Source: an uncultured marine group I thaumarchaeote
GTDB lineage: Archaea; Thermoproteota; Nitrososphaeria; Nitrososphaerales; Nitrosopumilaceae
Assembly (NCBI GenBank): GCA_902566725.1
Contig: CACFJZ010000001.1
Location: forward strand, 1-64,000
DNA: 64,000 nt
Direction: 5' to 3'
Shown here: positions 1-64,000 of the stretch, one piece after another
How positions within the stretch are numbered: the first letter of the stretch is position 1
How the letters are laid out: each line of letters opens with the position of its first letter
Notes under the pieces: generated by a model
What the model was told of the DNA's origin: nothing
Database searches by the model: none
Seen by the model: the letters and a program-made list of their open reading frames with translations, nothing else
Made by a program: the position numbers and the translations under genes

Positions 1-293
1 GAGCTAGTTTTGTAAAAGTAATCAAATCCAATATTAAATGCTGAAAAATCTTCATAATCACGCTTGTTCCAATGGGCAACATATTCCTCAGGAGTTTGAC
101 CTAATTTTTCAGACTGTATTAGAATTGGAGTTCCAAAGTCATCAGATGCACATACATAGTATGCTTCAACCCCATTTTGTTTTAGAAAGCGCGTGGTGAC
201 ATCAGCTGGAAGGTATGTTGATGCAACATGACCAAGATGGATTTCTCCATTAGAGTAAGGCAATGCACTAGTGATTATTGCTTTTTTGTTCAT
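1..293 (-). CDS. metG: Methionyl-tRNA synthetase, N-terminal part (cut by window edge)
   Basis: This is a class I aminoacyl-tRNA synthetase that charges tRNA-Met. Only the first 97 codons lie in the window. The protein opens with MNKKAIITSALPYSNGEIHL, followed directly by GH: the MetRS signature 'ALPYSNGEIHLGH' carrying the HIGH-type ATP-binding motif (HLGH). A 'CASDDFGTP' stretch follows at about residue 50, which matches the family's CxTDExGTP segment. The ATG at 291-293 is the only sensible start because the conserved beta strand follows at once. It is divergent from ahcY. The C-terminal catalytic KMSKS region and the anticodon-binding domain are outside the window. Confidence 0.93.
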   Translation of the reverse strand, partial: MNKKAIITSALPYSNGEIHLGHVASTYLPADVTTRFLKQNGVEAYYVCASDDFGTPILIQSEKLGQTPEEYVAHWNKRDYEDFSAFNIGFDYFYKTS

Positions 294-330
294 TTGACAT
301 GTCTGGATTTTTTTAACTATTAAGGTATGG

Positions 331-338
331 TTTTTAAA
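331..338 (+). promoter_or_regulatory. TATA-like element of ahcY
   Basis: TTTTTAAA is centred about 26 nt before the ahcY ATG, the spacing expected for a leaderless archaeal transcript. The placement is seen in the sequence; promoter activity is inferred. Confidence 0.45.
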
Positions 339-360
339 GAGATTAAGAAGATTTTATGAC

Positions 361-1599
361 ATGAGCAAGGTGAAGAACCCAAAATTAGCAAAGCAAGGTA
401 AAATTGCATATGAATGGGCACGTACCCACATGGATATTTTAGATAATACATTAAATCGATTAAAAAAATCAAAGCCACTAAAAGGCGTTACAGTAGCATT
501 TTGTCTTCACATAACAAAAGAGACATCAGTCTTAGTTATGGGTGCAAAAGAGCTAGGCGCAAATGTGGCAGTATGTGGTGGAAATCCATTAACTACACAG
601 GATCACATTGCAGCATTTCTTGCAACACAAGGAATTCACATTTATGCATGGAATGGACAAACTAACAAAGAATACGATTGGTGTATAGATCAAGTACTAA
701 GTCACAAACCAAGTTTAATTTGTGATGATGGTGCAGACATGAATGTTAAAGTACATTTTGATAAAAAATTCAAATCTCTAGAAGTCTTAGGTTCAACTGA
801 AGAAACAACAGCAGGAGTTACCAGAGTTAAAGCAATGGAGAAACAAGGAAAACTAAAGTATCCAGTGATAATTGTTAATGACGCAGATACCAAACATATG
901 TTTGACAACAGATATGGTACAGGCCAAAGTACAATTGACGGATATCTTAGAGCAATGGGACTTTTGTTCACATCCAAGAAAATTGTTGTAGTTGGATACG
1001 GATGGGTCGGAAGAGGAGTTGCAGAAAGATCAAGAGGAATGGGTGGAAAAGTAATTGTTACTGAAGTCGACCCAGTAAAGGCATTAGAAGCTCATATGGA
1101 TGGATTTGATGTAATGCCAATGTCACAAGCTGCAAAAATTGGCCAAATATTTATCACAACTACCGGAATGACAAGTGTAATCAGAAAAGAGCATCTTCTA
1201 GCAATGAAAGATGGAGCAGTTGTTGGAAACGTAGGTCATTTTGATGTAGAGATTGATACAAAATTCTTGTTAGAAAAATCAAAATCAGTAAGAGAAGTAA
1301 GACCATCACTTGATGAATGTATTTTGAGAAATGGTAAGAAAATTTATCTAATCGGCAAAGGCAGATTAGCAAATCTTGTTGCTGCAGAAGGCCATCCACC
1401 AGAAGTCATGGCACAATCATTCTCAAATCAGATCTTATCATTATTGTATATTTTGAAGAATCACAAGAAAATGGGCATAAAGACAATGATTGTTCCAAAA
1501 GAGATTGACAGACAAATTGCCGTAGATGCACTAAAAGCAATGAATGTCAAGATTGATACTTTAACAAAAGAACAAAGAAAGTATGCAGAAAGTTGGTAA
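361..1599 (+). CDS. ahcY: S-adenosylhomocysteine hydrolase
   Basis: NAD-dependent enzyme that splits S-adenosylhomocysteine into adenosine and homocysteine and so keeps methylation reactions running. The 412-residue protein shows the ETTAG substrate-site motif (about residue 145), the NAD-binding Rossmann motif GYGWVGRG (about 212-219) and the C-terminal block LANLVAAEGHPPEVM (about 336-350). It is shorter than eukaryotic enzymes and ends without their C-terminal YRY extension, as is usual for archaeal forms. An ATG five bases upstream (356) is out of frame and closes at once, so 361 is the start. A TATA-like element sits about 26 nt upstream, suggesting a leaderless mRNA. Confidence 0.96.
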   Translation: MSKVKNPKLAKQGKIAYEWARTHMDILDNTLNRLKKSKPLKGVTVAFCLHITKETSVLVMGAKELGANVAVCGGNPLTTQDHIAAFLATQGIHIYAWNGQTNKEYDWCIDQVLSHKPSLICDDGADMNVKVHFDKKFKSLEVLGSTEETTAGVTRVKAMEKQGKLKYPVIIVNDADTKHMFDNRYGTGQSTIDGYLRAMGLLFTSKKIVVVGYGWVGRGVAERSRGMGGKVIVTEVDPVKALEAHMDGFDVMPMSQAAKIGQIFITTTGMTSVIRKEHLLAMKDGAVVGNVGHFDVEIDTKFLLEKSKSVREVRPSLDECILRNGKKIYLIGKGRLANLVAAEGHPPEVMAQSFSNQILSLLYILKNHKKMGIKTMIVPKEIDRQIAVDALKAMNVKIDTLTKEQRKYAESW

Positions 1600-1640
1600 T
1601 AAGAATAAGTAAATAAAGAAGATTATTTCAAAAGCAACAG

Positions 1641-1946
1641 ATGACGTGGACAAAGGTTGCTGAAAAAGGCGAAATACAAACTGGAAAGAGTAAAGAGTTT
1701 GATGTAGATGGTAAAAAAATTGCAGTTTTTAATCAAGATGGTTTTCATGCACTAGATGGCATTTGCCAACATCAAGATGGTTCAATTGCACCAGAAGGAA
1801 AACTTGAAGGCGACATAGTAGAATGTCCATTACATTTCTGGCATTATAATATCAAAACTGGAGAATTAATGGATTATCTCAAAGGTGTCAAATTACAAAA
1901 GTATGAAGTCGAAGTTCGAGACGATGGCATCTATATCGATGCATAA
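1641..1946 (+). CDS. Rieske-type [2Fe-2S] ferredoxin
   Basis: Small soluble electron-transfer protein of 101 residues. The two cluster-binding boxes are intact: CQH at about residues 41-43 and CPLH at about 62-65 (C-x-H ... C-x2-H), the pattern of Rieske ferredoxins and the NirD-like small subunits of nitrite reductases and dioxygenases. There is no signal peptide or membrane segment, so it should act in the cytoplasm, unlike the Rieske subunit of cytochrome bc1. It lies 41 bases after ahcY on the same strand. Its partner oxidoreductase is not in the neighbourhood, so the physiological role is open. Confidence 0.88.
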   Translation: MTWTKVAEKGEIQTGKSKEFDVDGKKIAVFNQDGFHALDGICQHQDGSIAPEGKLEGDIVECPLHFWHYNIKTGELMDYLKGVKLQKYEVEVRDDGIYIDA

Positions 1947-1985
1947 TCTGATAGACTTTTTATGAGATTATTTTAAAAAGAATTT

Positions 1986-2768
1986 GTGAATCAGGATATT
2001 CTAAAAGAAATCAGCAAACAAGATTACAAAAGCATAGCAGATAGAATTCAAGAAGGATTAGTGCAGAGAATCTCAGATACCAGTTCAAAAGGAGTTATTT
2101 TTGGATTAAGTGGAGGAATAGATTCAGCAGTTATTGCTTATTTGTGTCATAATGCAATAAAAGAAAAGACTCTAGCACTCATAATGCCAGATTCAAAAAT
2201 TTCACCAGAATCTGAAACAAGCGATGCAATAAAGATTGTAGATCAATTAGGATTAGATTACAAATTGTTAGACATTAATTCAATTCATAAAGAATTCAAC
2301 ATGATTTTAGAGCCAAATGATAGAGCGTTAGGAAATTTGCGTGCAAGAATTAGAATGAATATACTATACTACTATGCAAATCTAAAAAATCTAGTTGCTT
2401 TAGGTTCAAGCGATAAAAGTGAATTTAACATAGGTTATTTTACAAAATTCGGAGATGGTGCAGCTGATGCGTTACCAATTGTCTCATTATATAAAACACA
2501 GATTAGAGAATTGGCCCGACATTTAGGAATTAATGAAACAATCATTGCAAAAAAGAGTAGTCCACATTTGTGGCCAAACCATGAAGCAGAGCATGAAATA
2601 GGATTAGAATATGAACAAATTGATGCAATCTTGTACTGCATGTTGGACAAGAATTTGTCACTTGAAGATACAGCAAAACAGACAGATATTGATATTGAAT
2701 CAGTTAAGAAGATCCATCAGATGTACCAAAATAGTGAACATAAACGTGTCAATCCAAAAGCACTGTAA
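1986..2768 (+). CDS. nadE: NH3-dependent NAD+ synthetase
   Basis: Makes NAD+ from nicotinic acid adenine dinucleotide, ATP and ammonia in the last step of NAD biosynthesis. The 260-residue protein carries the PP-loop SGGIDSA (about residues 42-48) and the downstream GSSDKSE and FTKFGDGAAD blocks of the NadE family. No glutaminase domain is fused, so ammonia is the expected nitrogen donor, which suits an ammonia-oxidising cell. The start is GTG at 1986; no in-frame ATG precedes it. It lies 39 bases after the Rieske gene and 56 bases before cysS on the same strand. Confidence 0.94.
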   Translation: MNQDILKEISKQDYKSIADRIQEGLVQRISDTSSKGVIFGLSGGIDSAVIAYLCHNAIKEKTLALIMPDSKISPESETSDAIKIVDQLGLDYKLLDINSIHKEFNMILEPNDRALGNLRARIRMNILYYYANLKNLVALGSSDKSEFNIGYFTKFGDGAADALPIVSLYKTQIRELARHLGINETIIAKKSSPHLWPNHEAEHEIGLEYEQIDAILYCMLDKNLSLEDTAKQTDIDIESVKKIHQMYQNSEHKRVNPKAL

Positions 2769-2824
2769 ATTAGAAATATTTTTACGCAAATAAGATAAAT
2801 GATGCTCCTTTCTGTTATTAACAA

Positions 2825-4219
2825 ATGAAGATTTCAGATACACTAACAAATCAAAAAAAAGAATTAGAATATTCAGACAAAGTTAGAATTTATCTATGTG
2901 GAGTGACAGTTTATGATCAATCCCACATAGGACATGCTAGAACAATAATAGTATTTGATACATTACGGAGATTTTTAGAAGGAAATAATATTCCAGTTGA
3001 ACTTATTCAAAATTTTACAGATGTGGATGACAAAATAATTAATCGTGCAAAAGAGCAAGGAGAATCGGCAAATGGATTATCAAGAAAATATATTCAAACC
3101 TATTTTGAGGATTCAGACAGATTAAACATCAAAAGAGCAACAAATTATCCAAAGGCTACAGAGCACATAGATGATATGATTGATTTGATAAAAAATTTAG
3201 TAAATAATGAAATTGCATACACATCTAAAAATGGAGTTTATTTTCGTGTTTCAAAATTTTCAGATTACGGAAAATTATCAAAAAAGAAAACAGAAGATCT
3301 AGAAAGCGGAGCTAGAATAGAAGTAGATGAGGCAAAAGAGAGTCCTCTTGATTTTGCATTATGGAAGTTTTCAGAAGAACCGCCAAATTGGAACAGTCCA
3401 TGGGGAAAAGGAAGACCAGGATGGCATATAGAATGTTCTGCAATGAGTATCAAGTATCTTGGAAAAAATTTCGAGATACATGGAGGAGGAAGAGATTTAA
3501 TTTTTCCACATCATGAAAATGAGATTGCACAATCAGAGTCTTTTACCTGTGAACAATTTGCAAAAATTTGGATGCATGCAGGCATGATTACAATAAATGG
3601 TGAAAAAATGTCAAAATCAGTCGGAAATATCAAATCAATCAACCATGTACTTGAATCATGGGGACCTAATGTTGCAAGATTGTTTTGCATATCAGGACAT
3701 TATTCAAAACCAATAGACTATACAGAAGATTTGTTAAAAGAAAACTTGATCAAATTACGTCAGATTGAAACCTGCTACTATGAACTAAGATTAGCCGAAG
3801 AACAAGAGCAGTCTGAAGACATTTCATTATTGTTAGTAGAATCAAGAGAGAAATTTGACGCGGCATTGAATGATGATTTCAATACACCTTTGGGACTATC
3901 TGTATTCTTTAACATGATTAAGACGATAAACAGTTTTGCAGCAGATGAAAAGATTACAAAGCAAATGGCAAAACAAGCATTGCCGGTTTTAGAATACATG
4001 TTAGAGGTTTTGGGAATAAAGGTTCAAACCGTATCTGATGAAGAGGTTAAATCCATTTTTGATTTAATCAACAAAAGAGAAACACTAAGAGCTGAAAAAC
4101 AATTTGAAGAAGCAGACAAGATTCGAGACCAAATTGCGGGATTAGGAATATCATTAATTGATCATAAAAATAGAACGTTATGGATGAAAAAAGAGCCAAT
4201 CAAGGCAGAAAATCAATAG
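2825..4219 (+). CDS. cysS: Cysteinyl-tRNA synthetase
   Basis: Class I synthetase that charges tRNA-Cys. The 464-residue length is normal. The HIGH motif appears as SHIGHA (about residues 34-39) and the KMSKS loop as EKMSKSVG (about 260-267). The conserved zinc ligands are visible as LCGVTVYD near the N-terminus and WHIECSAM in the middle, with HHENEIAQSE following. Having a CysRS means tRNA-Cys is charged directly rather than by the SepRS/SepCysS route. It follows nadE on the same strand and is followed by a convergent stress-protein gene. Confidence 0.96.
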   Translation: MKISDTLTNQKKELEYSDKVRIYLCGVTVYDQSHIGHARTIIVFDTLRRFLEGNNIPVELIQNFTDVDDKIINRAKEQGESANGLSRKYIQTYFEDSDRLNIKRATNYPKATEHIDDMIDLIKNLVNNEIAYTSKNGVYFRVSKFSDYGKLSKKKTEDLESGARIEVDEAKESPLDFALWKFSEEPPNWNSPWGKGRPGWHIECSAMSIKYLGKNFEIHGGGRDLIFPHHENEIAQSESFTCEQFAKIWMHAGMITINGEKMSKSVGNIKSINHVLESWGPNVARLFCISGHYSKPIDYTEDLLKENLIKLRQIETCYYELRLAEEQEQSEDISLLLVESREKFDAALNDDFNTPLGLSVFFNMIKTINSFAADEKITKQMAKQALPVLEYMLEVLGIKVQTVSDEEVKSIFDLINKRETLRAEKQFEEADKIRDQIAGLGISLIDHKNRTLWMKKEPIKAENQ

Positions 4220-4340
4220 CAGATATTTTGTGGATCATATTTAATAATGATTTTGACGTAGTAAAGTTCCATTAGTAAGTAGCCGTTTTTTGGCAAAATT
4301 GAGATGGACCTTTTTTGTTCTCTCTATTTTTACTAGTGGA

Positions 4341-4772
4341 TTATTTTATGATTAAAACTGGAGGTCGTGCTTTGTGTAGAACAAATTGGGAAGTACTTCC
4401 AAAGAATATTTCTTTTGCTGAACTTCGTCCACGAGAGCCTATAACAACCATATCTATTTTATTTCTTGCAGAGTTGGCAAATTTTGTTATTTCATATCCA
4501 GGATTTCCATATCCAATTTTTTCAATAAATTCAACGCCTGCCTTTTCACACTGCTTTTCTGCAATTACCATCATCGATTTAACCTGTTTTTTATGATCTT
4601 TGTTAAAACGACCAGATGTATCAAAATCACCTTTTGGAGCAGCATATACAGAATGTATGCCAATTATTTTGGCATCACATTGTTTTGCAAGATAAATAGC
4701 AGTTGAAAGACCTCTAAAGGAGTTCTTTGAGTTGTCAAGTGGAACCAGTATTTTCTTGATGTTTGTAGCCAT
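4341..4772 (-). CDS. Universal stress protein (UspA family)
   Basis: Single-domain, 143-residue UspA-fold protein. The N-terminus 'KKILVPLDNSKNS' and the C-terminal ATP-binding signature GSRGRSSAKEIFFGSTS (a G-x2-G-x9-GS pattern, about residues 115-131) are present, so an ATP-binding subtype is likely. Such proteins modulate stress survival; no specific partner is evident here. It lies between the 3' end of cysS (convergent, about 120 bases with T-rich tracts but no gene) and the tRNA-Ser gene. Confidence 0.88.
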   Translation of the reverse strand: MATNIKKILVPLDNSKNSFRGLSTAIYLAKQCDAKIIGIHSVYAAPKGDFDTSGRFNKDHKKQVKSMMVIAEKQCEKAGVEFIEKIGYGNPGYEITKFANSARNKIDMVVIGSRGRSSAKEIFFGSTSQFVLHKARPPVLIIK

Positions 4773-4806
4773 AAGATTACGTATTAGTTAGAACATAAAA
4801 AAGAAA

Positions 4807-4906
4807 CGCCGGGAGAGGGATTTGAACCCCCGCGTGCAATGCACAGACGCTATCCAGTATTTTGATTTCGAGGCGTCCGCCTTGGACCAGGCTTGGCTAT
4901 CCCGAC
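4807..4906 (-). tRNA. tRNA-Ser(CGA) with a 15-nt intron
   Basis: Read on the minus strand the gene folds into a class II tRNA. The acceptor GTCGGGA pairs with TCCCGGC, with discriminator G. The D stem is GCC/GGC. The anticodon stem GACGC pairs with GCGTC. The long variable arm has a GTGC/GCAC stem, and the T stem GGGGG pairs with CCCTC around TTCAAAT. The 22-nt anticodon loop is 15 nt too long; removing about 4852-4866 (between positions 37 and 38) leaves the normal loop CTCGAAA with anticodon CGA. The long variable arm and the CGA anticodon indicate serine (codon UCG). No 3' CCA is encoded. An endA gene lies at 32305-32841. Confidence 0.93.
4852..4866 (-). other. Intron in tRNA-Ser(CGA)
   Basis: Fifteen nucleotides sit between canonical positions 37 and 38 of the tRNA. 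This is the standard archaeal intron site, removed by the tRNA-splicing endonuclease at a bulge-helix-bulge. The borders are inferred from restoring a 7-nt anticodon loop and could shift by a base. Confidence 0.8.
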
Positions 4907-4977
4907 ATGCAAAGTAAGAATTTCTAGTATAAAATCGAATCAGTAAACAAAAAAACTAGGAATTATTCAATTATAGT

Positions 4978-6000
4978 ATGGGTTTAGATCTAAAACCACT
5001 TCTTGTCAGAGATAAAACACAGCTTGAAGCATTTACAAACAAAGTAGTAGCAATTGATGCATACAATGCAATATACCAATTTTTGGCAATAATTAGAGGT
5101 CCAGAAGGACTTCATCTAACAGATTCGCAAGGAAGAGTCACAAGTCACATTACAGGATTATTGTTTAGAAACATCAATTTCTTAACAATGGGGATTAAAC
5201 CAGTTTACGTATTTGATGGAAAACCACCATCTCTGAAATCTGCAGAAATTGAAAAAAGAAAACAGATTAAAAAAGAAGCAACCGTCAAATATGAAAAAGC
5301 AGTTTCATCAGGAGATATGGAAGAAGCAAGAAAGTACGCACAGCAAACCACATCAATGAGAGATGGAATGGTAGAAGATTCAAAGAAATTACTTGATTTA
5401 TTTGGAATACCTCACATACAAGCACCGTCTGAAGGAGAAGCAACTGCTGCAAGTTTGACAACAACTGGACAAGCATATGCATCAGCAAGTCAGGATTTTG
5501 ATTCAATCTTATTTGGTGCAAAACGACTAGTTAGAAATTTCACAAATAGTGGAAGAAGAAAACTTCCAAATAGAAATTCATACATCGAAGTACTTCCAGA
5601 AATAATTGAATTTCAGAAAAATCTAGACAGTATGGGATTAACAAGAGAAGAGTTAGTAGATACAGGAATTTTAATTGGTACTGATTTTAATCCAGATGGA
5701 TTTGAACGAGTAGGTCCAAAAACAGCAATCAAGATGATTAAGCAGCATAAGAGACTAGAAGATATACCTCAAATTCAAGAACAATTACAAGAGATTCCAT
5801 TTGATCAGATAAGAAAAATTTTCTTGGAGCCCGATGTTGCAAAGGTGGAAAAAATAGAATTTGGAGAAACAGATTACGAAGGAATTGTGAAATATCTTTC
5901 AGAAGAAAGAGATTTTTCAAAAGATAGAGTTGAAACATCACTAAATCGATTAAAGAAGAGTTTGGAGAAGAAAAGCCAGACATTAGATCAGTTCTTTTAA
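4978..6000 (+). CDS. fen: Flap endonuclease 1 (FEN1)
   Basis: Structure-specific 5' nuclease that removes flaps during Okazaki-fragment maturation and base-excision repair. The 340-residue protein has the N-terminal XPG domain beginning MGLDLKPLL, with acidic metal ligands in AIDAYNA and VFDGKPP, the internal XPG block with PSEGEATAA and SQDFDS, and the helix-hairpin-helix GTDFNPDG region. The C-terminus QTLDQFF is a textbook PCNA-interacting peptide (Q-x2-L-x2-FF). It lies just after the tRNA gene on the opposite strand. Confidence 0.96.
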
Positions 6001-6134
6001 TTAGCAGAATATACCGCACTGAGCAGTTGGTCAGTTTGGAAATATATCGAATACCAAACAATTCCATCTCGTGTTGATGGACTTGCTGAACGGCCAATGT
6101 CTAACTATAAATCAAATAAGGTTTAGAGAAAAAT

Positions 6135-6353
6135 ATGACAGAAAATGAAGATGCGAAACATAATTTACTTCTAAACATCAAACGTCTGGAAGGAATGCTT
6201 GAGAGAATTGATAATTTCTGTCACAATTATGACCAAGAAAAGATGGATGCATCAGTAGCGGTTCTAAAAATTAAAAGTGTAATTGAAAATCTTCGAGAAG
6301 TAATTCCAGAGATGAGTAAAGCAGCAGAATCAATAGATCAGGAAAAAGATTAA
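6135..6353 (+). CDS. Small helical protein of unknown function
   Basis: A 72-residue acidic protein with the look of two amphipathic helices (RLEGMLERID ... VLKIKSVIENLREVIPEM). It has no recognisable catalytic or metal-binding motif. A single Cys-His pair occurs in FCHNYDQ. It stands 134 bases after fen and 24 bases before another tiny gene on the same strand, probably as a two-gene unit. I do not recognise a function. Confidence 0.65.
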   Translation: MTENEDAKHNLLLNIKRLEGMLERIDNFCHNYDQEKMDASVAVLKIKSVIENLREVIPEMSKAAESIDQEKD

Positions 6354-6377
6354 CTATACAATCTTTTTTGAAAATTC

Positions 6378-6554
6378 ATGAGTTATGAAGAAGACGTTGA
6401 TGTCTATGGAGAATGTAGAAATTTCATCAAATTCTGTAAAGAACAACAGATTCAAGTTACTTCAGAAGCTGTAGCAACAGTATGGGCAGCATTTCAAACT
6501 AATGTTGCATTAGATGAAGAAGAAGATGAAGAAACAACATTAGATGATTATTAG
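6378..6554 (+). CDS. Small acidic protein of unknown function (58 aa)
   Basis: An ATG-initiated frame of 58 codons beginning MSYEEDVDVYGECRNFIKFC and ending in a strongly acidic tail (EEEDEETTLDDY). It is colinear with the preceding 72-residue gene and its stop codon abuts the stop of the convergent acs gene with no spacer (6554/6555). Codon use matches its neighbours. No domain is recognised; the acidic tail could serve protein binding. The call rests on its position, length and composition only. Confidence 0.6.
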   Translation: MSYEEDVDVYGECRNFIKFCKEQQIQVTSEAVATVWAAFQTNVALDEEEDEETTLDDY

Positions 6555-8474
6555 TTATTGTTGATTTTGTACATTTTTCTGTAATTCATCAAATGCGGAT
6601 TGAATCTCACTTACTGCAGCACCATCTTCAAGAGTACTTACATCGCCAATTTTTTCATTATTTGCAATTGCCTTTAGTAGTCGTCTCATGATTTTTCCAC
6701 TTCTAGTCTTTGGCAGTTTATTTACAATGTAGAATTGATTTGGAGTAGCTATAGGTCCAATTTGGGTTCGAATTGTCTCACGTAGTTCGGTACGAAGTTT
6801 TTCATCAGAAGAGTGTGCACTTTCCTTTAACACAACAAATGCAATTATTGATTCACCTTTAACTTCATCTGGAATTCCACATACTGCAGATTCTGCAACC
6901 TCGTTATGAGATACAATACTACTTTCTAGTTCTGCAGTTCCTATTCTATGACCTGCAACTTTGAGTACATCATCAGAACGCCCAAGAAGCCACAGATAGC
7001 CATCAGAATCTTTGATTGCATAGTCACCAGGATAATAAACCGAATCAAACTTTGACCAGTACACATCTTTGTATTTTTGTTCATCTTTCCATAATCCCAA
7101 GAGCATTCCTGGCCAAGGAGTTTTAATTATTAGAGAACCTTTTGTTTCAGGTTCAACTTCATTTCCAGATTCATCAACAACTTGTATATCCAAACCAGGA
7201 ATTGGAAGAGTAGCAGAGCCAGGTTTTAATGGAATAGTTTCAATTCCAGGTAAAGGACTGATCAACATTCCACCAGTTTCTGTTTGCCACCATGTATCAA
7301 TTATTGGGCATTTCTTTTTTCCAATTACATCAAAATACCATTTCCAAACTTGAGGATTAATTGGTTCACCAACAGTTCCAAGTAAACGTAAGGAAGAAAG
7401 ATCAAATGAATTTGGAACATCATCTCCAAACTTCATTAACATTCGAAGTGCTGTTGGAGTTGTATAGAAAATTGTTATATCATATTTTTGAATAATGTCC
7501 CACATTCTAGAAGAATCAGGATAATCAGGTGCACCTTCATACATTACTTGTGTTGCACCATGTAACAAAGGACCATAAACTACATAGCTGTGACCTGTAA
7601 CCCATCCAATATCTGCAGTACAAAAATACACATCAGAATCTTTGATATCAAAAGCCCACTTGTATGTAGAGTAGAGATGAGTTAGATAGCCACCAATACC
7701 ATGTAAGACCCCTTTAGGTTTTCCAGTTGTGCCAGATGTATACAAAATGTATAATGAATCAGTACTATCTAGAACTTCAGCATTACATACAGGAGAGGCA
7801 GACCCCATTACATCAGACCACAACAGGTCTTTTTCATTCATTTGAATATCCTGACCTGTTCGTTGATAGACAATGACATTTTTTACAAATTGAACTGATG
7901 ATGCCGATTCATCAACGATTTCTTTAAGATTAATGATTTTTCCTTTTCTATATCCACCATCAGATGTAATGATTACTTTAGATTGAGAATCCTCTACCCT
8001 GTCAGAAAGAGAAGTTGCACTAAATCCAGAAAATACAACAGTATGAACAGCACCTATTCGTGCACATGCAAGCATCGAAATTGGAAGTTCAGGAATCATA
8101 GGAAGGTAGATTGTTACTCGATCACCCTTTTTGACACCTAGTGACTTTAGGACATTAGCCAGTTTTTGTACCTGAATAAACATTTCATGGTATGTAATTT
8201 TTCTATCAGTTCCATCCTCACCTTCCCATAAAATTGCAGGTTTTTCAGATTTTGAATTCTGATGTACATCTAGAGCATTGTATGACGCATTAATTTTTCC
8301 GCCAGTAAACCATCTGGCAAAAGGAGGATTCCACTGCAAGGTTTCAGTCCAAGGTTCAAACCAAGACAATGATTTTGCACATTCATTCCAAAATGAAATG
8401 TAGTCTTTTTTGGCAGAGTCTCTTATAGAAGAATCATTATTTCCTAAGCCAATATGAAATTTTTCAGAATTCAA
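6555..8474 (-). CDS. acs: Acetyl-CoA synthetase (AMP-forming)
   Basis: Activates acetate to acetyl-CoA through acetyl-AMP. The 639-residue protein is full length. It shows the AMP-binding P-loop YTSGTTGKPKG (about residues 245-255), the acyl-pocket block DTWWQTETGG (about 392-401; its Trp is the residue that restricts the pocket to acetate in Acs), the hinge GRSDDVLKVAGHRIG and the catalytic-lysine block TRSGKIMRR (about 594). That Lys is the site of regulatory acetylation in bacteria. The Trp argues for acetate over propionate or 3-hydroxypropionate. It would allow acetate recapture into the acetyl-CoA pool of the carbon-fixation cycle (inferred). Confidence 0.94.
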   Translation of the reverse strand: MNSEKFHIGLGNNDSSIRDSAKKDYISFWNECAKSLSWFEPWTETLQWNPPFARWFTGGKINASYNALDVHQNSKSEKPAILWEGEDGTDRKITYHEMFIQVQKLANVLKSLGVKKGDRVTIYLPMIPELPISMLACARIGAVHTVVFSGFSATSLSDRVEDSQSKVIITSDGGYRKGKIINLKEIVDESASSVQFVKNVIVYQRTGQDIQMNEKDLLWSDVMGSASPVCNAEVLDSTDSLYILYTSGTTGKPKGVLHGIGGYLTHLYSTYKWAFDIKDSDVYFCTADIGWVTGHSYVVYGPLLHGATQVMYEGAPDYPDSSRMWDIIQKYDITIFYTTPTALRMLMKFGDDVPNSFDLSSLRLLGTVGEPINPQVWKWYFDVIGKKKCPIIDTWWQTETGGMLISPLPGIETIPLKPGSATLPIPGLDIQVVDESGNEVEPETKGSLIIKTPWPGMLLGLWKDEQKYKDVYWSKFDSVYYPGDYAIKDSDGYLWLLGRSDDVLKVAGHRIGTAELESSIVSHNEVAESAVCGIPDEVKGESIIAFVVLKESAHSSDEKLRTELRETIRTQIGPIATPNQFYIVNKLPKTRSGKIMRRLLKAIANNEKIGDVSTLEDGAAVSEIQSAFDELQKNVQNQQ

Positions 8475-8517
8475 TAATGAAGGGTGAAAACAAGAATGTT
8501 TTAAGAATTTTGAATAA

Positions 8518-9324
8518 TTATTGAGAATTCATTCTTTTTATCCAGTCAGATTCAGGTTCTGCAGGAGATTCTACTTGTGGAGGAATTGTCATCATCTGTG
8601 TTTCACTTGAAACATCAGTTGTTTGACTTCCAGGAGGTTCTGGTAAACGAGTTTCCGTATCATCAGTTTCAGGAACTTCTGGTAGATAGGTTCCGGGCAT
8701 CACCGAAGATTGTGATACCGGTGGAATCATATCTTCGAGTGAGAGATTTGCAAGTCTGGATTTAACTTTTGCAATCTCATCTTTCTCATGTTTCATATGC
8801 TGAAGCATTTCGTCTGTTTCGCTTTGAACATGATCGAAGGTCTCCTGAGAAATTTCGTTACTTTTGAGTTGAACTTTTGCATCAAACAAAAGTACTTTGA
8901 CAGATTTTTCCTGTTCTTCAATTTCGACGACTCTATTATCTAATTCAGAGTTTATTTCATATTCAGTACGTTGAAGTGTCATTAATTTAGTGTTGTACTT
9001 TTCATGAATTATTTCTGCATCAGCTTTCATGCTGTCGTTGTCAGAGACAATTTCCATCAATGCGTTAAGACGGCGGATTACAAGTTCTTTTTGTTTTAGT
9101 AAACGTTGTGAATCCAATCTCCACTTTGGAATGAAAATTACTACTTCAGCTTGGACTACGAGTTGATCAAAAGCAATTTGTTTTAGGCCTTCAGAGCCGC
9201 AATTAATGCCGACTGTCTGTATAGAACCATCAACATCAGTTGTGGTACCTAAAATTTTGCCCATTGGTGCACCATACATGTCTTTTACAGGTTTACCAAT
9301 AATTTCAACTTCGCAGTTGCTCAT
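8518..9324 (-). CDS. cdvA: CdvA-like cell division protein (PRC-barrel plus coiled coil)
   Basis: Membrane-associated scaffold of the archaeal ESCRT-type division machinery. Visible parts, in order: a PRC-barrel-like N-terminus (MSNCEVEIIGKPVKDMYGAP onward, about residues 1-75), the junction 'FIPKWRLDSQRLLKQKE', a long charged coiled coil (about 85-205), a Pro/Ser/Thr-rich linker with repeated 'PE-PP' motifs, and a short C-terminal helix ESDWIKRMNSQ. In Sulfolobus the CdvA C-terminus binds the winged-helix of CdvB; an equivalent role for this tail is inferred. I use ATG at 9324; a TTG ten codons upstream would add residues not matching the fold. CdvC lies 52 kb away; no CdvB is in the window. 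Confidence 0.8.
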   Translation of the reverse strand: MSNCEVEIIGKPVKDMYGAPMGKILGTTTDVDGSIQTVGINCGSEGLKQIAFDQLVVQAEVVIFIPKWRLDSQRLLKQKELVIRRLNALMEIVSDNDSMKADAEIIHEKYNTKLMTLQRTEYEINSELDNRVVEIEEQEKSVKVLLFDAKVQLKSNEISQETFDHVQSETDEMLQHMKHEKDEIAKVKSRLANLSLEDMIPPVSQSSVMPGTYLPEVPETDDTETRLPEPPGSQTTDVSSETQMMTIPPQVESPAEPESDWIKRMNSQ

Positions 9325-9457
9325 GAATGGAAGTTGACAGATCGGTATAACCAACCAAGTGTTAACAAGGTTGACAATTTTGGTACAAAGAAATTAACTA
9401 AATTGAAATTTCACGACTGAGAGTAATTTTATTATTGGATTTTAATCAAAATTAATT

Positions 9458-9769
9458 ATGATTGATAAAGAAGAGTTGGGTCAAGTCCTAAAATTCGTAT
9501 CAGAGTACTGGGAAAAATTGAAAAATGAACCAGAAAATGAGGCACTGAAAATTCTTCCATCAAAATTTTGGATGAAATCACTTGGAGGTCCTGTGGGAAA
9601 TGAAAAAGGAGTCAAAGGAAGATGGGTTACAACTTTGATGTATCTTGAAGATGAAGAGATGGAAAAAGCATTTCGTGAAGTCCTAACAAGATGGCAAGCA
9701 AAGGGACAACAAACTGCAACCGAGCTTCCAACTAAATCACCCGATCTGATTCAAATTGGAAGAAGATAA
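9458..9769 (+). CDS. Conserved small protein of unknown function (103 aa)
   Basis: A 103-residue mixed-charge protein with a helix-rich N-terminus (EELGQVLKFVSEYWEKL) and a conserved-looking centre 'FWMKSLGGPVGNEKGVKGRW', then a helical C-terminal half (MEKAFREVLTRWQ). No signal peptide, membrane segment or metal motif is seen. It is divergent from cdvA over a 133-base spacer and 30 bases upstream of the ThyX-like gene on the same strand. I do not recognise the family. Confidence 0.7.
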   Translation: MIDKEELGQVLKFVSEYWEKLKNEPENEALKILPSKFWMKSLGGPVGNEKGVKGRWVTTLMYLEDEEMEKAFREVLTRWQAKGQQTATELPTKSPDLIQIGRR

Positions 9770-9799
9770 AGATAAAACCAATTACGAAAAGTAAGATTA

Positions 9800-11410
9800 T
9801 TGTCTGAATTTTCCAAGAATGAAAGAAAAATTTTAGAAAAACATTTTTCAAATTCCGACAAGAACGTCTTTGCAGTGATCACACCACGTCAAGTAGATCG
9901 TGGTGCACTAATGTCACGATATAGTAGAACTGACAAAAGCATGAGGAAGATTTTCTTAGATGAGTTTTTGAAAAATAAAAATCGAGGAGAAGAATTCTAT
10001 GACAGAGTTTTATTGGAATATGGAGATGATTCAGTTGCAGAATTAGGTATTGGACAAATTGCAGTAGAAGGACTATCAAACATTGCAGTAAAAAAAATTG
10101 AAGATAGGAGAATTGGATTTTCATATTTGGAAAAATCATCAAGATATGTGTCATGGGATAAAAAAGTTAAAGGAAAGTACAAGTTTCTTTATGAACCCAC
10201 AATTATGAAAACAAAATTTGCAGACGAGTATGCCGATGCATGTAATTTTGATTTTGACGTGTATTCAAAAAATATAGAACCAATGTTAAAACTAATTCGA
10301 GAAAAAGATTCTATAAACAATTACAAATTCAAAGATAAAGATGGGAAAGAAAAAAAGTTTAATGCAATAAATGATGAATTAGTAATTAAATCTGCGATCA
10401 GAATTTACAATGCTGCAACAAAAGCAAAAGCATTAGATGCACTAAGAAGTTTACTTCCAGCTTCAACATTAACAAATGTAGGAGTAACGGGCAATGGAAG
10501 AGCGTTTGAATATCTTTTATCAATATTATTTGCGTCAAAATTAAAAGAAGAAAATGAATTAGCAAGTGAAATTAAACATGAACTTGATACCACAATCAAG
10601 TCATTTGTCAGAAGAGCTGATGACAAATATGGAAAAGTTTTACAAAAATATCTCAATCTAATAAAAAAATCTGCACAAAATACGACAAAATCTAGTATTT
10701 CAGGCACACCTACAAAGGGAAAAGTTGTCAAATTGGCAGAAAGTGAGAGTGAAGAAAAAGCAATCAACAGTGTTATTTCGGCTATAATTTATGAACAATC
10801 TCAAGGATTATCATTTGATCAAATTTTGAAACAGGTAAAAAAAATGGGTCAAACAAAGAAAAAGAAAATAATAACAGAAATGTCAAATGCAAGAAAAAAT
10901 AGACGTCATAGACCATCACGTGCATTTGAAATGACCGATTATACATTTGATTTAGTCACAAATTTTGGAATGTTTAGAGATTTTCACAGACATAGAGCAT
11001 TAACATTAGAACGCCAATTACTCACTACACTTCATGGATACGATACACCTCAAGAAGTAAAAGAACTTGGAATTCAGAAAGAATTCAAAGAATGTATGAA
11101 TAATACAGATTATGTTTTCAAAAGAATTCAGAAGAATTATCCTGAAGAAGCACAGTATGTTGTAAATTTTGCATACAACTACCCATACATGATGAAGATG
11201 AATTTAAGGGAAGCAACACACATGATTGAATTACGAACTGTGCCCCAAGGGCATCAGGATTATAGAATTGTTGCACAAAAAATGTATAAATCAATTAACA
11301 AGAAACATCCGATACTTAGTAAGATAATGAAATATGTCGATATGAATAAATATGATTTAGAAAGATTTGAATCGGAAAAAAGAACAGAAGCTAAAAGGGC
11401 AAAACAATGA
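9800..11410 (+). CDS. Duplicated ThyX-like protein (flavin-dependent thymidylate synthase family)
   Basis: ThyX uses FADH2 to methylate dUMP to dTMP. Normal ThyX is about 220-250 residues; this protein has 536 and appears to hold two ThyX-like halves. The first half has a degenerate signature '[14 protein letters not shown]' (about residues 102-115) in place of RHRxxSxNExSxRY. The second keeps '[12 protein letters not shown]' (about 394-405) but lacks the SxRY end. Such tandem proteins are known in archaea and some bacteria as ThyX-like; whether this one makes dTMP cannot be told. The start is TTG at 9800 with no in-frame ATG nearby. It overlaps msrB by 4 bases. Confidence 0.75.
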
Positions 11411-11805
11411 GTGAAAAAATTACAAAATCAGATGAAGAATGGAAAGAAGAACTAAGTTCGGATGAATATGAAGTTTGTAGACAAAAAGGTACAGAGCGTG
11501 CATTTACTGGAATGTATTGGGATTGTAAAGATAAAGGAGTTTACAAATGTAGATGTTGTGGAATAGAATTGTTTTCATCAGAGACAAAATTTGATTCAGG
11601 TACAGGATGGCCAAGTTTTTTCAAACCAGAAGATGATGAACAGATTGAATATATTGAAGATAGAAGTTTTGGAATGGTAAGAGTTGAAGTTAATTGTAAA
11701 AAATGTGGTGCTCATTTAGGACATGTTTTTGATGATGGACCAAATCCAACTAAACTTCGATACTGTATTAACTCACTATCTCTCAAATTAGATAAGTCAG
11801 ATTAA
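11407..11805 (+). CDS. msrB: Peptide-methionine (R)-S-oxide reductase
   Basis: Repairs oxidised methionine (the R epimer) in proteins. The 132-residue single-domain MsrB has the zinc site CRCCG (about 48-52) and CKKCG (about 98-102), the family blocks GTGWPSFF and [11 protein letters not shown], and the catalytic cysteine in RYCINS (about 119). It overlaps the end of the ThyX-like gene by 4 bases (ATGA), so the two are probably co-translated. Confidence 0.95.
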
Positions 11806-11830
11806 ATAATCCGTCTGATTTTACGAAACT

Positions 11831-12841
11831 ATGCGAATAATACTATGTGGGTTTGGCGTTGTTGCACAAAGCTTCTCAGAGCTTTTGGAATCACGTACTC
11901 ATGATCTTTATTCAAAATTTGGATTAAATCCAAGAATTGTGGGAGTATTTGATAGTAAAGGATGTGCATATAATGAAGCAGGATTAGATTTAAAGAAATT
12001 AAACAAGGTAAAAAAACAAAAAGGTTCAGTTCGAGGATACGATAAATCATTAAAACAAATTCCTGGAAAAGAAATTATCGATAATATTGATGCAGATGTA
12101 TTAATTGAAACAACTGCAAGTAATTATAAAGATGCAGAGCCTGGAATGAGTCACATTATCTCTGCAATGAAAAAAAAGATGCATGTTATTTCAGTTAACA
12201 AGGGACCACTAGCACTTGCATTTCCATCCTTAATGGAATTGGCAAATTATAATCAAGTGATGTTACGATTTAGTGGCACAGTAGGTGGAGGGACTCCAAT
12301 TCTGGATTATGCCAAAAACAGTTTGAGAGGTGAAAGAATATTATCATTTCAAGGAATTCTAAATGGTACAACTAACTACATCTTAACTAACATGGCAGAA
12401 GGCATGTCATTTGATGATGCACTCAAAGATGCTCAATCAAAAGGATATGTTGAAGCTGACGAATCACTTGATCTAGATGGATTAGATGCTGCAGCAAAGC
12501 TTGTCATTTTAGCAAATTGGATTATGGGTATGAAAGTTACAATGCCAGATATAATAAAAAAAGGAATTCGTAAAGTTAATACAAATGACATCAAAAATGC
12601 ACAGAAAAGAGGATGTGCAGTGAAATTGATTGCCTCATGTAATAAAGAATTAACTGTATCACCAGTTGAAATAAAAATTAACGACCCATTATGCGTAAAT
12701 GGAACATTAAATGCAATTTCATTTACATCAGAACATTCAGGAACTCAGACAATCATTGGAAGAGGAGCAGGAGGAATAGAAACCGCCAGTGCAATATTAA
12801 GAGACCTGATAGACATTAGAAAAGAGATTACAAAGGCTTGA
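11831..12841 (+). CDS. hom: Homoserine dehydrogenase
   Basis: NAD(P)-dependent reduction of aspartate semialdehyde to homoserine, on the path to threonine and methionine. The 336-residue protein has the N-terminal dinucleotide motif GFGVVA (about residues 5-10), the SVNKGPLA segment holding the catalytic-site lysine, the family signature 'GGGTPILDYAKNSLRGERI' and the GILNGTTNYIL block. It lacks the C-terminal ACT domain of bacterial enzymes, so the simple feedback control by threonine is not evident. It overlaps the next gene by 4 bases. Confidence 0.93.
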   Translation: MRIILCGFGVVAQSFSELLESRTHDLYSKFGLNPRIVGVFDSKGCAYNEAGLDLKKLNKVKKQKGSVRGYDKSLKQIPGKEIIDNIDADVLIETTASNYKDAEPGMSHIISAMKKKMHVISVNKGPLALAFPSLMELANYNQVMLRFSGTVGGGTPILDYAKNSLRGERILSFQGILNGTTNYILTNMAEGMSFDDALKDAQSKGYVEADESLDLDGLDAAAKLVILANWIMGMKVTMPDIIKKGIRKVNTNDIKNAQKRGCAVKLIASCNKELTVSPVEIKINDPLCVNGTLNAISFTSEHSGTQTIIGRGAGGIETASAILRDLIDIRKEITKA

Positions 12842-13308
12842 AAACAAATCTAATTTCAAAAAGTGAAACAACACAATTACTAAAAATTGTGTCTGAAAAA
12901 TGGAAAATTGATGTTCCAAAAATAAAGAATCTCAAAGTGTATGAAATTGATAATGAGACACAATTAATCACAGGCAAAGATATCAAAATTCTAAAAATTA
13001 AAGATGAGTATCTTCCATTTCTTAGCGAGATTTCAACTTTAGAAAAATTTCCATTTGTTCAAGTAGATATGGGCGCTGTCAAATTCATGTGTAAAGGAGC
13101 AAATCTCATGAGACCAGGAATAAAGAAATTTTCTAATTTTTCAAAAGATGATATTGTATGCATTGTTGAAGAGTCACAAAATAAATTTCTGGCTATAGGT
13201 AAATCAGAAGTAGATAGTTCAGAATTAGAGAGTATGGATAAAGGAGAAGTATTGAAAAATTTACACTACATATCAGATAAAGCGTGGGAAATTTCTAAAA
13301 CACTATAA
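12838..13308 (+). CDS. PUA-domain RNA-binding protein (MCT-1/Tma20-like)
   Basis: A 156-residue protein with an N-terminal pre-PUA-like region (about 1-75) followed by a PUA domain (about 75-150) containing the typical 'VDMGAVKFMCKGANLMRPGI' stretch and 'FLAIGKSEVDS'. This architecture matches the archaeal relatives of MCT-1/Tma20, which bind ribosomes and tRNA in eukaryotes. The start is TTG at 12838, whose TTGA overlaps the hom stop codon. Its stop is 2 bases from the convergent proteasome gene. Confidence 0.85.
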   Translation: MKTNLISKSETTQLLKIVSEKWKIDVPKIKNLKVYEIDNETQLITGKDIKILKIKDEYLPFLSEISTLEKFPFVQVDMGAVKFMCKGANLMRPGIKKFSNFSKDDIVCIVEESQNKFLAIGKSEVDSSELESMDKGEVLKNLHYISDKAWEISKTL

Positions 13309-13310
13309 GA

Positions 13311-13904
13311 TTATTTGACATCTTGAGTAAATTCAGTAATTCCATCTTGATTTACAACTAAAACATCAATGCCATCACCGCTGAATGAATCTCTCATTGT
13401 TGCAGAACGTACTGCTTTAACTGCAAGATCAACGGCATCTTTTTCATTCATATTTTCTTTGAATTGAGGGTCTAAAACACCAAGTGCCATTTCAGCTCCA
13501 GTTCCAACTGCAGCATAATCATCAGGCAATACAGAACCAAGTGGGTCTAAAGTATAGATGACAGGTTTGTCAGTTACACCACCAACAATTACTTGTGTTA
13601 GTAATGGGAAATAACGTCTTTCATACATCATGTTTGACATCATTTTTGCAATAGTGTTTGGAGGAATATCTCGTTTTAAATCCATTTTTCTGATTTTTGC
13701 CAAAGCAGAAATTTGTAATGAAAGTAATTGCATGTCAGCTACCAAACCAGCACATGTAGCTCCAACTTTAGGAGTTATAGGAAATGTTTTCTTGGTAGAT
13801 TTACTTACAAGGAAGTTTCCATATGCAATGCGTTTTTCACTGGCAAATACCACACCATTATCAAATGTGATACCTACTGCAGTTGCGCCTGGCATGTAGC
13901 TCAT
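13311..13904 (-). CDS. psmB: Proteasome beta subunit, probably the non-catalytic paralogue
   Basis: Beta subunit of the 20S proteasome, 197 residues. The fold is clear ('AVGITFDNGVVFASEKRIAY', 'GTGAEMALGVL', 'RDSFSGDGIDV'). Active beta subunits expose Thr1 after cleavage at Gly-Thr (for example G|TTTVGI). Here the equivalent run is G-A-T-A-V-G-I, so Ala stands at the Thr1 position in an ungapped alignment, and the serine of the GSGS loop is Ala (GTGA). Glu17, Lys33 and the RDS Asp are kept. Crenarchaea and thaumarchaea carry two beta subunits; this is probably the structural one and a catalytic paralogue should be elsewhere. Confidence 0.9.
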   Translation of the reverse strand: MSYMPGATAVGITFDNGVVFASEKRIAYGNFLVSKSTKKTFPITPKVGATCAGLVADMQLLSLQISALAKIRKMDLKRDIPPNTIAKMMSNMMYERRYFPLLTQVIVGGVTDKPVIYTLDPLGSVLPDDYAAVGTGAEMALGVLDPQFKENMNEKDAVDLAVKAVRSATMRDSFSGDGIDVLVVNQDGITEFTQDVK

Positions 13905-13924
13905 AATAACACTCTGAAAATAGA

Positions 13925-13933
13925 CAATAAAAG
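13925..13933 (-). promoter_or_regulatory. TATA-like element of psmB
   Basis: On the minus strand CTTTTATTG is centred about 25 nt before the psmB ATG, consistent with a leaderless transcript. Inferred from position and composition only. Confidence 0.35.
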
Positions 13934-13954
13934 GATTAGTAAAAATTTGTGAAT

Positions 13955-13969
13955 ACCCTAAGTTAGGGT
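13955..13969. repeat. Perfect palindrome ACCCTAA-g-TTAGGGT upstream of psmB
   Basis: A 15-bp inverted repeat with 7-bp arms and a single central base, about 50 bp upstream of the psmB start and just before its TATA-like element. Position and symmetry suit a dimeric repressor or activator site, but a hairpin in the 3' end of the upstream histone-like transcript is also possible. Confidence 0.5.
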
Positions 13970-14013
13970 GGTATCTAAAAAATCGTAGATCGTCAATTGC
14001 CGAGAACGCATCA

Positions 14014-14026
14014 GCGTGTTACACGC
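14014..14026. repeat. Perfect palindrome GCGTGT-t-ACACGC after the histone-H1-like gene
   Basis: A 13-bp inverted repeat with 6-bp arms located 33 bases after the stop of the H1-like gene (minus strand), followed about 33 bases later by a run of six T on that strand. It could act as a terminator hairpin or mark a structured RNA; the 154-base spacer holding it is more GC-rich than most spacers here. Confidence 0.45.
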
Positions 14027-14058
14027 GGTCAACGTTACTGACATTATATTCGATCAGT

Positions 14059-14391
14059 TTAACGACGACGTCGTTTTGGAGCTGCTTTTCGCTTTGCTGC
14101 TTTACGTTTTGGAGCTTTACGTTTTGCTGCTTTACGTTTTGGGGCTGCTTTACGTTTTGCACCACCTTTCTTTGCGGCTTTACGCTTTGGTGCTGCTTTA
14201 CGTTTTGCTGCCTTACGCTTTGGTGCTGCTTTACGTTTTGCACCACCTTTCTTTGCGGCTGCTCTTTTACGTTTGCGTGCTGCTGCAGCTCTTTTCTTTG
14301 TAGCTGCTGCAGCTGCGGCTGCTGCTCTTCTTTTGCGAGTGCGTGCTGCTTTCTTAGCTGCTGCGCTTCTCTTAGCTTTAGACATAGCCAT
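14059..14391 (-). CDS. Histone H1-like Lys/Ala/Arg-rich basic protein
   Basis: A 110-residue protein made almost only of Ala, Lys and Arg with scattered Pro and Gly. An N-terminal MAMSKAKRSAAAKK segment leads into an alanine run, then tandem 'APKRKAAKRKA'-type repeats and two 'KKGGAKRKA' segments, ending in RRRR. It resembles the C-terminal tail of eukaryotic H1 and bacterial Hc1/AlgP proteins, so nonspecific DNA binding or compaction is the likely role (inferred). The coding repeat has a period of about 81 bp visible as two copies of the same segment near 14153 and 14234. The purine-rich AGAAGG before the ATG could serve as a Shine-Dalgarno site. Confidence 0.82.
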   Translation of the reverse strand: MAMSKAKRSAAAKKAARTRKRRAAAAAAAATKKRAAAARKRKRAAAKKGGAKRKAAPKRKAAKRKAAPKRKAAKKGGAKRKAAPKRKAAKRKAPKRKAAKRKAAPKRRRR

Positions 14392-14480
14392 AACCTTCTG
14401 CCGGATCTTTACAGTGTTATATCATACAAGTTACTTGTTTTCACACAGGTTGTGTAATTAATTCAAGTAAATTTTTACAA

Positions 14481-15842
14481 TTATGATCGTGAAAAACGTT
14501 CTAGCAGTAAACAAATGTTCTTCGTAGTCTTGTTTAATAGATCGATTTTTGCAAATTCGTTAGGAGAATGCATTCTACAGAAAATGTAAGATGCACCAAC
14601 AGAAATGCAGGGTACAGATAAAATGTTTGTAAACGCATGCATTGGTCCAGTTCCTGCGTTAGAAATGTTCAAAATGTAATCACCAAAAATTTTTTTTGTA
14701 CTTTCACAAACAGTTGAAACAATTTTTTCATCAGGATTAGTTCGTGCAGCAGCTTCTGCATTTAAAACATTGATCGATATATCATCAAACCCATGAATGT
14801 GAAGATGTTTTTTTAATAATTTGATTAATTTTTTTGGATCCATGTTTGGTACTAATCTAAAGTCAATTTTCACTTTTGCAGTTCCAGGAAGAACTGTCTT
14901 TGCACCATCACCAGTATAACCTGACTCAATGCCAGCAATGTTACATGTTACTCCAGATACCAGTGCTTTCTTTGCATCAAGTGCATTTTTGTTTCCAACA
15001 AAACTTTTCACTCCATATTCTTTTTTGAATCCAGCAGCGTCAAATGGTTCTTTTTTGATTAACTTTATGTCATTTTTTGATAATGGTTTGATATCATCAT
15101 ACCACCCTTTTATCAAAATTTTTCCATTTTCGTCACGCATTGTATTTAATGCCTGAACCAATCGCCATGCAGGATTTTTAATTATTACTGCAAAACTAGA
15201 ATGGACATCACGTACAGATTCTTTAACAGTTAATTCTACATACAATAGTCCTTTCATTCCAAGTCCAATGATTGGTCTATTTTTTTGATCAACGTACCCA
15301 AACTCCCAAACTACACCATCACAAGAAAATTTCTTTTTGTATTTTTTTAGATAACCACTAATATTTTCACTTCCATTTTCTTCTTCACCTTCAATTACAA
15401 ATTTCACATTGCATGGAACATCACCTTCAGTTTTCAAGTATGATTCAACAGCTTTGATACGTGTGATGAGCTCACCTTTATCATCAGATGCACCACGACC
15501 AAAAATTTTGTTTCCAATTATTTTTCCACTGAATGGGGGATCATTCCATAATTCAAGAGGTTCAACTGGTTGTACGTCATAGTGATTATAAAATAACAAA
15601 GTAGTATTTGGATTAGTTTTGGATTTGACTTCACCATATACTAGAGGAGCCGCATTTTTACCTAATCGTAAAATTTCAGATTTTATGCCTGATTTTTTTA
15701 AGATTTTTGAAACTAAAATACTACATTCCTCAATTCCTTCATTTTTTGCAGAAATACTGGGTTGGTGAATTAAAGTTTGTAGATCTTTTAAGAGTGAATC
15801 TTTGTTTTTATCAATGAATTTTAGTGTACTAGTAGAGTTCAT
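14481..15842 (-). CDS. M20 family metallopeptidase (dipeptidase-like)
   Basis: A 453-residue di-zinc hydrolase of the M20/carnosinase type. Metal-site blocks are in order: YNHYDVQP (about residue 86-93, His-x-Asp), GRGASDDKG (about 115-123), EGEEENGS (about 150-157, the catalytic Glu and a ligand) and a late MHSPNEF (about 427-433, His ligand). A lid/dimerisation domain sits between. It has no signal peptide, so it likely cleaves peptides in the cytoplasm. It ends 3 bases before the stop region of the nnrD gene and follows it on the same strand, in a run with nnrD and trmI. Confidence 0.9.
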   Translation of the reverse strand: MNSTSTLKFIDKNKDSLLKDLQTLIHQPSISAKNEGIEECSILVSKILKKSGIKSEILRLGKNAAPLVYGEVKSKTNPNTTLLFYNHYDVQPVEPLELWNDPPFSGKIIGNKIFGRGASDDKGELITRIKAVESYLKTEGDVPCNVKFVIEGEEENGSENISGYLKKYKKKFSCDGVVWEFGYVDQKNRPIIGLGMKGLLYVELTVKESVRDVHSSFAVIIKNPAWRLVQALNTMRDENGKILIKGWYDDIKPLSKNDIKLIKKEPFDAAGFKKEYGVKSFVGNKNALDAKKALVSGVTCNIAGIESGYTGDGAKTVLPGTAKVKIDFRLVPNMDPKKLIKLLKKHLHIHGFDDISINVLNAEAAARTNPDEKIVSTVCESTKKIFGDYILNISNAGTGPMHAFTNILSVPCISVGASYIFCRMHSPNEFAKIDLLNKTTKNICLLLERFSRS

Positions 15843-15845
15843 TTT

Positions 15846-16703
15846 TTAGTTATCAAATGAGTTAAGAATGGTAGGTAATTTAGATATTAGATCACTTGCA
15901 AGCATATGATTACCAACTTCTTTTTGAAGTAATTCGCCTGCCATACCATTAACAAATGTTGCAGCGCTTACAGCCTCAATCATATTTTTATTTCTAGATA
16001 AGAATCCTGCAACAAGTCCAGACAGTACATCACCTGTTCCACCTACTGTCATGCAAGGACAGTTTGTGGAATTTGTATATGAGATTTCACCGTTAGTGAT
16101 AATGTCTTCTTGGCCCTTCAGAAGTACAGTAAGTGAATGTTTTTTTGCAAATTTTTCACAAGTGGCAAGTCTTGAAGTTGAATCATTTCCAACAGATTCA
16201 CCAAAGAGTCTCTTGAATTCACCTGAATGAGGAGTGACAACAACATTTTGGCCTTCAATAATTGGAAGAATTTCTTTGACTAGAGAACTTGCATCTAAAG
16301 AAACTCTAACATTTCTATCTAGTAATGATTTTACAAGTAGTTTGATTGCTTCAACATCTTGTATAGCAAGACCCATACCAATTGCAGTAGAATCTATATC
16401 CACAGGAACCTGTCCTAACAATTTGTTAACAGTTCCACGTGTGAGTTTAGAATCAGCCATCGGAATTACTATCAAATCAGGAGAAATCGAGCGTGTCGAA
16501 GATGCATTGATTTTTGGAACACATGTGTAAACTAAATCACTTCCAGAACGTAATGCTGCTAGTGAGGAAAGTACAGGCGCACCATGATAGATGTAACTTC
16601 CTCCAACTATCAGGACTTTTCCATTATCTCCTTTTCTAGAATGAGTTTCACGAGGAGTGAGAAATTTTTCAATTAGTTCTTTTGTTATGGGAGTTACAGT
16701 CAA
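15846..16703 (-). CDS. nnrD: ADP/ATP-dependent NAD(P)H-hydrate dehydratase
   Basis: Repairs hydrated, damaged NAD(P)H back to NAD(P)H. The 285-residue protein shows the ribokinase-like fold with 'RKGDNGKVLIVGGS', the 'VVTPHSGEFKRLFG' substrate block and the nucleotide-binding GGTGDVLSGL motif (about residues 221-230). In many archaea NnrD is fused to the epimerase NnrE; here it stands alone. The start is TTG at 16703, 5 bases after the trmI stop; there is no in-frame ATG close by. Its 3' end lies 3 bases from the start of the M20 gene, so trmI-nnrD-M20 look like one operon. Confidence 0.92.
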   Translation of the reverse strand: MTVTPITKELIEKFLTPRETHSRKGDNGKVLIVGGSYIYHGAPVLSSLAALRSGSDLVYTCVPKINASSTRSISPDLIVIPMADSKLTRGTVNKLLGQVPVDIDSTAIGMGLAIQDVEAIKLLVKSLLDRNVRVSLDASSLVKEILPIIEGQNVVVTPHSGEFKRLFGESVGNDSTSRLATCEKFAKKHSLTVLLKGQEDIITNGEISYTNSTNCPCMTVGGTGDVLSGLVAGFLSRNKNMIEAVSAATFVNGMAGELLQKEVGNHMLASDLISKLPTILNSFDN

Positions 16704-16708
16704 TTAAT

Positions 16709-17509
16709 TCACTTTTTCTTTGAGCGTTTCTTGTTAAAATACACTTTTCTTGCCATTGCCAGATAGGTTGTATGTCCAATTCCTTGATAAGAATGACGAG
16801 TTTTTCCATCTCTTGCCTCAATTCGACGTAGTAAATGCTCAGTAGATTCAATATCTGTGAATTCATGTTCCACAAATGCAGCAGATAGTTTTTCAAGTTG
16901 GTTCATAGTAGGGCAGATTGCAACAACACTTCCGCTGCTTTTTAGCATTTTTCGAACTTGAGGTAATACTTCCCAGGGATCACCAAGGTCAATTATTGCC
17001 AAATCACATTCATCAACAGGAAGTTTTTTTGATTTTTTTAGATTTTGATTATGCATAGTTACATATTTTGACATACCAGCTTTTTTGATATTTTTTTCAG
17101 CAATTTCCATGAATTTTGGTTCTACATCAAAAGTGTATACATGTCCTCTAGGTTTCACAATACTTGCAAGAAATGTAGTTAACGAGCCACTTCCGGTTCC
17201 AATTTCAACAACTTTGTAACCTGATTGAACACCAGTTCTTGCAGCAATATATCCAAGATCTTTTGGATATACAATTTGGGTACCATGTTGCATTTTCATC
17301 ACATGGTCGTGAATTGTAGGTTTAAGGAGATATACGTACTTGTCTTTGTTAGTAATTAATCTGCTTCCAAACTCTTTTCCAATTGCATCAGCATGTTTTA
17401 TAATTCCAATATGAGAATGGAATTGTTCTTTTTTTGATATTTTTAATAACCATTTTTTTGAATCGTTATAAAAAAATAAGACAAGATCACCAGCCTTTAT
17501 TTTTGCCAT
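16709..17509 (-). CDS. trmI: tRNA (adenine-N1)-methyltransferase TrmI
   Basis: Forms m1A at positions 57/58 in the T loop of tRNAs, a stabilising modification in archaea. The 266-residue protein has an N-terminal beta domain (about 1-70) and a Rossmann methyltransferase domain with the SAM motif EIGTGSGSLT (about 101-110), 'TFDVEPKFMEIAEKN' and the active-site block DLGDPWEV. A Lys/Arg-rich tail (KKRSKKK) probably adds nonspecific RNA contact. It is first in a likely operon with nnrD and the M20 peptidase and lies 30 bases after the queE stop on the same strand. Confidence 0.93.
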   Translation of the reverse strand: MAKIKAGDLVLFFYNDSKKWLLKISKKEQFHSHIGIIKHADAIGKEFGSRLITNKDKYVYLLKPTIHDHVMKMQHGTQIVYPKDLGYIAARTGVQSGYKVVEIGTGSGSLTTFLASIVKPRGHVYTFDVEPKFMEIAEKNIKKAGMSKYVTMHNQNLKKSKKLPVDECDLAIIDLGDPWEVLPQVRKMLKSSGSVVAICPTMNQLEKLSAAFVEHEFTDIESTEHLLRRIEARDGKTRHSYQGIGHTTYLAMARKVYFNKKRSKKK

Positions 17510-17539
17510 GTTCAGAATCCTAATTTCCTCTGGTTATAA

Positions 17540-18220
17540 TTATTTTCCACGTTGAGCACCCCACATGGCCACATGTAGTCGTGGGGAAAATAGAAAATTA
17601 TTGGCTTTTGCCAATTCAGAAATTGATTTTTCCCGTGCACTAATTTCTTCTTTAGTTGATGCCTGAGTCATCAATTGTACATGATTTTCAGGAATATTAT
17701 ATTTGGTAACAAATTTTTTGATTTCTGGTATATCAGATTCATTTTCTACAACATACTTGAAAAAACAATTTTCTTGATTTGCAAAGAAGTAATAGCACTC
17801 ATCATTCTCGTACAATTCCAAAGGATTTCCAGAGTTTTCGGTTTTTGGAGATACATTCCATTGATCAACAAGATCAGTTAACATTTTGTTTGGTAATATT
17901 GTACAATTAGTTTCAATTTCAACATAAAAATCTGGTTTTAGAAATGAAAGTAGGTCAGCAAGATCATCTTGTTGAAGTAATGGTTCACCGCCAGTTATGA
18001 CTAGATGTTTTATTTCAAGATCCAAAATTCGTTCTTTGATTTCTTCAAGTGTCATTTCTTTTACTTCTTTTGTGTAATCATAATTTTTCCAGTCCCACGT
18101 GTATTTAGTATCGCACCAAGTACATTTCAAATTACATTGAGCAGTTCTTAGAAAAATTGCAGGTTTACCAAAGTTGGGTCCTTCACCTTGAATTGATTTG
18201 AAAATTTCATTTATCTGCAT
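17540..18220 (-). CDS. queE: 7-carboxy-7-deazaguanine synthase (radical SAM)
   Basis: Radical SAM enzyme that contracts the ring of 6-carboxytetrahydropterin to the 7-deazaguanine precursor used for archaeosine in archaeal tRNA. The 226-residue protein starts MQINEIFKSIQGEGPNFG, holds the cluster motif CNLKCTWC (C-x3-C-x2-C, about residues 29-36) and the GGEPLLQ block. I use the ATG at 18220; a TTG two codons upstream is less likely because a TATA element (18243-18248) is centred 25 nt before this ATG. It is divergent from the 122-residue gene at 18273 over a 52-base spacer. Other archaeosine genes are not in the window. Confidence 0.94.
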   Translation of the reverse strand: MQINEIFKSIQGEGPNFGKPAIFLRTAQCNLKCTWCDTKYTWDWKNYDYTKEVKEMTLEEIKERILDLEIKHLVITGGEPLLQQDDLADLLSFLKPDFYVEIETNCTILPNKMLTDLVDQWNVSPKTENSGNPLELYENDECYYFFANQENCFFKYVVENESDIPEIKKFVTKYNIPENHVQLMTQASTKEEISAREKSISELAKANNFLFSPRLHVAMWGAQRGK

Positions 18221-18242
18221 GAACAACGATATTTCATATACC

Positions 18243-18248
18243 TTATAT
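18243..18248. promoter_or_regulatory. Shared TATA element between queE and the 18273 gene
   Basis: TTATAT is the only good TATA in the spacer and lies about 25.5 nt before the queE ATG on one side and 27.5 nt before the GTG at 18273 on the other. Both genes could therefore be transcribed leaderless from one near-symmetric element. Seen in sequence; use in both directions is inferred. Confidence 0.5.
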
Positions 18249-18272
18249 CCTAAACTCTCATTCTAGTCAGTA

Positions 18273-18641
18273 GTGATTAAAGAATTAATCATACGATTTG
18301 ATTATCATAGTGGAAAAACGGTAAAAAGATTGCAAGAGTTAGAATTAGAAAAAAAGACGCTAAAAGATACTGAAAAGATTGACAAACTCAAAGAAGAGAT
18401 AGATCTACTACAACAAGAATATGAATCAAAGTTAAAGCCAATAGTATTAGAAATTGCATTTAATATTGATGCACAGATGAAGAAGATGTCAGATGATGAG
18501 ATTTTTGAAAAGTTTCAAGTTAGAGGTGCAACGCCATCAATGATAGCAGATTGTGTTTACAAGATTTGCCAACAATTAGAGAGACAACCATCACGTAAAT
18601 CAATTTTAGAAATGATGCCTGAGAGATTCAAAGAAGATTAG
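18273..18641 (+). CDS. Conserved helical protein of unknown function (122 aa)
   Basis: A 122-residue, mostly helical protein. The N-terminal strand IKELIIRFDYHSG is followed by a strong coiled coil (about 18-55, rich in Leu, Lys and Glu: KRLQELELEKKTLKD) and a C-terminal domain with 'RGATPSMIADCVYKICQQLE' and 'SRKSILEMMPERF'. No catalytic motif is seen. It starts with GTG at 18273, placed about 27 nt after a TATA element. Its stop overlaps the stop of the next, convergent gene by 4 bases. The function is not recognised. Confidence 0.75.
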   Translation: MIKELIIRFDYHSGKTVKRLQELELEKKTLKDTEKIDKLKEEIDLLQQEYESKLKPIVLEIAFNIDAQMKKMSDDEIFEKFQVRGATPSMIADCVYKICQQLERQPSRKSILEMMPERFKED

Positions 18642-18919
18642 ATTTCAGGACTATAACTAACAATTTTTTTCCAGCCTTCAGTGTCAGTACACTGTTCATT
18701 AGTCATTCGGGAAAATAGTAAGTCATTCATTTTTGCAAATTTTTCAGTGTCAAAGTTTGATTCTTCCATGTTTTCAATCATTTGGTTCGCCAAGCTCATA
18801 CATGCTTGTTCATGAAGATTTATCGCATTTGATGGAAAGATAGTATTGGTTACAGCTATTGTAGCAATTATTCCGATTCCTGCAATCAATCCAATTTTTA
18901 CAACTTTGCTTAAATCCAT
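18638..18919 (-). CDS. Small membrane-anchored protein of unknown function (93 aa)
   Basis: A 93-residue protein with one N-terminal hydrophobic segment (IGLIAGIGIIATIAVTNTIF, about residues 8-27) that serves as a signal anchor, followed by a polar exterior domain with two cysteines (ACMSLANQ and EQCTDTEG) that could form a disulfide outside the cell. Convergent with the preceding gene, overlapping by 4 bases. Family not recognised. Confidence 0.7.
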   Translation of the reverse strand: MDLSKVVKIGLIAGIGIIATIAVTNTIFPSNAINLHEQACMSLANQMIENMEESNFDTEKFAKMNDLLFSRMTNEQCTDTEGWKKIVSYSPEI

Positions 18920-18982
18920 ACAATTTTACATATTATAGATAAAATAAAGAATGCCATTATTCAGGAATAAAAGAGAAAATCA

Positions 18983-18988
18983 TTTTAA
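18983..18988 (+). promoter_or_regulatory. TATA-like element of the 19011 zinc-finger gene
   Basis: TTTTAA centred about 26 nt before the ATG at 19011, as expected for a leaderless transcript. Inferred. Confidence 0.35.
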
Positions 18989-19010
18989 GATCTAAGCACT
19001 ATACCTTACG

Positions 19011-19205
19011 ATGAAACTTTTTGCCAAAACTGAAGAAAGCACTACAAAATGTAAGAAATGTGGTTTAGAATTGCATGACGAAGAGAGACTGAGAAGACAT
19101 GAAAAAGTTGCACACGGAAGAAAAATTGATGCCAAATGTAGGAATTGTGGTGCAGGTTTTAGAGACCCAGATGATTTAAGAAAACATAAAAAGAAATGTA
19201 AATGA
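19011..19205 (+). CDS. Small two-finger C2H2 zinc protein
   Basis: A 64-residue protein with two classical-looking C2H2 fingers: CKKCG ... RRHEKVAH (about residues 15-36) and CRNCG ... RKHKKKC (about 43-63), the second closing with Cys in place of the last His. Archaeal small C2H2 proteins are known but mostly unassigned; DNA, RNA or protein binding are all possible. It begins MKLFAK, similar to the starts of other small zinc proteins in this stretch (23454, 25584, 25996). Confidence 0.8.
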   Translation: MKLFAKTEESTTKCKKCGLELHDEERLRRHEKVAHGRKIDAKCRNCGAGFRDPDDLRKHKKKCK

Positions 19206-19388
19206 TTACAAGTGAAAATCAAGAGTTTCTTTAGAGTTTTTCTTTAGTGTTACTCGACGACGACGAATTAGAACATAATATTGTATAATTTCATAAATTT
19301 GTTCTTCTGCAGTATTGCTATGCTCATTACTTTCAAGAAGAAAGTCAAGGTAGTCTTTCTCACTTAGACGTATAGTAATTTTTCTCAG
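19206..19388 (-). CDS. Possible ribbon-helix-helix-type protein lacking a normal start codon
   Basis: An open frame of about 60-70 codons on the minus strand whose translation looks protein-like: RKITIRLSEKDYLDFLLE, then an acidic/helical middle and a basic end with RRRRVTLKK. The strand-then-helix opening resembles CopG/Arc-type ribbon-helix-helix DNA-binding domains. The frame is open up to about 19418, but contains no ATG, GTG or TTG before the domain; the boundary given is a CTG at 19386-19388. It may start at a non-standard codon, be a decayed gene, or contain a sequencing error. Its stop directly abuts the stop of the 19011 gene. Confidence 0.4.
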   Translation of the reverse strand: MRKITIRLSEKDYLDFLLESNEHSNTAEEQIYEIIQYYVLIRRRRVTLKKNSKETLDFHL

Positions 19389-19471
19389 AGTTGTATTACA
19401 AAAATGATGAATATTACAGATTCAATATGCAATTCATTAAGTAGTAGTCAATCAGAATTACACGTAAGAAA

Positions 19472-19567
19472 ATGAAAAAATGTGTTATTTGCGGATGTAA
19501 AGACCACAGATTAGTAGGGTGTATCCGTCACAAGGCAAAACAGTGCAGTTGTTATAAACAGGAATAA
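19472..19567 (+). CDS. Cysteine-rich micro-protein (31 aa)
   Basis: An ATG frame of 31 codons beginning MKKCVICGCKDH and ending with CSCYKQE. It holds six cysteines and two histidines, including C-x2-C-x-C and a late C-x-C, so one zinc ion could be bound. It lies 12 bases upstream of the TPR gene, whose own TATA-like element falls inside this frame. Too short for certainty; the Cys/His pattern is the support. Confidence 0.45.
   Translation: MKKCVICGCKDHRLVGCIRHKAKQCSCYKQE
19552..19558 (+). promoter_or_regulatory. TATA-like element of the TPR gene at 19580
   Basis: TTATAAA centred about 25 nt before the ATG at 19580, within the 3' part of the small Cys-rich frame. Position fits a leaderless transcript; inferred. 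Confidence 0.45.
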
Positions 19568-19579
19568 TTATTAAAAAAC

Positions 19580-20395
19580 ATGGGATTATTTGGAAAAAAA
19601 GAAGATCCAGAAGATTTGATGTATCAAGCAATGGCATTTTTAGAAAAAAATCAGCCAAAAGCTGCAGCAACATTATTTAAAAAAGTCACAAAGGTCGAGC
19701 CAGAAAATGTCAATGCATGGTACAATCAAGGATTAGCCCTGAATCAGTTGAAAAAATATGCAGATGCAATAACATGTTTTGACATGATAATACAAAAGAA
19801 TTCAAAAGATGCACCAGCACTAAACAATCGAGGTATTGCAATGGCAGAGCTTGGTGATGCAGAAGGAGCAATGGAATATTATGATAAAGCAATACAAGCA
19901 GATTCTAGTTACGCCCCAGCATATTATAACAAAGGAGTGTTACTCGATAAGAAATTAGAACATGAGAAAGCATTGGAAGTGTTAGATGAGGCAATTAAAA
20001 TTGATCCAAAAAAACCAAACCCGCGATTTTACAAAGGAATAGTACTTGGCAAAACAGGAAAGCATGAATTGGCTTTGAATTGTTTTGAAAATGTTTACAG
20101 AGCAAATCCACAACATCTTGACTCCTTATTTCATAAAGGAATAGAATTGGCAGAATTAGAAAGACATGAGAAAGCAATTGAAGTTTTTGATAAAATCTTA
20201 TCGAAACATCAAGGAAATATCAATGTGGTTTATGCAAAAGCCAGGAGTAAAGCAGCACTAAACGATGTAGAAGAAGCATTTGCTTTACTAAATGTTGCAA
20301 TAAAGAGTTCTAAAACAATCAAGTTATGGGCAAGAAAAGAGAAGGTTTTTGAAAAATTTTATGATGACCCAGAATTTCAGAAGATGGTAAAGTGA
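19580..20395 (+). CDS. Tetratricopeptide-repeat protein
   Basis: A 271-residue protein made of about seven TPR units of 34 residues (for example 'AWYNQGLALNQLKKYADAIT', 'APALNNRGIAMAELGDAEGA', 'APAYYNKGVLLDKKLEHEKA'), a scaffold for protein-protein contacts. The N-terminus MGLFGKKED is identical in type to two zinc proteins nearby. There is no signal peptide or other domain. Its stop abuts the stop of the convergent 20396 gene with no spacer. Confidence 0.88.
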   Translation: MGLFGKKEDPEDLMYQAMAFLEKNQPKAAATLFKKVTKVEPENVNAWYNQGLALNQLKKYADAITCFDMIIQKNSKDAPALNNRGIAMAELGDAEGAMEYYDKAIQADSSYAPAYYNKGVLLDKKLEHEKALEVLDEAIKIDPKKPNPRFYKGIVLGKTGKHELALNCFENVYRANPQHLDSLFHKGIELAELERHEKAIEVFDKILSKHQGNINVVYAKARSKAALNDVEEAFALLNVAIKSSKTIKLWARKEKVFEKFYDDPEFQKMVK

Positions 20396-21100
20396 CTATA
20401 GAATTTTTTTCCTAATTGCATCAATTCGTAATATTTTGATTCTTTTCTTAGGGCCAATTAACCTAGCCTCAAAAATTGGAACATAAATTTCAAGTAGATC
20501 TTTTAGTTCAATCTTTTCTTCAGATGATTTAATGCCTGTTTCAGCAGGTTTTTTTAATTTAGATATTAGTTTAGAAATTACTGCATCAGATGTAATTTCA
20601 GGTCTACGTACAGAGTCTTTATCTTCATTTATTGACTTTTTTGGATGTTTATCTAATAATTTCAAAGTATCATTGTATGACAGAGTCATCTCTTTACCAT
20701 GATGATCAAAGGAAATATCATCAATATTTTCAAGCATTACACGCTCTTGCATCTCAATTTTGACTTTATTTTTGAATGAAGGTTCTAATTTACTAAGGAC
20801 ACCTTTCTTTTTTTTGACAGGGAAAACCTCATCGTTGATTATCACTTCTTGTACGTTTTTGTCAACAGATAGGGTATGGGATGCATCTCGAATGAAATCA
20901 ACGGAATATTTACCAGACAGTAAGAGGATAGCCTCAAAATGTAATGTTAAGGAATGGAGATGAATTTCACTTTTTTTAGGTTTGTGTAATAATGTTTGAA
21001 AGAGTTTCACTTTACGCGATTCAACCATCTCTTCTGCAGCATCATAATCTAGATGAGGTTTAAGCGAAATTACTTTTGTTTTAACATCAATTTTTGCCAT
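20396..21100 (-). CDS. Conserved protein of unknown function (234 aa)
   Basis: A 234-residue, Lys-rich cytoplasmic protein. Visible features: an N-terminal 'KTKVISLKPHLDYDAAEEMVESRKVKLFQTL', a middle hydrophobic/His-rich stretch (IHLHSLTLHFEAILLLSG), a short basic KKKKG, and a C-terminal basic region. No known catalytic or metal-binding motif is recognised. Convergent with the TPR gene and divergent from the first cupin gene. Confidence 0.7.
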   Translation of the reverse strand: MAKIDVKTKVISLKPHLDYDAAEEMVESRKVKLFQTLLHKPKKSEIHLHSLTLHFEAILLLSGKYSVDFIRDASHTLSVDKNVQEVIINDEVFPVKKKKGVLSKLEPSFKNKVKIEMQERVMLENIDDISFDHHGKEMTLSYNDTLKLLDKHPKKSINEDKDSVRRPEITSDAVISKLISKLKKPAETGIKSSEEKIELKDLLEIYVPIFEARLIGPKKRIKILRIDAIRKKIL

Positions 21101-21176
21101 TTCTACATATCATATGTTCAAGTATTTTTAAGTCCTATTAACTAAAAGTCATATACAGCATACAGAGACAAAGATT

Positions 21177-21641
21177 ATGAATAAAGAGAATCTATTCACG
21201 AAAACTGGAATTCCGAGTAAAAAAGCTAAAACAAACTACTTTACAGGGAAAATTGCGGCAAAAGATATTTCAGCAAAAATCAAGCCATCTACAGAAAAAA
21301 TCTATCATGTAACATTCAAAGGTGGAGCAAGAACAAAATTACATTTTCATGATGCAGGTCAGACATTGATAGTAACTAAAGGAAAAGGAAGTTTAGTTAT
21401 GTACAAAAAAATTGGTACAGGAACAAAGACATTCAGAATTAAACAAACGAAGAAAATGAATCTCAATAAAGGAGATTGTGTTCACATTCCTGCAAATAAA
21501 CTACATACTCATGGCTCAATAAATAAAAATGAAGATTTTGCCCATATTGCAATAAACTCATTTCCAAGAAAAAATGCAGAGCCTAAAACAATATGGTTCG
21601 AATCGGATTTTAAATCAAAAGTGACAGAGAAGTTACCATAA
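21177..21641 (+). CDS. Cupin-domain protein
   Basis: A 154-residue single-domain cupin. Motif 1 is GGARTKLHFHDAGQTLIVTKGKG (His-x-His and a Gln in the usual Glu position, about residues 50-72) and motif 2 is GDCVHIPANKLHTHG (about 101-115). The metal-binding His residues are mostly kept, so a small-molecule dioxygenase, isomerase or sensor role is possible, but the substrate is unknown. The next gene, 1 base downstream, is a second cupin, so the two probably work together. Confidence 0.82.
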   Translation: MNKENLFTKTGIPSKKAKTNYFTGKIAAKDISAKIKPSTEKIYHVTFKGGARTKLHFHDAGQTLIVTKGKGSLVMYKKIGTGTKTFRIKQTKKMNLNKGDCVHIPANKLHTHGSINKNEDFAHIAINSFPRKNAEPKTIWFESDFKSKVTEKLP

Positions 21642-21642
21642 A

Positions 21643-22002
21643 TTGATTATAAAAAAAATAGAAAATATTGAAGCGTTTGAAGGTAATGAGGGTACAAAAA
21701 TAAAACAGATTATTTCACCCGAAGAAACTAACAATGCAATTCGATATAGTATAGCACACTGCACAATTAGTCCAGGTGAAAGTTCCAAGCCTCACACAAT
21801 GAAGACCAGCGAGATGTATTACATTTTAGAAGGAAGGGGAATTATGCACATAGATTCAGAAGAAAGACAAGTGAATCAAAATGACCTAATTTTTGTTCCA
21901 CCAATGTCAAAACAATTTTTAGAAAATAATGGAAAAGTGGATCTAATCATATTATGTATAGTAGATCCTGCATGGAAACAAGAAGACGAGATACTAGAAT
22001 AG
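21643..22002 (+). CDS. Cupin-domain protein
   Basis: A 119-residue cupin with motif 1 'GESSKPHTMKTSEMYYILEG' (about residues 45-64), in which the His-x-His pair is reduced to one His, and motif 2 'NDLIFVPPMSKQFLENNG'. This resembles mannose-6-phosphate-isomerase-like cupins. The start is TTG at 21643, 1 base after the previous stop; a tight two-gene unit. The paralogous neighbour retains more metal ligands. Confidence 0.82.
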   Translation: MIIKKIENIEAFEGNEGTKIKQIISPEETNNAIRYSIAHCTISPGESSKPHTMKTSEMYYILEGRGIMHIDSEERQVNQNDLIFVPPMSKQFLENNGKVDLIILCIVDPAWKQEDEILE

Positions 22003-22038
22003 GTCATGTTTTTATCATATCGCATCTAAATAGAATCG

Positions 22039-22728
22039 TTGAATTCAAGCCAGGCCTATAAAACATTACAATTACAAACTGATGCAAATTTTGAAGAAGT
22101 GAAATATGCTTATCGAAAATTAGCACTCCAATATCATCCAGACAAGAACAAAAATGAAGAAAGTGAAAAAAGATTCAAAATAATTACAGAAGCATATCAT
22201 TTTTTGAAGAATCAGAATAAACATACAGTACATCAGAAACCTCAAAAAACTCAAGAAAAATCAGATTACACACAAACCAGTAAGAGATTCTACAAAAGGA
22301 CAAAGTGGGGAAAGAACGGAGAAAATGAAACCCCTGAAGCAGACTGGGGAAAATACACAAAAGAATTTGAAGCAAATGAAGAATGGTGGAAAAGATATGA
22401 AAAGGAATTTTGGGAAAAGTATGAAAAAACAGTCAATGAACAAACAACAAAAGAACCACGGGAAGATAGAGGATTTACAAAAAAGCGTAAGGAAATAGAT
22501 TTGGGAGTGAAGGTGGATGAAAGTTTATGCATCGGATGTTGTAGTTGTGAAATGATTGCACCTGAAGTTTTTACAATTAATAAAAATACAAAGTCAAATC
22601 CAAAGTCTCGAGTTTACAATAAAAATGGAGCAAAAAATCAGAAAATAATTAATGCCGCAGAGACATGCCCTACCAAAGCAATAATTGTTGATGATCTAGA
22701 AGAAAATCAGAGAATTTACCCTTACTAA
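22039..22728 (+). CDS. J-domain-ferredoxin fusion protein (DnaJ-Fer)
   Basis: A 229-residue fusion. Residues about 1-65 form a J domain with the HPD motif that stimulates Hsp70 ATPase (YHPDKNKN). A charged, Trp- and Lys-rich linker (about 66-150) follows. The C-terminus is a single [4Fe-4S] ferredoxin domain with CIGCCSC (C-x2-C-x2-C) and a remote CPTKAI. DnaJ-ferredoxin fusions have been described in Thaumarchaeota and in plant/algal chloroplasts, with proposed gene transfer between them (known from the literature). A redox-dependent chaperone or cluster-delivery role is inferred. The start is TTG at 22039. It overlaps the convergent HIT gene by 4 bases. Confidence 0.9.
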   Translation: MNSSQAYKTLQLQTDANFEEVKYAYRKLALQYHPDKNKNEESEKRFKIITEAYHFLKNQNKHTVHQKPQKTQEKSDYTQTSKRFYKRTKWGKNGENETPEADWGKYTKEFEANEEWWKRYEKEFWEKYEKTVNEQTTKEPREDRGFTKKRKEIDLGVKVDESLCIGCCSCEMIAPEVFTINKNTKSNPKSRVYNKNGAKNQKIINAAETCPTKAIIVDDLEENQRIYPY

Positions 22729-23135
22729 TTTACCTTCAATTCATTACACATAGAATCGATTTCAGCATCTGTTAATTCAATTTTATCAGTAAACATAGAG
22801 TGAACAGGGCCTGCAGAGTCATTTCCACTACGAGGAATTAAATGAACATGAACATGAGGCACTTCCTGACCACTTTGTTTTCCATTGTGTACAGCAATCA
22901 AAGTGGAACCTTGTAAGGAATCAATCTTTTCAATCATTTTATGAACCGTGGAGAACAGTTTTTGGTTTATTGAAGAAGGCAGATCCTGAATTTTTTCATG
23001 ATGTTCTTTAGGAATAACAAGAGTGTGTCCTTTTGCAACAGGAAATGCATCAAGAAAAGAAATTGTATCGTCATCTTCATACAGAATTTTTGCGGGAATT
23101 TCTTTTGAGATAATTTTACAAAATATACAACTCAT
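22725..23135 (-). CDS. HIT-family nucleotide hydrolase
   Basis: A 136-residue histidine-triad protein. It opens with CIFCKIISKEIPAKI, the standard HIT N-terminus with two zinc-site cysteines, and carries the catalytic triad HVHVHLIPR (about residues 92-100) after 'NGKQSGQEVPH'. HIT proteins hydrolyse AMP conjugates and dinucleotide polyphosphates. I use the ATG at 23135; a GTG three codons upstream (23144) would overlap the preceding gene by 8 bases and is not needed for the fold. Confidence 0.92.
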   Translation of the reverse strand: MSCIFCKIISKEIPAKILYEDDDTISFLDAFPVAKGHTLVIPKEHHEKIQDLPSSINQKLFSTVHKMIEKIDSLQGSTLIAVHNGKQSGQEVPHVHVHLIPRSGNDSAGPVHSMFTDKIELTDAEIDSMCNELKVN

Positions 23136-23136
23136 G

Positions 23137-23421
23137 TCATTCACCAGGATTTACAATTGTTGCCCAAGGTAATCCATGTTCATAACTTATTGTAACTTTA
23201 GTGCCTTCTTTAAGATTACAGTTTTCGATAGTTTTTGGAATTTTATCAGACGTATCAACATAGCAATTTCCATCTGCAGACCTGAAAATTTCAACTTCTT
23301 CAGTCACATCTTCACGAATAAAGTTCCAAAATGGAAAAACAAGGGTAGAAAGAACGATTCCAGCAACTGCAAGTGAACCCAAAAATACTATGGCATATTT
23401 TTGGCCATCAGATAATTCCAA
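23137..23421 (-). CDS. Small membrane-anchored protein of unknown function (94 aa)
   Basis: A 94-residue protein with one transmembrane helix near the N-terminus (AIVFLGSLAVAGIVLSTLVF, about residues 10-29) and an extracytoplasmic domain of about 60 residues with two cysteines (DGNCYVD, IENCNLKEG) that may form a disulfide. The closing 'GTKVTISYEHGLPWATIVNPG' suggests a small beta domain. It lies one base from the HIT gene on the same strand. Family not recognised. Confidence 0.68.
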   Translation of the reverse strand: MELSDGQKYAIVFLGSLAVAGIVLSTLVFPFWNFIREDVTEEVEIFRSADGNCYVDTSDKIPKTIENCNLKEGTKVTISYEHGLPWATIVNPGE

Positions 23422-23453
23422 TACTTAGAGAGAGAAAGTTTGTATTAATAATT

Positions 23454-23636
23454 TTACCACATGCCGCCTTGTTCAACGCCACCCTTGGTGCTAAATTCTG
23501 GTTTCTTCTCAGGGACATTACCATGTGCTTTTTTCATGTGGCGTTCTAGTCTTTGAGGTTGATGTAATTCTAAACCACATTCTTTGCATTTGGTTTCATT
23601 TTTGTTTTTTTCTTTTTTCTTACCAAATAATCCCAT
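23454..23636 (-). CDS. Small C2H2 zinc-finger protein
   Basis: A 60-residue protein with MGLFGKKK at the start, a basic spacer, one C2H2 finger (CKECG ... RHMKKAH, about residues 17-39) and a Gly-rich tail. The finger 'KCKECGLELHQPQRLERHMKKAH' minus its first residue is closely similar to that of the 19011 gene, so the two are paralogues. A TATA element at 23658-23665 is centred about 25 nt upstream of its ATG. Confidence 0.75.
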   Translation of the reverse strand: MGLFGKKKEKNKNETKCKECGLELHQPQRLERHMKKAHGNVPEKKPEFSTKGGVEQGGMW

Positions 23637-23657
23637 ATGTTTTATTCAAACTAGATT

Positions 23658-23665
23658 GATATAAT
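23658..23665. promoter_or_regulatory. TATA element shared by the 23454 zinc-finger gene and the hydroxyacyl-CoA dehydrogenase
   Basis: GATATAAT is centred about 25 nt before the ATG of the minus-strand gene (23636) and about 24 nt before the GTG at 23685 on the plus strand. If it drives the plus-strand gene, the ATG at 23664 lies within the promoter and cannot be the start. Confidence 0.45.
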
Positions 23666-23684
23666 GGTTTTTCAAAGATGGTTC

Positions 23685-24824
23685 GTGGCAGTAAAAAATA
23701 TCACAGTATTAGGATCAGGAGTCATGGGACATGGAATTGCACAAGTCTCAGCCACAGCAGGATATAATGTCGTACTACGGGACATCAAACAAGAGTTTCT
23801 TGACAAGGCAATGGAGAAAATAAAATGGAGTTTAGATAAACTAGTCACAAAAGAAAAGATTTCAAAAGAAGAAGGAGATGCAATTTTTTCAAGAATTACC
23901 CCTATTGTTGATTTGAATGATGCAGTAAAAGATGCAGAATTAGTCATCGAAGTAGTTCCAGAAATAATGGATTTGAAAAAACAGGTCTATGCAGAATTAG
24001 ACAAGGCAGCCAAACCTGATGTAGTCTTTGCATCAAATACCAGCACATTACCAATTACAGAAATTGCAAATACTACATCACGTCCTGACAAATTTATTGG
24101 AATTCATTTTTTCAATCCACCACAACTAATGAAACTTGTAGAGGTTATACCAGGAGAAAAAACATCACAAGAAATTACAGAGATGACTCAAGAATTTGTA
24201 AAATCAGTAAACAAACAGGCAGTGTTATGTAGAAAAGATGTTCCAGGATTTATCATTAATAGATTATTCATTCCAATGGTTCATGAAGCATGTTATTTAC
24301 AAGATAGAACTGGGGCAACATTAGAAGAAATAGATTCTGCAGTGAAATTCAAACTTGGATTTCCAATGGGAATTTTTGAGTTAGCCGATTTTACAGGCAT
24401 GGATGTAATTCACAAGGCAACAGTAGAAATGCATCTACGTGATAAGAAAGTAATCAATCCGCACAGTACTGTTGAAAAAATGTTTGATGAGAAAAAGCTA
24501 GGTCAAAAGTCAGGAGAAGGATATTACAAATATTCAGATGACAAATATGAAAGAGTTGAATTATCTGAGGAATTAGCAGAAAAATGTAATCCTATTCAAC
24601 TTGTTGCAAACATACTGAACAATGCTGCCTGGTTAATTACAAATGGTGCAAGCGATATTGAAGAAATTGAAAAGGCATGTAAGCTTGGATTAGGCCTAAG
24701 AAAACCATTATTTGAAACAGCAAAAGAAATTGGTATTAAAAATATCGTAGATGAGTTAAACAGATTAGCAGAAGAGCATGGCGAATTTTACAAACCAGAC
24801 CCATTGCTAGAATCTATGATTTAA
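23685..24824 (+). CDS. 3-hydroxyacyl-CoA dehydrogenase
   Basis: NAD-dependent oxidation of 3-hydroxyacyl-CoA, most likely (S)-3-hydroxybutyryl-CoA to acetoacetyl-CoA in the second half of the 3-hydroxypropionate/4-hydroxybutyrate cycle (inferred from organism type). The protein shows the Rossmann motif GSGVMGHGIA, ASNTSTLPI, the catalytic-His block GIHFFNPP and the C-terminal dimerisation domain with 'GFIINRLFIPMVHEA'. I use GTG at 23685 because family members start directly at this strand and the TATA fits; the alternative ATG at 23664 adds MVFQRWF. It has no enoyl-CoA hydratase domain fused. It overlaps the convergent LOG-family gene by 11 bases. Confidence 0.9.
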   Translation: MAVKNITVLGSGVMGHGIAQVSATAGYNVVLRDIKQEFLDKAMEKIKWSLDKLVTKEKISKEEGDAIFSRITPIVDLNDAVKDAELVIEVVPEIMDLKKQVYAELDKAAKPDVVFASNTSTLPITEIANTTSRPDKFIGIHFFNPPQLMKLVEVIPGEKTSQEITEMTQEFVKSVNKQAVLCRKDVPGFIINRLFIPMVHEACYLQDRTGATLEEIDSAVKFKLGFPMGIFELADFTGMDVIHKATVEMHLRDKKVINPHSTVEKMFDEKKLGQKSGEGYYKYSDDKYERVELSEELAEKCNPIQLVANILNNAAWLITNGASDIEEIEKACKLGLGLRKPLFETAKEIGIKNIVDELNRLAEEHGEFYKPDPLLESMI

Positions 24825-25323
24825 TCTGGTCTAGAATATAGTTAACAGCATCTTTTGGAGAATTAAATCCAACAATTTTCACATTTTCACGATGATCTAG
24901 AAATTGATCAGAATATTTTGTTGCCATACCTCCAGAGTTTTTGACAGTAGCGATTGGTTTTTTGTACATGTATGCAGCACAGATTTCAGATAGTGTGCCC
25001 GAGCCACCACCTACTACAACAACACCATCTGCAGACAATGCATTTAGAAAGTCTCTAGATAGTCCCATTCCAGAAGGAATTACTATGTCACAAAATTCAT
25101 TTGCAAGAGAAGAATCATCTTGAGGAATAATTCCAATTGTTAAGCCTCCTGCATCTTTTGCACCATGAGATGCAGCCTTCATGACACCACCTAACCCTCC
25201 AGTAATCAATACTGAATTAGATTGTGCAATTTCTTTTCCTGCATCATATGCGATTTTTTCAAGCTCAGGAGTGCAGCCATTATCATTATTTCCAATTACC
25301 AAGATCTGTCGCATTTTGGCCAT
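24814..25323 (-). CDS. LOG/TIGR00725-family nucleotide-binding protein
   Basis: A 169-residue Rossmann-type protein of the LOG/DprA-related superfamily. The signature 'PSGMGLSRD' and the glycine-rich VGGGSGTLSE (about residues 105-114) match the TIGR00725 subgroup, relatives of cytokinin-activating phosphoribohydrolases and molybdenum-cofactor carrier proteins. The substrate is unknown. I use ATG at 25323; a GTG five codons upstream is less likely since an AT-rich TATA-like element (about 25344-25350) is centred 25 nt before the ATG. Confidence 0.82.
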   Translation of the reverse strand: MAKMRQILVIGNNDNGCTPELEKIAYDAGKEIAQSNSVLITGGLGGVMKAASHGAKDAGGLTIGIIPQDDSSLANEFCDIVIPSGMGLSRDFLNALSADGVVVVGGGSGTLSEICAAYMYKKPIATVKNSGGMATKYSDQFLDHRENVKIVGFNSPKDAVNYILDQIKS

Positions 25324-25399
25324 GTCAGAAGATCTCACCTACATAATATAACTGAAAAAACAAAGAAAGGGTTATAAAAAAAGAGGAATGATTCTGATT

Positions 25400-25525
25400 A
25401 TGGAAAAACGTTCAATGCCAGTATGCTTTACTACAGAGCAATACAAAAAGATCGAAGCAATCGCCAAGAAAAATGGCATGCTAAACTCTAGTCAAGGTTT
25501 AGAGAAATTACTATCAGAACTCTAA
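25400..25525 (+). CDS. Ribbon-helix-helix-like micro-protein (41 aa)
   Basis: An ATG frame of 41 codons: a short strand (SMPVCFTTEQYKKIEAIAKK) then a helix-turn-helix pair (MLNSSQGLEKLLSEL). Pattern and length match minimal CopG/MetJ-type ribbon-helix-helix DNA-binding domains. TTATAAAA at 25372-25379 is centred about 25 nt before this ATG, supporting a leaderless start here; an in-frame ATG at 25388 behind AGAGGA is the alternative. No toxin gene is adjacent, so it may be a stand-alone regulator. Confidence 0.6.
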   Translation: MEKRSMPVCFTTEQYKKIEAIAKKNGMLNSSQGLEKLLSEL

Positions 25526-25583
25526 ATCAAAAAATTCTTTTTCTAATTTTATAATTTAATTAGATCTTTATTTCATGAATATT

Positions 25584-25994
25584 ATGGGATTATTTACCAG
25601 AAAACCTGCAATATGCACAGTTTGTAAAAAAGAAACTAAGCATAAACATAAGGCAAAAAAAGAATGGTATGTAGAATCACCACTTTGTGGTGAATGTTAT
25701 ATGGATAAAATGAAGGAATCATACGATTCAAACATTAAAGCAAAATGTGTAGTATGTGGGGTACAGAAAAAAATTACAGATTTGTGGGAGCCAAGATGGC
25801 AGTGGGACATGAAAGGATTACTCTGTAAGGAATGTTTTGATAACAAAGAAAGTGATTTTAAAACAAAGAAGGAATTTTGTTCAATCTGTAATAAGAAAAT
25901 GGGTTTCATTAGATACAACCCAAAACCAGAATGGAAGGTAAAAGGTCAGTTATGTAGGGAATGTTGGGACGAACAAAAGGCAAAAAATAGTTGA
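25584..25994 (+). CDS. Triple zinc-ribbon-like protein of unknown function
   Basis: A 136-residue protein with three similar modules, each with C-x2-C ... C-x2-C and a Trp-rich centre: CTVCKK ... CGECY, CVVCG ... CKECF and CSICNK ... CRECW. Each repeats a 'W-x3-G-x-LC-x2-C' element (for example WDMKGLLCKEC and WKVKGQLCREC), so it arose by tandem triplication and likely binds three zinc ions. The start MGLFTRK matches the MGLF starts at 19580 and 23454; an in-frame ATG three codons upstream (25575) is the alternative. Function unknown; it lies 1 base before the next zinc-finger gene. Confidence 0.72.
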   Translation: MGLFTRKPAICTVCKKETKHKHKAKKEWYVESPLCGECYMDKMKESYDSNIKAKCVVCGVQKKITDLWEPRWQWDMKGLLCKECFDNKESDFKTKKEFCSICNKKMGFIRYNPKPEWKVKGQLCRECWDEQKAKNS

Positions 25995-25995
25995 T

Positions 25996-26196
25996 ATGAG
26001 ATTTTTTAAAAAAATACCCTGTGAAAAATGTGATTTAGAGTTTAAGACACAAGAAGAGTTAATGCAACATCTACAGATTACACATTACAAAGATTTACCA
26101 TATGATTGCAAAGAGTGTGGAGAAAATTTTTCAAATATGGAAGATATGAGGACCCATCTACAAAGAAAGCACAGTTACAAAAGAGATAGAGATTAG
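25996..26196 (+). CDS. Small two-finger C2H2 zinc protein
   Basis: A 66-residue protein with two complete C2H2 fingers: CEKCDLEFKTQEELMQHLQITH (minus the first two residues, about 10-30) and CKECGENFSNMEDMRTHLQRKH (about 37-58). It begins MRFFKK. It is 1 base after the triple zinc-ribbon gene, so both are probably co-expressed. It overlaps the convergent rpo12 gene by 4 bases. Target unknown. Confidence 0.8.
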   Translation: MRFFKKIPCEKCDLEFKTQEELMQHLQITHYKDLPYDCKECGENFSNMEDMRTHLQRKHSYKRDRD

Positions 26197-26381
26197 ATTG
26201 CGTTAACGTTTCTTACAAGACCAGGTCTTTTCTTTGTAAAAACTCTAAATCCACAAATACATTTGATTTCAGGGAGTCTTGCTAATTCCTCTAATGGAGT
26301 CTCATGACCACATCGCATACATTTGTAGATAACATCAAATTTTTCTTCAGAAAATGATTCTTCAAAATTCTCTTCAGACAT
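26193..26381 (-). CDS. rpoP: RNA polymerase subunit Rpo12 (RpoP)
   Basis: Small zinc-ribbon subunit of archaeal RNA polymerase, related to eukaryotic Rpb12. The 62-residue protein has an acidic N-terminal extension (about 1-15), then YKCMRCG (zinc C-x2-C) and IKCICGFRV with the closing 'KKRPGLVR'. The C-x2-C ... C-x-C-G-x-R pattern matches the family. It follows rps10 and tuf on the same strand, in a translation/transcription gene cluster. Confidence 0.9.
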   Translation of the reverse strand: MSEENFEESFSEEKFDVIYKCMRCGHETPLEELARLPEIKCICGFRVFTKKRPGLVRNVNAI

Positions 26382-26417
26382 GTCAGCTAATCACAATCCC
26401 CATAATAAAAGGCTAAG

Positions 26418-26726
26418 TTATTTTAGTGATAACTCAATGTAGACGTCATCAGGGATTTTCAGACGCATTAATTGTCGGATTGCTTTATCATCAGCATTAA
26501 GATCAATGATTCGTCTATGCATTCTCATCTCCCATTTTTCATAAGTTTCAGTGCCATTGCCACATGGAGATTTACGAGTGACAACATTGAGGCGTTTAAC
26601 AGGAAGTGGGGTTGGACCTTTTACTTTAACGCCAGTTTTTTTTCCAATTCCCATAATTTCATCACATACACCACCTAGTTTCAAAAGACTTGTACTAGTT
26701 AGTTTAATGCGAGCGTTTTGAGCCAT
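26418..26726 (-). CDS. rps10: 30S ribosomal protein S10
   Basis: Small-subunit ribosomal protein of 102 residues. It shows the S10 core 'ARIKLTSTSLLKL' and 'GPTPLPVKRLNVVTRKSPCGNGTETYEKWEMRMHRRIIDL', split here only for citation: the GPTPLP turn, the TRKSPCG loop and the RMHRRIIDL strand. Standing 11 bases after tuf, as in most archaea, where the two form the end of the str operon. Confidence 0.96.
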   Translation of the reverse strand: MAQNARIKLTSTSLLKLGGVCDEIMGIGKKTGVKVKGPTPLPVKRLNVVTRKSPCGNGTETYEKWEMRMHRRIIDLNADDKAIRQLMRLKIPDDVYIELSLK

Positions 26727-26737
26727 GATGACTCTCT

Positions 26738-28036
26738 CTAAGGTGTGTGTGCTTCAGTAATTTCTTTTACAACACCGGCTGCAATTGTTGCACCCATATC
26801 TCTAAGTGCAAATCTACCCATCTCAGGGAATTCCTGGAAGGTTTCAATTGGTGTTGGTCTTACTGGTCTAATCTTAACAATAGCAGAATCTCCAACTTTT
26901 AAGAACTTTGGATTTTCTTCATCCATTGCACCAGTTTGTGGGTTAATCTTTGCAACAAATTCAGTAATTGTTGCTGCAACTTGTGCGGTGTGAGCATGCA
27001 TTACAGGAGTATAACCTGGTGCGATTGCTGTTGGGTGATGAATAACGATAATTTGTGCTTTGAATTCTTTTGCAACTGCTGGTGGTGCATCAGGAGTTCC
27101 TAATACATCTCCACGTTTGATGTCTTTCTTTTCAATTCCTCTCAAGTTGAAACCAATGTTATCACCTGCTTCAGCACTTGGAAGTTCGGCATGGTGAGAT
27201 TCAATTGATTTGATTTCACCTTGTGCACCAGAAGGCATTACAACTATTTTTTGACCTGGTTTCATTTCACCAGTCTCAACACGTCCTACTGGGACTGTTC
27301 CTACACCAGTGATTGAGTATACATCTTGAATTGGAAGACGTAGTGGTTTACCGGTTGGTTTTTCAGGAGCAGTAAAGTCATCAAATGCTTCTAAGAGTGT
27401 TTTACCAGTATACCAAGACATATTTTCAGATTTTTTAACTAAGTTGTCACCTTTCCATCCAGATACTGGGATGAATGGTACTTGGTCGACTTTGTAACCA
27501 CAAGATTTTACAAGTCCTTGTCCTTTCTCAACTGCTGTTTTGTAAGCATCTTCTGAGAAGTTACTGTCGTCCATTTTGTTAATTGCTACGATGATTTGAC
27601 CTACACCTAGTGTTTTTAGCAAGAATGCGTGTTCACGTGCTTGTCCACCTGGAGCAATTGCAGTGTCAGTTTCACCTGGTTTTGCAGACAAAACAAGAAC
27701 TGCACAGTCTGCTTCAGAAGCACCTGTAATCATGTTTTTGATGAAGTCTCTGTGTCCAGGAGCATCGATTAATGTATAATTAAATTTTGGAGTTTCGAAT
27801 TTTTGGAAAGCAAGATCAATAGTGATACCTCTTTCTCTCTCATCTTTGATATTATCCATAACCCAAGCGTACTTGAAAGTATCACCCTTTCCAGTTTTCT
27901 CAGATTCAGCGGCATGAGCATCAATTGTTCTTTGATCAACTACACCTAGATCCATCAAAAAGTGACCCATTGTTGTGGACTTACCATTATCAATGTGTCC
28001 TGTGATAATCATGTTCAGGTGTGGTTTGTCTGCCAT
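26738..28036 (-). CDS. tuf: Translation elongation factor EF-1 alpha
   Basis: GTPase that delivers aminoacyl-tRNA to the ribosome. The 432-residue protein has all G motifs: GHIDNGKST (about residues 11-19), DAPGHRDF, NKMDDS and 'IPVSGWKGDN', followed by the two beta-barrel domains. First gene of the tuf-rps10 unit. The TATA element CTTTATAAT (minus strand ATTATAAAG) is centred about 26 nt before its ATG, so the mRNA is probably leaderless. Confidence 0.98.
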   Translation of the reverse strand: MADKPHLNMIITGHIDNGKSTTMGHFLMDLGVVDQRTIDAHAAESEKTGKGDTFKYAWVMDNIKDERERGITIDLAFQKFETPKFNYTLIDAPGHRDFIKNMITGASEADCAVLVLSAKPGETDTAIAPGGQAREHAFLLKTLGVGQIIVAINKMDDSNFSEDAYKTAVEKGQGLVKSCGYKVDQVPFIPVSGWKGDNLVKKSENMSWYTGKTLLEAFDDFTAPEKPTGKPLRLPIQDVYSITGVGTVPVGRVETGEMKPGQKIVVMPSGAQGEIKSIESHHAELPSAEAGDNIGFNLRGIEKKDIKRGDVLGTPDAPPAVAKEFKAQIIVIHHPTAIAPGYTPVMHAHTAQVAATITEFVAKINPQTGAMDEENPKFLKVGDSAIVKIRPVRPTPIETFQEFPEMGRFALRDMGATIAAGVVKEITEAHTP

Positions 28037-28058
28037 AGAAAATTCGTATTAAATGGTC

Positions 28059-28066
28059 TTTATAAT
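28059..28066 (-). promoter_or_regulatory. TATA element of tuf
   Basis: ATTATAAA on the minus strand, centred about 26 nt before the tuf ATG at 28036. Position fits a strong leaderless archaeal promoter; inferred. Confidence 0.55.
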
Positions 28067-28144
28067 CATTTTGATTTTTTCCATTTTTTTGTATCATTTT
28101 TTGAAATTTTTAGATCAAAGAAATTTTGACAATTTAGCATATAG

Positions 28145-28150
28145 TATAAA
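28145..28150 (+). promoter_or_regulatory. TATA element of fbp
   Basis: TATAAA centred 26.5 nt before the ATG at 28174, the standard archaeal distance to a transcription start; predicts a leaderless fbp transcript. Confidence 0.6.
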
Positions 28151-28173
28151 TCAAAGAAGAAAAAATCGTTAGT

Positions 28174-29310
28174 ATGAAAATCACAGTATCTGTAATCAAA
28201 GCAGATGTTGGAGGTATTGGCGGACATACCAGACCAAGTGACAACTTGATTCAGGCTGTAAGAGATACAGTGAATGCTTCATCAGATTTGCTAATTGATC
28301 ATTACATCGGGTACTGTGGAGATGATGTTCATATTGTAATGAGTCATACTCATGGAGTAGATAATGAAAAAATTCACAAGTTAGCATGGGATGCATTTGA
28401 AGCTGGTACCGCAGTTGCAAAAAAAGAAGGATTGTATGGAGCAGGTCAGGATTTACTAAAAGATTCATTTTCAGGAAATGTTAAAGGAATGGGACCAGGA
28501 GTTGCAGAATTAGAATTTGAAGAAAGACCAAACGAAGCATTCACAGTTTTTGCTGCAGATAAGACAGAGCCAGGATGTTTCAACTATCCAATGTACAGAT
28601 TATTTGTTGATGCACTAAGTAATACAGGATTAATTGTAAACAAATCACTTGCAAAAGGTGTAGACTTTCACATCATGGATGTAGAAGATGCTACAATTGC
28701 AAAATTATCATTGTGGGAAGATAAGCCAGCATTAGAGGCTGCATTGATGTATCCAGGAAGATACGTCATCTCATCAATTACAACAAAAGATGGAGAACCA
28801 ATAATGGATGCATCAACTGATAGATTACATAACATTGCAGGAACATATGTTGGTAAAGATGATCCAGTATGTATTGTAAGAACACAAAAAATGTTCCCAG
28901 CAACAGAAGAAGCAGGAAGTGTATTCAACAATCCACACTATGTAGCAGGAAACACAAGAGGTAGTCACAACATGCCATTAATGCCAGTAAAGTTAAACTC
29001 TGCAGCAACAATCAATTTCTGTATTCCAATTGTAGAGTCATTAGTATTCAGTATGCACGATGGAAAGTTTACAGGACCATTTGATGGATTCTCAACTCCA
29101 GATTGGGATTACATTAGAGAGCAAGCAACTAAGAAAGCAATTGCAATTAGAAGTCAAGGATTCATTCATCCAGCAACATTAGTTCCAGATGAATTAGAAT
29201 ATGCAGAAGGATACAAAGATGTGATGAAAGTACTAAAAGAAAAAATGGTTCCAATGGATTCAAAATCAGACACTAGTGAAAGAAAAGAAAATTACGAAGA
29301 TCCAGACTAA
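28174..29310 (+). CDS. fbp: Archaeal fructose-1,6-bisphosphate aldolase/phosphatase (type V)
   Basis: Bifunctional gluconeogenic enzyme that condenses the two triose phosphates and then dephosphorylates fructose-1,6-bisphosphate. The 378-residue protein begins with the family's 'KITVSVIKADVGGIGGHTRP' (metal-binding Asp and His), and has 'HIVMSHTHG', 'DKTEPGCFNYP' and 'SQGFIHPATLVPDELEY' near the end. It is the expected gluconeogenic gate for an autotrophic archaeon. It has its own TATA element and is divergent from tuf across a 137-base spacer with no gene. Confidence 0.96.
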   Translation: MKITVSVIKADVGGIGGHTRPSDNLIQAVRDTVNASSDLLIDHYIGYCGDDVHIVMSHTHGVDNEKIHKLAWDAFEAGTAVAKKEGLYGAGQDLLKDSFSGNVKGMGPGVAELEFEERPNEAFTVFAADKTEPGCFNYPMYRLFVDALSNTGLIVNKSLAKGVDFHIMDVEDATIAKLSLWEDKPALEAALMYPGRYVISSITTKDGEPIMDASTDRLHNIAGTYVGKDDPVCIVRTQKMFPATEEAGSVFNNPHYVAGNTRGSHNMPLMPVKLNSAATINFCIPIVESLVFSMHDGKFTGPFDGFSTPDWDYIREQATKKAIAIRSQGFIHPATLVPDELEYAEGYKDVMKVLKEKMVPMDSKSDTSERKENYEDPD

Positions 29311-29364
29311 AGATCTAAGATATTTTAAGCAAAGATTAAATCAATTGTTATCGTATAGAATGTA

Positions 29365-29793
29365 ATGATTTCAAAGTATGAATTTCAATTCTCATTTTTA
29401 TCTCATAGCGTAGTCAAGGTTGCAATGACTGTTGCAGCAGTATTGACATTTTCGCATATCGTTGTTCAATTATTTGGACAAACAATTCCAGACCTCTTTT
29501 GGCCAGTATTCAAAGACATAGGAGCAGGATTTATCATCGTCACTGCATTTGCATTTGCAGTTGCATGGTTCCTTAAAGCAAGACCACATAATAGACCAAA
29601 GCATTACAGTATAGTTGTATTTGATGTAGATGGAAGAGAAACAACCCTACCTGGACTAAGAACAGATTTTAGAAATCACGATGTTGCATGGAGTTTCATG
29701 AAACAATACAAGGAATCATACCCATTGTACAACTTCGCATTAGTCTCAGATTTGAAAAAAAATCGAAAAAAAGTTATGTTCAGATACATCTAG
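29365..29793 (+). CDS. Membrane protein of unknown function (142 aa)
   Basis: A 142-residue protein with two hydrophobic segments (VVKVAMTVAAVLTFSHIVVQ, about 17-36, and 'DIGAGFIIVTAFAFAVAWFL', about 51-70) and a basic-to-mixed cytoplasmic domain of about 70 residues with 'HYSIVVFDVDGRETTLPGLR' and a C-terminal 'RKKVMFRY'. Family not recognised. It stands between fbp and the DNA ligase gene on the same strand with spacers of 54 and 43 bases. Confidence 0.72.
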   Translation: MISKYEFQFSFLSHSVVKVAMTVAAVLTFSHIVVQLFGQTIPDLFWPVFKDIGAGFIIVTAFAFAVAWFLKARPHNRPKHYSIVVFDVDGRETTLPGLRTDFRNHDVAWSFMKQYKESYPLYNFALVSDLKKNRKKVMFRYI

Positions 29794-29836
29794 AACAAAG
29801 CATTAATCAAATAAAAGAACTATTTTACAATATTAC

Positions 29837-31594
29837 ATGAAATTTTCAATTATTTCTGATGCATTACAGAAGATGGAGGAAACAAGTAAGCGTTTAGAAC
29901 TTACAGACATTCTTGTGAAACTAATACAAGAAATTCCAGAGGATGTAATTTCTAAAGCAATTTATCTTATTCAAGGAAAATTAAGACCAAATTTTGAAGG
30001 AGTTGAATTAGGAATTGCAGAAAAATTAGTGATGAGAGCAATGTCAAAATCATCAGGAATACCTTTGAAAAATATCGAACAAGATTATAACAAAGGAGGA
30101 GATCTTGGCCAAACAGCAGAGAATATTTTGCAAGAAAAAATTCAAACAACTTTTACATCAGAGACAATAACGTTAGAGAAAGTTTACGAAACATTATTCA
30201 AAATTGCAAAATTAGAAGGAAAAGGCTCACAAGAAATGAAGATGAGATATGTTTCAAGCATGTTAAATGATGCAACTCCACAAGAAGCAAAATTTATTCT
30301 AAAAATTTTGCTAGGCACATTACGTCTAGGAATTGCAGAGAATACAGTAATGGATGCACTTGCAATTGCATTTACAGGAAAAAAAGAAAATAGAGAAGTA
30401 ATTGAAAATGCGTATAATGTTTCAAGTGATTTAGGAAAAGTTGCAGAAGTTCTTTCAGTTGACGGGATAGAACAAATTAAGAAATTTCAAATAAAATTAT
30501 TCAGTCCAATTAGACCAATGTTAGCAGACAGAATTAAAAGTGAAGAAGATACTGTAAAGAAATTTCAAGAAGAGTTTGCTGCAGAGTTCAAACTAGATGG
30601 AGAACGGGCACAGATTCATAAGCAGAAAGATAGAATAATGATTTTTTCAAGAAGTTTAGAAAACATTACATCATATTATCCAGATATTGTTGAGAAAATT
30701 TCAGAGAGAATTGTAGCAGAGAATGTAATTTTGGAAGCAGAAGTAGTTGCAATGAATTCTAATTCAGGTGATTTTTTACCATTTCAGGAATTAATGCATA
30801 GAAGAAGGAAGTATGAAATCGAAGATGCAGTTACAAAATATCCTATCACAGTTAATTTCTTCGACGTACTTTTTTCTGATGAGAAAAATTGCATGGATAT
30901 GAAATATTTAGAAAGACGGAAATTATTAGAGAAAATCATTAAACAAGATAATTTTGCAAGATTAATTCCAATGTCAATAATAGAAAGTGAAGAACAGATT
31001 CTGGAAGTTTTGGAGAATTCAATTAATTCCGGATGTGAGGGGTTGATGTTGAAACATCTTGATTCAACATATAGAGCAGGGATAAGAGGAAGTAATTGGC
31101 TTAAACTAAAGAGAGAATATCAAAATGAGTTAGGAGATAGCTTAGATTTAGTAGTAGTTGGTGCATTTTTTGGAAAAGGAAGACGAACTGGCAAGTATGG
31201 AACACTTTTGCTTGCAACATATAATGACGAAGAAGATACTTTTCCAAGTATTTGTAAAGTGGGCACAGGTTTTACAGATGAGAGTTTGGATCAATTATAC
31301 CAAATTTTATCACCAAAAGTAACACTAAAGAAAAATCCAAGAATTGTAAGTGAAATGGAAGCAGATGTATGGTTTGAACCAGAATTGGTTATAGAAATAG
31401 TTGCATCAGAGATAACTCAAAGTCCAATTCATAAAACAGCATTAGATAAAATCAAAGAGAATGCAGGACTAGCATTGAGATTTCCAAAATTTACAGGAAA
31501 GATTAGAACTGAGAAGAATTCCGAAGATGCATCTACAGATGAAGAAGTGATAGCATTATTCAAAGTCCAAAAAAAGACCTCGAATCAAGACTAG
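29837..31594 (+). CDS. lig: ATP-dependent DNA ligase
   Basis: Joins nicks in replication and repair. The 585-residue archaeal-type ligase has an N-terminal DNA-binding domain (about 1-215), the adenylation site KLDGER (about residue 250, the Lys carries AMP), 'EAEVVAMNSNSGDFLPFQEL', 'EGLMLKHLDSTY' and 'WLKLKREY', then an OB-fold with 'GKGRRTGKYGTLLLATY'. It would act with FEN1 (also in this window) in Okazaki-fragment processing. Both nucleotide cofactors are possible in archaea, but ATP is usual. Confidence 0.97.
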   Translation: MKFSIISDALQKMEETSKRLELTDILVKLIQEIPEDVISKAIYLIQGKLRPNFEGVELGIAEKLVMRAMSKSSGIPLKNIEQDYNKGGDLGQTAENILQEKIQTTFTSETITLEKVYETLFKIAKLEGKGSQEMKMRYVSSMLNDATPQEAKFILKILLGTLRLGIAENTVMDALAIAFTGKKENREVIENAYNVSSDLGKVAEVLSVDGIEQIKKFQIKLFSPIRPMLADRIKSEEDTVKKFQEEFAAEFKLDGERAQIHKQKDRIMIFSRSLENITSYYPDIVEKISERIVAENVILEAEVVAMNSNSGDFLPFQELMHRRRKYEIEDAVTKYPITVNFFDVLFSDEKNCMDMKYLERRKLLEKIIKQDNFARLIPMSIIESEEQILEVLENSINSGCEGLMLKHLDSTYRAGIRGSNWLKLKREYQNELGDSLDLVVVGAFFGKGRRTGKYGTLLLATYNDEEDTFPSICKVGTGFTDESLDQLYQILSPKVTLKKNPRIVSEMEADVWFEPELVIEIVASEITQSPIHKTALDKIKENAGLALRFPKFTGKIRTEKNSEDASTDEEVIALFKVQKKTSNQD

Positions 31595-31651
31595 TTTAAA
31601 TTGAAATTAACCAAGCCTTAATATTCAGTCTGAATAGTAATAAAATTCGTT

Positions 31652-32302
31652 ATGTATAGTGGGGAATTAGAAGTACAAGCAAAGCGAAAAGCAGTTGCGG
31701 TACTACAAGATGAGATTAATAGAATTTTAAACGCAGGAAGAAGCCTTTCCCAATTACCAGAATTAATAGTAAAAAAAGACAAAGTAGGAATCAAGGATGC
31801 AATGGAACAGATCACTTCTTTAGAAGAAGAAGTAGAAAGTTTACGTAGAAAAATTACCAGAGATGTAGCTGACGTAGGAGGTCTTATCCTCAATCGAGAG
31901 AATTTACTAAACACTGCATATACAATGGATGAAATTGCAGGATATATCACAGGAATTGCTTTCAAATTATCAAACATTAAAGCAACTACTCTAAAATCCT
32001 CAAAATTAGATAAGGATCTAACAGAATTAATCGAATTAGTTGTAGATGAGATTTACAAATTAAATGAAATTATCAGAAGTCTAAATTCAGATTCTGCAAA
32101 ATCTATTGAATTAGCACAGGATACTCAAAAATTAGAAAGAGAAATCGATATCAAATATCGAAAGATGGTATTGAAAGCACTTGAGATTTCAACTACAAGT
32201 GAAATGCTATTGATGAAAGATACCATAGAAGGAATTGAAGAGATGGCAGACAAGTGTCAAGAAGTTTCAGATTCATTCATTCTTTTGGCATTGAGTTTAT
32301 AA
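31652..32302 (+). CDS. PhoU-like (DUF47/TIGR00153) phosphate-transport regulator
   Basis: A 216-residue all-helical protein of the DUF47 family, related to PhoU and often paired with Pit-type phosphate transporters. Evidence is the long heptad-like helices and the E/D-rich patch 'MDEIAGYITGIAFKL', with 'KDTIEGIEEMADKCQEVSDSF' at the end, similar to the D-x-ED-x-xD-x-x metal-binding patch of PhoU. A transporter partner is not adjacent. Two bases after its stop begins endA. Confidence 0.82.
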   Translation: MYSGELEVQAKRKAVAVLQDEINRILNAGRSLSQLPELIVKKDKVGIKDAMEQITSLEEEVESLRRKITRDVADVGGLILNRENLLNTAYTMDEIAGYITGIAFKLSNIKATTLKSSKLDKDLTELIELVVDEIYKLNEIIRSLNSDSAKSIELAQDTQKLEREIDIKYRKMVLKALEISTTSEMLLMKDTIEGIEEMADKCQEVSDSFILLALSL

Positions 32303-32304
32303 TT

Positions 32305-32841
32305 TTGAAAACAGAATTATTAGAAAATCGTTTGATTGTATGGAATACAGATGATTCTAAAAAATTATTTAGTGAAGGATATTATGGAAAACCAATCGGC
32401 ATTCCAAAACCAAAATTAAATGAAATCAATGTTCCATTAGTATTAGATTTGATTGAAGGGTATTATTTAATGACAAAATCTAAAATTCAGATTTATAAAA
32501 ATAAAAAGAAAGTTACTTTAAAGAAAATGTTTCAGATATGCTTAGAACAGCATCATAATTTTGAAAAAAAATTTCAAGTTTACAAAGATTTTCGGGATAA
32601 AGGATATGTTGTTAATCCAGGAATAAAATTTGGATGTGATTTTGCAGTTTATGAAAAAGGTCCAGGCATTGATCATGCTCCATTTTTAGTACAAGTGTAC
32701 AATAGAAATGAAAACATGACGTCAACAGACATTGTGTTGGCAGGAAGATTGGCTACAAGTGTTAAAAAACAGTTTATTTTAGCTATACCAACTGGAAAAG
32801 AAAAAGTAGAGTATTTGGCGCTTGATTGGTGGAAAGCCTAG
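32305..32841 (+). CDS. endA: tRNA-splicing endonuclease
   Basis: Cuts introns from pre-tRNA at bulge-helix-bulge sites. The 178-residue protein has the EndA C-terminal catalytic domain with the expected triad: Tyr in DKGYVV (about residue 101), His in IDHAPF (about 123) and Lys in TSVKKQF (about 153-154), and the family string NPGIKFGCDFAVY. I use TTG at 32305, 2 bases after the previous stop; the frame is open further upstream, but those residues fall within the PhoU-like gene. The tRNA-Ser intron at 4852-4866 is a natural substrate. Confidence 0.92.
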   Translation: MKTELLENRLIVWNTDDSKKLFSEGYYGKPIGIPKPKLNEINVPLVLDLIEGYYLMTKSKIQIYKNKKKVTLKKMFQICLEQHHNFEKKFQVYKDFRDKGYVVNPGIKFGCDFAVYEKGPGIDHAPFLVQVYNRNENMTSTDIVLAGRLATSVKKQFILAIPTGKEKVEYLALDWWKA

Positions 32842-33209
32842 AAAGTTTTGATGTGGCCAGCTATTTTATCAAATATTTCAAATTGTTCTTTTGATACCTT
32901 GAAATCAAAGCTGTTTTTCCATTTACCATAAATTCTGACACCTTTTGTGGTAGGATCAATCGTGATGGTGGCATCGTCAACAGATTGTTGTGCAATGAGT
33001 TCGTTTAATACAGAATCATCATTTAGAGTATCTGCAATTTTGCCTCCTTGCCATTCAACTTTTGTTACTTTTTTTGAACGAAAATGTCCCGAAGTTGTTA
33101 AAACAGTTCTTGCAGTATAATCAATAGGAACGTCAGTTTGTTTTCTTACAATGAAATGAGCCTGATAGCGGTCTTGTGCGCCCCATGGAAGTGGATTTGG
33201 ATCTTGCAT
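32838..33209 (-). CDS. Conserved protein of unknown function (123 aa)
   Basis: A 123-residue protein, mixed alpha/beta in appearance, with 'PLPWGAQDRYQAHFIVRK' at the start and a C-terminal 'KGVRIYGKWKNSFDFKVSKE'. No membrane segment, Cys motif or catalytic signature is seen. It overlaps the endA stop by 4 bases (convergent) and lies 2 bases after the 78-residue gene upstream, so both form a short operon. Family not recognised. Confidence 0.68.
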   Translation of the reverse strand: MQDPNPLPWGAQDRYQAHFIVRKQTDVPIDYTARTVLTTSGHFRSKKVTKVEWQGGKIADTLNDDSVLNELIAQQSVDDATITIDPTTKGVRIYGKWKNSFDFKVSKEQFEIFDKIAGHIKTF

Positions 33210-33211
33210 GA

Positions 33212-33448
33212 TTATCCCTTTTGAATTATCTGTATGACATCAATGTTTGTGCCATTGACATCAAGACAGCCCTTATTTGTAACCATTCGAGTAGTTTGTG
33301 AAAATACTCTACTGTAATAATCATCATGTTCAACATCATCAGTTGCAATTTCTTTAGGAGTAGAATCTATTGCGATCTCTTTTAGCATATCAGAAAATTT
33401 CTCAGGTTCTGATTTTATAACAAATGTTTCGGGTTCTGAGTCATGCAT
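33212..33448 (-). CDS. Small acidic protein of unknown function (78 aa)
   Basis: A 78-residue acidic protein (MHDSEPETFVIKSEPEKFSD). The C-terminal part has 'RMVTNKGCLDVNGTNIDVIQ', a possible beta hairpin. It is the first gene of a two-gene unit with the 123-residue protein, 2 bases apart. No motif is recognised. Its start lies 87 bases from the divergent SDR gene. Confidence 0.65.
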   Translation of the reverse strand: MHDSEPETFVIKSEPEKFSDMLKEIAIDSTPKEIATDDVEHDDYYSRVFSQTTRMVTNKGCLDVNGTNIDVIQIIQKG

Positions 33449-33535
33449 TAGCTATCTTCAAGACTACCCTCAAATAAACATAATTCTCTAGTGGTAAGCA
33501 ATTAATATTGCAAATCAATCAAAATTTTTGTCAGA

Positions 33536-35284
33536 TTGAAATTTGAAAATAAAGTTGTGCTAATCACAGGAAGTGGAACGGGCATAGGAATGACGGTGGC
33601 CAAGAAATTTGTGGGAGAGGGGGCTAGCGTGATCATTCTAGGAAGACGTAGAGAGCCACTCGAAGATACATCAAAAATGCTTGAAGAAATTATTAACGAA
33701 AAGAAGTCAAATGGATTTGTAAAAATATTCTCAGGAGTAGATGTGAGTGATGAAAATGCCGTTACAGAAATGTTTGAGACGCTAAAAAATGAGGGCGTAA
33801 ACGTTGACGTAGTAGTAAATAATGCAGGAGTTTCAGGTCCTGTCACTTGCTTTTCACATGCACCATTAGACGATTTCAGAAGTACAGTAGACATTCACCT
33901 TACAGGAACATTTTGGACATCAGTTCAAGCACTAAAAGTTATGAAAGAAGGAGCAAAAATAATTACAATATCAACATTCTTTGCAGAAGAAAGACCACTT
34001 GAGCAAAGACCGTATAGATTCAGAGGACCATACACAGCATCACAAGGTGCAAAGAACAGATTAGTTGAAGCAATGTCTTGGGAGCTAACTGAAAAAGGAA
34101 TAGTGTCTATCGGAACAAATCCAGGACCAGTACATTCGGATAGAATTTACAAGACAGTATATCCAAAAGCAGCATCAGAATTCCTAAGAGTTAGTGGTTT
34201 TGAAGATTTAGTACCAGCAGAAGTCGAAGCGGCAAACAAAGAGATTGTAGGATTATTAGGAGAAGATGATGAGACAATTAAAAATGGAATTAAAGCTGCT
34301 GCAGAAAAATTAGGAAAAAAAGAAGAGACATTTACAAATTTGTTAAACAAGGTTCAAAGTATTGCAGAAAAGATTCAAAAGAATACATCAACAATGATTG
34401 CAGATCAACAATTCTTGTCACAAGATCAAGTGGCAACCACAGTGCTAACCCTTGCAGATGATGATCAGGCAAAAATTCTAAATGGAAAAATTATTCCGGG
34501 AGATAGAGTATTTTATCCAGTAAGATCACACATTACATCAATTCCCGAGACTGTAAAACAATTTGATTATTCATCAAAGATTGCCGTTTTAACAATTGAT
34601 GCTACTGACGAAGAAGATGCAAAGAAAGCTGAAGAAATAGCCAACAACGTTCAAGCAAATGGTGGACAAGCAATTTGTTTTATTTCAGACAAATGTTCAA
34701 AAGAAATTCAAGAGTCATTAGGAAATAAATTCCATTCACATGTAATTGACTTTTCAAACAATGAAGAAATTACAAAATGGTTTAACACTGCAAAATCAAA
34801 AGGAGATATCGAGGTGTTTATTCACATTACAGGAAAAGTTCCATCAATTACAAAATTAACAGAATTGTCCAGAAGTGAGTGGGACGAATTAACAAACAAA
34901 TTCATTAACATTCCAGCTACGGTTAGTCAAAACGCAATGGGCGTTTTTGTACCTAACGGTTCAGAAGACCCACGACTTTTCAAGGAGGCTAAAGGACGTA
35001 TTGTTATAATTGGTCCAGACCTACCATATGGAAAAAAGATTGGAGGAAACGAGAGAGCAAAAATTGAGGTTTTCAGAGGCGCATTAAGACCATTTGCAAC
35101 AACAATTAATCAAGAATTAAGTGACGTATTGAAATCAAATGTTAGAGCATTCCTAGTGTTAGCAGGAACCGTTGATGGAAAAGAACCAAACAATGCAAGA
35201 ATTACAGATGCGGTTAACTATTTGATATCTGAAGATTCAAAATCAAGCGCAGAAGTAATTTTCTGTCCAGATGAATCAAGATAA
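33536..35284 (+). CDS. Double-domain short-chain dehydrogenase, candidate malonic semialdehyde reductase
   Basis: A 582-residue protein with an N-terminal SDR domain (GSGTGIG at about residues 11-17, NNAG near 100, Ser 146, Tyr 166) and a second SDR-like half (about 345-582) lacking a glycine motif. The block 'NPGPVHSDRIYKTVYP' and the two-SDR layout resemble the N-terminal, alcohol-dehydrogenase half of Chloroflexus malonyl-CoA reductase (comparison from memory). In this organism type that would be reduction of malonic semialdehyde to 3-hydroxypropionate (inferred). Odd: the YxxxK pair reads Y-T-A-S-Q (residues 166-170), with a Lys only at 173. The start is TTG. A hot-dog protein follows 3 bases later. 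Confidence 0.8.
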   Translation: MKFENKVVLITGSGTGIGMTVAKKFVGEGASVIILGRRREPLEDTSKMLEEIINEKKSNGFVKIFSGVDVSDENAVTEMFETLKNEGVNVDVVVNNAGVSGPVTCFSHAPLDDFRSTVDIHLTGTFWTSVQALKVMKEGAKIITISTFFAEERPLEQRPYRFRGPYTASQGAKNRLVEAMSWELTEKGIVSIGTNPGPVHSDRIYKTVYPKAASEFLRVSGFEDLVPAEVEAANKEIVGLLGEDDETIKNGIKAAAEKLGKKEETFTNLLNKVQSIAEKIQKNTSTMIADQQFLSQDQVATTVLTLADDDQAKILNGKIIPGDRVFYPVRSHITSIPETVKQFDYSSKIAVLTIDATDEEDAKKAEEIANNVQANGGQAICFISDKCSKEIQESLGNKFHSHVIDFSNNEEITKWFNTAKSKGDIEVFIHITGKVPSITKLTELSRSEWDELTNKFINIPATVSQNAMGVFVPNGSEDPRLFKEAKGRIVIIGPDLPYGKKIGGNERAKIEVFRGALRPFATTINQELSDVLKSNVRAFLVLAGTVDGKEPNNARITDAVNYLISEDSKSSAEVIFCPDESR

Positions 35285-35287
35285 AAG

Positions 35288-35749
35288 ATGGAAAAATTTA
35301 CAACCTTAAAAATTGGAGATTCGTTTGTTTCTACCACAAGTATATCAAAAAAAGAATTAGACGAATATCTTGGTTTTTCCAGGATAAAAAATGCCATGTT
35401 TGAGATAGATTCAGGAAAAGACGATGACAGAGTGATTTCAGGAAGAGCAATAATTTCAAGAATGGAAGGAGAGTTTACAAGATTAAGGCAGATTTATGGA
35501 AATTATATTGTACTTTATGGAATAGATGGAGATTCAGAATGGAAAAATAGACAAACACGCTTTTTGAGACCGCTTTACACTGATCAAGTGATTCGGTTAA
35601 AATTTACAATTTCAGATAAGAGAGACATTGATGACGAATATGGTTTGATTAGTGTCGATTTTGAAGCTACTTTTGAAGATGGAGACTTGGTTCTAACATC
35701 AAAGAAAAATCTCTACAGAATTAAAAAAGAACCCCCATCGAATCGATAA
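35288..35749 (+). CDS. MaoC/hot-dog-like protein
   Basis: A 153-residue single hot-dog-fold candidate: an N-terminal 'KIGDSFVSTTSISKKELDEY' as in MaoC-type hydratases, a central helix-like 'SGRAIISRMEGEFTRLRQIY' and beta strands with 'RFLRPLYTDQVIRLKFTISD'. The Asp/His catalytic pair of active (R)-hydratases (D-x4-H in the hot-dog helix) is not evident, so it may be a non-catalytic or thioesterase-like member. It follows the SDR by 3 bases and is probably co-expressed; acyl-CoA metabolism is the inferred setting. Its 3' end overlaps the convergent permease gene by 29 bases. Confidence 0.65.
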   Translation: MEKFTTLKIGDSFVSTTSISKKELDEYLGFSRIKNAMFEIDSGKDDDRVISGRAIISRMEGEFTRLRQIYGNYIVLYGIDGDSEWKNRQTRFLRPLYTDQVIRLKFTISDKRDIDDEYGLISVDFEATFEDGDLVLTSKKNLYRIKKEPPSNR

Positions 35750-36479
35750 TTAATTTTACAGCAGCAGCTAAGAGAACAATAGTAACAAGAATCTTTAATT
35801 TTCGTTCTTTGATTTCCAAAGAGAGTCTGGCCCCAAGAATTCCTCCACAAAATGCACCAATTGCTAAGAAAAATGCCTGTAAGTAATCAGGATGACCTAA
35901 TGCAGAGTGAACTAAAAGACCACTTAATGATGCAAACATCAAGATTAACTGTGCAGTAGGCGCAGCTCTTCTCATTGGAATTCCGATTCCAATAACCATC
36001 AAGGGAACAAAGACAATCCCTCCTCCAATTCCAAATAAACTCGAGATGATTCCTGCAAAGAAACTTGCCCCTGCAGAGAAGATCATCATCAACGCGGTTT
36101 TGTTGTAAGGTTTTTCATCTACAGTTCGTTTAAGAAAAATGTATACCGCAGATGCTATCAAAACAAGTGCAAATAAGATTTGAAATGCAGAAGGAGTCAT
36201 AGTATCAGATATGAATGCACCTAAAATTGTACCAGGAATACACATCAATCCAAGTTTTATTCCAATTCCAAATTCAACACGTTTTTGACGTGCATAAGAG
36301 ATAGTTGATGCTACAGAATTACTAAAAGCCGCAAAAAGACTATTACTTGCAGCTAATGCAGGAGGAAACCCAGCAAATGTCATTGCAGGTACTGCAATTA
36401 TTCCACCACCTAATCCTACAATAGAACCCAACACGCCTGCTGCAAATCCAAGTGGTATCAACCATAAATTCTCGTACAT
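35721..36479 (-). CDS. TauE/SafE-family membrane permease
   Basis: An integral membrane protein of 252 residues with about seven to eight hydrophobic helices and the two-fold internal repeat of the family, marked by GLGGGIIAVPA (near residue 21) and GIGGGIVFVPL (about 149-159). TauE/SafE proteins export sulfite, sulfoacetate or other organic/sulfur anions; the substrate here is unknown. It is divergent from the 36559 gene and overlaps the hot-dog gene at its 3' end. Confidence 0.87.
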   Translation of the reverse strand: MYENLWLIPLGFAAGVLGSIVGLGGGIIAVPAMTFAGFPPALAASNSLFAAFSNSVASTISYARQKRVEFGIGIKLGLMCIPGTILGAFISDTMTPSAFQILFALVLIASAVYIFLKRTVDEKPYNKTALMMIFSAGASFFAGIISSLFGIGGGIVFVPLMVIGIGIPMRRAAPTAQLILMFASLSGLLVHSALGHPDYLQAFFLAIGAFCGGILGARLSLEIKERKLKILVTIVLLAAAVKLIIDSMGVLF

Positions 36480-36558
36480 TGTAAGTTAGGACAGAAGATC
36501 ATGAGGTATATTAGATTTTAGAAAAAAAATTTAACTGTAATGACAACGTATTGGTACC

Positions 36559-36801
36559 ATGTCTCAAGCATTTGTTTTGATAAACTGTGAATTAGGCTCA
36601 GAAGAGCACATAATTGAAGAGTTAAAGACACTTTCAGATGTAAAAAGTGTGCAAGGAACATTCGGAGCATATGATATCATTGTCGAGATAGCATCAGAAT
36701 CAGTTGAGCAAATTAGAGAGACAATTACCTGGAAAATTCGTAAAATTGAGAAAATCCGTTCTACATTAACACTTACAAAAGTTGAAGGTCAAGGAGAATA
36801 A
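36559..36801 (+). CDS. Stand-alone Lrp/AsnC ligand-binding (RAM) domain protein
   Basis: An 80-residue protein that corresponds only to the effector-binding domain of Lrp/AsnC regulators: 'FVLINCELGSEEHIIEELKT' and 'GTFGAYDIIVEIASESVEQI' match the RAM fold. It has no helix-turn-helix, so it cannot bind DNA by itself; such proteins may sense amino acids or pair with full-length Lrp proteins. Two bases separate its stop from the convergent SIMPL gene. Confidence 0.9.
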   Translation: MSQAFVLINCELGSEEHIIEELKTLSDVKSVQGTFGAYDIIVEIASESVEQIRETITWKIRKIEKIRSTLTLTKVEGQGE

Positions 36802-36803
36802 TC

Positions 36804-37616
36804 TCATTCAGTAGATATGTAGAACACTACACTAACGTTAGTTGTTATCTCTTCATCACCAGACATTATTGGGGCAGATTTCATAGATGCGTCCATGGCC
36901 ATTCCATCAAATGAAGATCTCATAGGACTATCATAGTAAGGCATTACACTGTCATGGATTATTACAGATTTTACTCCAACAATTTTTTGTTTTAATGGAA
37001 CCAGTGCTTTTTCTGCTTTTTGTGTTGCATCAGTAATTGCATTAGCAATTAGATCATCACTAATTTTTTGAGATTTTTCAGGGGATAATTGAAATGATAT
37101 ATTGTCAACTCGATTTGCACCCGATGATACAGCTGCATCAATAATGTTTCCAGCTGAATCAATCTTTTCAGTTTGAATGGAAAGAATGTTTGATACACGA
37201 TAACCAATTAGAATTTGTTTATCTTTTGAATCTGAAAAATCATATAACGGATAGATTCTAAAATTTGATGTTTGTATATCGTCTTCAGATATTCCAGAAC
37301 TTGTTAATGATGAGATAACAGAATTCAGTGAATTAGAGTTTTTAGATAAAGATTCATTTGCAGTCTTGGCTTCAGACTCAACACCAAGAACAACAATTAG
37401 AGTGTCAGGTTCAGATGATGTAGTTGCACTTCCAGTTACAGAGATAGTTTGTTCAGAAGGATCATATTTTTCCAACCAATGAGTAATCAATTCTTCAGAT
37501 ATTTCATAATCAATTTCTTGAGATTCTACTTGATTTTCAATTTGTGTTAAAGTAACAGCAAAGGCTAAAACAAATACAACACCAACTATTACAGCAATGT
37601 TGATACGAGTATCCAT
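36804..37616 (-). CDS. SIMPL-domain (DUF541) membrane-anchored protein
   Basis: A 270-residue protein with an N-terminal signal anchor (INIAVIVGVVFVLAFAVTLT, about residues 5-24) and a large extracytoplasmic SIMPL/DUF541 domain (about 55-270), marked by 'ISVTGSATTSSEPDTLIVVLG', 'DIQTSNFRIYPLYDF' and 'ANAITDATQKAEKAL'. Family members sit in the periplasm or outside the cell; function is obscure, often linked to oxidative stress. I use the ATG at 37616; the TTG four codons upstream would fall only 13 nt from the TATA element. Confidence 0.87.
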   Translation of the reverse strand: MDTRINIAVIVGVVFVLAFAVTLTQIENQVESQEIDYEISEELITHWLEKYDPSEQTISVTGSATTSSEPDTLIVVLGVESEAKTANESLSKNSNSLNSVISSLTSSGISEDDIQTSNFRIYPLYDFSDSKDKQILIGYRVSNILSIQTEKIDSAGNIIDAAVSSGANRVDNISFQLSPEKSQKISDDLIANAITDATQKAEKALVPLKQKIVGVKSVIIHDSVMPYYDSPMRSSFDGMAMDASMKSAPIMSGDEEITTNVSVVFYISTE

Positions 37617-37637
37617 ACAAACTGTCAAAAGAGATAG

Positions 37638-37643
37638 TATAAA
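37638..37643. promoter_or_regulatory. TATA element between the SIMPL gene and the TPR gene
   Basis: TATAAA is the only clear TATA in this 54-base spacer. Its centre is about 24.5 nt before the minus-strand ATG (37616) and about 30.5 nt before the plus-strand ATG (37671), so one element could serve both genes. Confidence 0.45.
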
Positions 37644-37670
37644 AATTCACAAGTCAAATAGGGAATAGAG

Positions 37671-38378
37671 ATGAAAGATATACCATTACTTGATCCAGTT
37701 ACCGAGTTAAAGAAATTATTTGATGCAAAAAAATTTGACGCTGCAATTGAATTTTGTCAGAAATTATTAGAAAAAGACCCAAATGACCTAATTGCACTTC
37801 ACAATCTAAGTACCGCATATTATATCGTAGGCGCATATGAAGATTCAATCAAATGTTGTGATAAAGCATTAGAAAAAGACCCAAATGAAGAACATGCTGT
37901 GAAAAATAAAATGCTAGCATTAGAAAAGCTAGAGCTGCATGAGCAAGTTTTAGAATGCTGTGAAATCATATTATTAAAAAATGATAAAGATGTAGATGCA
38001 TTAGTTACAAAAGGAATTGCATTAAACAAGACAGGAAAACATGAGGATGCGTTAACATTATACGATTTAGCATTGGAATTAGACAAAACAAATGTTGATG
38101 CATTAATGAACATGGCAGTAACTTTGAGTTATCTAGGAAGATACCAAGATTCCATCCCATATTATGATACAGTTCAACAGATTATGCCAGATTTTTCCAG
38201 AGCTGCAGTTGAAAAATCAGAAGCATTCAAAGAACTTGGAAGAGATGATGATGCATTCTTGGCAGCACAAGGAGTACGATTACAAGACGCTGAAAAATTA
38301 AAACAAGATGCAAGAGAAAACAAGTATTCAGTTCAACACGCATTTCTTTTGAAGAGATATAATTCTGAGAAAAAATAA
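37671..38378 (+). CDS. Tetratricopeptide-repeat protein
   Basis: A 235-residue protein of about six TPR units ('AIEFCQKLLEKDPNDLIALH', 'SIKCCDKALEKDPNEEHAVK', 'ALTLYDLALELDKTNVDALM'), a protein-interaction scaffold. Several repeats carry Cys-Cys pairs (KCCDKA, ECCEII). It has no signal peptide. It is distinct from the TPR protein at 19580 in length and N-terminus. It ends 4 bases before the convergent argS gene. Confidence 0.86.
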   Translation: MKDIPLLDPVTELKKLFDAKKFDAAIEFCQKLLEKDPNDLIALHNLSTAYYIVGAYEDSIKCCDKALEKDPNEEHAVKNKMLALEKLELHEQVLECCEIILLKNDKDVDALVTKGIALNKTGKHEDALTLYDLALELDKTNVDALMNMAVTLSYLGRYQDSIPYYDTVQQIMPDFSRAAVEKSEAFKELGRDDDAFLAAQGVRLQDAEKLKQDARENKYSVQHAFLLKRYNSEKK

Positions 38379-38382
38379 CTAA

Positions 38383-40266
38383 TTACATTTTTTCAGGTGC
38401 ATCAATACCAAGTAAACCTAAAGAAGATTTGAGAGTATTTTGGAATGATACAACTAAGCATAACCTTGCATTCAGTAATTCAGGAGTTTCAGATTTTAGT
38501 ACTTTAACATGTTCATAAAATGAAGAGAAAGTTACTGCCAGATCATAAGAATATTTTGCAATTACTTTGGGTGACAAATTTTTAACTGAATCATTAATTT
38601 GGACATCAAACATTGCAATTTTTTTAACGAGATTTTTTTCATATTCAGAAGATAGTAATTCAAATCCAGAGTCAAAATTTGGTTTGGTTTCTGCTTTTTC
38701 AAGAATTCGTGATGCACGTGCATAAGAATATTGAATATAACTACAAGTGTCACCTTCTAAACGAAGTGAGTTTTTTAGATCAAAAGTAATTATTTTGTCC
38801 AGATCAGGTTTTATCATTTCATAACGAATTGTTCCAACAGCTACAGTTTTAGCAATTTTGTTTAATTCATTTTCAGATAAATCCTCATTACGACTTTTAG
38901 ATTCATCATAAACACGTTTTGTGAGATTTTCAAGTACCGTGTCAGCATTAACATACAAGCCTTTTCGACCGGACATTTGTGCAGATTCTCCTTCAGTAGA
39001 AAGGCCTAATGATGTCACAGTGTCGGAACTAAGTGTAACAGATTCATAGCCAAGATGAGTGTAAGCACCTTCTTCTTTAAATTTAGCCATTAAGCCAGAT
39101 ACGATTTTTTGTAAACGAATTTGCCGATTATCAATAACAGTGATAACTTTGTTTCCAGACAAATGTAGTTTATCATTATGATCAGAAATCTCATCAAGAT
39201 TAGTTTCATAGAGAATTTGAGAATTCTTTTGAGTCGAGTGTATTTTGTAAGAGAATGGATCATCTACCAATCCAAGTTTCCATGCAGCATAAGGAATATC
39301 TTTTGCAATGTAAGTTGCAACCCCATTACTTCGAACCAATATTTTATCATCTTCGCCTTCCGCAGGAATTACCCAACAACCGGCATTATCACCAGATTCT
39401 TCAAATTTTATTTGATTATCAGATTTTAATTTCTCAAAAATTTTTTCCCAAAGTTTTGAATGAATGATTTGAGATTCAAAATTCAGACAGTCATAAAAAA
39501 CCCCTAGATTCCAAACTGTTTTTAATTGCTCATCCAATACTCTTCGAGTAATTGTTTGTGCCATTTTTGATATTTCACTAGAACTATCTTCAATTTGTTT
39601 TAGAATTTCATGTCTTTTTTCTTCTAACTTTTTATCGGTTTCATATTTTTCAGTAGTTTTTACATATACGGTATCACCACAATAATGATCAAATTTTTCA
39701 TTGTTTGGTGGTTCCTGTGAAAAACCTAATTCAGTAAAACCAACAATAATGTCAGCAACTTGCAGACCAGAATCATCTACATAGTTTAGTACATTTACGT
39801 TAAAATTTCCTTTTCGTAATATTCTAGACACAATGTCACCCAAAATCACATTTCGGATATGACCAACATGTAACGCCTTGTTTGGATTTACTGATGTGTG
39901 TTCAACCACAACTTTTTCGTTGTTACCAATATCGAGAGCGCCATAATTTTCTTCAAGTGATGAAGAAATAACAATTTCATTAAATTTTTCATAATCTATA
40001 CTAAAATTGAGATATCCGCTAGGATGAGATTCAACATTTTTTATTTCAGGCAAGTCATCAAAATTATACAAATCAGAAAGTTCACGAGATATGTCTTGAG
40101 GGCTTTTCTTGAGTTGTTTTGAGAGTAGAAATGAGACATTACATGTTATGTCACCAAATCCAGGCTTTGCAGATTCAACTGAGAATGATACAGGCTCTAG
40201 ATCCTGAGAGTCTAAAATTTTATCTGTTTTTTTTCGTATATTTTCTAGTAATTCAAGAAAAACCAT
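38383..40266 (-). CDS. argS: Arginyl-tRNA synthetase
   Basis: Class I synthetase for tRNA-Arg, 627 residues. It has the N-terminal Add1-type tRNA-binding domain, the HIGH motif in NPNKALHVGHIRN (about residues 128-140), the 'NYVDDSG' block, the MSGRKG replacement of KMSKS (about 440) and the DALR anticodon-binding domain at the C-terminus ('YSYARASRILEKAE'). It is followed on the same strand by the HAD phosphatase upstream, 4 bases apart, and both may be one operon. Confidence 0.96.
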   Translation of the reverse strand: MVFLELLENIRKKTDKILDSQDLEPVSFSVESAKPGFGDITCNVSFLLSKQLKKSPQDISRELSDLYNFDDLPEIKNVESHPSGYLNFSIDYEKFNEIVISSSLEENYGALDIGNNEKVVVEHTSVNPNKALHVGHIRNVILGDIVSRILRKGNFNVNVLNYVDDSGLQVADIIVGFTELGFSQEPPNNEKFDHYCGDTVYVKTTEKYETDKKLEEKRHEILKQIEDSSSEISKMAQTITRRVLDEQLKTVWNLGVFYDCLNFESQIIHSKLWEKIFEKLKSDNQIKFEESGDNAGCWVIPAEGEDDKILVRSNGVATYIAKDIPYAAWKLGLVDDPFSYKIHSTQKNSQILYETNLDEISDHNDKLHLSGNKVITVIDNRQIRLQKIVSGLMAKFKEEGAYTHLGYESVTLSSDTVTSLGLSTEGESAQMSGRKGLYVNADTVLENLTKRVYDESKSRNEDLSENELNKIAKTVAVGTIRYEMIKPDLDKIITFDLKNSLRLEGDTCSYIQYSYARASRILEKAETKPNFDSGFELLSSEYEKNLVKKIAMFDVQINDSVKNLSPKVIAKYSYDLAVTFSSFYEHVKVLKSETPELLNARLCLVVSFQNTLKSSLGLLGIDAPEKM

Positions 40267-40270
40267 ACAA

Positions 40271-40981
40271 TTAGAATTCGGATTTAATCATATCTAAGCC
40301 TTCCAATACACCTTCACCCGAATTTTTTGTAGTGACAATCTTAGCTATTTGCTTTAATTCAGGAATGGAGTTATTTACAGCAATGTTGTTTTTAACGGTT
40401 TGAAATAAAGGAACGTCAGTTTCACTGTCACCTAATGCAATAGTATCTTCTACATCAACATTGAGCATTTCAAGTGCCTTCAGCAATCCAGTTCCTTTAT
40501 CAACACCGGCAGTATTGATATGATACGCATATCCACTATCAAAAAGGCCTACATTGAATCCATTTTCATTTAATAATTTTTGAGCATTCTTTATGTCAAA
40601 GGTTCTATCCAAAACAACTTCAGTAAGTCTTGGAAAAACAGGTTTTTCTTTAATTGAAGCATCAACATTTTCTTTTAAAAATGAAAATGCATCTTCACAT
40701 TCTTTTTTGTTTCCAATCATCTTATGAGTCATCACATCACCATGAGTGATACAGCCACCGTTTTCACCAACGCCAAGTAAAGTTAATCCACCAAATATTG
40801 AGAGAAGGTATGCTTCAATTGAAGAACGGCCAGTTACAAAGATTACATGATGTCCATTATTTTTTAAATTTCTTAATTTTTCTAATGCCTGAAGATGAAT
40901 TTTACCAAAACCATTCAATGTGATTGTTCCATCAATATCAACTGCCAGAACTTTTTTCTTCAATGATCTTTCGCTTTTCAT
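40271..40981 (-). CDS. HAD-superfamily phosphatase, phosphoglycolate phosphatase type
   Basis: A 236-residue Cof-type HAD hydrolase with the nucleophile motif DIDGTIT (about residues 15-21), motif II 'VTGRS', the Lys in 'DKGTGLLKALEML' and motif IV GDSETDVPLF (about 189-198). The size and the C2 cap fit archaeal phosphoglycolate phosphatase and sucrose-phosphatase-like enzymes. It would recycle 2-phosphoglycolate (inferred). It starts at 40981 and lies 4 bases before argS. Confidence 0.87.
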   Translation of the reverse strand: MKSERSLKKKVLAVDIDGTITLNGFGKIHLQALEKLRNLKNNGHHVIFVTGRSSIEAYLLSIFGGLTLLGVGENGGCITHGDVMTHKMIGNKKECEDAFSFLKENVDASIKEKPVFPRLTEVVLDRTFDIKNAQKLLNENGFNVGLFDSGYAYHINTAGVDKGTGLLKALEMLNVDVEDTIALGDSETDVPLFQTVKNNIAVNNSIPELKQIAKIVTTKNSGEGVLEGLDMIKSEF

Positions 40982-41045
40982 ACCATTAATGAGTAATGCG
41001 TTAAGAAACCTTTCATAATGGCAAATTTTTTACTAATTGAGTAGA

Positions 41046-42149
41046 ATGGGAATTCCTGAAAAAATCAAAGCTATTCAAGATGAGATACTTAGAACTCAAT
41101 TAAACAAAGCTACTGAACATCATATAGGGTTACTAAAAGCAAAGATTGCAAAATTAAAGAGAGAACAAGAAGCCGACCAAGTTAAAAAAAGTGCCAAAAA
41201 ACAAGACGGATTTGACGTAAAACGGACGGGAGATGCTACAGTAGTTTTTATCGGATTGCCAAGCGTGGGTAAATCTACATTATTGAATAGGTTAACAGGT
41301 TCAAAATCAGCTGTGGGTGCATTTCAATTTACCACACTTACAGTAGTTCCAGGAGTTATGAATTATAGAGGAGCGAGAATTCAAGTTTTAGATTTACCAG
41401 GGATTATCAAAGGTGCATCAACTGGAAAAGGTCTTGGAAAAAGAATTCTTTCAGTTGCAAGAAGTGCAGACATAGTACTATTAGTATTAGATGTTTTTCA
41501 ACCATATCACGAAGATGTTTTAGTAAATGAATTAGGGAATATAGGAATAAGATTGAATCAAACCCCCCCAGATATTGTAATTGAAAAATCAACTACAGGA
41601 GGAATTGCAGTGGCTCAACAAGTGAAATTAAAAAAAATGTCAGAAAAATTATTGAAAGAGATTCTTAATGTGTATGGATATACTAGTGCACGAGTTGTAA
41701 TTAGAGAGGATATAGAAGCAGAACAGCTTGTAGATTTCATAAATGGGAATAAAACATATGCAAAAGGAATCACTATTTTAAATAAAATTGACCTGGTAGA
41801 TGATGCATTTGTAAAGAAAGTTTCAAAAAAATTAAAGACAGATTTTATTCCCACTTCAGCAGATTCAAATAAAAATATCAATGAATTAAAAGAACGAATT
41901 TACAATGAATTAGAATTTATTAGAATTTATCTTAGGCCAAAAGGCGGAGAAACTGATTTTAAAGAACCATTAATCGTTAGAAAAGGCAACACAGTCATGG
42001 ATGTCTGTAACAAACTTCATAGGAATTTGAAAAAGGATTTTAGGTTTGGATTAGTATGGGGAAAGAGTGTAAAATTTGGAGGGCAACGAGTCGGATTAAA
42101 TCATGTTCTGATTGATGAAGATGTTTTAACAATCATTAAACGCAAGTAG
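41046..42149 (+). CDS. DRG-type GTPase (Obg superfamily)
   Basis: A developmentally regulated GTP-binding protein, the archaeal counterpart of eukaryotic DRG1/2, which associate with translating ribosomes. The 367-residue protein has an N-terminal basic helix (HHIGLLKAKIAKLKREQE), the P-loop GLPSVGKSTL (about 74-83), G3 DLPGI, G4 NKID and a C-terminal TGS domain ending 'VGLNHVLIDEDVLTIIKRK'. I use ATG at 41046 since the family begins MGIPEKI; a TTG three codons earlier is possible. The methylpurine glycosylase gene follows after 2 bases. Confidence 0.95.
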   Translation: MGIPEKIKAIQDEILRTQLNKATEHHIGLLKAKIAKLKREQEADQVKKSAKKQDGFDVKRTGDATVVFIGLPSVGKSTLLNRLTGSKSAVGAFQFTTLTVVPGVMNYRGARIQVLDLPGIIKGASTGKGLGKRILSVARSADIVLLVLDVFQPYHEDVLVNELGNIGIRLNQTPPDIVIEKSTTGGIAVAQQVKLKKMSEKLLKEILNVYGYTSARVVIREDIEAEQLVDFINGNKTYAKGITILNKIDLVDDAFVKKVSKKLKTDFIPTSADSNKNINELKERIYNELEFIRIYLRPKGGETDFKEPLIVRKGNTVMDVCNKLHRNLKKDFRFGLVWGKSVKFGGQRVGLNHVLIDEDVLTIIKRK

Positions 42150-42151
42150 AT

Positions 42152-42718
42152 ATGCCCATACCAAGAAAATTTTATGAAAGAGATACAGTAATTGTAGCAA
42201 AAGAATTGATTGGTAAAAAAGTTATTCGAGTAGATAACAAAACCACATTTTCAGGCATAATTACTGAAACAGAAGCATATAGAGCATCAGATGATCCAGC
42301 AAGCCATGCATTTAACAAAATAACAAAAAGAAATCATGGAATGTTTGATGTAGTGGGAAAATCTTATGTGTATTTTACATATGGAATGTACAATTGTCTG
42401 AATGTAGTTGCAAGAAGTAAAAAGTTTGAAGCAGGTGCAGTTTTGATTAGAGGAGTGCATCCAATTGACGGAGTAAAAAAGATGGAAGAAAATAGAAAAA
42501 CAGACAAATTTTCAAATCTTACAAACGGTCCAGGGAAACTTACTCAGGCATTAAACATTACAGTAAAAGACTATGGAATAGATATGACAAAAAAATCAAA
42601 ATTATACATTACGACAGGGATTTCTCCAAGAAAAATAAACTCAAAATCTAGAATAGGTATAACAAAAGCTATTGATAAAAAATGGAATTTTAGTATTAAC
42701 CCAAAAGATTACTTTTGA
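42152..42718 (+). CDS. 3-methyladenine DNA glycosylase (AAG/Mpg type)
   Basis: Base-excision repair enzyme that removes alkylated or deaminated purines. The 188-residue protein matches the AAG family: FYERDTVIVAKELIGK at the start, ETEAYRASDDPASHAF with the catalytic Glu (about residues 41-56), 'YVYFTYGMYNCLNVV' for the intercalating loop region, and 'LTNGPGKLTQAL'. It is 2 bases after the DRG gene; it overlaps the convergent DedA-like gene by 10 bases. Confidence 0.94.
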   Translation: MPIPRKFYERDTVIVAKELIGKKVIRVDNKTTFSGIITETEAYRASDDPASHAFNKITKRNHGMFDVVGKSYVYFTYGMYNCLNVVARSKKFEAGAVLIRGVHPIDGVKKMEENRKTDKFSNLTNGPGKLTQALNITVKDYGIDMTKKSKLYITTGISPRKINSKSRIGITKAIDKKWNFSINPKDYF

Positions 42719-43374
42719 TCTTCATCGTCATCTTCTACGGTCCAAGGTAAAATATTTCCAAGGATGCGATTCCAATCCATTCGCAATAACAACACCACAA
42801 CGCTAGTCATAGCAACTCCAAAAATAACAATTCCAAGAATTATTGGAGTAGGATCTTCCAAATCTTCAGGTTCAGAAACACCAAACATTTCAAAGATAGG
42901 TTCAACTACAGGGCCGCTAAGATAATGAGATAAAATCACAATCACATAACATAATACAATTTTTCCTGTCAAAGTTGCGATAAAGAATCTAAGAGGGTTG
43001 TATTTTGCCAGTCCGAGTGGAACATATACTAAATCATCGGGCATTGGAGTAGCTGCTGCAAAAAATGCTGCACCTGCACCATATTTTTTGACTAATTTTT
43101 GAAAAGGCTTCATTCGTTTTTTTGTTTTTTCAGAAATAATTCTTCTTCCGCCATAACTAATTGCAAAAATGATTTGTTTTGCAACTGTAGACGTGATAGC
43201 AGCAATTAATGCTAAAATGTGAATATTGAATTGATCACCTACAGACATTGTGATTAACAATATGAAAGATGGAATTGGAACAAATGGAATTAATGAGCCA
43301 AAGAAACTAACTAGCGCTAAACCAAGATAACCAACCTCTGAAGAAAAAAATGGAAGAAAATCCCAAATATCCAA
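42709..43374 (-). CDS. DedA/VTT-domain membrane protein
   Basis: A 221-residue membrane protein with about five hydrophobic segments. It has the VTT-type core 'SFFGSLIPFVPIPSFILL' and 'YGAGAAFFAAATPMPDDLVYVPLG' (about 94-118), resembling the DedA/SNARE-associated family that acts in lipid scrambling or proton-dependent transport. The acidic C-terminus (VEDDDEDQK) faces the cytoplasm. The usual DedA G-x-x-x-R motif is not clear. Convergent with the glycosylase gene. Confidence 0.8.
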   Translation of the reverse strand: MDIWDFLPFFSSEVGYLGLALVSFFGSLIPFVPIPSFILLITMSVGDQFNIHILALIAAITSTVAKQIIFAISYGGRRIISEKTKKRMKPFQKLVKKYGAGAAFFAAATPMPDDLVYVPLGLAKYNPLRFFIATLTGKIVLCYVIVILSHYLSGPVVEPIFEMFGVSEPEDLEDPTPIILGIVIFGVAMTSVVVLLLRMDWNRILGNILPWTVEDDDEDQK

Positions 43375-43456
43375 TAGATAACGAGATCCTCGACTGTATA
43401 TAAAAAAAGTGAATTTGATTAATCATTAAAATATTCGAAAATGAGGTATTAAGTGA

Positions 43457-43831
43457 ATGACTGAAAATGAAAATTATGAGATTGCAGATTTAATATCAAA
43501 AATTAGTCCATACATAAGATTCATAGGCGTTATTGGAAAAACAGGGGAACTTCTGGCATATTACCGAAGAGAGGATTTAGCACCATTACTTGATCAAAAA
43601 AAGACACAATATCAATTTGCACAAATTGCAATAAAAACAGAACTTGAAGAGCAGTTTGATGATCAATTAGGAGATACAGAATTTGTATGGGAAGAAAGAA
43701 CTAAGGTTCAGACAATTGCATTTACAATCTCTTCAAAACGTATTTGGATTACAATCGATAGAAATGTAATTCGTTCAGAGATGCTCAGAATTATTGATGC
43801 ATGTTTACCAATAGTGAAACGTTATTCATAA
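43457..43831 (+). CDS. Conserved thaumarchaeal protein of unknown function (124 aa)
   Basis: A 124-residue protein with 'YIRFIGVIGKTGELLAYYRRE' (a strand-turn-strand resembling roadblock/longin-type folds), a helical middle and 'TIAFTISSKRIWITIDRNV', ending 'CLPIVKRYS'. A roadblock-like function with small GTPases is only suggested by the strand pattern. No catalytic or metal motif is seen. Its end overlaps the convergent ABC gene by 10 bases. Confidence 0.7.
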   Translation: MTENENYEIADLISKISPYIRFIGVIGKTGELLAYYRREDLAPLLDQKKTQYQFAQIAIKTELEEQFDDQLGDTEFVWEERTKVQTIAFTISSKRIWITIDRNVIRSEMLRIIDACLPIVKRYS

Positions 43832-44757
43832 AGCCAACATAAAACATAACCACTTTTTGTCTTTATTTTAGGAGGATCTTTTTTACATTTCTCCATTGCT
43901 TCAGGACATCTATCATAAAACCTACATCCCTCAGATGGATTCACTAAATTTGGAGGAATACCAGGAATGTATTTTGGTTTACTTTCTTTAGATAAAACAG
44001 GAATGGATTCCAATAGTCCTTTTGTGTATGGATGTTTTGGTTCAAGGAAAATGTCTTTAGAGTCACCAAACTCGACCATTCGTCCTCCATACATAATTCC
44101 AATTTTTTCTGCAACCTCAGATAGTACAGCCAAATCATGAGAGATTATCATGAATGAGTGACCGTCTTTTTTCAATTGTTTGAATAAATTAACAATTTGG
44201 GCTTGAATTAAAACATCGAGAGCAGTAGTAGGTTCATCTGCAATTACAAATTTAGGTTTCAAAATTAACGCCATTGCGATTACAACACGTTGTTTCATGC
44301 CTCCGCTCAATTCATGAGGGAATTTTTTTAATACAGATTCGTCAAGGTTTACAGATGCAAGAGAGTCAAGAATTAGTTTCTTAGAATCGCCCTGAAAGTC
44401 ATGTTGTGATAAAACCTCTTCAAATTGATGTTCAATAGAAAATACAGGATCAAGAGAATTCATTGCACCCTGGAAAACCATAGAGATTTCTTTCCATCGA
44501 ATATCATTATCAAAATTAGAATTAGATAAATTAAGCAAGGATTTGCCATCAAATTCAATTTTTCCAGAATAAATTTTTCCATTTGTTATCATTCGTATAA
44601 TTGAAAGACCAAGTGTACTTTTGCCACAAGCACTTTCACCAGCAATGCCAATTGATTCGCCATTTTCAATTGAAAATGATACATCTTCAAGAGCATGTAC
44701 CAATCCTTTTGATGTATTATATCGTGTAGTCAAATTTTCAATGGAGATAAATGCCAT
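43822..44757 (-). CDS. ABC transporter ATPase, oligopeptide/dipeptide type
   Basis: A 311-residue DppD/OppD-like ATPase with Walker A GESACGKST (about residues 36-44), signature LSGGMKQR (about 147-154), Walker B 'FVIADEPTTALDV' and the C-terminal oligopeptide/dipeptide HPY region with 'GCRFYDRCPEAMEKCKKDPP', whose cysteines form the family's 4-Cys [4Fe-4S]-like site. Its second ATPase, permeases and binding protein are not adjacent, which is unusual for this family. It may be a stand-alone subunit encoded apart from its operon. Confidence 0.87.
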   Translation of the reverse strand: MAFISIENLTTRYNTSKGLVHALEDVSFSIENGESIGIAGESACGKSTLGLSIIRMITNGKIYSGKIEFDGKSLLNLSNSNFDNDIRWKEISMVFQGAMNSLDPVFSIEHQFEEVLSQHDFQGDSKKLILDSLASVNLDESVLKKFPHELSGGMKQRVVIAMALILKPKFVIADEPTTALDVLIQAQIVNLFKQLKKDGHSFMIISHDLAVLSEVAEKIGIMYGGRMVEFGDSKDIFLEPKHPYTKGLLESIPVLSKESKPKYIPGIPPNLVNPSEGCRFYDRCPEAMEKCKKDPPKIKTKSGYVLCWLYE

Positions 44758-44814
44758 ATTGACGGTTAGAAGAGGTTAGATTAAGTTTTTACTTGTGTAT
44801 ATTTTCAACATTAC

Positions 44815-46101
44815 ATGGAGATTTCAAGAACTCATCTTATTGAAGAACTTAATTCATCAATGGAAGGGCAAGATGTTCTTTTTGGCGGATGGGTAGTTGA
44901 TCTGCGAAAACTTGGAAAGATGGCATTTTTGACGGTTAGAGATGTAACAGGAATGTGCCAAGTGATAGTGAAAGGAGATTCAATGAATTTACTTGAAGGA
45001 TTAAACAGACAGAGTGTTGTAAGAATTTCAGGAAAAGTTCAATCAAGTAAAGCTAAAGATTTTGATTTTGAAATATCTGCAACTGAGATTCAAATCCTTG
45101 CAAAAGCAGAATATCCATTACCTATAGATCCGATCGGAAGATTAGAAAGTGATATCGATAACAGATTAAACTCAAGGGCTCTTGATATGAGAAACCAGAA
45201 AACTGCATCAATTTTCAAATTGAGAAGTCAAGTTTTGGCATCAATTAGAGAGACCCTCATCAAAAGAAAATTCATAGAAATCAATACACCAAAAATTATT
45301 GGAAGTGCAAGTGAAGGAGGAGCAGATTTGTTTAGTTTAGATTATTTTGGAAAACAAGGATATCTAGCACAAAGCCCGCAGTTATACAAGGAACAAATGA
45401 CAATAGGTCTAGAAAGAGTGTTTGAAATTTCATCATTTTATAGAGCAGAAAAATCTCATACAGGAAGACATCTCAGTGAATTTACTAGCGTAGACATTGA
45501 AGCTGCAATGATGGATTATACAGATGTAATGGATGTTTTAGAATCAATTGTAGTGGATGTTTTCAAAAATACTGCTGAAAATTCTAAAACAGAACAAAAA
45601 GAAATTGGACATGAAATCAAAGTTCCAAATTCACCATTTGAGAGAGTAACGTACACACAAGCACTTGAAGAGTTAGGAGATATGGATATTAAATTAGAAT
45701 TTGGAGAGGATTTGCAAGATTCACACCTACGTAGTTTAGGAGACAAACATCCAGGGTTCTTCTTTTTAACTGACTGGCCTATGAAATTAAAACCATTTTA
45801 CATCCATGAAAAAGATGATGACCCTACACTTTCACGTTCATTTGATTTACAGTATGGATATTTGGAATTATCTTCCGGAGGAAGAAGATTACATGATCCG
45901 GAACAATTGAGATCTAGATTAAAAGAACAAGATTTGGATCCAACAAGTTTTGAAGAACACTTGAAAACATTCGGATGGGGAATGCCACCACATTCAGGTT
46001 GGGGAATGGGATTAGATAGACTGATGACAGTTTTAATTGGAATTGACAATGTTAGAGAGGTAGTTTTGTATCCAAGAGATCCAGATAGGCTCAAACCATA
46101 A
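44815..46101 (+). CDS. aspS: Aspartyl-tRNA synthetase (archaeal type)
   Basis: Class IIb synthetase for tRNA-Asp, 428 residues. An N-terminal OB-fold anticodon-binding domain (about 1-100; 'GGWVVDLRKLGKMAFLTVRD') is followed by the catalytic core with motif 2 'FEISSFYRAEKSHTGRHLSE' and motif 3 'GWGMGLDRLMTVLIG'. Archaeal-type AspRS lacks the bacterial GAD domain. Many archaeal AspRS are non-discriminating and also charge tRNA-Asn; this cannot be decided here. Confidence 0.96.
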   Translation: MEISRTHLIEELNSSMEGQDVLFGGWVVDLRKLGKMAFLTVRDVTGMCQVIVKGDSMNLLEGLNRQSVVRISGKVQSSKAKDFDFEISATEIQILAKAEYPLPIDPIGRLESDIDNRLNSRALDMRNQKTASIFKLRSQVLASIRETLIKRKFIEINTPKIIGSASEGGADLFSLDYFGKQGYLAQSPQLYKEQMTIGLERVFEISSFYRAEKSHTGRHLSEFTSVDIEAAMMDYTDVMDVLESIVVDVFKNTAENSKTEQKEIGHEIKVPNSPFERVTYTQALEELGDMDIKLEFGEDLQDSHLRSLGDKHPGFFFLTDWPMKLKPFYIHEKDDDPTLSRSFDLQYGYLELSSGGRRLHDPEQLRSRLKEQDLDPTSFEEHLKTFGWGMPPHSGWGMGLDRLMTVLIGIDNVREVVLYPRDPDRLKP

Positions 46102-46185
46102 GATTCATAGAAAAAAATTAGATTAAAAAAACAAACAATAGTGACAGAGTGAGATATTGGATGAAATTTGTTTTCTGAAGATTGG

Positions 46186-46302
46186 ATGACAACTGAAGAA
46201 CGTAGTAGAGCAGCCAAGTTAGGATGGATTGGTCACGATCTAGCTGCACTGAAACGAAGCTATGCATCAGTAAAAGGTTGGGAAACTAGAAGAAGAAACT
46301 AA
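46186..46302 (+). CDS. Small basic protein of unknown function (38 aa)
   Basis: An ATG frame of 38 codons beginning MTTEERSSRAAKLGWIGHDL and ending ETRRRN, basic and helix-forming. An in-frame TTG at 46168 would add six residues (LFSEDW). It lies 84 bases after aspS and ends 8 bases before the leuB stop of the opposite strand. Its size is at the lower limit for a reliable call. Confidence 0.45.
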   Translation: MTTEERSRAAKLGWIGHDLAALKRSYASVKGWETRRRN

Positions 46303-46309
46303 TAGAAAG

Positions 46310-47323
46310 TTATAGTCTGTTAGTAATTTCTTTGGTAAATTCCTGCGTGGATTTTTCTCCACCAATATCTTTAGTGGTAATGCCAGATTTGATTAAATCC
46401 AGGACAACATCTTCAAGTTTTTTTCCAGCAGAAATACAATCTGAATCATTATTTTTTGAACCTAACCAATCAAGCATCATTTTTGTAGATAAGATGAATG
46501 AAGATGGATTTGCAATTTGTTTTCCAGCAATATCAAATGCCGCACCATGAACTGGCTCAAACAAGCCAAAATTATCTCCCAAATTGGCTGCAGGTGCCAT
46601 ACCTAATCCACCTACAACTTGTGAGGATTCATCAGATAAAATATCACCAAACAAATTCGTAGTCACAATTACATCAAATTCATGAGGAGAACGAATTAAG
46701 TTCATTGAGCATGCATCGACATACATCTGATCAAATGTGACGTCAGGGTAATCTTTTGAAACATCCTCACATGCACGGGAAAATAGACCGTCAGTCATCT
46801 TCATGACATTGGATTTATGTACACATGTAACACGTTTTTGCTGATTTCTATCCATTGCAGTTTCAAAGGCATATTTTGCAATTCGTTTAGAAGCCTTTTC
46901 ACTAATAATTCTTAATGCCACAGCAGTATCATCAACTTGGAACTCTTGACCAGTGTAAAGATCTTCAGTGTTTTCTCTAACAATTACTAAATCAATATCA
47001 TCTCTTAATGCAGGAGTGTTTGGATACGATTTTGCAGGACGAATGTTTGCATAGAGATCTAATTTTTGTCTTAATGCAACAATAACATCTTTAGCACTTT
47101 CGCCAACAGGAGCTTTCAAACATGCATCAGATGATTTAATTGATTCAAAAACATCATCAGGCAATGCATTGCCTGTTTTTTCAAGTGCGCGGTCACCAGC
47201 TACAAGAGAAGTTACATTAAATTTTACATTTAATTTGTCATGAATTGAATCCAAAATTGTTTTTACAGATTCAGATAATTCAGGACCAATCCCATCACCA
47301 GTAATTAACGAAATATTATACAT
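46310..47323 (-). CDS. leuB: 3-isopropylmalate dehydrogenase-like enzyme
   Basis: NAD-dependent beta-decarboxylating dehydrogenase of 337 residues. It has the 'ITGDGIGPEL' start (about residues 6-15), the substrate Arg block 'DLYANIRPAKSYPN', 'RENTEDLYTG' and the C-terminal metal-site 'DILSDESSQVVGGLG' and 'FEPVHGAAFDIAGK'. Position after leuA makes 3-isopropylmalate dehydrogenase the best reading; homoisocitrate or isocitrate specificity is possible by sequence alone. It is the last gene of the branched-chain amino-acid run. Confidence 0.9.
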   Translation of the reverse strand: MYNISLITGDGIGPELSESVKTILDSIHDKLNVKFNVTSLVAGDRALEKTGNALPDDVFESIKSSDACLKAPVGESAKDVIVALRQKLDLYANIRPAKSYPNTPALRDDIDLVIVRENTEDLYTGQEFQVDDTAVALRIISEKASKRIAKYAFETAMDRNQQKRVTCVHKSNVMKMTDGLFSRACEDVSKDYPDVTFDQMYVDACSMNLIRSPHEFDVIVTTNLFGDILSDESSQVVGGLGMAPAANLGDNFGLFEPVHGAAFDIAGKQIANPSSFILSTKMMLDWLGSKNNDSDCISAGKKLEDVVLDLIKSGITTKDIGGEKSTQEFTKEITNRL

Positions 47324-47350
47324 ATATGATCACCTAGAATTTTGTAATGA

Positions 47351-48874
47351 TTAAATCTTTTTTTCCTTTAGAAGATTTTTTAACATTATGCGATTAATTC
47401 CGTCAACCATAGCTTGTACACTTGTTGTAACAATATCTTCACCTACAGATTTAGAAGAAATTATGTTACCACGTGCATCTTCAACTTTTACAGTTACTTC
47501 ACATAATGCATTAGCACCACCAGAAATAGAATCTAACTTGTATTCTTTTAGTCTAACTTCATCGGTGATTTGACTGGTAATTTTTTGAATTGCATTTAAT
47601 GCAGCATCCACAGGACCTACACCGTAATCAGTTGCAGAAAATTCTTGGCCATCGACATTTAATTTTACAAATGCATAAGGCATTGTTCCAACACCAGTAG
47701 AAACAGAAAATCCTGCCAACTGAACAATTCGTTTTAATTTATTTTCACCAATTACCTCGTTTGCCATAGATAATAATTCAACTTCAGTTACTTGTTTGCC
47801 TTGATCACCTAATGCTTTGACTTTATCCAAGATTTGTTTTGTTTGTTCATCATTTGGTTCAATGCCATATTCTTTGAGCATTGCATTCATGCCGTGAATT
47901 CCAGCATGTTTTCCCACCTGTAACCAGCGAGTCCTACCTACAATTTCAGGACTAATTGGCTCATATGTTAAAGGATTATTCAATACGCCATGAGTATGGA
48001 TTCCAGATTCATGTCCAAAGGCGTTTTCTCCAACAATTGCTTTGTTTGGTTGTACAGACATTCCTGCTAATTTGGAGATGTATCTTGAAGTTTCATAGAT
48101 TAATTTTGTATTGATATTGGTTTCCCAAGTATTTTCAAATTGTAAACTGTGTAATGCCATAACAAATTCTTCTAAAGATGCGTTTCCTGCACGTTCACCA
48201 ATTCCATTGATAGTTACATGTGCACATGATGCGCCTGCCTGTACACCAGATATTGCATTTGCCACGGCTAATCCAAAATCATTATGACAGTGAACACTAA
48301 TTGGTAACTTTGATACTTCAATCGCATCTTTAGTTATTTCACCAATGTATTGAGGAGTTGAATAGCCAACAGTATCAGGAATATCAATTCTATCAGCACC
48401 AGCGCTAGCAACAGCACCAAAAACTTTTTTCAAAAATTCCCTATCAGTTCTTGTTGCATCTTCTGCAGAAAATTCTACTTGTAACCCACGTGATTTTCCA
48501 TATTCAACGGCTTCAATTGCTTTTTCTAAAGCTTCATCTCGAGACATTTTCAATTTATGTTCAAGGTGAATATCAGAAGTTGCAATGAATGTATGAATAT
48601 AGTTTAATCCACAGTCTACAGCAGCATCAATATCTTTTTTATTAGTTCGTGCTAATCCACATAATTCTGCCTTTAATCCATCACCAACAATTGCTTTTAC
48701 TCCTTCACGTTCTCCTTCAGAAATTACAGGAAATCCGGTTTCAATTGCATCTACACCTAACTCGTCAAGTTTTCTTGCAATGTTTAATTTTTTTTCAGGA
48801 GATAATGAGACTCCAGGAGATTGCTCACCGTCACGTAAAGTTGTATCAAAAATTCTAATGTTCGTGTTCTTCAC
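47351..48874 (-). CDS. leuA: 2-isopropylmalate synthase
   Basis: Condenses acetyl-CoA with 2-ketoisovalerate, the first committed step of leucine synthesis. The 507-residue protein starts at the conserved 'IRIFDTTLRDGEQSPG', has the metal-binding 'HCHNDFGLAVAN', 'GERAGNASLEE' and a C-terminal LeuA regulatory domain (about 390-500, 'LAGFSVSTGVGTMPYAFVKL') that mediates leucine feedback in the family. GTG at 48874 is chosen; the frame is open to a TTG at 48940 but those residues fall inside ilvN and do not match the family. Its first 20 bases overlap the end of ilvN. Confidence 0.95.
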   Translation of the reverse strand: MKNTNIRIFDTTLRDGEQSPGVSLSPEKKLNIARKLDELGVDAIETGFPVISEGEREGVKAIVGDGLKAELCGLARTNKKDIDAAVDCGLNYIHTFIATSDIHLEHKLKMSRDEALEKAIEAVEYGKSRGLQVEFSAEDATRTDREFLKKVFGAVASAGADRIDIPDTVGYSTPQYIGEITKDAIEVSKLPISVHCHNDFGLAVANAISGVQAGASCAHVTINGIGERAGNASLEEFVMALHSLQFENTWETNINTKLIYETSRYISKLAGMSVQPNKAIVGENAFGHESGIHTHGVLNNPLTYEPISPEIVGRTRWLQVGKHAGIHGMNAMLKEYGIEPNDEQTKQILDKVKALGDQGKQVTEVELLSMANEVIGENKLKRIVQLAGFSVSTGVGTMPYAFVKLNVDGQEFSATDYGVGPVDAALNAIQKITSQITDEVRLKEYKLDSISGGANALCEVTVKVEDARGNIISSKSVGEDIVTTSVQAMVDGINRIMLKNLLKEKKI

Positions 48875-49346
48875 GCTCCAATGCAGTAATGCCAGTTCGT
48901 GCCATCTCTTTAATTCCAAATTTCTTTGCCAATTCTTCAAAGGCAGATATTTGGTGAGGTGTTGCAGTCATTTCAACTATAATGGATTCTTTTTTTGCGT
49001 CATGAGTTTTTGCAGAATATGCACTGGCTAATTTATTAATTTCCATGCTATCTTCTGGTTTACTTACTTTAATCTTAAACATTACCAACTCTCTATATAC
49101 GGAGTTATTCACATCTAACCTACGAACCTCAATTGTGTCAATCATTTTGTCAAGTTGTTTGACGATTTGAGTGATTTGCTTCTCGTCACCTATTGTAGTG
49201 ATTGTCATTCTAGAGTATTTTTTGTCTTCAGTGACACCTACAGAGATACTATCGATGTTAAAGTTACGTGATCTAAAAAGATGTGTAACCTTAAACAAAA
49301 TTCCCGGTTTATTTTCTACTTTAATTGATAATATTGCCCAGACCAT
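48855..49346 (-). CDS. ilvN: Acetolactate synthase small (regulatory) subunit
   Basis: The 163-residue regulatory subunit binds valine or another branched-chain amino acid. The N-terminal ACT domain (about 1-75) has 'LSIKVENKPGILFKVTHLFR' and 'RNFNIDSISVGVTED', and the C-terminal domain runs from about 85 onward. It follows ilvB by 9 bases and overlaps leuA by 20, so ilvB-ilvN-leuA-leuB are one transcription unit. Confidence 0.95.
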   Translation of the reverse strand: MVWAILSIKVENKPGILFKVTHLFRSRNFNIDSISVGVTEDKKYSRMTITTIGDEKQITQIVKQLDKMIDTIEVRRLDVNNSVYRELVMFKIKVSKPEDSMEINKLASAYSAKTHDAKKESIIVEMTATPHQISAFEELAKKFGIKEMARTGITALEREEHEH

Positions 49347-49355
49347 TTTACATCA

Positions 49356-51065
49356 CTATGAAGGTAATATCATATCCTTTAATCCAGTTCCAGGTGCAAC
49401 AAATGGTAAAACATCTTCTTCAGGATCAATTGGGATGTCAATTACAGTTGCGACATCGCTGTTTAATCCATCTTTGATTGCTTTTTCAAGCTCATCCATT
49501 GATTGTGCACGTATTCCTTGTGCGCCGTATGATTCAGCTAATTTAACATAATCAGGACATTTCTTAAGATCAACACCAACCATTCTGCGGTCATAGAAAG
49601 TTCGCTGCCATTGTGCAACCATTCCTAATGAATAATTATTAATCAAGAATACAATTACAGGTAAGTCTTCTAAGACAGCAGTTGCAAGTGAATGTTCAGT
49701 CATGTTAAAGCTACCATCACCTGCAATGTCAACAACAGGTACATCAGGACGTGCAGTTTTTGCACCAATAGCAGCTGGAAATCCCCAACCCATAGTTCCT
49801 AAACCGGTAGAACTAAAGAAAGTTCCAGGATGTATGGCGTCAAAGAATAATGATGCCCACATTTGATGTTGTCCAACTTCAGTTGTAACAATAGATTCCT
49901 TAGGAAGTAATTCTCTTAATTTTCTAAGGATTTTTGCAGCACCCATTTCGCCAGGATGTAATTTTAAATTTTCACGCCAATATTGTTTTGTTTCTTTTAC
50001 ATGTTTTAACCAAGGATTGTCATCTGAAGGTCTAACAGCTTTATCCATCAATAATTTACCAAATATTCTCAATGAGGTACGTACATCACCTACTACGGCA
50101 ACAGAAGTTGTTTGATTCTTACCAATTTCTGCAGGATCAACATCCATATGAATAATCTTCAAGTTCTTTTCAAATTCTTCAAAAGTGCCAACAGAACGGT
50201 CTGAGAATCTTGTTCCAATTGCTAAAACACAATCAGCCTCAGTCATTAATTTATTAGCTTCAGCATGACCATGCATTCCAATTGGACCTAACGATAAAGG
50301 ATGGTCTTCAGGGAATGCACCTTTTCCTTTGAATGTAGTCACAACAGGAATCATTAGTAATTCAGCAATTGATTGTAATTCTGCAAATGCTGATGAAATA
50401 ATTACACCACCGCCTGCAAGAATAATTGGTTTTTGAGCAGATAACAATAATTCTACTGCACGTGCAGTATTTTGCATATCAGGATCAGTCCATGGATGAT
50501 AACCGGGTACTCTAACTTCATCAGGAAATGGAATGTTAGCTTCATTTTGTTGGACATCTTTTGGGATATCTAATAGAACAGGTCCTGGACGTCCAGTTTC
50601 AGCAATGTAAAATCCTTGTTTTACCATAGTTGGAATTTCTTCAGGAGTTCTAGGTTGATATGAATATTTTAAAGCAGGATTTGCCATACCGATAATATCA
50701 CTTTCTTGGAATGCATCTTTTCCAATCATTGCCACAGGTACTTGTCCAGTAACTGCAACCATTGGAGCTGAATCTGCCTGAGCAGTTGCAATTCCAGTTA
50801 AGAGATTTGTTGCACCAGGTCCAGAAGTTGCAAAACATACACCAGGTTTTCTGCTAACTCTACCAAAACCATCTGCCATATGAGCAGCAGATTGTTCATG
50901 TCTTACCAAAATATGACGAATGTTACTTTTTCCCAATTCATCATACATTGGAAGGTTCGCACCTCCCGGTAGACCGAAGACTTCCTTTACTCCTTCTTTT
51001 TCCAATGCTTTCATAAGCGCAGTTGCGCCGATCATAGTTTCATTCATTTTATTATTATCACTCAT
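49356..51065 (-). CDS. ilvB: Acetolactate synthase large (catalytic) subunit
   Basis: ThDP- and FAD-dependent enzyme making 2-acetolactate from pyruvate, the first shared step of valine, leucine and isoleucine synthesis. The 569-residue protein has the catalytic Glu region 'HILVRHEQSAAHMADG', 'GVCFATSGPGATNLLTGIA', the ThDP/Mg motif 'GDGSFNMTEHSLATAVLEDL' and C-terminal 'GMVAQWQRTFYDRRM'. It is the first gene of the operon; a short branched-chain-rich reading frame lies 33 bases upstream (51099-51161). Confidence 0.97.
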   Translation of the reverse strand: MSDNNKMNETMIGATALMKALEKEGVKEVFGLPGGANLPMYDELGKSNIRHILVRHEQSAAHMADGFGRVSRKPGVCFATSGPGATNLLTGIATAQADSAPMVAVTGQVPVAMIGKDAFQESDIIGMANPALKYSYQPRTPEEIPTMVKQGFYIAETGRPGPVLLDIPKDVQQNEANIPFPDEVRVPGYHPWTDPDMQNTARAVELLLSAQKPIILAGGGVIISSAFAELQSIAELLMIPVVTTFKGKGAFPEDHPLSLGPIGMHGHAEANKLMTEADCVLAIGTRFSDRSVGTFEEFEKNLKIIHMDVDPAEIGKNQTTSVAVVGDVRTSLRIFGKLLMDKAVRPSDDNPWLKHVKETKQYWRENLKLHPGEMGAAKILRKLRELLPKESIVTTEVGQHQMWASLFFDAIHPGTFFSSTGLGTMGWGFPAAIGAKTARPDVPVVDIAGDGSFNMTEHSLATAVLEDLPVIVFLINNYSLGMVAQWQRTFYDRRMVGVDLKKCPDYVKLAESYGAQGIRAQSMDELEKAIKDGLNSDVATVIDIPIDPEEDVLPFVAPGTGLKDMILPS

Positions 51066-51084
51066 AATCCTAATTTAATCGTGT

Positions 51085-51144
51085 AATTGGCTGTATGTCT
51101 ACAGCAGCAGGTCAACTAGCAAGGTAATACCAAAAGTGCCAATT
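51085..51144 (-). promoter_or_regulatory. Possible attenuator-like alternative stems in the ilvB leader
   Basis: Two helices can form in the ilvB leader RNA and cannot both exist in full. Helix 1 pairs GCCAATT (plus 51085-51091 in complement) with AATTGGC (51138-51144), 7 bp. Helix 2 is a 6-bp hairpin GCTGTA-GACA-TACAGC (arms 51090-51095 and 51100-51105). They share bases 51090-51091. The hairpin contains the UAG stop of the short leader frame, so a ribosome there would influence it. Pairing is seen in sequence; any regulatory role is inferred. Confidence 0.35.
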
Positions 51145-51161
51145 GTTGCTTGTTGTTGCAT
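51099..51161 (-). CDS. Putative branched-chain leader peptide upstream of ilvB (20 aa)
   Basis: An ATG frame of 20 codons on the minus strand, starting MQQQ and ending ITLLVDLLL before UAG; seven of the last nine residues are Ile, Leu or Val, the end-products of the operon it precedes. A TATA element (51189-51194) is centred about 30 nt before this ATG. The frame is also open from an upstream ATG at 51197 (32 codons). Its stop is 33 bases from the ilvB start. This looks like an attenuator leader, but such peptides are not established in archaea and chance cannot be excluded. Confidence 0.35.
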   Translation of the reverse strand: MQQQATIGTFGITLLVDLLL

Positions 51162-51188
51162 AGTAAATTCAAAATTAGGAGATGCACC

Positions 51189-51194
51189 TATAAA
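51189..51194. promoter_or_regulatory. TATA element between the ilv operon and the 51221 gene
   Basis: TATAAA (TTTATA on the minus strand, preceded there by the purine-rich AAAAAGGAATG, a plausible BRE). Its centre lies about 30 nt from the leader-peptide ATG at 51161 and about 30 nt from the ATG at 51221. One element could therefore serve both directions. Confidence 0.45.
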
Positions 51195-51220
51195 CATTCC
51201 TTTTTGAGAAATGGTATAAC

Positions 51221-51625
51221 ATGTCAGAGCAAGAAGAAATTATCAGAATCATTGAGACATTCTTTGAGATTGGGAAATCAAAAAAACTAGAGATTCTAAA
51301 AGACATTCAAGTGAATGATTCATCATTTTCAAGTTTTAGTGATGTTCCACCATATGATCTAAAAGACTATGCAACAACTATAGCATTAGAAGAATTACGA
51401 TTTGTCAGCATATCAGACTATGATTATAAAATAAACAATACCAAAATAAGCATATTTGGAGATACTGCAGTAGTTGCTTTAGAATTAGTTCAAAAAGGAA
51501 TGCTTGTGGATAACAAAGCATTCACAGGAGAACATATTACAATTGGAGGAAGAGCAACCTTTGTCTTAATTAAAAAGCCAACATGGAAAATAGTCCATAT
51601 TCATTTGTCAAAGTTAGATAATTAG
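51221..51625 (+). CDS. SnoaL/NTF2-like protein
   Basis: A 134-residue single-domain protein with the NTF2-like pattern: an N-terminal helix (EEIIRIIETFFEIGKSKKLE), an early 'FSSFSDVPPYDLKDY' segment, then strands 'TKISIFGDTAVVALELVQKG' and 'GGRATFVLIKKPTWKIVHIH'. Relatives of SnoaL and ketosteroid isomerase bind varied small molecules; the substrate is unknown. It is divergent from the ilv operon and overlaps the convergent aldolase gene by 4 bases. Confidence 0.78.
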   Translation: MSEQEEIIRIIETFFEIGKSKKLEILKDIQVNDSSFSSFSDVPPYDLKDYATTIALEELRFVSISDYDYKINNTKISIFGDTAVVALELVQKGMLVDNKAFTGEHITIGGRATFVLIKKPTWKIVHIHLSKLDN

Positions 51626-52524
51626 TTACGTTTTTTTGATTTTTTATTAGAGTTCTTTTTTTGTTTGTTGTTTTGTTTGTTGTTTTGTTTGTTGTTTTGT
51701 TTGTTGTTTTGTTTGTTGTTTTTTGATTTTTGATTTGGTTTACCAGACAATTGTTTGTATAATGCAAATGCTTGATCAGCATTGTTACTTCCATGTACTA
51801 TTGAATGAACTGCTTTAATCATTGCAACAGGGTTTTCAGATTGCCAAATATTACGTCCCATATCTACACCAACTGCACCTGCTTTTAGAGCATCATAAGT
51901 TAGTTTTAGAGCATCTTTTTCAGGGATTTTTTTGCCACCTGCAATTATTATTGGAACAGGACATGAATTTACAACTTTTTCAAAGTTTTCACAATAGTAT
52001 GTTTTAACAATATGTGCGCCTTGTTCAGCAGCTGTCCTACATGCAAGGGAAAGATATCGAGCATCTTTGGTTCCTATTTCTTTTCCTACAGCTGTTACAG
52101 CTAAAACAGGAATTCCATATTCTTCAGCTTCATTAACTAACTTTCCAAGATTTACAATTGTTTGATATTCATATTTTGAGCCAACAAATATTGACATTGC
52201 AACTGCAGAAACATTTAGTCGTAAAGCATCTTTTATGCTGACGGTAATATCCTCTTGAGATAGATCTTCACCAATAATGCTAGTACCTCCAGAAACACGT
52301 AATACGATAGGTACAGGATAATCAGGATTTACAGAAGTTCTTAATGCACCACGAGTAATCATTAATGAATCACAATGCTTTGCCAATGGAGCGATTGTTT
52401 TTTTCAGGTCTTCTAGTTTTTCAGTTGGTCCTAAGAAATAACCATGATCAACTGCAAGCATTAATGCACGATTATCTGCAGGAGTGATTATTCTTGCAAT
52501 TCTATTTTTTAAGCCCCAGTCCAT
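51622..52524 (-). CDS. Class I aldolase (DhnA/FbaB/LsrF-like) with a repeat-encoded basic tail
   Basis: A TIM-barrel class I aldolase of the archaeal DhnA type, possible substrates being fructose-1,6-bisphosphate or the shikimate precursor made by ADH synthase. The core (about 1-255) has 'LMLAVDHGYFLGP', the Schiff-base Lys in 'HIVKTYYCENF' and 'VGVDMGRNIWQSENP'. The last ~45 residues are an Asn/Lys/Gln tail with repeated NNKQ units from a 12-bp tandem repeat. I use ATG at 52524 (MDWGLKNRI); upstream residues to the TTG at 52578 overlap the next gene. Family relatives normally end soon after the barrel. Confidence 0.85.
   Translation of the reverse strand: MDWGLKNRIARIITPADNRALMLAVDHGYFLGPTEKLEDLKKTIAPLAKHCDSLMITRGALRTSVNPDYPVPIVLRVSGGTSIIGEDLSQEDITVSIKDALRLNVSAVAMSIFVGSKYEYQTIVNLGKLVNEAEEYGIPVLAVTAVGKEIGTKDARYLSLACRTAAEQGAHIVKTYYCENFEKVVNSCPVPIIIAGGKKIPEKDALKLTYDALKAGAVGVDMGRNIWQSENPVAMIKAVHSIVHGSNNADQAFALYKQLSGKPNQKSKNNKQNNKQNNKQNNKQNNKQKKNSNKKSKKRN
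51663..51722 (-). repeat. Five perfect tandem copies of a 12-bp unit in the aldolase gene
   Basis: The unit gtttgttgtttt occurs five times in a row with no mismatch (60 bp). It encodes the K-Q-N-N repeat of the aldolase tail. The unit length is a multiple of three, so copy-number slippage keeps the frame. Confidence 0.95.
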
Positions 52525-52567
52525 TTTCTTATTTTGTTGAAAAAAAATTGCCTTTCTTAAGCCTTTC

Positions 52568-53596
52568 TTAGTTCTCAATAATTATTTTCATGGCATTATC
52601 GCCAGTTTTTGCATGTTCAAATGCTTTTTGGGATTCCTCTAAGGAATATTTGTGAGTGATGAGAGATTTTACATCAACATTTCCTGACGATATTAATTCA
52701 AGAGCTTCTTTTGTGTCATGATCAGATGCAGCATAAGTTGTGACGATACTAATTTCTTTAGAATAAACAAGACTCATATCAATTTCAGTGGTTGCACCTT
52801 TATTTGGCACACCAAACATTACAACGGTTCCACCTTTTCTTACAAGTTTTAGAGCATCCTGAAATGCATGTAAGCTACTAGTTGCAACTATTGCAACATC
52901 AACACCAATACTTGTTTCATCGTGAATTTTTTCTGCTAATTTAGGATCATCAGAACGAATTGACGTGACATTGAATTTTTTTACAAAATCTAGTCTAAAG
53001 TCATTTAAGTCCATACAGAATATTTTTGAGAAACCAAATGATTTAGCAAGTAAAACATGCATCATGCCAGTTGGACCAACACCCAATATTGCAGCCGTAT
53101 CATTTTTTTGATATTTGAACTTGGACCAAGCACGAACACAGCATGCAAATGGTTCAATTAAAGCAGCTTCTTCATAGGATACATGTTCAGGTAATTTCAA
53201 GACACCGCCATGAATTACATTCCATTCAGGTACAACGTAATTATCAGCAAGACCGCATGGGTTCAAATTTGATTCATAGTATTTTTTACACATAGTTTCA
53301 TTTCCATGACTGCATTCATGACAATCTTTTGAATAACATGCAACATGATGATGAGTAAAAACACGATCTCCTATTTTAAAATCAGAAATATTACTTCCAA
53401 TCTTTATAACTTCACCTGCAGGTTCATGACCTAACCGCATTGATGGTTGACCATATTTTCCAAATACTTTTTCAACATCAGAGCCACAAATTCCACATGA
53501 TTGCATTTTTATCAATAATTCATTAGGTTTTAAATCAGAGATATCAAAATCTTCTATTTCGATTTTTGAGTTACCTTTTACAACAGCTGCTTTCAT
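52568..53596 (-). CDS. Zinc-dependent alcohol dehydrogenase (MDR family)
   Basis: A 342-residue medium-chain dehydrogenase. Catalytic zinc ligands are Cys in 'CGICGSDVEKVFG' (about 34-46), His in 'RLGHEPAGE' and Glu in 'EEAALIEPFACCVRAW'; the structural-zinc lobe has CYSKDCHECSHGNETMC (about 88-105). The cofactor site is 'AAILGVGPTGMMHVLLAK' with the Rossmann GVGPTG. The substrate is unknown; sorbitol, threonine and other polyol dehydrogenases are relatives. It lies upstream of the aldolase on the same strand, so a joint sugar or polyol step is possible (inferred). Confidence 0.92.
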   Translation of the reverse strand: MKAAVVKGNSKIEIEDFDISDLKPNELLIKMQSCGICGSDVEKVFGKYGQPSMRLGHEPAGEVIKIGSNISDFKIGDRVFTHHHVACYSKDCHECSHGNETMCKKYYESNLNPCGLADNYVVPEWNVIHGGVLKLPEHVSYEEAALIEPFACCVRAWSKFKYQKNDTAAILGVGPTGMMHVLLAKSFGFSKIFCMDLNDFRLDFVKKFNVTSIRSDDPKLAEKIHDETSIGVDVAIVATSSLHAFQDALKLVRKGGTVVMFGVPNKGATTEIDMSLVYSKEISIVTTYAASDHDTKEALELISSGNVDVKSLITHKYSLEESQKAFEHAKTGDNAMKIIIEN

Positions 53597-53620
53597 GTTA
53601 GATGATAATTTTTTCTATAT

Positions 53621-53917
53621 TTATACACCGAGGATTTTTTTGAGCATTACTCTATAATCAACCTCAGATTTTTCACTTCCTGATGCGGGCAGGGCAAAAA
53701 CTAAAGGTGTAGACTTTTCTGCACGTAATTTTGTTAGTTGATCATTGATTTTTTCAGTTAAATCATCACTTACAAGAACAAGACCAACTTCAGAATCATT
53801 GTATAATTTTTTGATTTCGTCAAAGGCATCTTCGGGGGATTCTACAATTTTACCTTGAACTCCAGCAAGTTGGAAACTAGTAACAAAGACTCGACTTCCA
53901 ACAGTGATTACCTTCAT
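53621..53917 (-). CDS. atpF: A/V-type ATP synthase subunit F
   Basis: A 98-residue subunit of the central stalk of the A-type ATPase: 'KVITVGSRVFVTSFQLAGVQ' and the C-terminal 'SEVDYRVMLKKILGV' match the family. I use ATG at 53917; an ATG 17 codons upstream adds MFEFFETVKLHVL, which does not fit the family's start, and a TTTAAC element is centred about 27 nt before 53917. The other ATPase subunits are not nearby; the gene is isolated here. Confidence 0.9.
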   Translation of the reverse strand: MKVITVGSRVFVTSFQLAGVQGKIVESPEDAFDEIKKLYNDSEVGLVLVSDDLTEKINDQLTKLRAEKSTPLVFALPASGSEKSEVDYRVMLKKILGV

Positions 53918-53987
53918 TAAATCGACTCTTAAGACATGCAATTTAACCGTTTCAAAAAATTCAAACATTACTAAATAAAATAATAGT

Positions 53988-54182
53988 ATGGAAGACCCAA
54001 AAGAGATCGACTCAGTCTATTGGGATGAAGAGAGTAAATCATGGAAGACAGAGAAGATCACAGTAGAAGAGTACCATGGATTTACAGAATGCCGATATTG
54101 CCAGAGTCCAATGTCACATAATGTAAAAACAAATGGTGAATTCAAGGTTGTTTATGTTAGATGCAGATGTTCTAGAAGTTAA
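53988..54182 (+). CDS. Small zinc-ribbon-like protein of unknown function (64 aa)
   Basis: A 64-residue protein with 'ECRYCQSPMSHNV' (C-x2-C) and 'VVYVRCRCSRS' (C-x-C), so a single zinc site is possible. The N-terminus is acidic, with 'YWDEESKSWKTEKITVEEY'. It is divergent from atpF and overlaps the convergent gene by 4 bases. Function unknown. Confidence 0.7.
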   Translation: MEDPKEIDSVYWDEESKSWKTEKITVEEYHGFTECRYCQSPMSHNVKTNGEFKVVYVRCRCSRS

Positions 54183-54739
54183 CTACAGTTTCTGATACAG
54201 ATGAATGCAATTTCCTGAGTTCCTTCCATACCATGTCGATTTGGAACTATACCAACTCTATATTGCATTTCTTCATCATATTCAATATCAAACTGAGTTG
54301 TCAATGTAACTGCTTTTTGAGGTTCTAAATCAATCAATGATAATTCACTATCGCCGTATCCAACAAATGTTGGGCTGTAACGTGTGTTTGAATCATCATA
54401 AAGATGAAGTTGACCGCCAGTTAATCTAACAATCTCACTTCCCTTATTTTCAGCAGTTACCTGAATTTGAAAATACGTGTGTTCAGGTTTTTCATTCGAA
54501 GCCTCGATTAGTCCTCTATCAATTTCAGCTTGTTCAGCTATTTTGAATTCTTTAGTTTTTTCAAGATATTCAAAGTTTGCAACATATTGAATGTCAAACA
54601 TGATATCACCAACTTGTATTGGTTCTCCAAAGTTGGATACCTTAACATCAGTTAGAACTTCATCAGAATAGAAAAGAAAAGAGATACCAATTACTGTTAA
54701 TATTGCTCCAATTACAATAACTCCGCCGATTCTAACCAA
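54179..54739 (-). CDS. Membrane-anchored DUF4352-like protein
   Basis: A 186-residue protein with an N-terminal membrane anchor (IGGVIVIGAILTVIGISFLF, about residues 4-23) and an extracytoplasmic immunoglobulin-like beta domain: 'GDIMFDIQYVANFEYLEKTK', 'TYFQIQVTAENKGSEIVRL' and 'FDIEYDEEMQYRVGIVPNR', the pattern of DUF4352 (telomere-repeat-binding-factor-2-like) domains of secreted proteins. The start is TTG at 54739. It follows the cupredoxin gene by 17 bases on the same strand; both are likely surface proteins. Confidence 0.82.
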   Translation of the reverse strand: MVRIGGVIVIGAILTVIGISFLFYSDEVLTDVKVSNFGEPIQVGDIMFDIQYVANFEYLEKTKEFKIAEQAEIDRGLIEASNEKPEHTYFQIQVTAENKGSEIVRLTGGQLHLYDDSNTRYSPTFVGYGDSELSLIDLEPQKAVTLTTQFDIEYDEEMQYRVGIVPNRHGMEGTQEIAFICIRNCS

Positions 54740-54756
54740 TCTAACTTTTAATCAGT

Positions 54757-55710
54757 TTATTCGACTATAATTGTACCTTCCATCCATGGATGGACCATAC
54801 AGAAGTAAGTGTAAGTTCCTGCATCAGATAATGTTACAGAATAACTTGCATTTGCCATAATTAGACTTGTATCAAATACACCATCAGGGCCATCTGCTGC
54901 AGAACCGCTAGTAGATGTGTGTGGTGCAGTATCAGTGTTCGAGAAGGTTACTGTTCCGCCTGCTGCAATTGTAACTGTAGATGGAGTGTAACATTCAGTA
55001 GCTTCACATCCTGGTGCTCCAGAACCTGCGACTGGTTCAACAGTTGCTTCCATTGGAGCCTTTGCGGCAGCTGCTTCAGCTGCTGCTTTCTCTGCTGCTG
55101 CTTTCTCTGCTGCTGCGTTCTCTGCTGCTGCTTTCTCTGCTGCTGCGGCTTCTGCTGCTTCTGCTGCCATCATTGCTTCATGTTCTTTAGAATCTTCAGA
55201 GTGACCCATAGAGTGTCCTCCAGATTTGTAACCTTCACCGAAAATCATAACTTTTTGAGAGTTTGCCATAAAATCAATTGTTAATCGTTTTCCTACTTGA
55301 GTGAATTCAACTTCTTCACCATCAATTGTTACAAAGTATGCTCCATCTTCAAATGGAGTAACTGCATCATCTGTTACTGTAATTGTTAATTGTCCGTCTA
55401 GTCTAGAGTCCATCATAATTTTTACTGCATTGTGATGTTCATCTTGAGAAATAGAATCAACTATACCACCTCTGATTGTATATTTCAAATTCTCACTTGA
55501 GGAAGTTTGAGGTGCTGCCTGTGGAGCCATGCTAGGTGTTGGTGCAGGTGCTGCTGCAGGAGCTGGTGGTGGAGAATATGTTTGTGCAGGTGCTGCAACA
55601 CTTGGTGCTGTTGGAGCAGTGTCTGCTTGCAAAAGTCCACCCATTAAAGCGATCATTGCTGCAGCAAAAGCGATTGAGAATATTACACCAAATTTGTCTG
55701 CAGATGTCAT
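54757..55710 (-). CDS. Membrane-anchored cupredoxin (blue copper protein)
   Basis: A 317-residue exported protein with a signal anchor (GVIFSIAFAAAMIALMGGLL, about 8-27), a Pro/Ala-rich stretch, a first beta domain (about 75-165), an Ala/Glu/Lys coiled linker of repeated 'EKAAAE' units (about 180-215) and a C-terminal plastocyanin domain. Copper ligands are His in PHTS (about 261), Cys-x2-His-x2-Met in CMVHPWM (about 302-308). Thaumarchaea use many such proteins as electron carriers in place of cytochrome c; a role in ammonia oxidation or respiration is inferred. A TATA element is near 55733-55738. Confidence 0.92.
   Translation of the reverse strand: MTSADKFGVIFSIAFAAAMIALMGGLLQADTAPTAPSVAAPAQTYSPPPAPAAAPAPTPSMAPQAAPQTSSSENLKYTIRGGIVDSISQDEHHNAVKIMMDSRLDGQLTITVTDDAVTPFEDGAYFVTIDGEEVEFTQVGKRLTIDFMANSQKVMIFGEGYKSGGHSMGHSEDSKEHEAMMAAEAAEAAAAEKAAAENAAAEKAAAEKAAAEAAAAKAPMEATVEPVAGSGAPGCEATECYTPSTVTIAAGGTVTFSNTDTAPHTSTSGSAADGPDGVFDTSLIMANASYSVTLSDAGTYTYFCMVHPWMEGTIIVE
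55076..55150 (-). repeat. 15-bp tandem repeat coding for EKAAA units in the cupredoxin
   Basis: Near-identical copies of tctgctgctgctttc occur about four to five times with few mismatches. They code for the Ala-rich coiled linker of the cupredoxin and make length variation by slippage likely. Confidence 0.7.
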
Positions 55711-55732
55711 GTCTTGTCATTTTTCTAGGTAA

Positions 55733-55738
55733 TTTAAA
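55733..55738 (-). promoter_or_regulatory. TATA element of the cupredoxin gene
   Basis: Minus-strand TTTAAA centred about 25-26 nt before the ATG at 55710. The plus-strand gene at 55794 has its own TTTATT at 55765-55770, also about 26 nt from its ATG. Inferred by spacing. Confidence 0.4.
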
Positions 55739-55793
55739 TATCTAATGATCTTGCCTAAACTAGATTTATTTGCGCATGTTTTGAGAATATGAC

Positions 55794-56096
55794 ATGGCAG
55801 AAGTTGATTCAAGTAAGAAAGTCTATCTTTTCCTTCATGGAAGAATGGACTTGCATGAGAAAATGCTGAATTCATTAGAAAGTAATGGATTTCAAAAAGA
55901 CAATGCAATCATGGGCAATCCAAAACAAGCAGGCGAAGTTGGAGACTATATGGTGCAGTTATGGCCACCAGGACCAAACCCTAACCATATCAAAGTTCAA
56001 CAAATTACTGCAGTAGAAGAATGTGAGCCAGAAGGAATGATTGGGGTTTGGAAAGGAGTTTCCAAAGAAGATCTTTTTGAGATTAATCTAGAGTGA
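55794..56096 (+). CDS. Conserved protein of unknown function (100 aa)
   Basis: A 100-residue protein with 'KKVYLFLHGRMDLHEKMLNS', 'QAGEVGDYMVQLWPPGPNPN' and a C-terminal 'GMIGVWKGVSKEDLFEI'. No signal peptide or metal motif is seen. A TTTATT element about 26 nt before the ATG suggests a leaderless mRNA. Its stop abuts the stop of the convergent SWIM gene with no spacer. Family not recognised. Confidence 0.7.
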   Translation: MAEVDSSKKVYLFLHGRMDLHEKMLNSLESNGFQKDNAIMGNPKQAGEVGDYMVQLWPPGPNPNHIKVQQITAVEECEPEGMIGVWKGVSKEDLFEINLE

Positions 56097-56399
56097 TTAT
56101 AAATCACTTACAATTCCAGAAATGAATGATTCGTATTCATCGTCATTGAATTCGATAATTTCAAATTTATTTTCTTTTTTTGCAAGAAATACAGATTCTA
56201 AATGATAGCAAGGAGAATTACTTTTAATCATTCCAAAATAATATCCAGAACATGAACAGAAATTGGATTGTGGATCAATCCAATGTTCTTTCTCTTTTCC
56301 AACGATAGTCCAGATTTCTCTTTGGCTGGGGTTAAAACGATGTAGTTTAACTCTTCTTTCAGTTACAACAGCATTAATCTTTTCTTGTTTAGTAGACAT
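56097..56399 (-). CDS. Small SWIM-type zinc-finger protein
   Basis: A 100-residue protein with a SWIM-like zinc site, C-x-C (CSC near residue 48-50) and a later C-x-H (CYH near 64-66), within 'HWIDPQSNFCSCSGYYFG'. SWIM domains bind DNA or proteins and occur in archaeal and bacterial recombination- or helicase-associated proteins; a close relative is found beside Rad51-type Shu complexes in eukaryotes (known family background). The partner here is unknown. It is divergent from the phosphoesterase gene. Confidence 0.75.
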   Translation of the reverse strand: MSTKQEKINAVVTERRVKLHRFNPSQREIWTIVGKEKEHWIDPQSNFCSCSGYYFGMIKSNSPCYHLESVFLAKKENKFEIIEFNDDEYESFISGIVSDL

Positions 56400-56432
56400 A
56401 AGGAATTAATCTAAGACAAACGTATAATCTTG

Positions 56433-57179
56433 ATGGTAAACACAAGAATAATAGATTCAGAACCAGCACTAATACTAGAAAATGATGAAAAAAATTTGGT
56501 AATTTCTGATCTTCATATAGGATTCGAACATAAATTTTCATCAAACAAGATAGCAAATAGTAAGAATTCTTCAGTTAATGATATAATTGACAATGTGAAG
56601 AAAATTATAAAAAAAGAAAATCCAGATACATTGATTTTATTAGGCGATGTTAAGTCAAGCATACAAAATATAACAAAATCAGAATGGAATGATGTTCCAT
56701 ATTTTTTTGAAGAGTTGAATTCATTAGAAATAATATTAGTTCCAGGAAATCATGACGCAAACATTACAAGATTAATTCCTGACAATGTAACACTAATCAG
56801 TTCTAAAGGCATGATTATTGATGATGTTTTGTTAACACATGGACATACAATGCCATCAAAGAATTATTCAAATATAAACAACATCATAATGGGACATATA
56901 CATCCAGTGTATTTTGATGAAAATTCTTTGTTAAATGGAAAAAGAATTTGGATTTCAATTAAAACAGATAAATCAAAAATTTTTCCATCTACAAAAGGAA
57001 AAATCAACATTACAATTATTCCATCTTTCAATCCTTATTTTTATGCCACAGAAAAACGATATTACAAAAAATCAATTTCACCAATAGTTGAGAAAATCAA
57101 AGATTCGGCAATTGCAAAGATTGCAACTTTAGATGGAACCATAATTGGAAATGAGTCAATTATTAATCAGGTTTTGTAG
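56433..57179 (+). CDS. Metallophosphoesterase (ICC-like)
   Basis: A calcineurin-like phosphoesterase of 248 residues. All five motifs are present: DLHIG (about 26-30), GDVKS (about 73-77), GNHD (about 106-109), LTHGH (about 135-139) and GHIHP (about 153-157), which bind two metal ions. Relatives include ICC-like and archaeal 2',3'-cyclic-nucleotide phosphodiesterases; the substrate is open. I use ATG at 56433; a TTG one codon upstream is also possible. It ends 15 bases before the convergent carB gene. Confidence 0.9.
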   Translation: MVNTRIIDSEPALILENDEKNLVISDLHIGFEHKFSSNKIANSKNSSVNDIIDNVKKIIKKENPDTLILLGDVKSSIQNITKSEWNDVPYFFEELNSLEIILVPGNHDANITRLIPDNVTLISSKGMIIDDVLLTHGHTMPSKNYSNINNIIMGHIHPVYFDENSLLNGKRIWISIKTDKSKIFPSTKGKINITIIPSFNPYFYATEKRYYKKSISPIVEKIKDSAIAKIATLDGTIIGNESIINQVL

Positions 57180-57193
57180 GAGGGTTTGAAAAA

Positions 57194-60100
57194 TTACTCG
57201 ATAGAGTCGTATGGCTCAATAGGATCTTTGGTGGTCTCATTGCTTTGTAGCCATTCCAAGGTCTTTACAAAAGAATCAGCCAATTCAATTGTTGTAAGTA
57301 CCGGAATTCCCAATTCCAAGGATTTTCTTCTAATTTGATATTCATCGTCTAGCATTCCAACGTATTTTTCCAAGGAAAGTGTGCTAGGGATGTTTATGAT
57401 GAAATCAATTTTTTTCTCATATAATAGATCAGAGATATTTGGTTTACGTTCAGGTTCAGATATTTTATGTACAATTTCAATATCACCTACTTTTTCTTCA
57501 AAGAATTCAGCAGTATGTTCTGTGGCCAATAATTTGAATCCTAGTTGCTTAAGTTTTGCAATTGATGGGAGAAGTTTCTCTTTGTTTTCAGTACCTCCAG
57601 CAGTAATCAAAGCAGTTCCTTTTTCAGGTAAATTATAACCAACAGAGGTCAAACCTTTGGATAGTGCATCATAGAAACTATTTCCAAAACAAGCTGCTTC
57701 TCCAGTAGATTGCATTTCTACTCCTAATGCAATATCTGCACCATCTAGTTGCATAAATGAGAATTGAGGAACTTTTATTCCATAATTGTGGATTTTTTGC
57801 CATTTGTTTTCAGGAATTTTAGGTAATGGTTTATCCAGGATTGCTTTAGATGCAAGAGAGATAAGATTTGTCTTCACTAGTTTTGATACAAAGGGCATGG
57901 AACGAGATGCACGAATGTTTAGTTCAATTACATAAACATGGTCATCGTGTATTAAGAATTGAAGATTGAATGGACCTTTAACATTAAATGTTAATGCAAT
58001 TTTTTTGGTGTAATCATTTATAGTTTCAATTATTTTATTACTAAGACGCCAAGGGGGGATACACATCATTGCATCACCAGAATGAACTCCAGCAGAATCA
58101 ATATGTTCCACTATTGCACCAATAATTACTTCTTTGCCATTACTAATTCCGTCAACATCAACTTCAAGTGAGTCTAACATGAATTTTGAAATTACAACAG
58201 GATGATCTGGAGATACATCAGTTGCCTCTTTGACATATGTTTTGAGTTCATCTTGAGACCAAACAACTTTCATTGCAGCACCAGAAAGAACATAGGAAGG
58301 TCTGACAATTACAGGAAAACCAACTTCTTGTGCAAAATTTCTTGCCTCGTTGAGATTTGAAAATGCTTGCCATTTTGGTTGTTTAATGTGAAGTTTATCT
58401 AATTCGGCGCTAAACTTTGAACGGTCTTCTGCACGGTCGACATCAACGGCACTTGTTCCCAGGATATTGATTCCACGTTGTGCAAGACCAGGTGTCAAAT
58501 TATTTGCAGTTTGTCCACCCACACATGTGATTACACCTTTAGGGTTTTCAAAGTCAGCAATGTCCAGTAATCTCTCTTGGGTAAGTTCTTCAAAGTATAG
58601 ACGTGTACAAATATCATAATCAGTAGATACAGTTTCAGGATTACAATTAACAACTGATACATTTTTTTCTCCATTTTCTTGTAGACCCCAAACCATGTTC
58701 ACAGTTCCCCAATCAAATTCAACACTACTTCCAATTCGATATGGGCCTGCACCCACCACAACAATTCCTTTTTCATCAGGGGAGACCTTGATGTCATTTG
58801 TATTTCCCCCATAAGTCAGATAGAGATAGTTTGTTACTGCAGGCCATTCAGCAGCCAAAGTATCAATTTGTTTCACAGCAGGAATGATTCCAAAGTTTTT
58901 ACGAATTTCACGTACTTCATCAGGAGTTTTCTCTTTGACTCGTGCAATCTGGTTATCAGAAAATCCCATCTTTTTTGCATTTCGCAAAACAGATTCATCT
59001 AATTCAGATTCTTTGAGTTTTGATTCAGTGTTTACAATGTTTTGGATTTTTTCAATAAACCAAGGATCAATTGCAGATAGTTCGTATATTCTATTTACAG
59101 ATACCCCCATTTTTAATGCAATTGCAACATTGTATAATATTTGATCATCATGATGTGAGAGTTTGTATTCAATTTCTTCTTCGTTGTAGGTTTTACCATT
59201 TGAACGATTTAAGACAAGACCATCGTTTCCTATGTCAAGCATTCGAATTGCCTTTTGTAAAGATTCTTCAAATGTTCTTCCAACAGCCATGACCTCACCA
59301 ACAGATTTCATTGTTACACCGAGTTTACGATTAACAAGTTCAAATTTTGAGAAATCCCATCGAGGGTGTTTACAAACAACATAATCAAGTGATGGTTCAA
59401 AACATGCAGTTGTACTTTTTGTAATTCGGTTTACAAGTTCAGATAGATTGTATCCTAAACCAATCTTTGCAGACATGTATGCCAGAGGATAACCAGTGGC
59501 TTTACTAGCAAGAGCTGAAGAACGTGAAAGACGAGGATTGATTTCAATTGCAACATATCGATCCGAGTCAGAGTCAAGTGCATATTGTATATTACATTCA
59601 CCTACAATTCCAACATGTTTTGTAGCACGTAGAGCCGCAGTTCGTAGCATATGATATTCATGATTGTTAATTGTCTGGGAAGGAGCAACTACAATATTAT
59701 CACCGGTATGAACCTTCATAGAAAGAACATTTTCCATATTACATACAATTACATTATTTCCATCATAGTCTTGCATTACCTCGTATTCAATTTGCTTCCA
59801 ATGACCAATGTATTCTTCGACCAAGACCTGACCTACAAGACTAGCCTTACAACCACGTTCTACAATCTCATGGAGCTCAATTTCATTATGAGCAATTCCA
59901 CCACCACGCCCACCTAAAGTATACGCTACCCGAATGATTACAGGATATGATAATTCTTCAGCAACTTTTTTTGCATCCTCAAAATTTGTGACAGTTTTAC
60001 TTTTGAGGACAGGTACGTTTGCTTCACGCATAGAATCCTTGAAAAGCTGTCTATCCTCAGTGTTTTTAATTCCATTTACCTGAGTTCCAAGAACCTTAAC

Positions 60101-60436
60101 ATCATATTTTTTGAGAATTCCTGCCTCTTCTAATTTTACACCACAGTTCAATGCAGTTTGTCCACCGTATGCGAGCATTATTCCATCAGGTCTTTCTTTT
60201 TCCACAATGGATTCTACATACTTTGGCGTGACAGGTAAAAGGTAAACCTGGTCTGCAAAACGAGTATCTGTTTGAATTGTTGCAATATTTGGATTGATTA
60301 AAACACTTTTGATTCCATCTTCATGAATTGCCTTCAAACATTGACTTCCAGAATAATCAAATTCTCCAGCTTCACCAATTTTTATTGCACCACTTCCAAG
60401 TACAAGAATTTTCTTCAGTGATTCATTTTTTGGCAT
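57194..60436 (-). CDS. carB: Carbamoyl-phosphate synthase large subunit
   Basis: The 1080-residue synthetase subunit uses two ATP, bicarbonate and ammonia to form carbamoyl phosphate for pyrimidines and arginine. Two homologous ATP-grasp halves are present: the first with 'GSGAIKIGEAGEFDYSGSQ' and 'YTLGGRGGGIAH' (about 169-180), the second with 'GAGPYRIGSSVEFDWGTVN' and 'SYVLSGAAMKVV', followed by the C-terminal MGS-like allosteric domain (about 940 onward, 'GTALITAGGTENKEKLLP'). It follows carA by 2 bases. Confidence 0.97.
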   Translation of the reverse strand: MPKNESLKKILVLGSGAIKIGEAGEFDYSGSQCLKAIHEDGIKSVLINPNIATIQTDTRFADQVYLLPVTPKYVESIVEKERPDGIMLAYGGQTALNCGVKLEEAGILKKYDVKVLGTQVNGIKNTEDRQLFKDSMREANVPVLKSKTVTNFEDAKKVAEELSYPVIIRVAYTLGGRGGGIAHNEIELHEIVERGCKASLVGQVLVEEYIGHWKQIEYEVMQDYDGNNVIVCNMENVLSMKVHTGDNIVVAPSQTINNHEYHMLRTAALRATKHVGIVGECNIQYALDSDSDRYVAIEINPRLSRSSALASKATGYPLAYMSAKIGLGYNLSELVNRITKSTTACFEPSLDYVVCKHPRWDFSKFELVNRKLGVTMKSVGEVMAVGRTFEESLQKAIRMLDIGNDGLVLNRSNGKTYNEEEIEYKLSHHDDQILYNVAIALKMGVSVNRIYELSAIDPWFIEKIQNIVNTESKLKESELDESVLRNAKKMGFSDNQIARVKEKTPDEVREIRKNFGIIPAVKQIDTLAAEWPAVTNYLYLTYGGNTNDIKVSPDEKGIVVVGAGPYRIGSSVEFDWGTVNMVWGLQENGEKNVSVVNCNPETVSTDYDICTRLYFEELTQERLLDIADFENPKGVITCVGGQTANNLTPGLAQRGINILGTSAVDVDRAEDRSKFSAELDKLHIKQPKWQAFSNLNEARNFAQEVGFPVIVRPSYVLSGAAMKVVWSQDELKTYVKEATDVSPDHPVVISKFMLDSLEVDVDGISNGKEVIIGAIVEHIDSAGVHSGDAMMCIPPWRLSNKIIETINDYTKKIALTFNVKGPFNLQFLIHDDHVYVIELNIRASRSMPFVSKLVKTNLISLASKAILDKPLPKIPENKWQKIHNYGIKVPQFSFMQLDGADIALGVEMQSTGEAACFGNSFYDALSKGLTSVGYNLPEKGTALITAGGTENKEKLLPSIAKLKQLGFKLLATEHTAEFFEEKVGDIEIVHKISEPERKPNISDLLYEKKIDFIINIPSTLSLEKYVGMLDDEYQIRRKSLELGIPVLTTIELADSFVKTLEWLQSNETTKDPIEPYDSIE

Positions 60437-60438
60437 TT

Positions 60439-61578
60439 TTATTTCTCCATTAATTTTTTTAATTCGTTAAAGACATATTTACAATCAAAAGGACCAGGTG
60501 CAGCTTCGGGATGGAATTGTACTGCGATACAGCTTTTGGTTTTATGTTTAATACCTTCAACAGTATCATCATCAGCATTTGCAAACCATAATTTGAAATC
60601 AGATTTTTCTAAAGACTCAGGTTTAATTCCATATCCATGGTTTTGGCTAGTAACAAATACTTGATTGTTTTCTAAATTAACACAAGGTTTGTTTTGACCA
60701 CGATGTCCATATTTTAGTTTGTAAGTTTCAGTATTTCCTGCAATTCCAATGATTTGTGCACCTAGACAAATACCTAGAGTAGGAATATTATTTTCAATGA
60801 GTTTTTTTGCAGTGTCAATTGTATCAGGGCAGTTTTGGGGATCTCCAGGACCGCTACTCAGTACAACACCTTTTGGATTATATGACATTATTTTTTCGTA
60901 AGAAGTATCCCATGGGACAACTATTGCTTTGTAACCCAATTCTCTTACATTTCTAACAATTGCATTTTTTGCACCAGTATCAATGACGACAACGGATTGG
61001 TTTTCAGTGCCAAAGATTTTTTCTTCTTTAGTAGATACAATATCCATGAATTTTTCAGAAGTGTATGTTTTGATATTAGAAAGTTCATTTTGTATTTTTT
61101 CAACGTCAATTTCCTCATCAGAGACTACCAACGCAGCCATCATTACACCACTACTTGTAAGTTTCTTAGTAATTGCTCTAGTATCAATTCCAGATATTCC
61201 TGGAACCTTTTCATTAAACATCCATTCATCTAAAGTCATTTTCAGATTCCAGTGACTTGCAGTTTGAGATAATTCATGAATCACAAGACCTCTAATCTGC
61301 ATCACATCAGATTCAAAGAATTTAGAAATTCCATCCTCATCAACTGCGTCTAAATCAGGAATTCCATAGTTTCCAACTAGAGGGTAAGTTAAGGTGAGGA
61401 TTTGGCCATTGTAAGATGGATCAGTTAAAGCCTCAGTATAGCCTACCATTCCTGTATTGAAGACAATTTCGCCAAATACAGTGGTAGAATAGCCAAATCC
61501 CATTCCATCTAAAACAGTACCATCAGAAAGGATCAGCTTCCCAAACTTGTTTGCATGTTTGGATTTCTTTGTAGTTAT
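60439..61578 (-). CDS. carA: Carbamoyl-phosphate synthase small subunit, apparent AUA start
   Basis: Glutamine amidotransferase subunit supplying ammonia to CarB. The C-terminal class I glutaminase has the nucleophile in GICLGAQ and the His-Glu in FHPEAAPG. The first ATG (61503) would give 354 residues starting MGFGYSTT, lacking the family's opening strand. That strand, KLILSDGTVLDG, is encoded immediately upstream in frame, with no ATG, GTG or TTG before the stop at 61588. An ATA at 61576-61578 preceded by GAGGG and 5 nt would give 379 residues, normal for CarA. I take this as the start; a start-codon change or sequencing error is the alternative. carB follows after 2 bases. Confidence 0.9.
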   Translation of the reverse strand: MTTKKSKHANKFGKLILSDGTVLDGMGFGYSTTVFGEIVFNTGMVGYTEALTDPSYNGQILTLTYPLVGNYGIPDLDAVDEDGISKFFESDVMQIRGLVIHELSQTASHWNLKMTLDEWMFNEKVPGISGIDTRAITKKLTSSGVMMAALVVSDEEIDVEKIQNELSNIKTYTSEKFMDIVSTKEEKIFGTENQSVVVIDTGAKNAIVRNVRELGYKAIVVPWDTSYEKIMSYNPKGVVLSSGPGDPQNCPDTIDTAKKLIENNIPTLGICLGAQIIGIAGNTETYKLKYGHRGQNKPCVNLENNQVFVTSQNHGYGIKPESLEKSDFKLWFANADDDTVEGIKHKTKSCIAVQFHPEAAPGPFDCKYVFNELKKLMEK

Positions 61579-61646
61579 TGTGACCCTCTACAAGTCTCTT
61601 TGAATCAGGATTTAAAAGCTTCTTTGCTGATCGATGTCAAGACCGA

Positions 61647-62855
61647 TCAGAGTGCACCAAATGATTCACTCCATTTATGATATGCACGGATGTTTTCAAT
61701 GGAGACGCTAGGTTTTCTTTTTGATTTAATATCTTTAAAGTCAGCCATTGTTAACTCACGTGGATCTTGTGGAGTTTCACCTTCTACAGGTTCATGATAA
61801 GTGGAGGATTTGAATAATTCATTTACAACTAACAACTGAGCACCCTGACATACATCTTTAATATCACTTGCACTATATCCATCAAATTGTTTTGCAAGAG
61901 TTACAAGATTGAATCTTGAGGATTTCTTTAATGGGCTCGTATATTGTTCGAATAATTTGTTCCGTGCATCTTGATTTGGAAGAGAGACATAGATTCGTTT
62001 TTGAAATCGTCTCAAGAAAGGCTCATCTAAGCTCCATGGTTTGTTAGTTGCCCCAATTACATACATCATGGTTTCTTTGCCTTTCCCATTTACACCATCT
62101 AATTCTGATAAGAATTGATTTTTTGCTCTAATTTCTCCGCCAACTTCACTATTTCTATCTCCAAGTAAAGAATCAACTTCATCAATGAATAAAATGACGG
62201 GTTTTCCTTCACGTTCATTGTACTTTCTTGCCATATTGAATAATTTTGAAACATTTTTTTCTGCTTCACCAAGCCATTTACTCATCATGGATGCGGCATC
62301 GACATTAATGAAATAACCATCTAATTCATTTGCAGTAGCTGCTGCTAGCATAGTTTTTCCGGTTCCAGGAGGACCATAAAGTAACATTCCACGTGGCCAA
62401 CCTAATGGGAATAAATCAGGTCTTTTACTTGGATATACAATAGATTCACGTAAAGCACCTTTTGCATCTTCTAGTCCAACAACTTCAGACCATTTTACAT
62501 CAGGTTTTTCTTTCATTACAAGGTCTTCAAGATCATTATCATCATCTTTGTGTGGTTGTGCTCTTGCAAGTGCCTTTTTTTGCTCCTCAGGAGATGCGTT
62601 TGGGTCAACAACAGGTTCAATATCACCACGAGTTTCACGTAAAGCCTTGATTCGTTCCTGATATTTTTTAAAACTATCCATATAGATTTTGTTTAAACTA
62701 CTTGTAGGATAAAGGCGAATTAATTTCATAAGAGTGTCAGAGGCTTTTTGATAATCCTCAATTGCCATACCGGCAGCACCTTGAGAATCAGCTCTAATAG
62801 CAGATGCTGCATATTTGCTAGCGCTTTTTTCTAATTCTTGTGGAGCCATACTCAT
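61647..62855 (-). CDS. cdvC: CdvC, Vps4-like AAA+ ATPase of the ESCRT division system
   Basis: Disassembles ESCRT-III (CdvB) polymers during cell division. The 402-residue protein has an N-terminal MIT domain (about 1-75, helical, 'ADSQGAAGMAIEDYQKASDT'), a linker, then an AAA+ core with Walker A GPPGTGKT (about 160-167), Walker B 'ILFIDEVDSLLGDR' (about 220) and the arginine-finger/sensor region 'GATNKPWSLDEPFLRRFQKRIY'. The C-terminus has the Vps4-type helix. It lies upstream of carA on the same strand with a 68-base spacer. CdvA is at 8518-9324; CdvB is not in the window. Confidence 0.95.
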   Translation of the reverse strand: MSMAPQELEKSASKYAASAIRADSQGAAGMAIEDYQKASDTLMKLIRLYPTSSLNKIYMDSFKKYQERIKALRETRGDIEPVVDPNASPEEQKKALARAQPHKDDDNDLEDLVMKEKPDVKWSEVVGLEDAKGALRESIVYPSKRPDLFPLGWPRGMLLYGPPGTGKTMLAAATANELDGYFINVDAASMMSKWLGEAEKNVSKLFNMARKYNEREGKPVILFIDEVDSLLGDRNSEVGGEIRAKNQFLSELDGVNGKGKETMMYVIGATNKPWSLDEPFLRRFQKRIYVSLPNQDARNKLFEQYTSPLKKSSRFNLVTLAKQFDGYSASDIKDVCQGAQLLVVNELFKSSTYHEPVEGETPQDPRELTMADFKDIKSKRKPSVSIENIRAYHKWSESFGAL

Positions 62856-63009
62856 ATTATTTCACAGATGAATTCAGTCGTGATTTGACTAGGTATTAGC
62901 GAGAGTAAACTGGTATCGAAATTTTGGTAAAATAAAATCAACTGAAATCAGTCTCGACGCCTGAATAATTCTCAAATAAGACTAAATATCCAAGTTTGAA
63001 TGAAAATTC

Positions 63010-63468
63010 ATGATTGAAGACAGATTAAGAGAATTATCAATCGAACTTCCAACACCGCCTAGTCCAGCTGGTTCATACATTCCAGTTGTGACCACAGGAA
63101 ATCTTGCTTTTGTTTCAGGACAAATTCCTATGAGAGATGGAAAAGTGATTTTTGAAGGAAAGGTTCCAGAACAACAATCATTAGAATCAGCTAGGGATGC
63201 AGCAAAAATTTGCATAATTAATGGACTTGCTCAATTAAAAGCAAATCTAGGTTCATTAGATAAAATTAGAAAATTTGTAAGGATTTCAGGATTTGTGAAT
63301 TCCAGTCCAAGTTTTATAGAACAACCAAAAGTAATCAACGCTGCATCAGATTTGCTAGTCGAAATATTTGGAGATATGGCAAAACATTCTAGAATCGCAG
63401 TCGGGGTTGCAAGCCTTCCATTAAATTCAACAGTAGAAATTGATATGGTCGTAGAATTTTCTACTTAA
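63010..63468 (+). CDS. RidA/YjgF-family protein
   Basis: A 152-residue protein of the RidA/YjgF/L-PSP family with 'PPSPAGSYIPVVTTGNLAFVSGQIP' region markers cut for citation: GNLAFVSGQIP (about 33-43), 'ARDAAKICIINGLAQLKANL' (about 61-80) and 'HSRIAVGVASLPLNSTVEID' (about 128-147). The family includes imine deaminases; the key Arg of the active subgroup (R105) aligns near 'HSRIAVG' but this cannot be confirmed by eye. It is divergent from cdvC and overlaps the convergent hemerythrin gene by 8 bases. Confidence 0.88.
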   Translation: MIEDRLRELSIELPTPPSPAGSYIPVVTTGNLAFVSGQIPMRDGKVIFEGKVPEQQSLESARDAAKICIINGLAQLKANLGSLDKIRKFVRISGFVNSSPSFIEQPKVINAASDLLVEIFGDMAKHSRIAVGVASLPLNSTVEIDMVVEFST

Positions 63469-64000
63469 TCTCAGAGACAGATTTTTCTAGATCATCAGCT
63501 AATGCTTCATAATCAGAACGTGTTTTACCAAGTTCTTTGAGTTTTTTCTCTTCTACATCTTCCAGATGTTTGTCAACATCTTTTGCAGCATGGTTTAATC
63601 GAGCTTCTGCCATCATGAATAAACGGTTATTTTCTTTCCACAGATGTTCTGTAACATGTTGAACATACACCTCAAGTGAGAGAATTAGATCCTCAGAATC
63701 ATTTGTTTCAAGATATTTTTTTGATGCTTCTTCTATTTTTTCAGCTATTGCTTTAGTACGTTCATGATCTACGAGCATCATTCGAATTGGACCCATATGA
63801 GTAGGCATTCCAGCCTTCTCAAGTGCAGGGAAAAATGCCTCTTCTTCTTTACCATGATGACAAACATCAGTAAAGTTTTGAGTAAAATCAATGGTGGGAA
63901 GAAGTATTTGTTCAGGAATTTGTTTTCCGTCTTTGAGAAGTTTTATTGTAGCATCTAAAGCCTGTAATACTTTTTCAATTAACTTGTGATCTTTTCTTAG
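63461..64000 (-). CDS. Hemerythrin-like HHE-domain protein (cut by window edge)
   Basis: The 3' 179 codons of a hemerythrin HHE-domain protein; the start lies beyond the window. Iron or other metal ligands are visible in order: DHKLIEK (His), VCHHGKEEEAFFP (His and Glu), VDHERTK (His) and VQHVTEHLWKENNRLF (His, His and Glu), a complete four-helix di-iron set. HHE proteins bind oxygen or nitric oxide, or act in iron and stress sensing; the specific role is unknown. An internal ATG at 63808 is not the start, because the domain begins upstream. Confidence 0.86.
   Translation of the reverse strand, partial: LRKDHKLIEKVLQALDATIKLLKDGKQIPEQILLPTIDFTQNFTDVCHHGKEEEAFFPALEKAGMPTHMGPIRMMLVDHERTKAIAEKIEEASKKYLETNDSEDLILSLEVYVQHVTEHLWKENNRLFMMAEARLNHAAKDVDKHLEDVEEKKLKELGKTRSDYEALADDLEKSVSEIK

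Follow-up and report, generated by a model that had tools for sequence, protein, structure and literature searches.

A leader frame ending in isoleucine, leucine and valine codons upstream of the ilvB operon of a marine thaumarchaeote: a probable leader-peptide attenuator

The window analysed, i.e., the whole stretch of 64,000 nt from a contig of an uncultured marine group I thaumarchaeote, carries on its minus strand a group of four genes of branched-chain amino-acid synthesis. The ilvB gene (49356–51065, start possibly at 51047) encodes the acetolactate synthase large subunit and ilvN (48855–49346) the small subunit, according to the models TIGR00118 and TIGR00119, respectively, both above cut-off. 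They are followed by leuA, encoding 2-isopropylmalate synthase (47351–48868, start approximate; PRK00915 models above cut-off), and by a leuB-like gene of an isopropylmalate/isohomocitrate-type dehydrogenase (46310–47323), for which the best hit, TIGR02088, scored 397.5 bits, just below the cut-off of 409.8. In addition, the minus strand at 51625–52578 encodes an aldolase-family protein (best NCBIfam model PRK08227) that has a low-complexity C-terminal tail with repeated NKQN units and lysines.

A leader frame of 20 codons, MQQQATIGTFGITLLVDLLL (51099–51161, minus strand), was identified upstream of ilvB by sequence and comparative scans. It begins with ATG at 51161 and ends with TAG at 51101–51099, which leaves 33 nt to the ilvB ATG at 51065. 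A preliminary description of this DNA, made from the sequence alone, had reported the frame with this length and this gap, and re-reading of the sequence showed its coordinates to be correct. The same description had pointed to the composition of the frame end, where seven of the final nine residues, I-T-L-L-V-D-L-L-L (51102–51128, minus strand), are indeed isoleucine, leucine or valine (I/L/V). These putative control codons, marked out by sequence and by a rare-codon preference in the genus, include the leucine codons TTG CTA CTG CTG CTG, and they match the products of the four-gene operon.

The predicted promoter of the leader, P1, is the TATA-like box TTTATA (51189–51194, minus strand), recognised by sequence and by the position of such boxes in relatives; its centre is located ~30 nt before the leader ATG. 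Of 109 leaders, nearly all have a TATA-like box 24–36 nt ahead of the frame, compared with 1% of control windows. From the position of the box, the mRNA start is predicted ~0–8 nt before the leader AUG, so the transcript would be leaderless. A candidate second promoter, P2 (TTAAATTAG; 51070–51078, minus strand), was located by reference to P2-like boxes of relatives and lies ~27 nt before the ATG at 51047. The conserved form of this box, TTAAAATTATGG or TTTAAATTA, is found 28–29 nt before an ilvB ATG in most genomes of groups g1, g11 and g14 (19/22 in g1, 13/13 in g11, 64/72 in g14 and others), and in all 13 genomes of the g14 group that have lost the leader. The P2 of the window is one base shorter than that of relatives and so a weaker match, and the pattern used to score the relatives' P2-like boxes does not match it. 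From sequence and spacing, we infer that P2 is a promoter. Clades without P2 (g15 and its allies, g16, g21 and most of f3 and f5) have a Shine-Dalgarno motif before ilvB instead, as would be expected if ilvB were read there only from the long P1 transcript. Since the P2 box of relatives stands 28–29 nt before the same codon, and the upstream ATG is absent in G001, a complete genome of the same genus, ilvB probably starts at 51047 (ATGAATGAAACTATG) and not at 51065.

The rarity of such a frame was first of all a question for a single genome. A scan of 1.2 Mb of the 1.23-Mb G001 genome for short frames 5–100 nt upstream of genes gave 928 frames, none of which had seven I/L/V among the final nine residues; 11 reached six of nine, and two of these were nested forms of the ilvB leader itself. 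Scanning the same G001 frames for other residues gave nothing striking. The doubt left by this single genome was removed by the data from relatives. A qualifying frame, defined by an ATG start, a length of 12–26 codons and at least five I/L/V among the final eight codons, was present in 115 of 164 ilvB upstream regions, mainly of Nitrosopumilaceae and Nitrososphaeraceae, whereas dinucleotide shuffles gave a mean of 2.3 and a maximum of 5. In deeper-branching families and orders, the leader was found in 17 of 22 genomes against 0.95 expected from shuffles. Lack of conservation had been named in the preliminary description as the outcome that would refute the proposal, and the frame proved to be kept across the class. 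These counts come from related genomes and hence are not independent events; the leaders, selected genome by genome on score, include a few uncertain ones (g24 of f3, some f1 genera).

I/L/V account for 74% of the final eight leader codons when these are read in frame, and for 21% and 12% when they are read in the two alternative frames. The share reaches 83–91% at codons −1, −2, −3 and −5 from the stop and is mostly below 30% from codon −10 upstream. Endings such as LLVDLVL, LPVVLL, LVLLLLA or similar are found in relatives. Examples of the predicted peptides are MSTTITGKLGVLLLVDLVL (g11), MTKVDSTSISSILLLVELVL (Nitrosotalea), MTIYSSTALAVLLPVELVL (Nitrosotenuis), MSTKLTGTFGKDLPIVVLL (g14, Nitrosopumilus group) and MPHTGSERSRHKVKILVLLLLA (f3, which we take to be the Nitrososphaera family); MNTIKREAQLKVAELLRESLVIVILIK and MDKRLSLTRLLNIDVLVVPLLVLLL come from deep lineages.

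Several genera have no leader. The same scan found no comparable leader upstream of ilvB in five regions from Methanosarcinales and one from Methanomethylicota, and no leader of such type was found at ilvC, ilvD, hisG or trpE in ten genomes examined. In 13 g14-type genomes (L131, L138, L140, L148, L150, L151, L154, L156, L158, L161, L163, L165 and L175), the leader has been lost and the P2-like box alone remains, 28–29 nt before ilvB, with no Shine-Dalgarno motif before this gene; this is an apparent loss of regulation in some marine lineages.

Codon choice in the leaders was compared with that of the genome. CTG makes up 56% of leucine codons in g1 leaders versus 3.5% in the G001 genome, and TTA 2.6% versus 40%; the CTG figure is to be read with the fact that the final CTG of each g1 leader also belongs to the hairpin at the stop (hairpin B, below). 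The third-base G+C content of the other leader codons (0.20) is close to the genomic value (0.16), so the CTG excess is not a general composition effect. The pN/pS ratio of the leaders was 0.67–0.96 outside the f3 group and 0.22 within it. The exact peptide is thus loosely held, with the I/L/V class and its position next to the stop retained, as is more in keeping with a sensor than with a protein that has a task of its own.

The RNA of the leader can form several helices. Within the frame itself lies a 9-bp helix, helix A, the 5′ arm of which (segment 1, CAATTGGCA; 51137–51145, minus strand) pairs with a 3′ arm (segment 2, TGCTAGTTG; 51113–51121, minus strand), so that 51145–51137 are bound to 51121–51113 and Thr/Ser/Ile codons to the Leu-Leu-Val-Asp codons. 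This helix had been missed in the preliminary description and is stronger than the 7-bp helix proposed there. Among 27 distinct sequences (g1, g2, g15, g18, g6 and g20), 87% of cells are paired and one double change from A-U to G-C occurs, probably reflecting one or few evolutionary events. None of 500 shuffles reached the covariation score or the double-change count, and RNAalifold predicts helix A unaided. Against synonymous-codon nulls, the helix shows only mild extra stability (mean z −0.64). The corresponding helix of g14 (GGCAA/TTGCC, GACAA/TTGTC) is less well supported, and RNAalifold predicted no structure in the g14 leader alignment.

The 7-bp helix exists in the window, where AATTGGC (51144–51138) can pair with GCCAATT (51085–51091, minus strand). 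It competes with helix A for the same 5′ bases and, as previously described, shares two bases (51091–51090) with hairpin B, so its formation excludes both. It is perfect in the window lineage only; the nearest relatives have an A-C mismatch, other genera do not have it, and as a conserved competing element it was rejected. The search for covarying stems in relatives, suggested at the outset, had a divided outcome: helix A covaries, the 7-bp helix is not kept, and the arms of hairpin B are nearly invariant.

Hairpin B consists of the 5′ arm GCTGTA (51100–51105), which includes the final Leu codon and bases of the stop, and the 3′ arm TACAGC (51090–51095), both on the minus strand. The 6-bp hairpin around the UAG that had been noted earlier is thus real (51105–51100 with 51095–51090). 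Its ACAGC is retained amid otherwise variable spacers, and loop lengths differ. The position at the stop is conserved; proof by covariation was not obtained within the window's own group, since the arms vary too little in g1, g15 and g16 for covariation to be informative. RNAalifold predicted nothing in the stop-hairpin alignment, and in g14 hairpin B is not above chance. The signal is weaker in the window genus than in the deep lineages, 15 loci of which have a stable stop hairpin (mean z −2.6), with a Fisher combined p of ~1e-12 that is indicative because these loci are related. The hairpins of the deep lineages begin at or just after the leader stop and are unrelated in sequence; those of L340 and L341 are distinguished by a compensatory A-U/G-C change.

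As stated in the preliminary description, no poly-T follows hairpin B in the window, and the same is true of most lineages. The hairpin is followed by a U-tract in L353 and g16 and in some members of g15 and g1; the window and most deep lineages have none. As the window has no intrinsic terminator, its locus is not classed among the classical transcription attenuators, although it would work like one. In L340, L347 and L351, inspection by eye found the hairpin loop to be complementary to the ilvB Shine-Dalgarno motif (e.g., CACCTC with GAGGTG in L340), a possible pairing that is not general. No hairpin separates the leader stop from the ilvB Shine-Dalgarno motif in L354 and L356, where the two overlap or abut (TTTAGGAGGTGATGG), and direct translational coupling is possible in these lineages.

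Taken together, these features make it likely that the leader is a cis-acting leader-peptide attenuator sensing charged Leu, Val and Ile tRNA and controlling ilvB-ilvN-leuA-leuB. The proposal of an attenuator made in the preliminary description is upheld in part, by the conserved I/L/V leader, its own TATA-like box and the rare Leu codons; the exact competing structures named there were not supported. The P1 transcript would begin at or a few nucleotides before the leader AUG. With an ample supply of branched-chain amino acids, the ribosome would pass the Leu and Val codons, reach the UAG and depart, after which helix A and hairpin B would fold and give the OFF state. Under scarcity, the ribosome would stall on the Leu-Leu-Val or Leu-Leu-Leu codons and mask one arm of each helix, the 3′ arm in helix A and the 5′ arm in hairpin B, so that hairpin B could not fold and the operon would be expressed. 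In the window lineage, if the stall occurred at the first Leu codons, segment 1 would remain unpaired and could bind GCCAATT, taking bases of the 3′ arm of hairpin B. This scheme includes steps that we infer, namely that the frame is translated, that ribosomes stall on it, that regulation has the sign given and that hairpin B acts as the OFF element. In genera with P2, the second promoter, downstream of hairpin B, would allow expression that bypasses the leader; a point against the attenuator is that P2 would weaken any control through P1.

The output of the attenuator may be transcription or translation, and lineages may differ in this respect. Translation of ilvB as the output, with the stop hairpin hindering ribosome entry or re-initiation at the nearby Shine-Dalgarno motif or start, seems a tenable though less probable form; it is a branch of the attenuator explanation with the same sensor, in which the stalled ribosome would remove the hairpin. 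It agrees with the lack of a U-tract after most hairpins, with hairpins ending a few nucleotides from the Shine-Dalgarno motif in L349, L350, L353 and g21, with the leader stop at this motif in L354 and L356, and with the complementary loops seen by eye in L340, L347 and L351. However, where a U-tract follows (L353, g16, some of g15 and g1), the hairpin resembles a terminator, pairing of loop and Shine-Dalgarno motif is not general, and simple re-initiation predicts the wrong sign under starvation.

Alternatively, the frame could be merely a ribosome loader or a 5′ stabiliser of a leaderless mRNA, which would suit the leaderless start and the downstream Shine-Dalgarno motif of P1-only clades, but the I/L/V identity, the placement next to the stop, the rare Leu codons and the absence of leaders at ilvC, ilvD, hisG and trpE would be left unexplained, and we consider it improbable. 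A small functional protein, such as a hydrophobic membrane peptide encoded fortuitously before ilvB, could explain the conserved frame and start and the pN/pS of 0.22 in f3; near-neutral evolution of the peptide outside the I/L/V class (pN/pS ~0.7–1 outside f3) and the rare codons make it unlikely. In addition, the hydrophobic block is usually 7–11 residues, short for a membrane helix, a hairpin adjoins the stop, and the leader is confined to ilvB. A chance frame beside a promoter is hardly credible: the three Leu codons that form one CTG run and the modest rarity in G001 (11/928 at six of nine) would permit it, but it is refuted by the shuffle controls (115/164 versus 2.3 and 17/22 versus 0.95) and by the frame specificity of 74% versus 21% and 12%.

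Amino-acid sensing by leader peptides is textbook bacterial regulation. In E. coli, ilvL, ivbL and leuL are leader-peptide attenuators located before biosynthetic operons and containing codons for the operon products, with rare leucine codons in leuL. The archaeal leader resembles them in its end-product control codons, its rare Leu codons (as in leuL) and its position before the operon. Unlike them, it has the control codons at the very end of the frame and not in the middle, and it has no conserved antiterminator and no consistent U-tract terminator. In E. coli pyrBI, the leader frame enters the hairpin, and ribosome occupancy alone blocks folding with no obligatory antiterminator. The archaeal frame likewise runs into a hairpin, the folding of which would be blocked by the ribosome with no antiterminator required, but the proposed signal is charged tRNA and not UTP-dependent polymerase pausing, and no U-tract is present in the window.

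Among described systems, the ilvB leaders of Actinobacteria (Corynebacterium, Mycobacterium, Streptomyces) come nearest in anatomy; their I/V/L codons overlap a hairpin that is a candidate terminator (PMC1262725). In the ilvBNC attenuator of C. glutamicum, three hairpins, an anti-antiterminator, an antiterminator and a terminator, compete (PMC11857589). The archaeal leader shares with the actinobacterial ones the short I/V/L frame upstream of ilvB and the overlap of codons with a hairpin, and the three C. glutamicum helices, with their shared GCC switch, have formal counterparts in the window (helix A, the 7-bp helix and hairpin B), including GGC/GCC. The likeness is one of anatomy alone, with no sequence relationship claimed. 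In contrast to C. glutamicum, the middle helix of the window is not conserved, and a terminator role of hairpin B is putative. Other differences from the actinobacterial leaders are the archaeal host, the TATA-type promoter, the predicted leaderless mRNA, the placement of the hairpin at the leader stop or beside it, in most cases with no U-tract, and the downstream P2 in many genera. The actinobacterial experiments are mixed and call for caution with the archaeal leader: codon substitutions in the S. coelicolor leader, as quoted in PMC1262725, were without effect, which is not classical attenuator behaviour, whereas terminator mutants of C. glutamicum ilvBNC did have an effect (PMC11857589).

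Of the marks of a bacterial attenuator, the locus has a leader frame with end-product codons directly upstream of the operon and conservation of this frame in relatives. An intrinsic terminator before the first gene is absent in the window and most deep lineages. As for mutually exclusive structures, covariation of helix A and the stop hairpin of the deep lineages were seen, and the exclusive 7-bp helix was seen in the window lineage only. A known riboswitch or Rfam leader was rejected, as Rfam covariance models gave no plausible match at 50900–51300, the best scores being far below gathering cut-offs. No report of an archaeal leader-peptide attenuator was found in the open-access PubMed Central literature, subscription papers being outside the scope of the search, which agrees with the earlier remark that such attenuation is not established in archaea. 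Ribo-seq of Methanosarcina mazei showed short frames in the 5′ regions of genes (PMC11456600); the main text of that paper contains no form of the word “attenuation”.

On balance, and with less assurance than for the attenuator itself, we favour an ancient, class-wide archaeal attenuation that acts on leaderless mRNAs through a hairpin placed at the stop of the leader. It would be independent of or far diverged from the bacterial systems, and in marine ammonia oxidisers a bypass promoter would have taken over part of its place. If this is true, leader-peptide stalling, perhaps with coupled transcription-translation, serves metabolic control in an archaeal group that ranks among the most abundant in ocean and soil, and the locus would be a compact system for testing transcription-translation coupling, for which the class-wide comparison supplies ready predictions for mutants. 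It would also give a regulatory reading to genes of 12–35 codons that annotation pipelines usually skip.

A separate conserved element was observed at another biosynthetic gene. In L333–L338, which represent several Nitrosopumilaceae genera, the strongly conserved sequence TATAAAGGTACCGTACYATACSGTAAT is located ~120–150 nt upstream of trpE. In this element a TATA box precedes an operator-like inverted repeat, an arrangement that suggests a trp repressor site.
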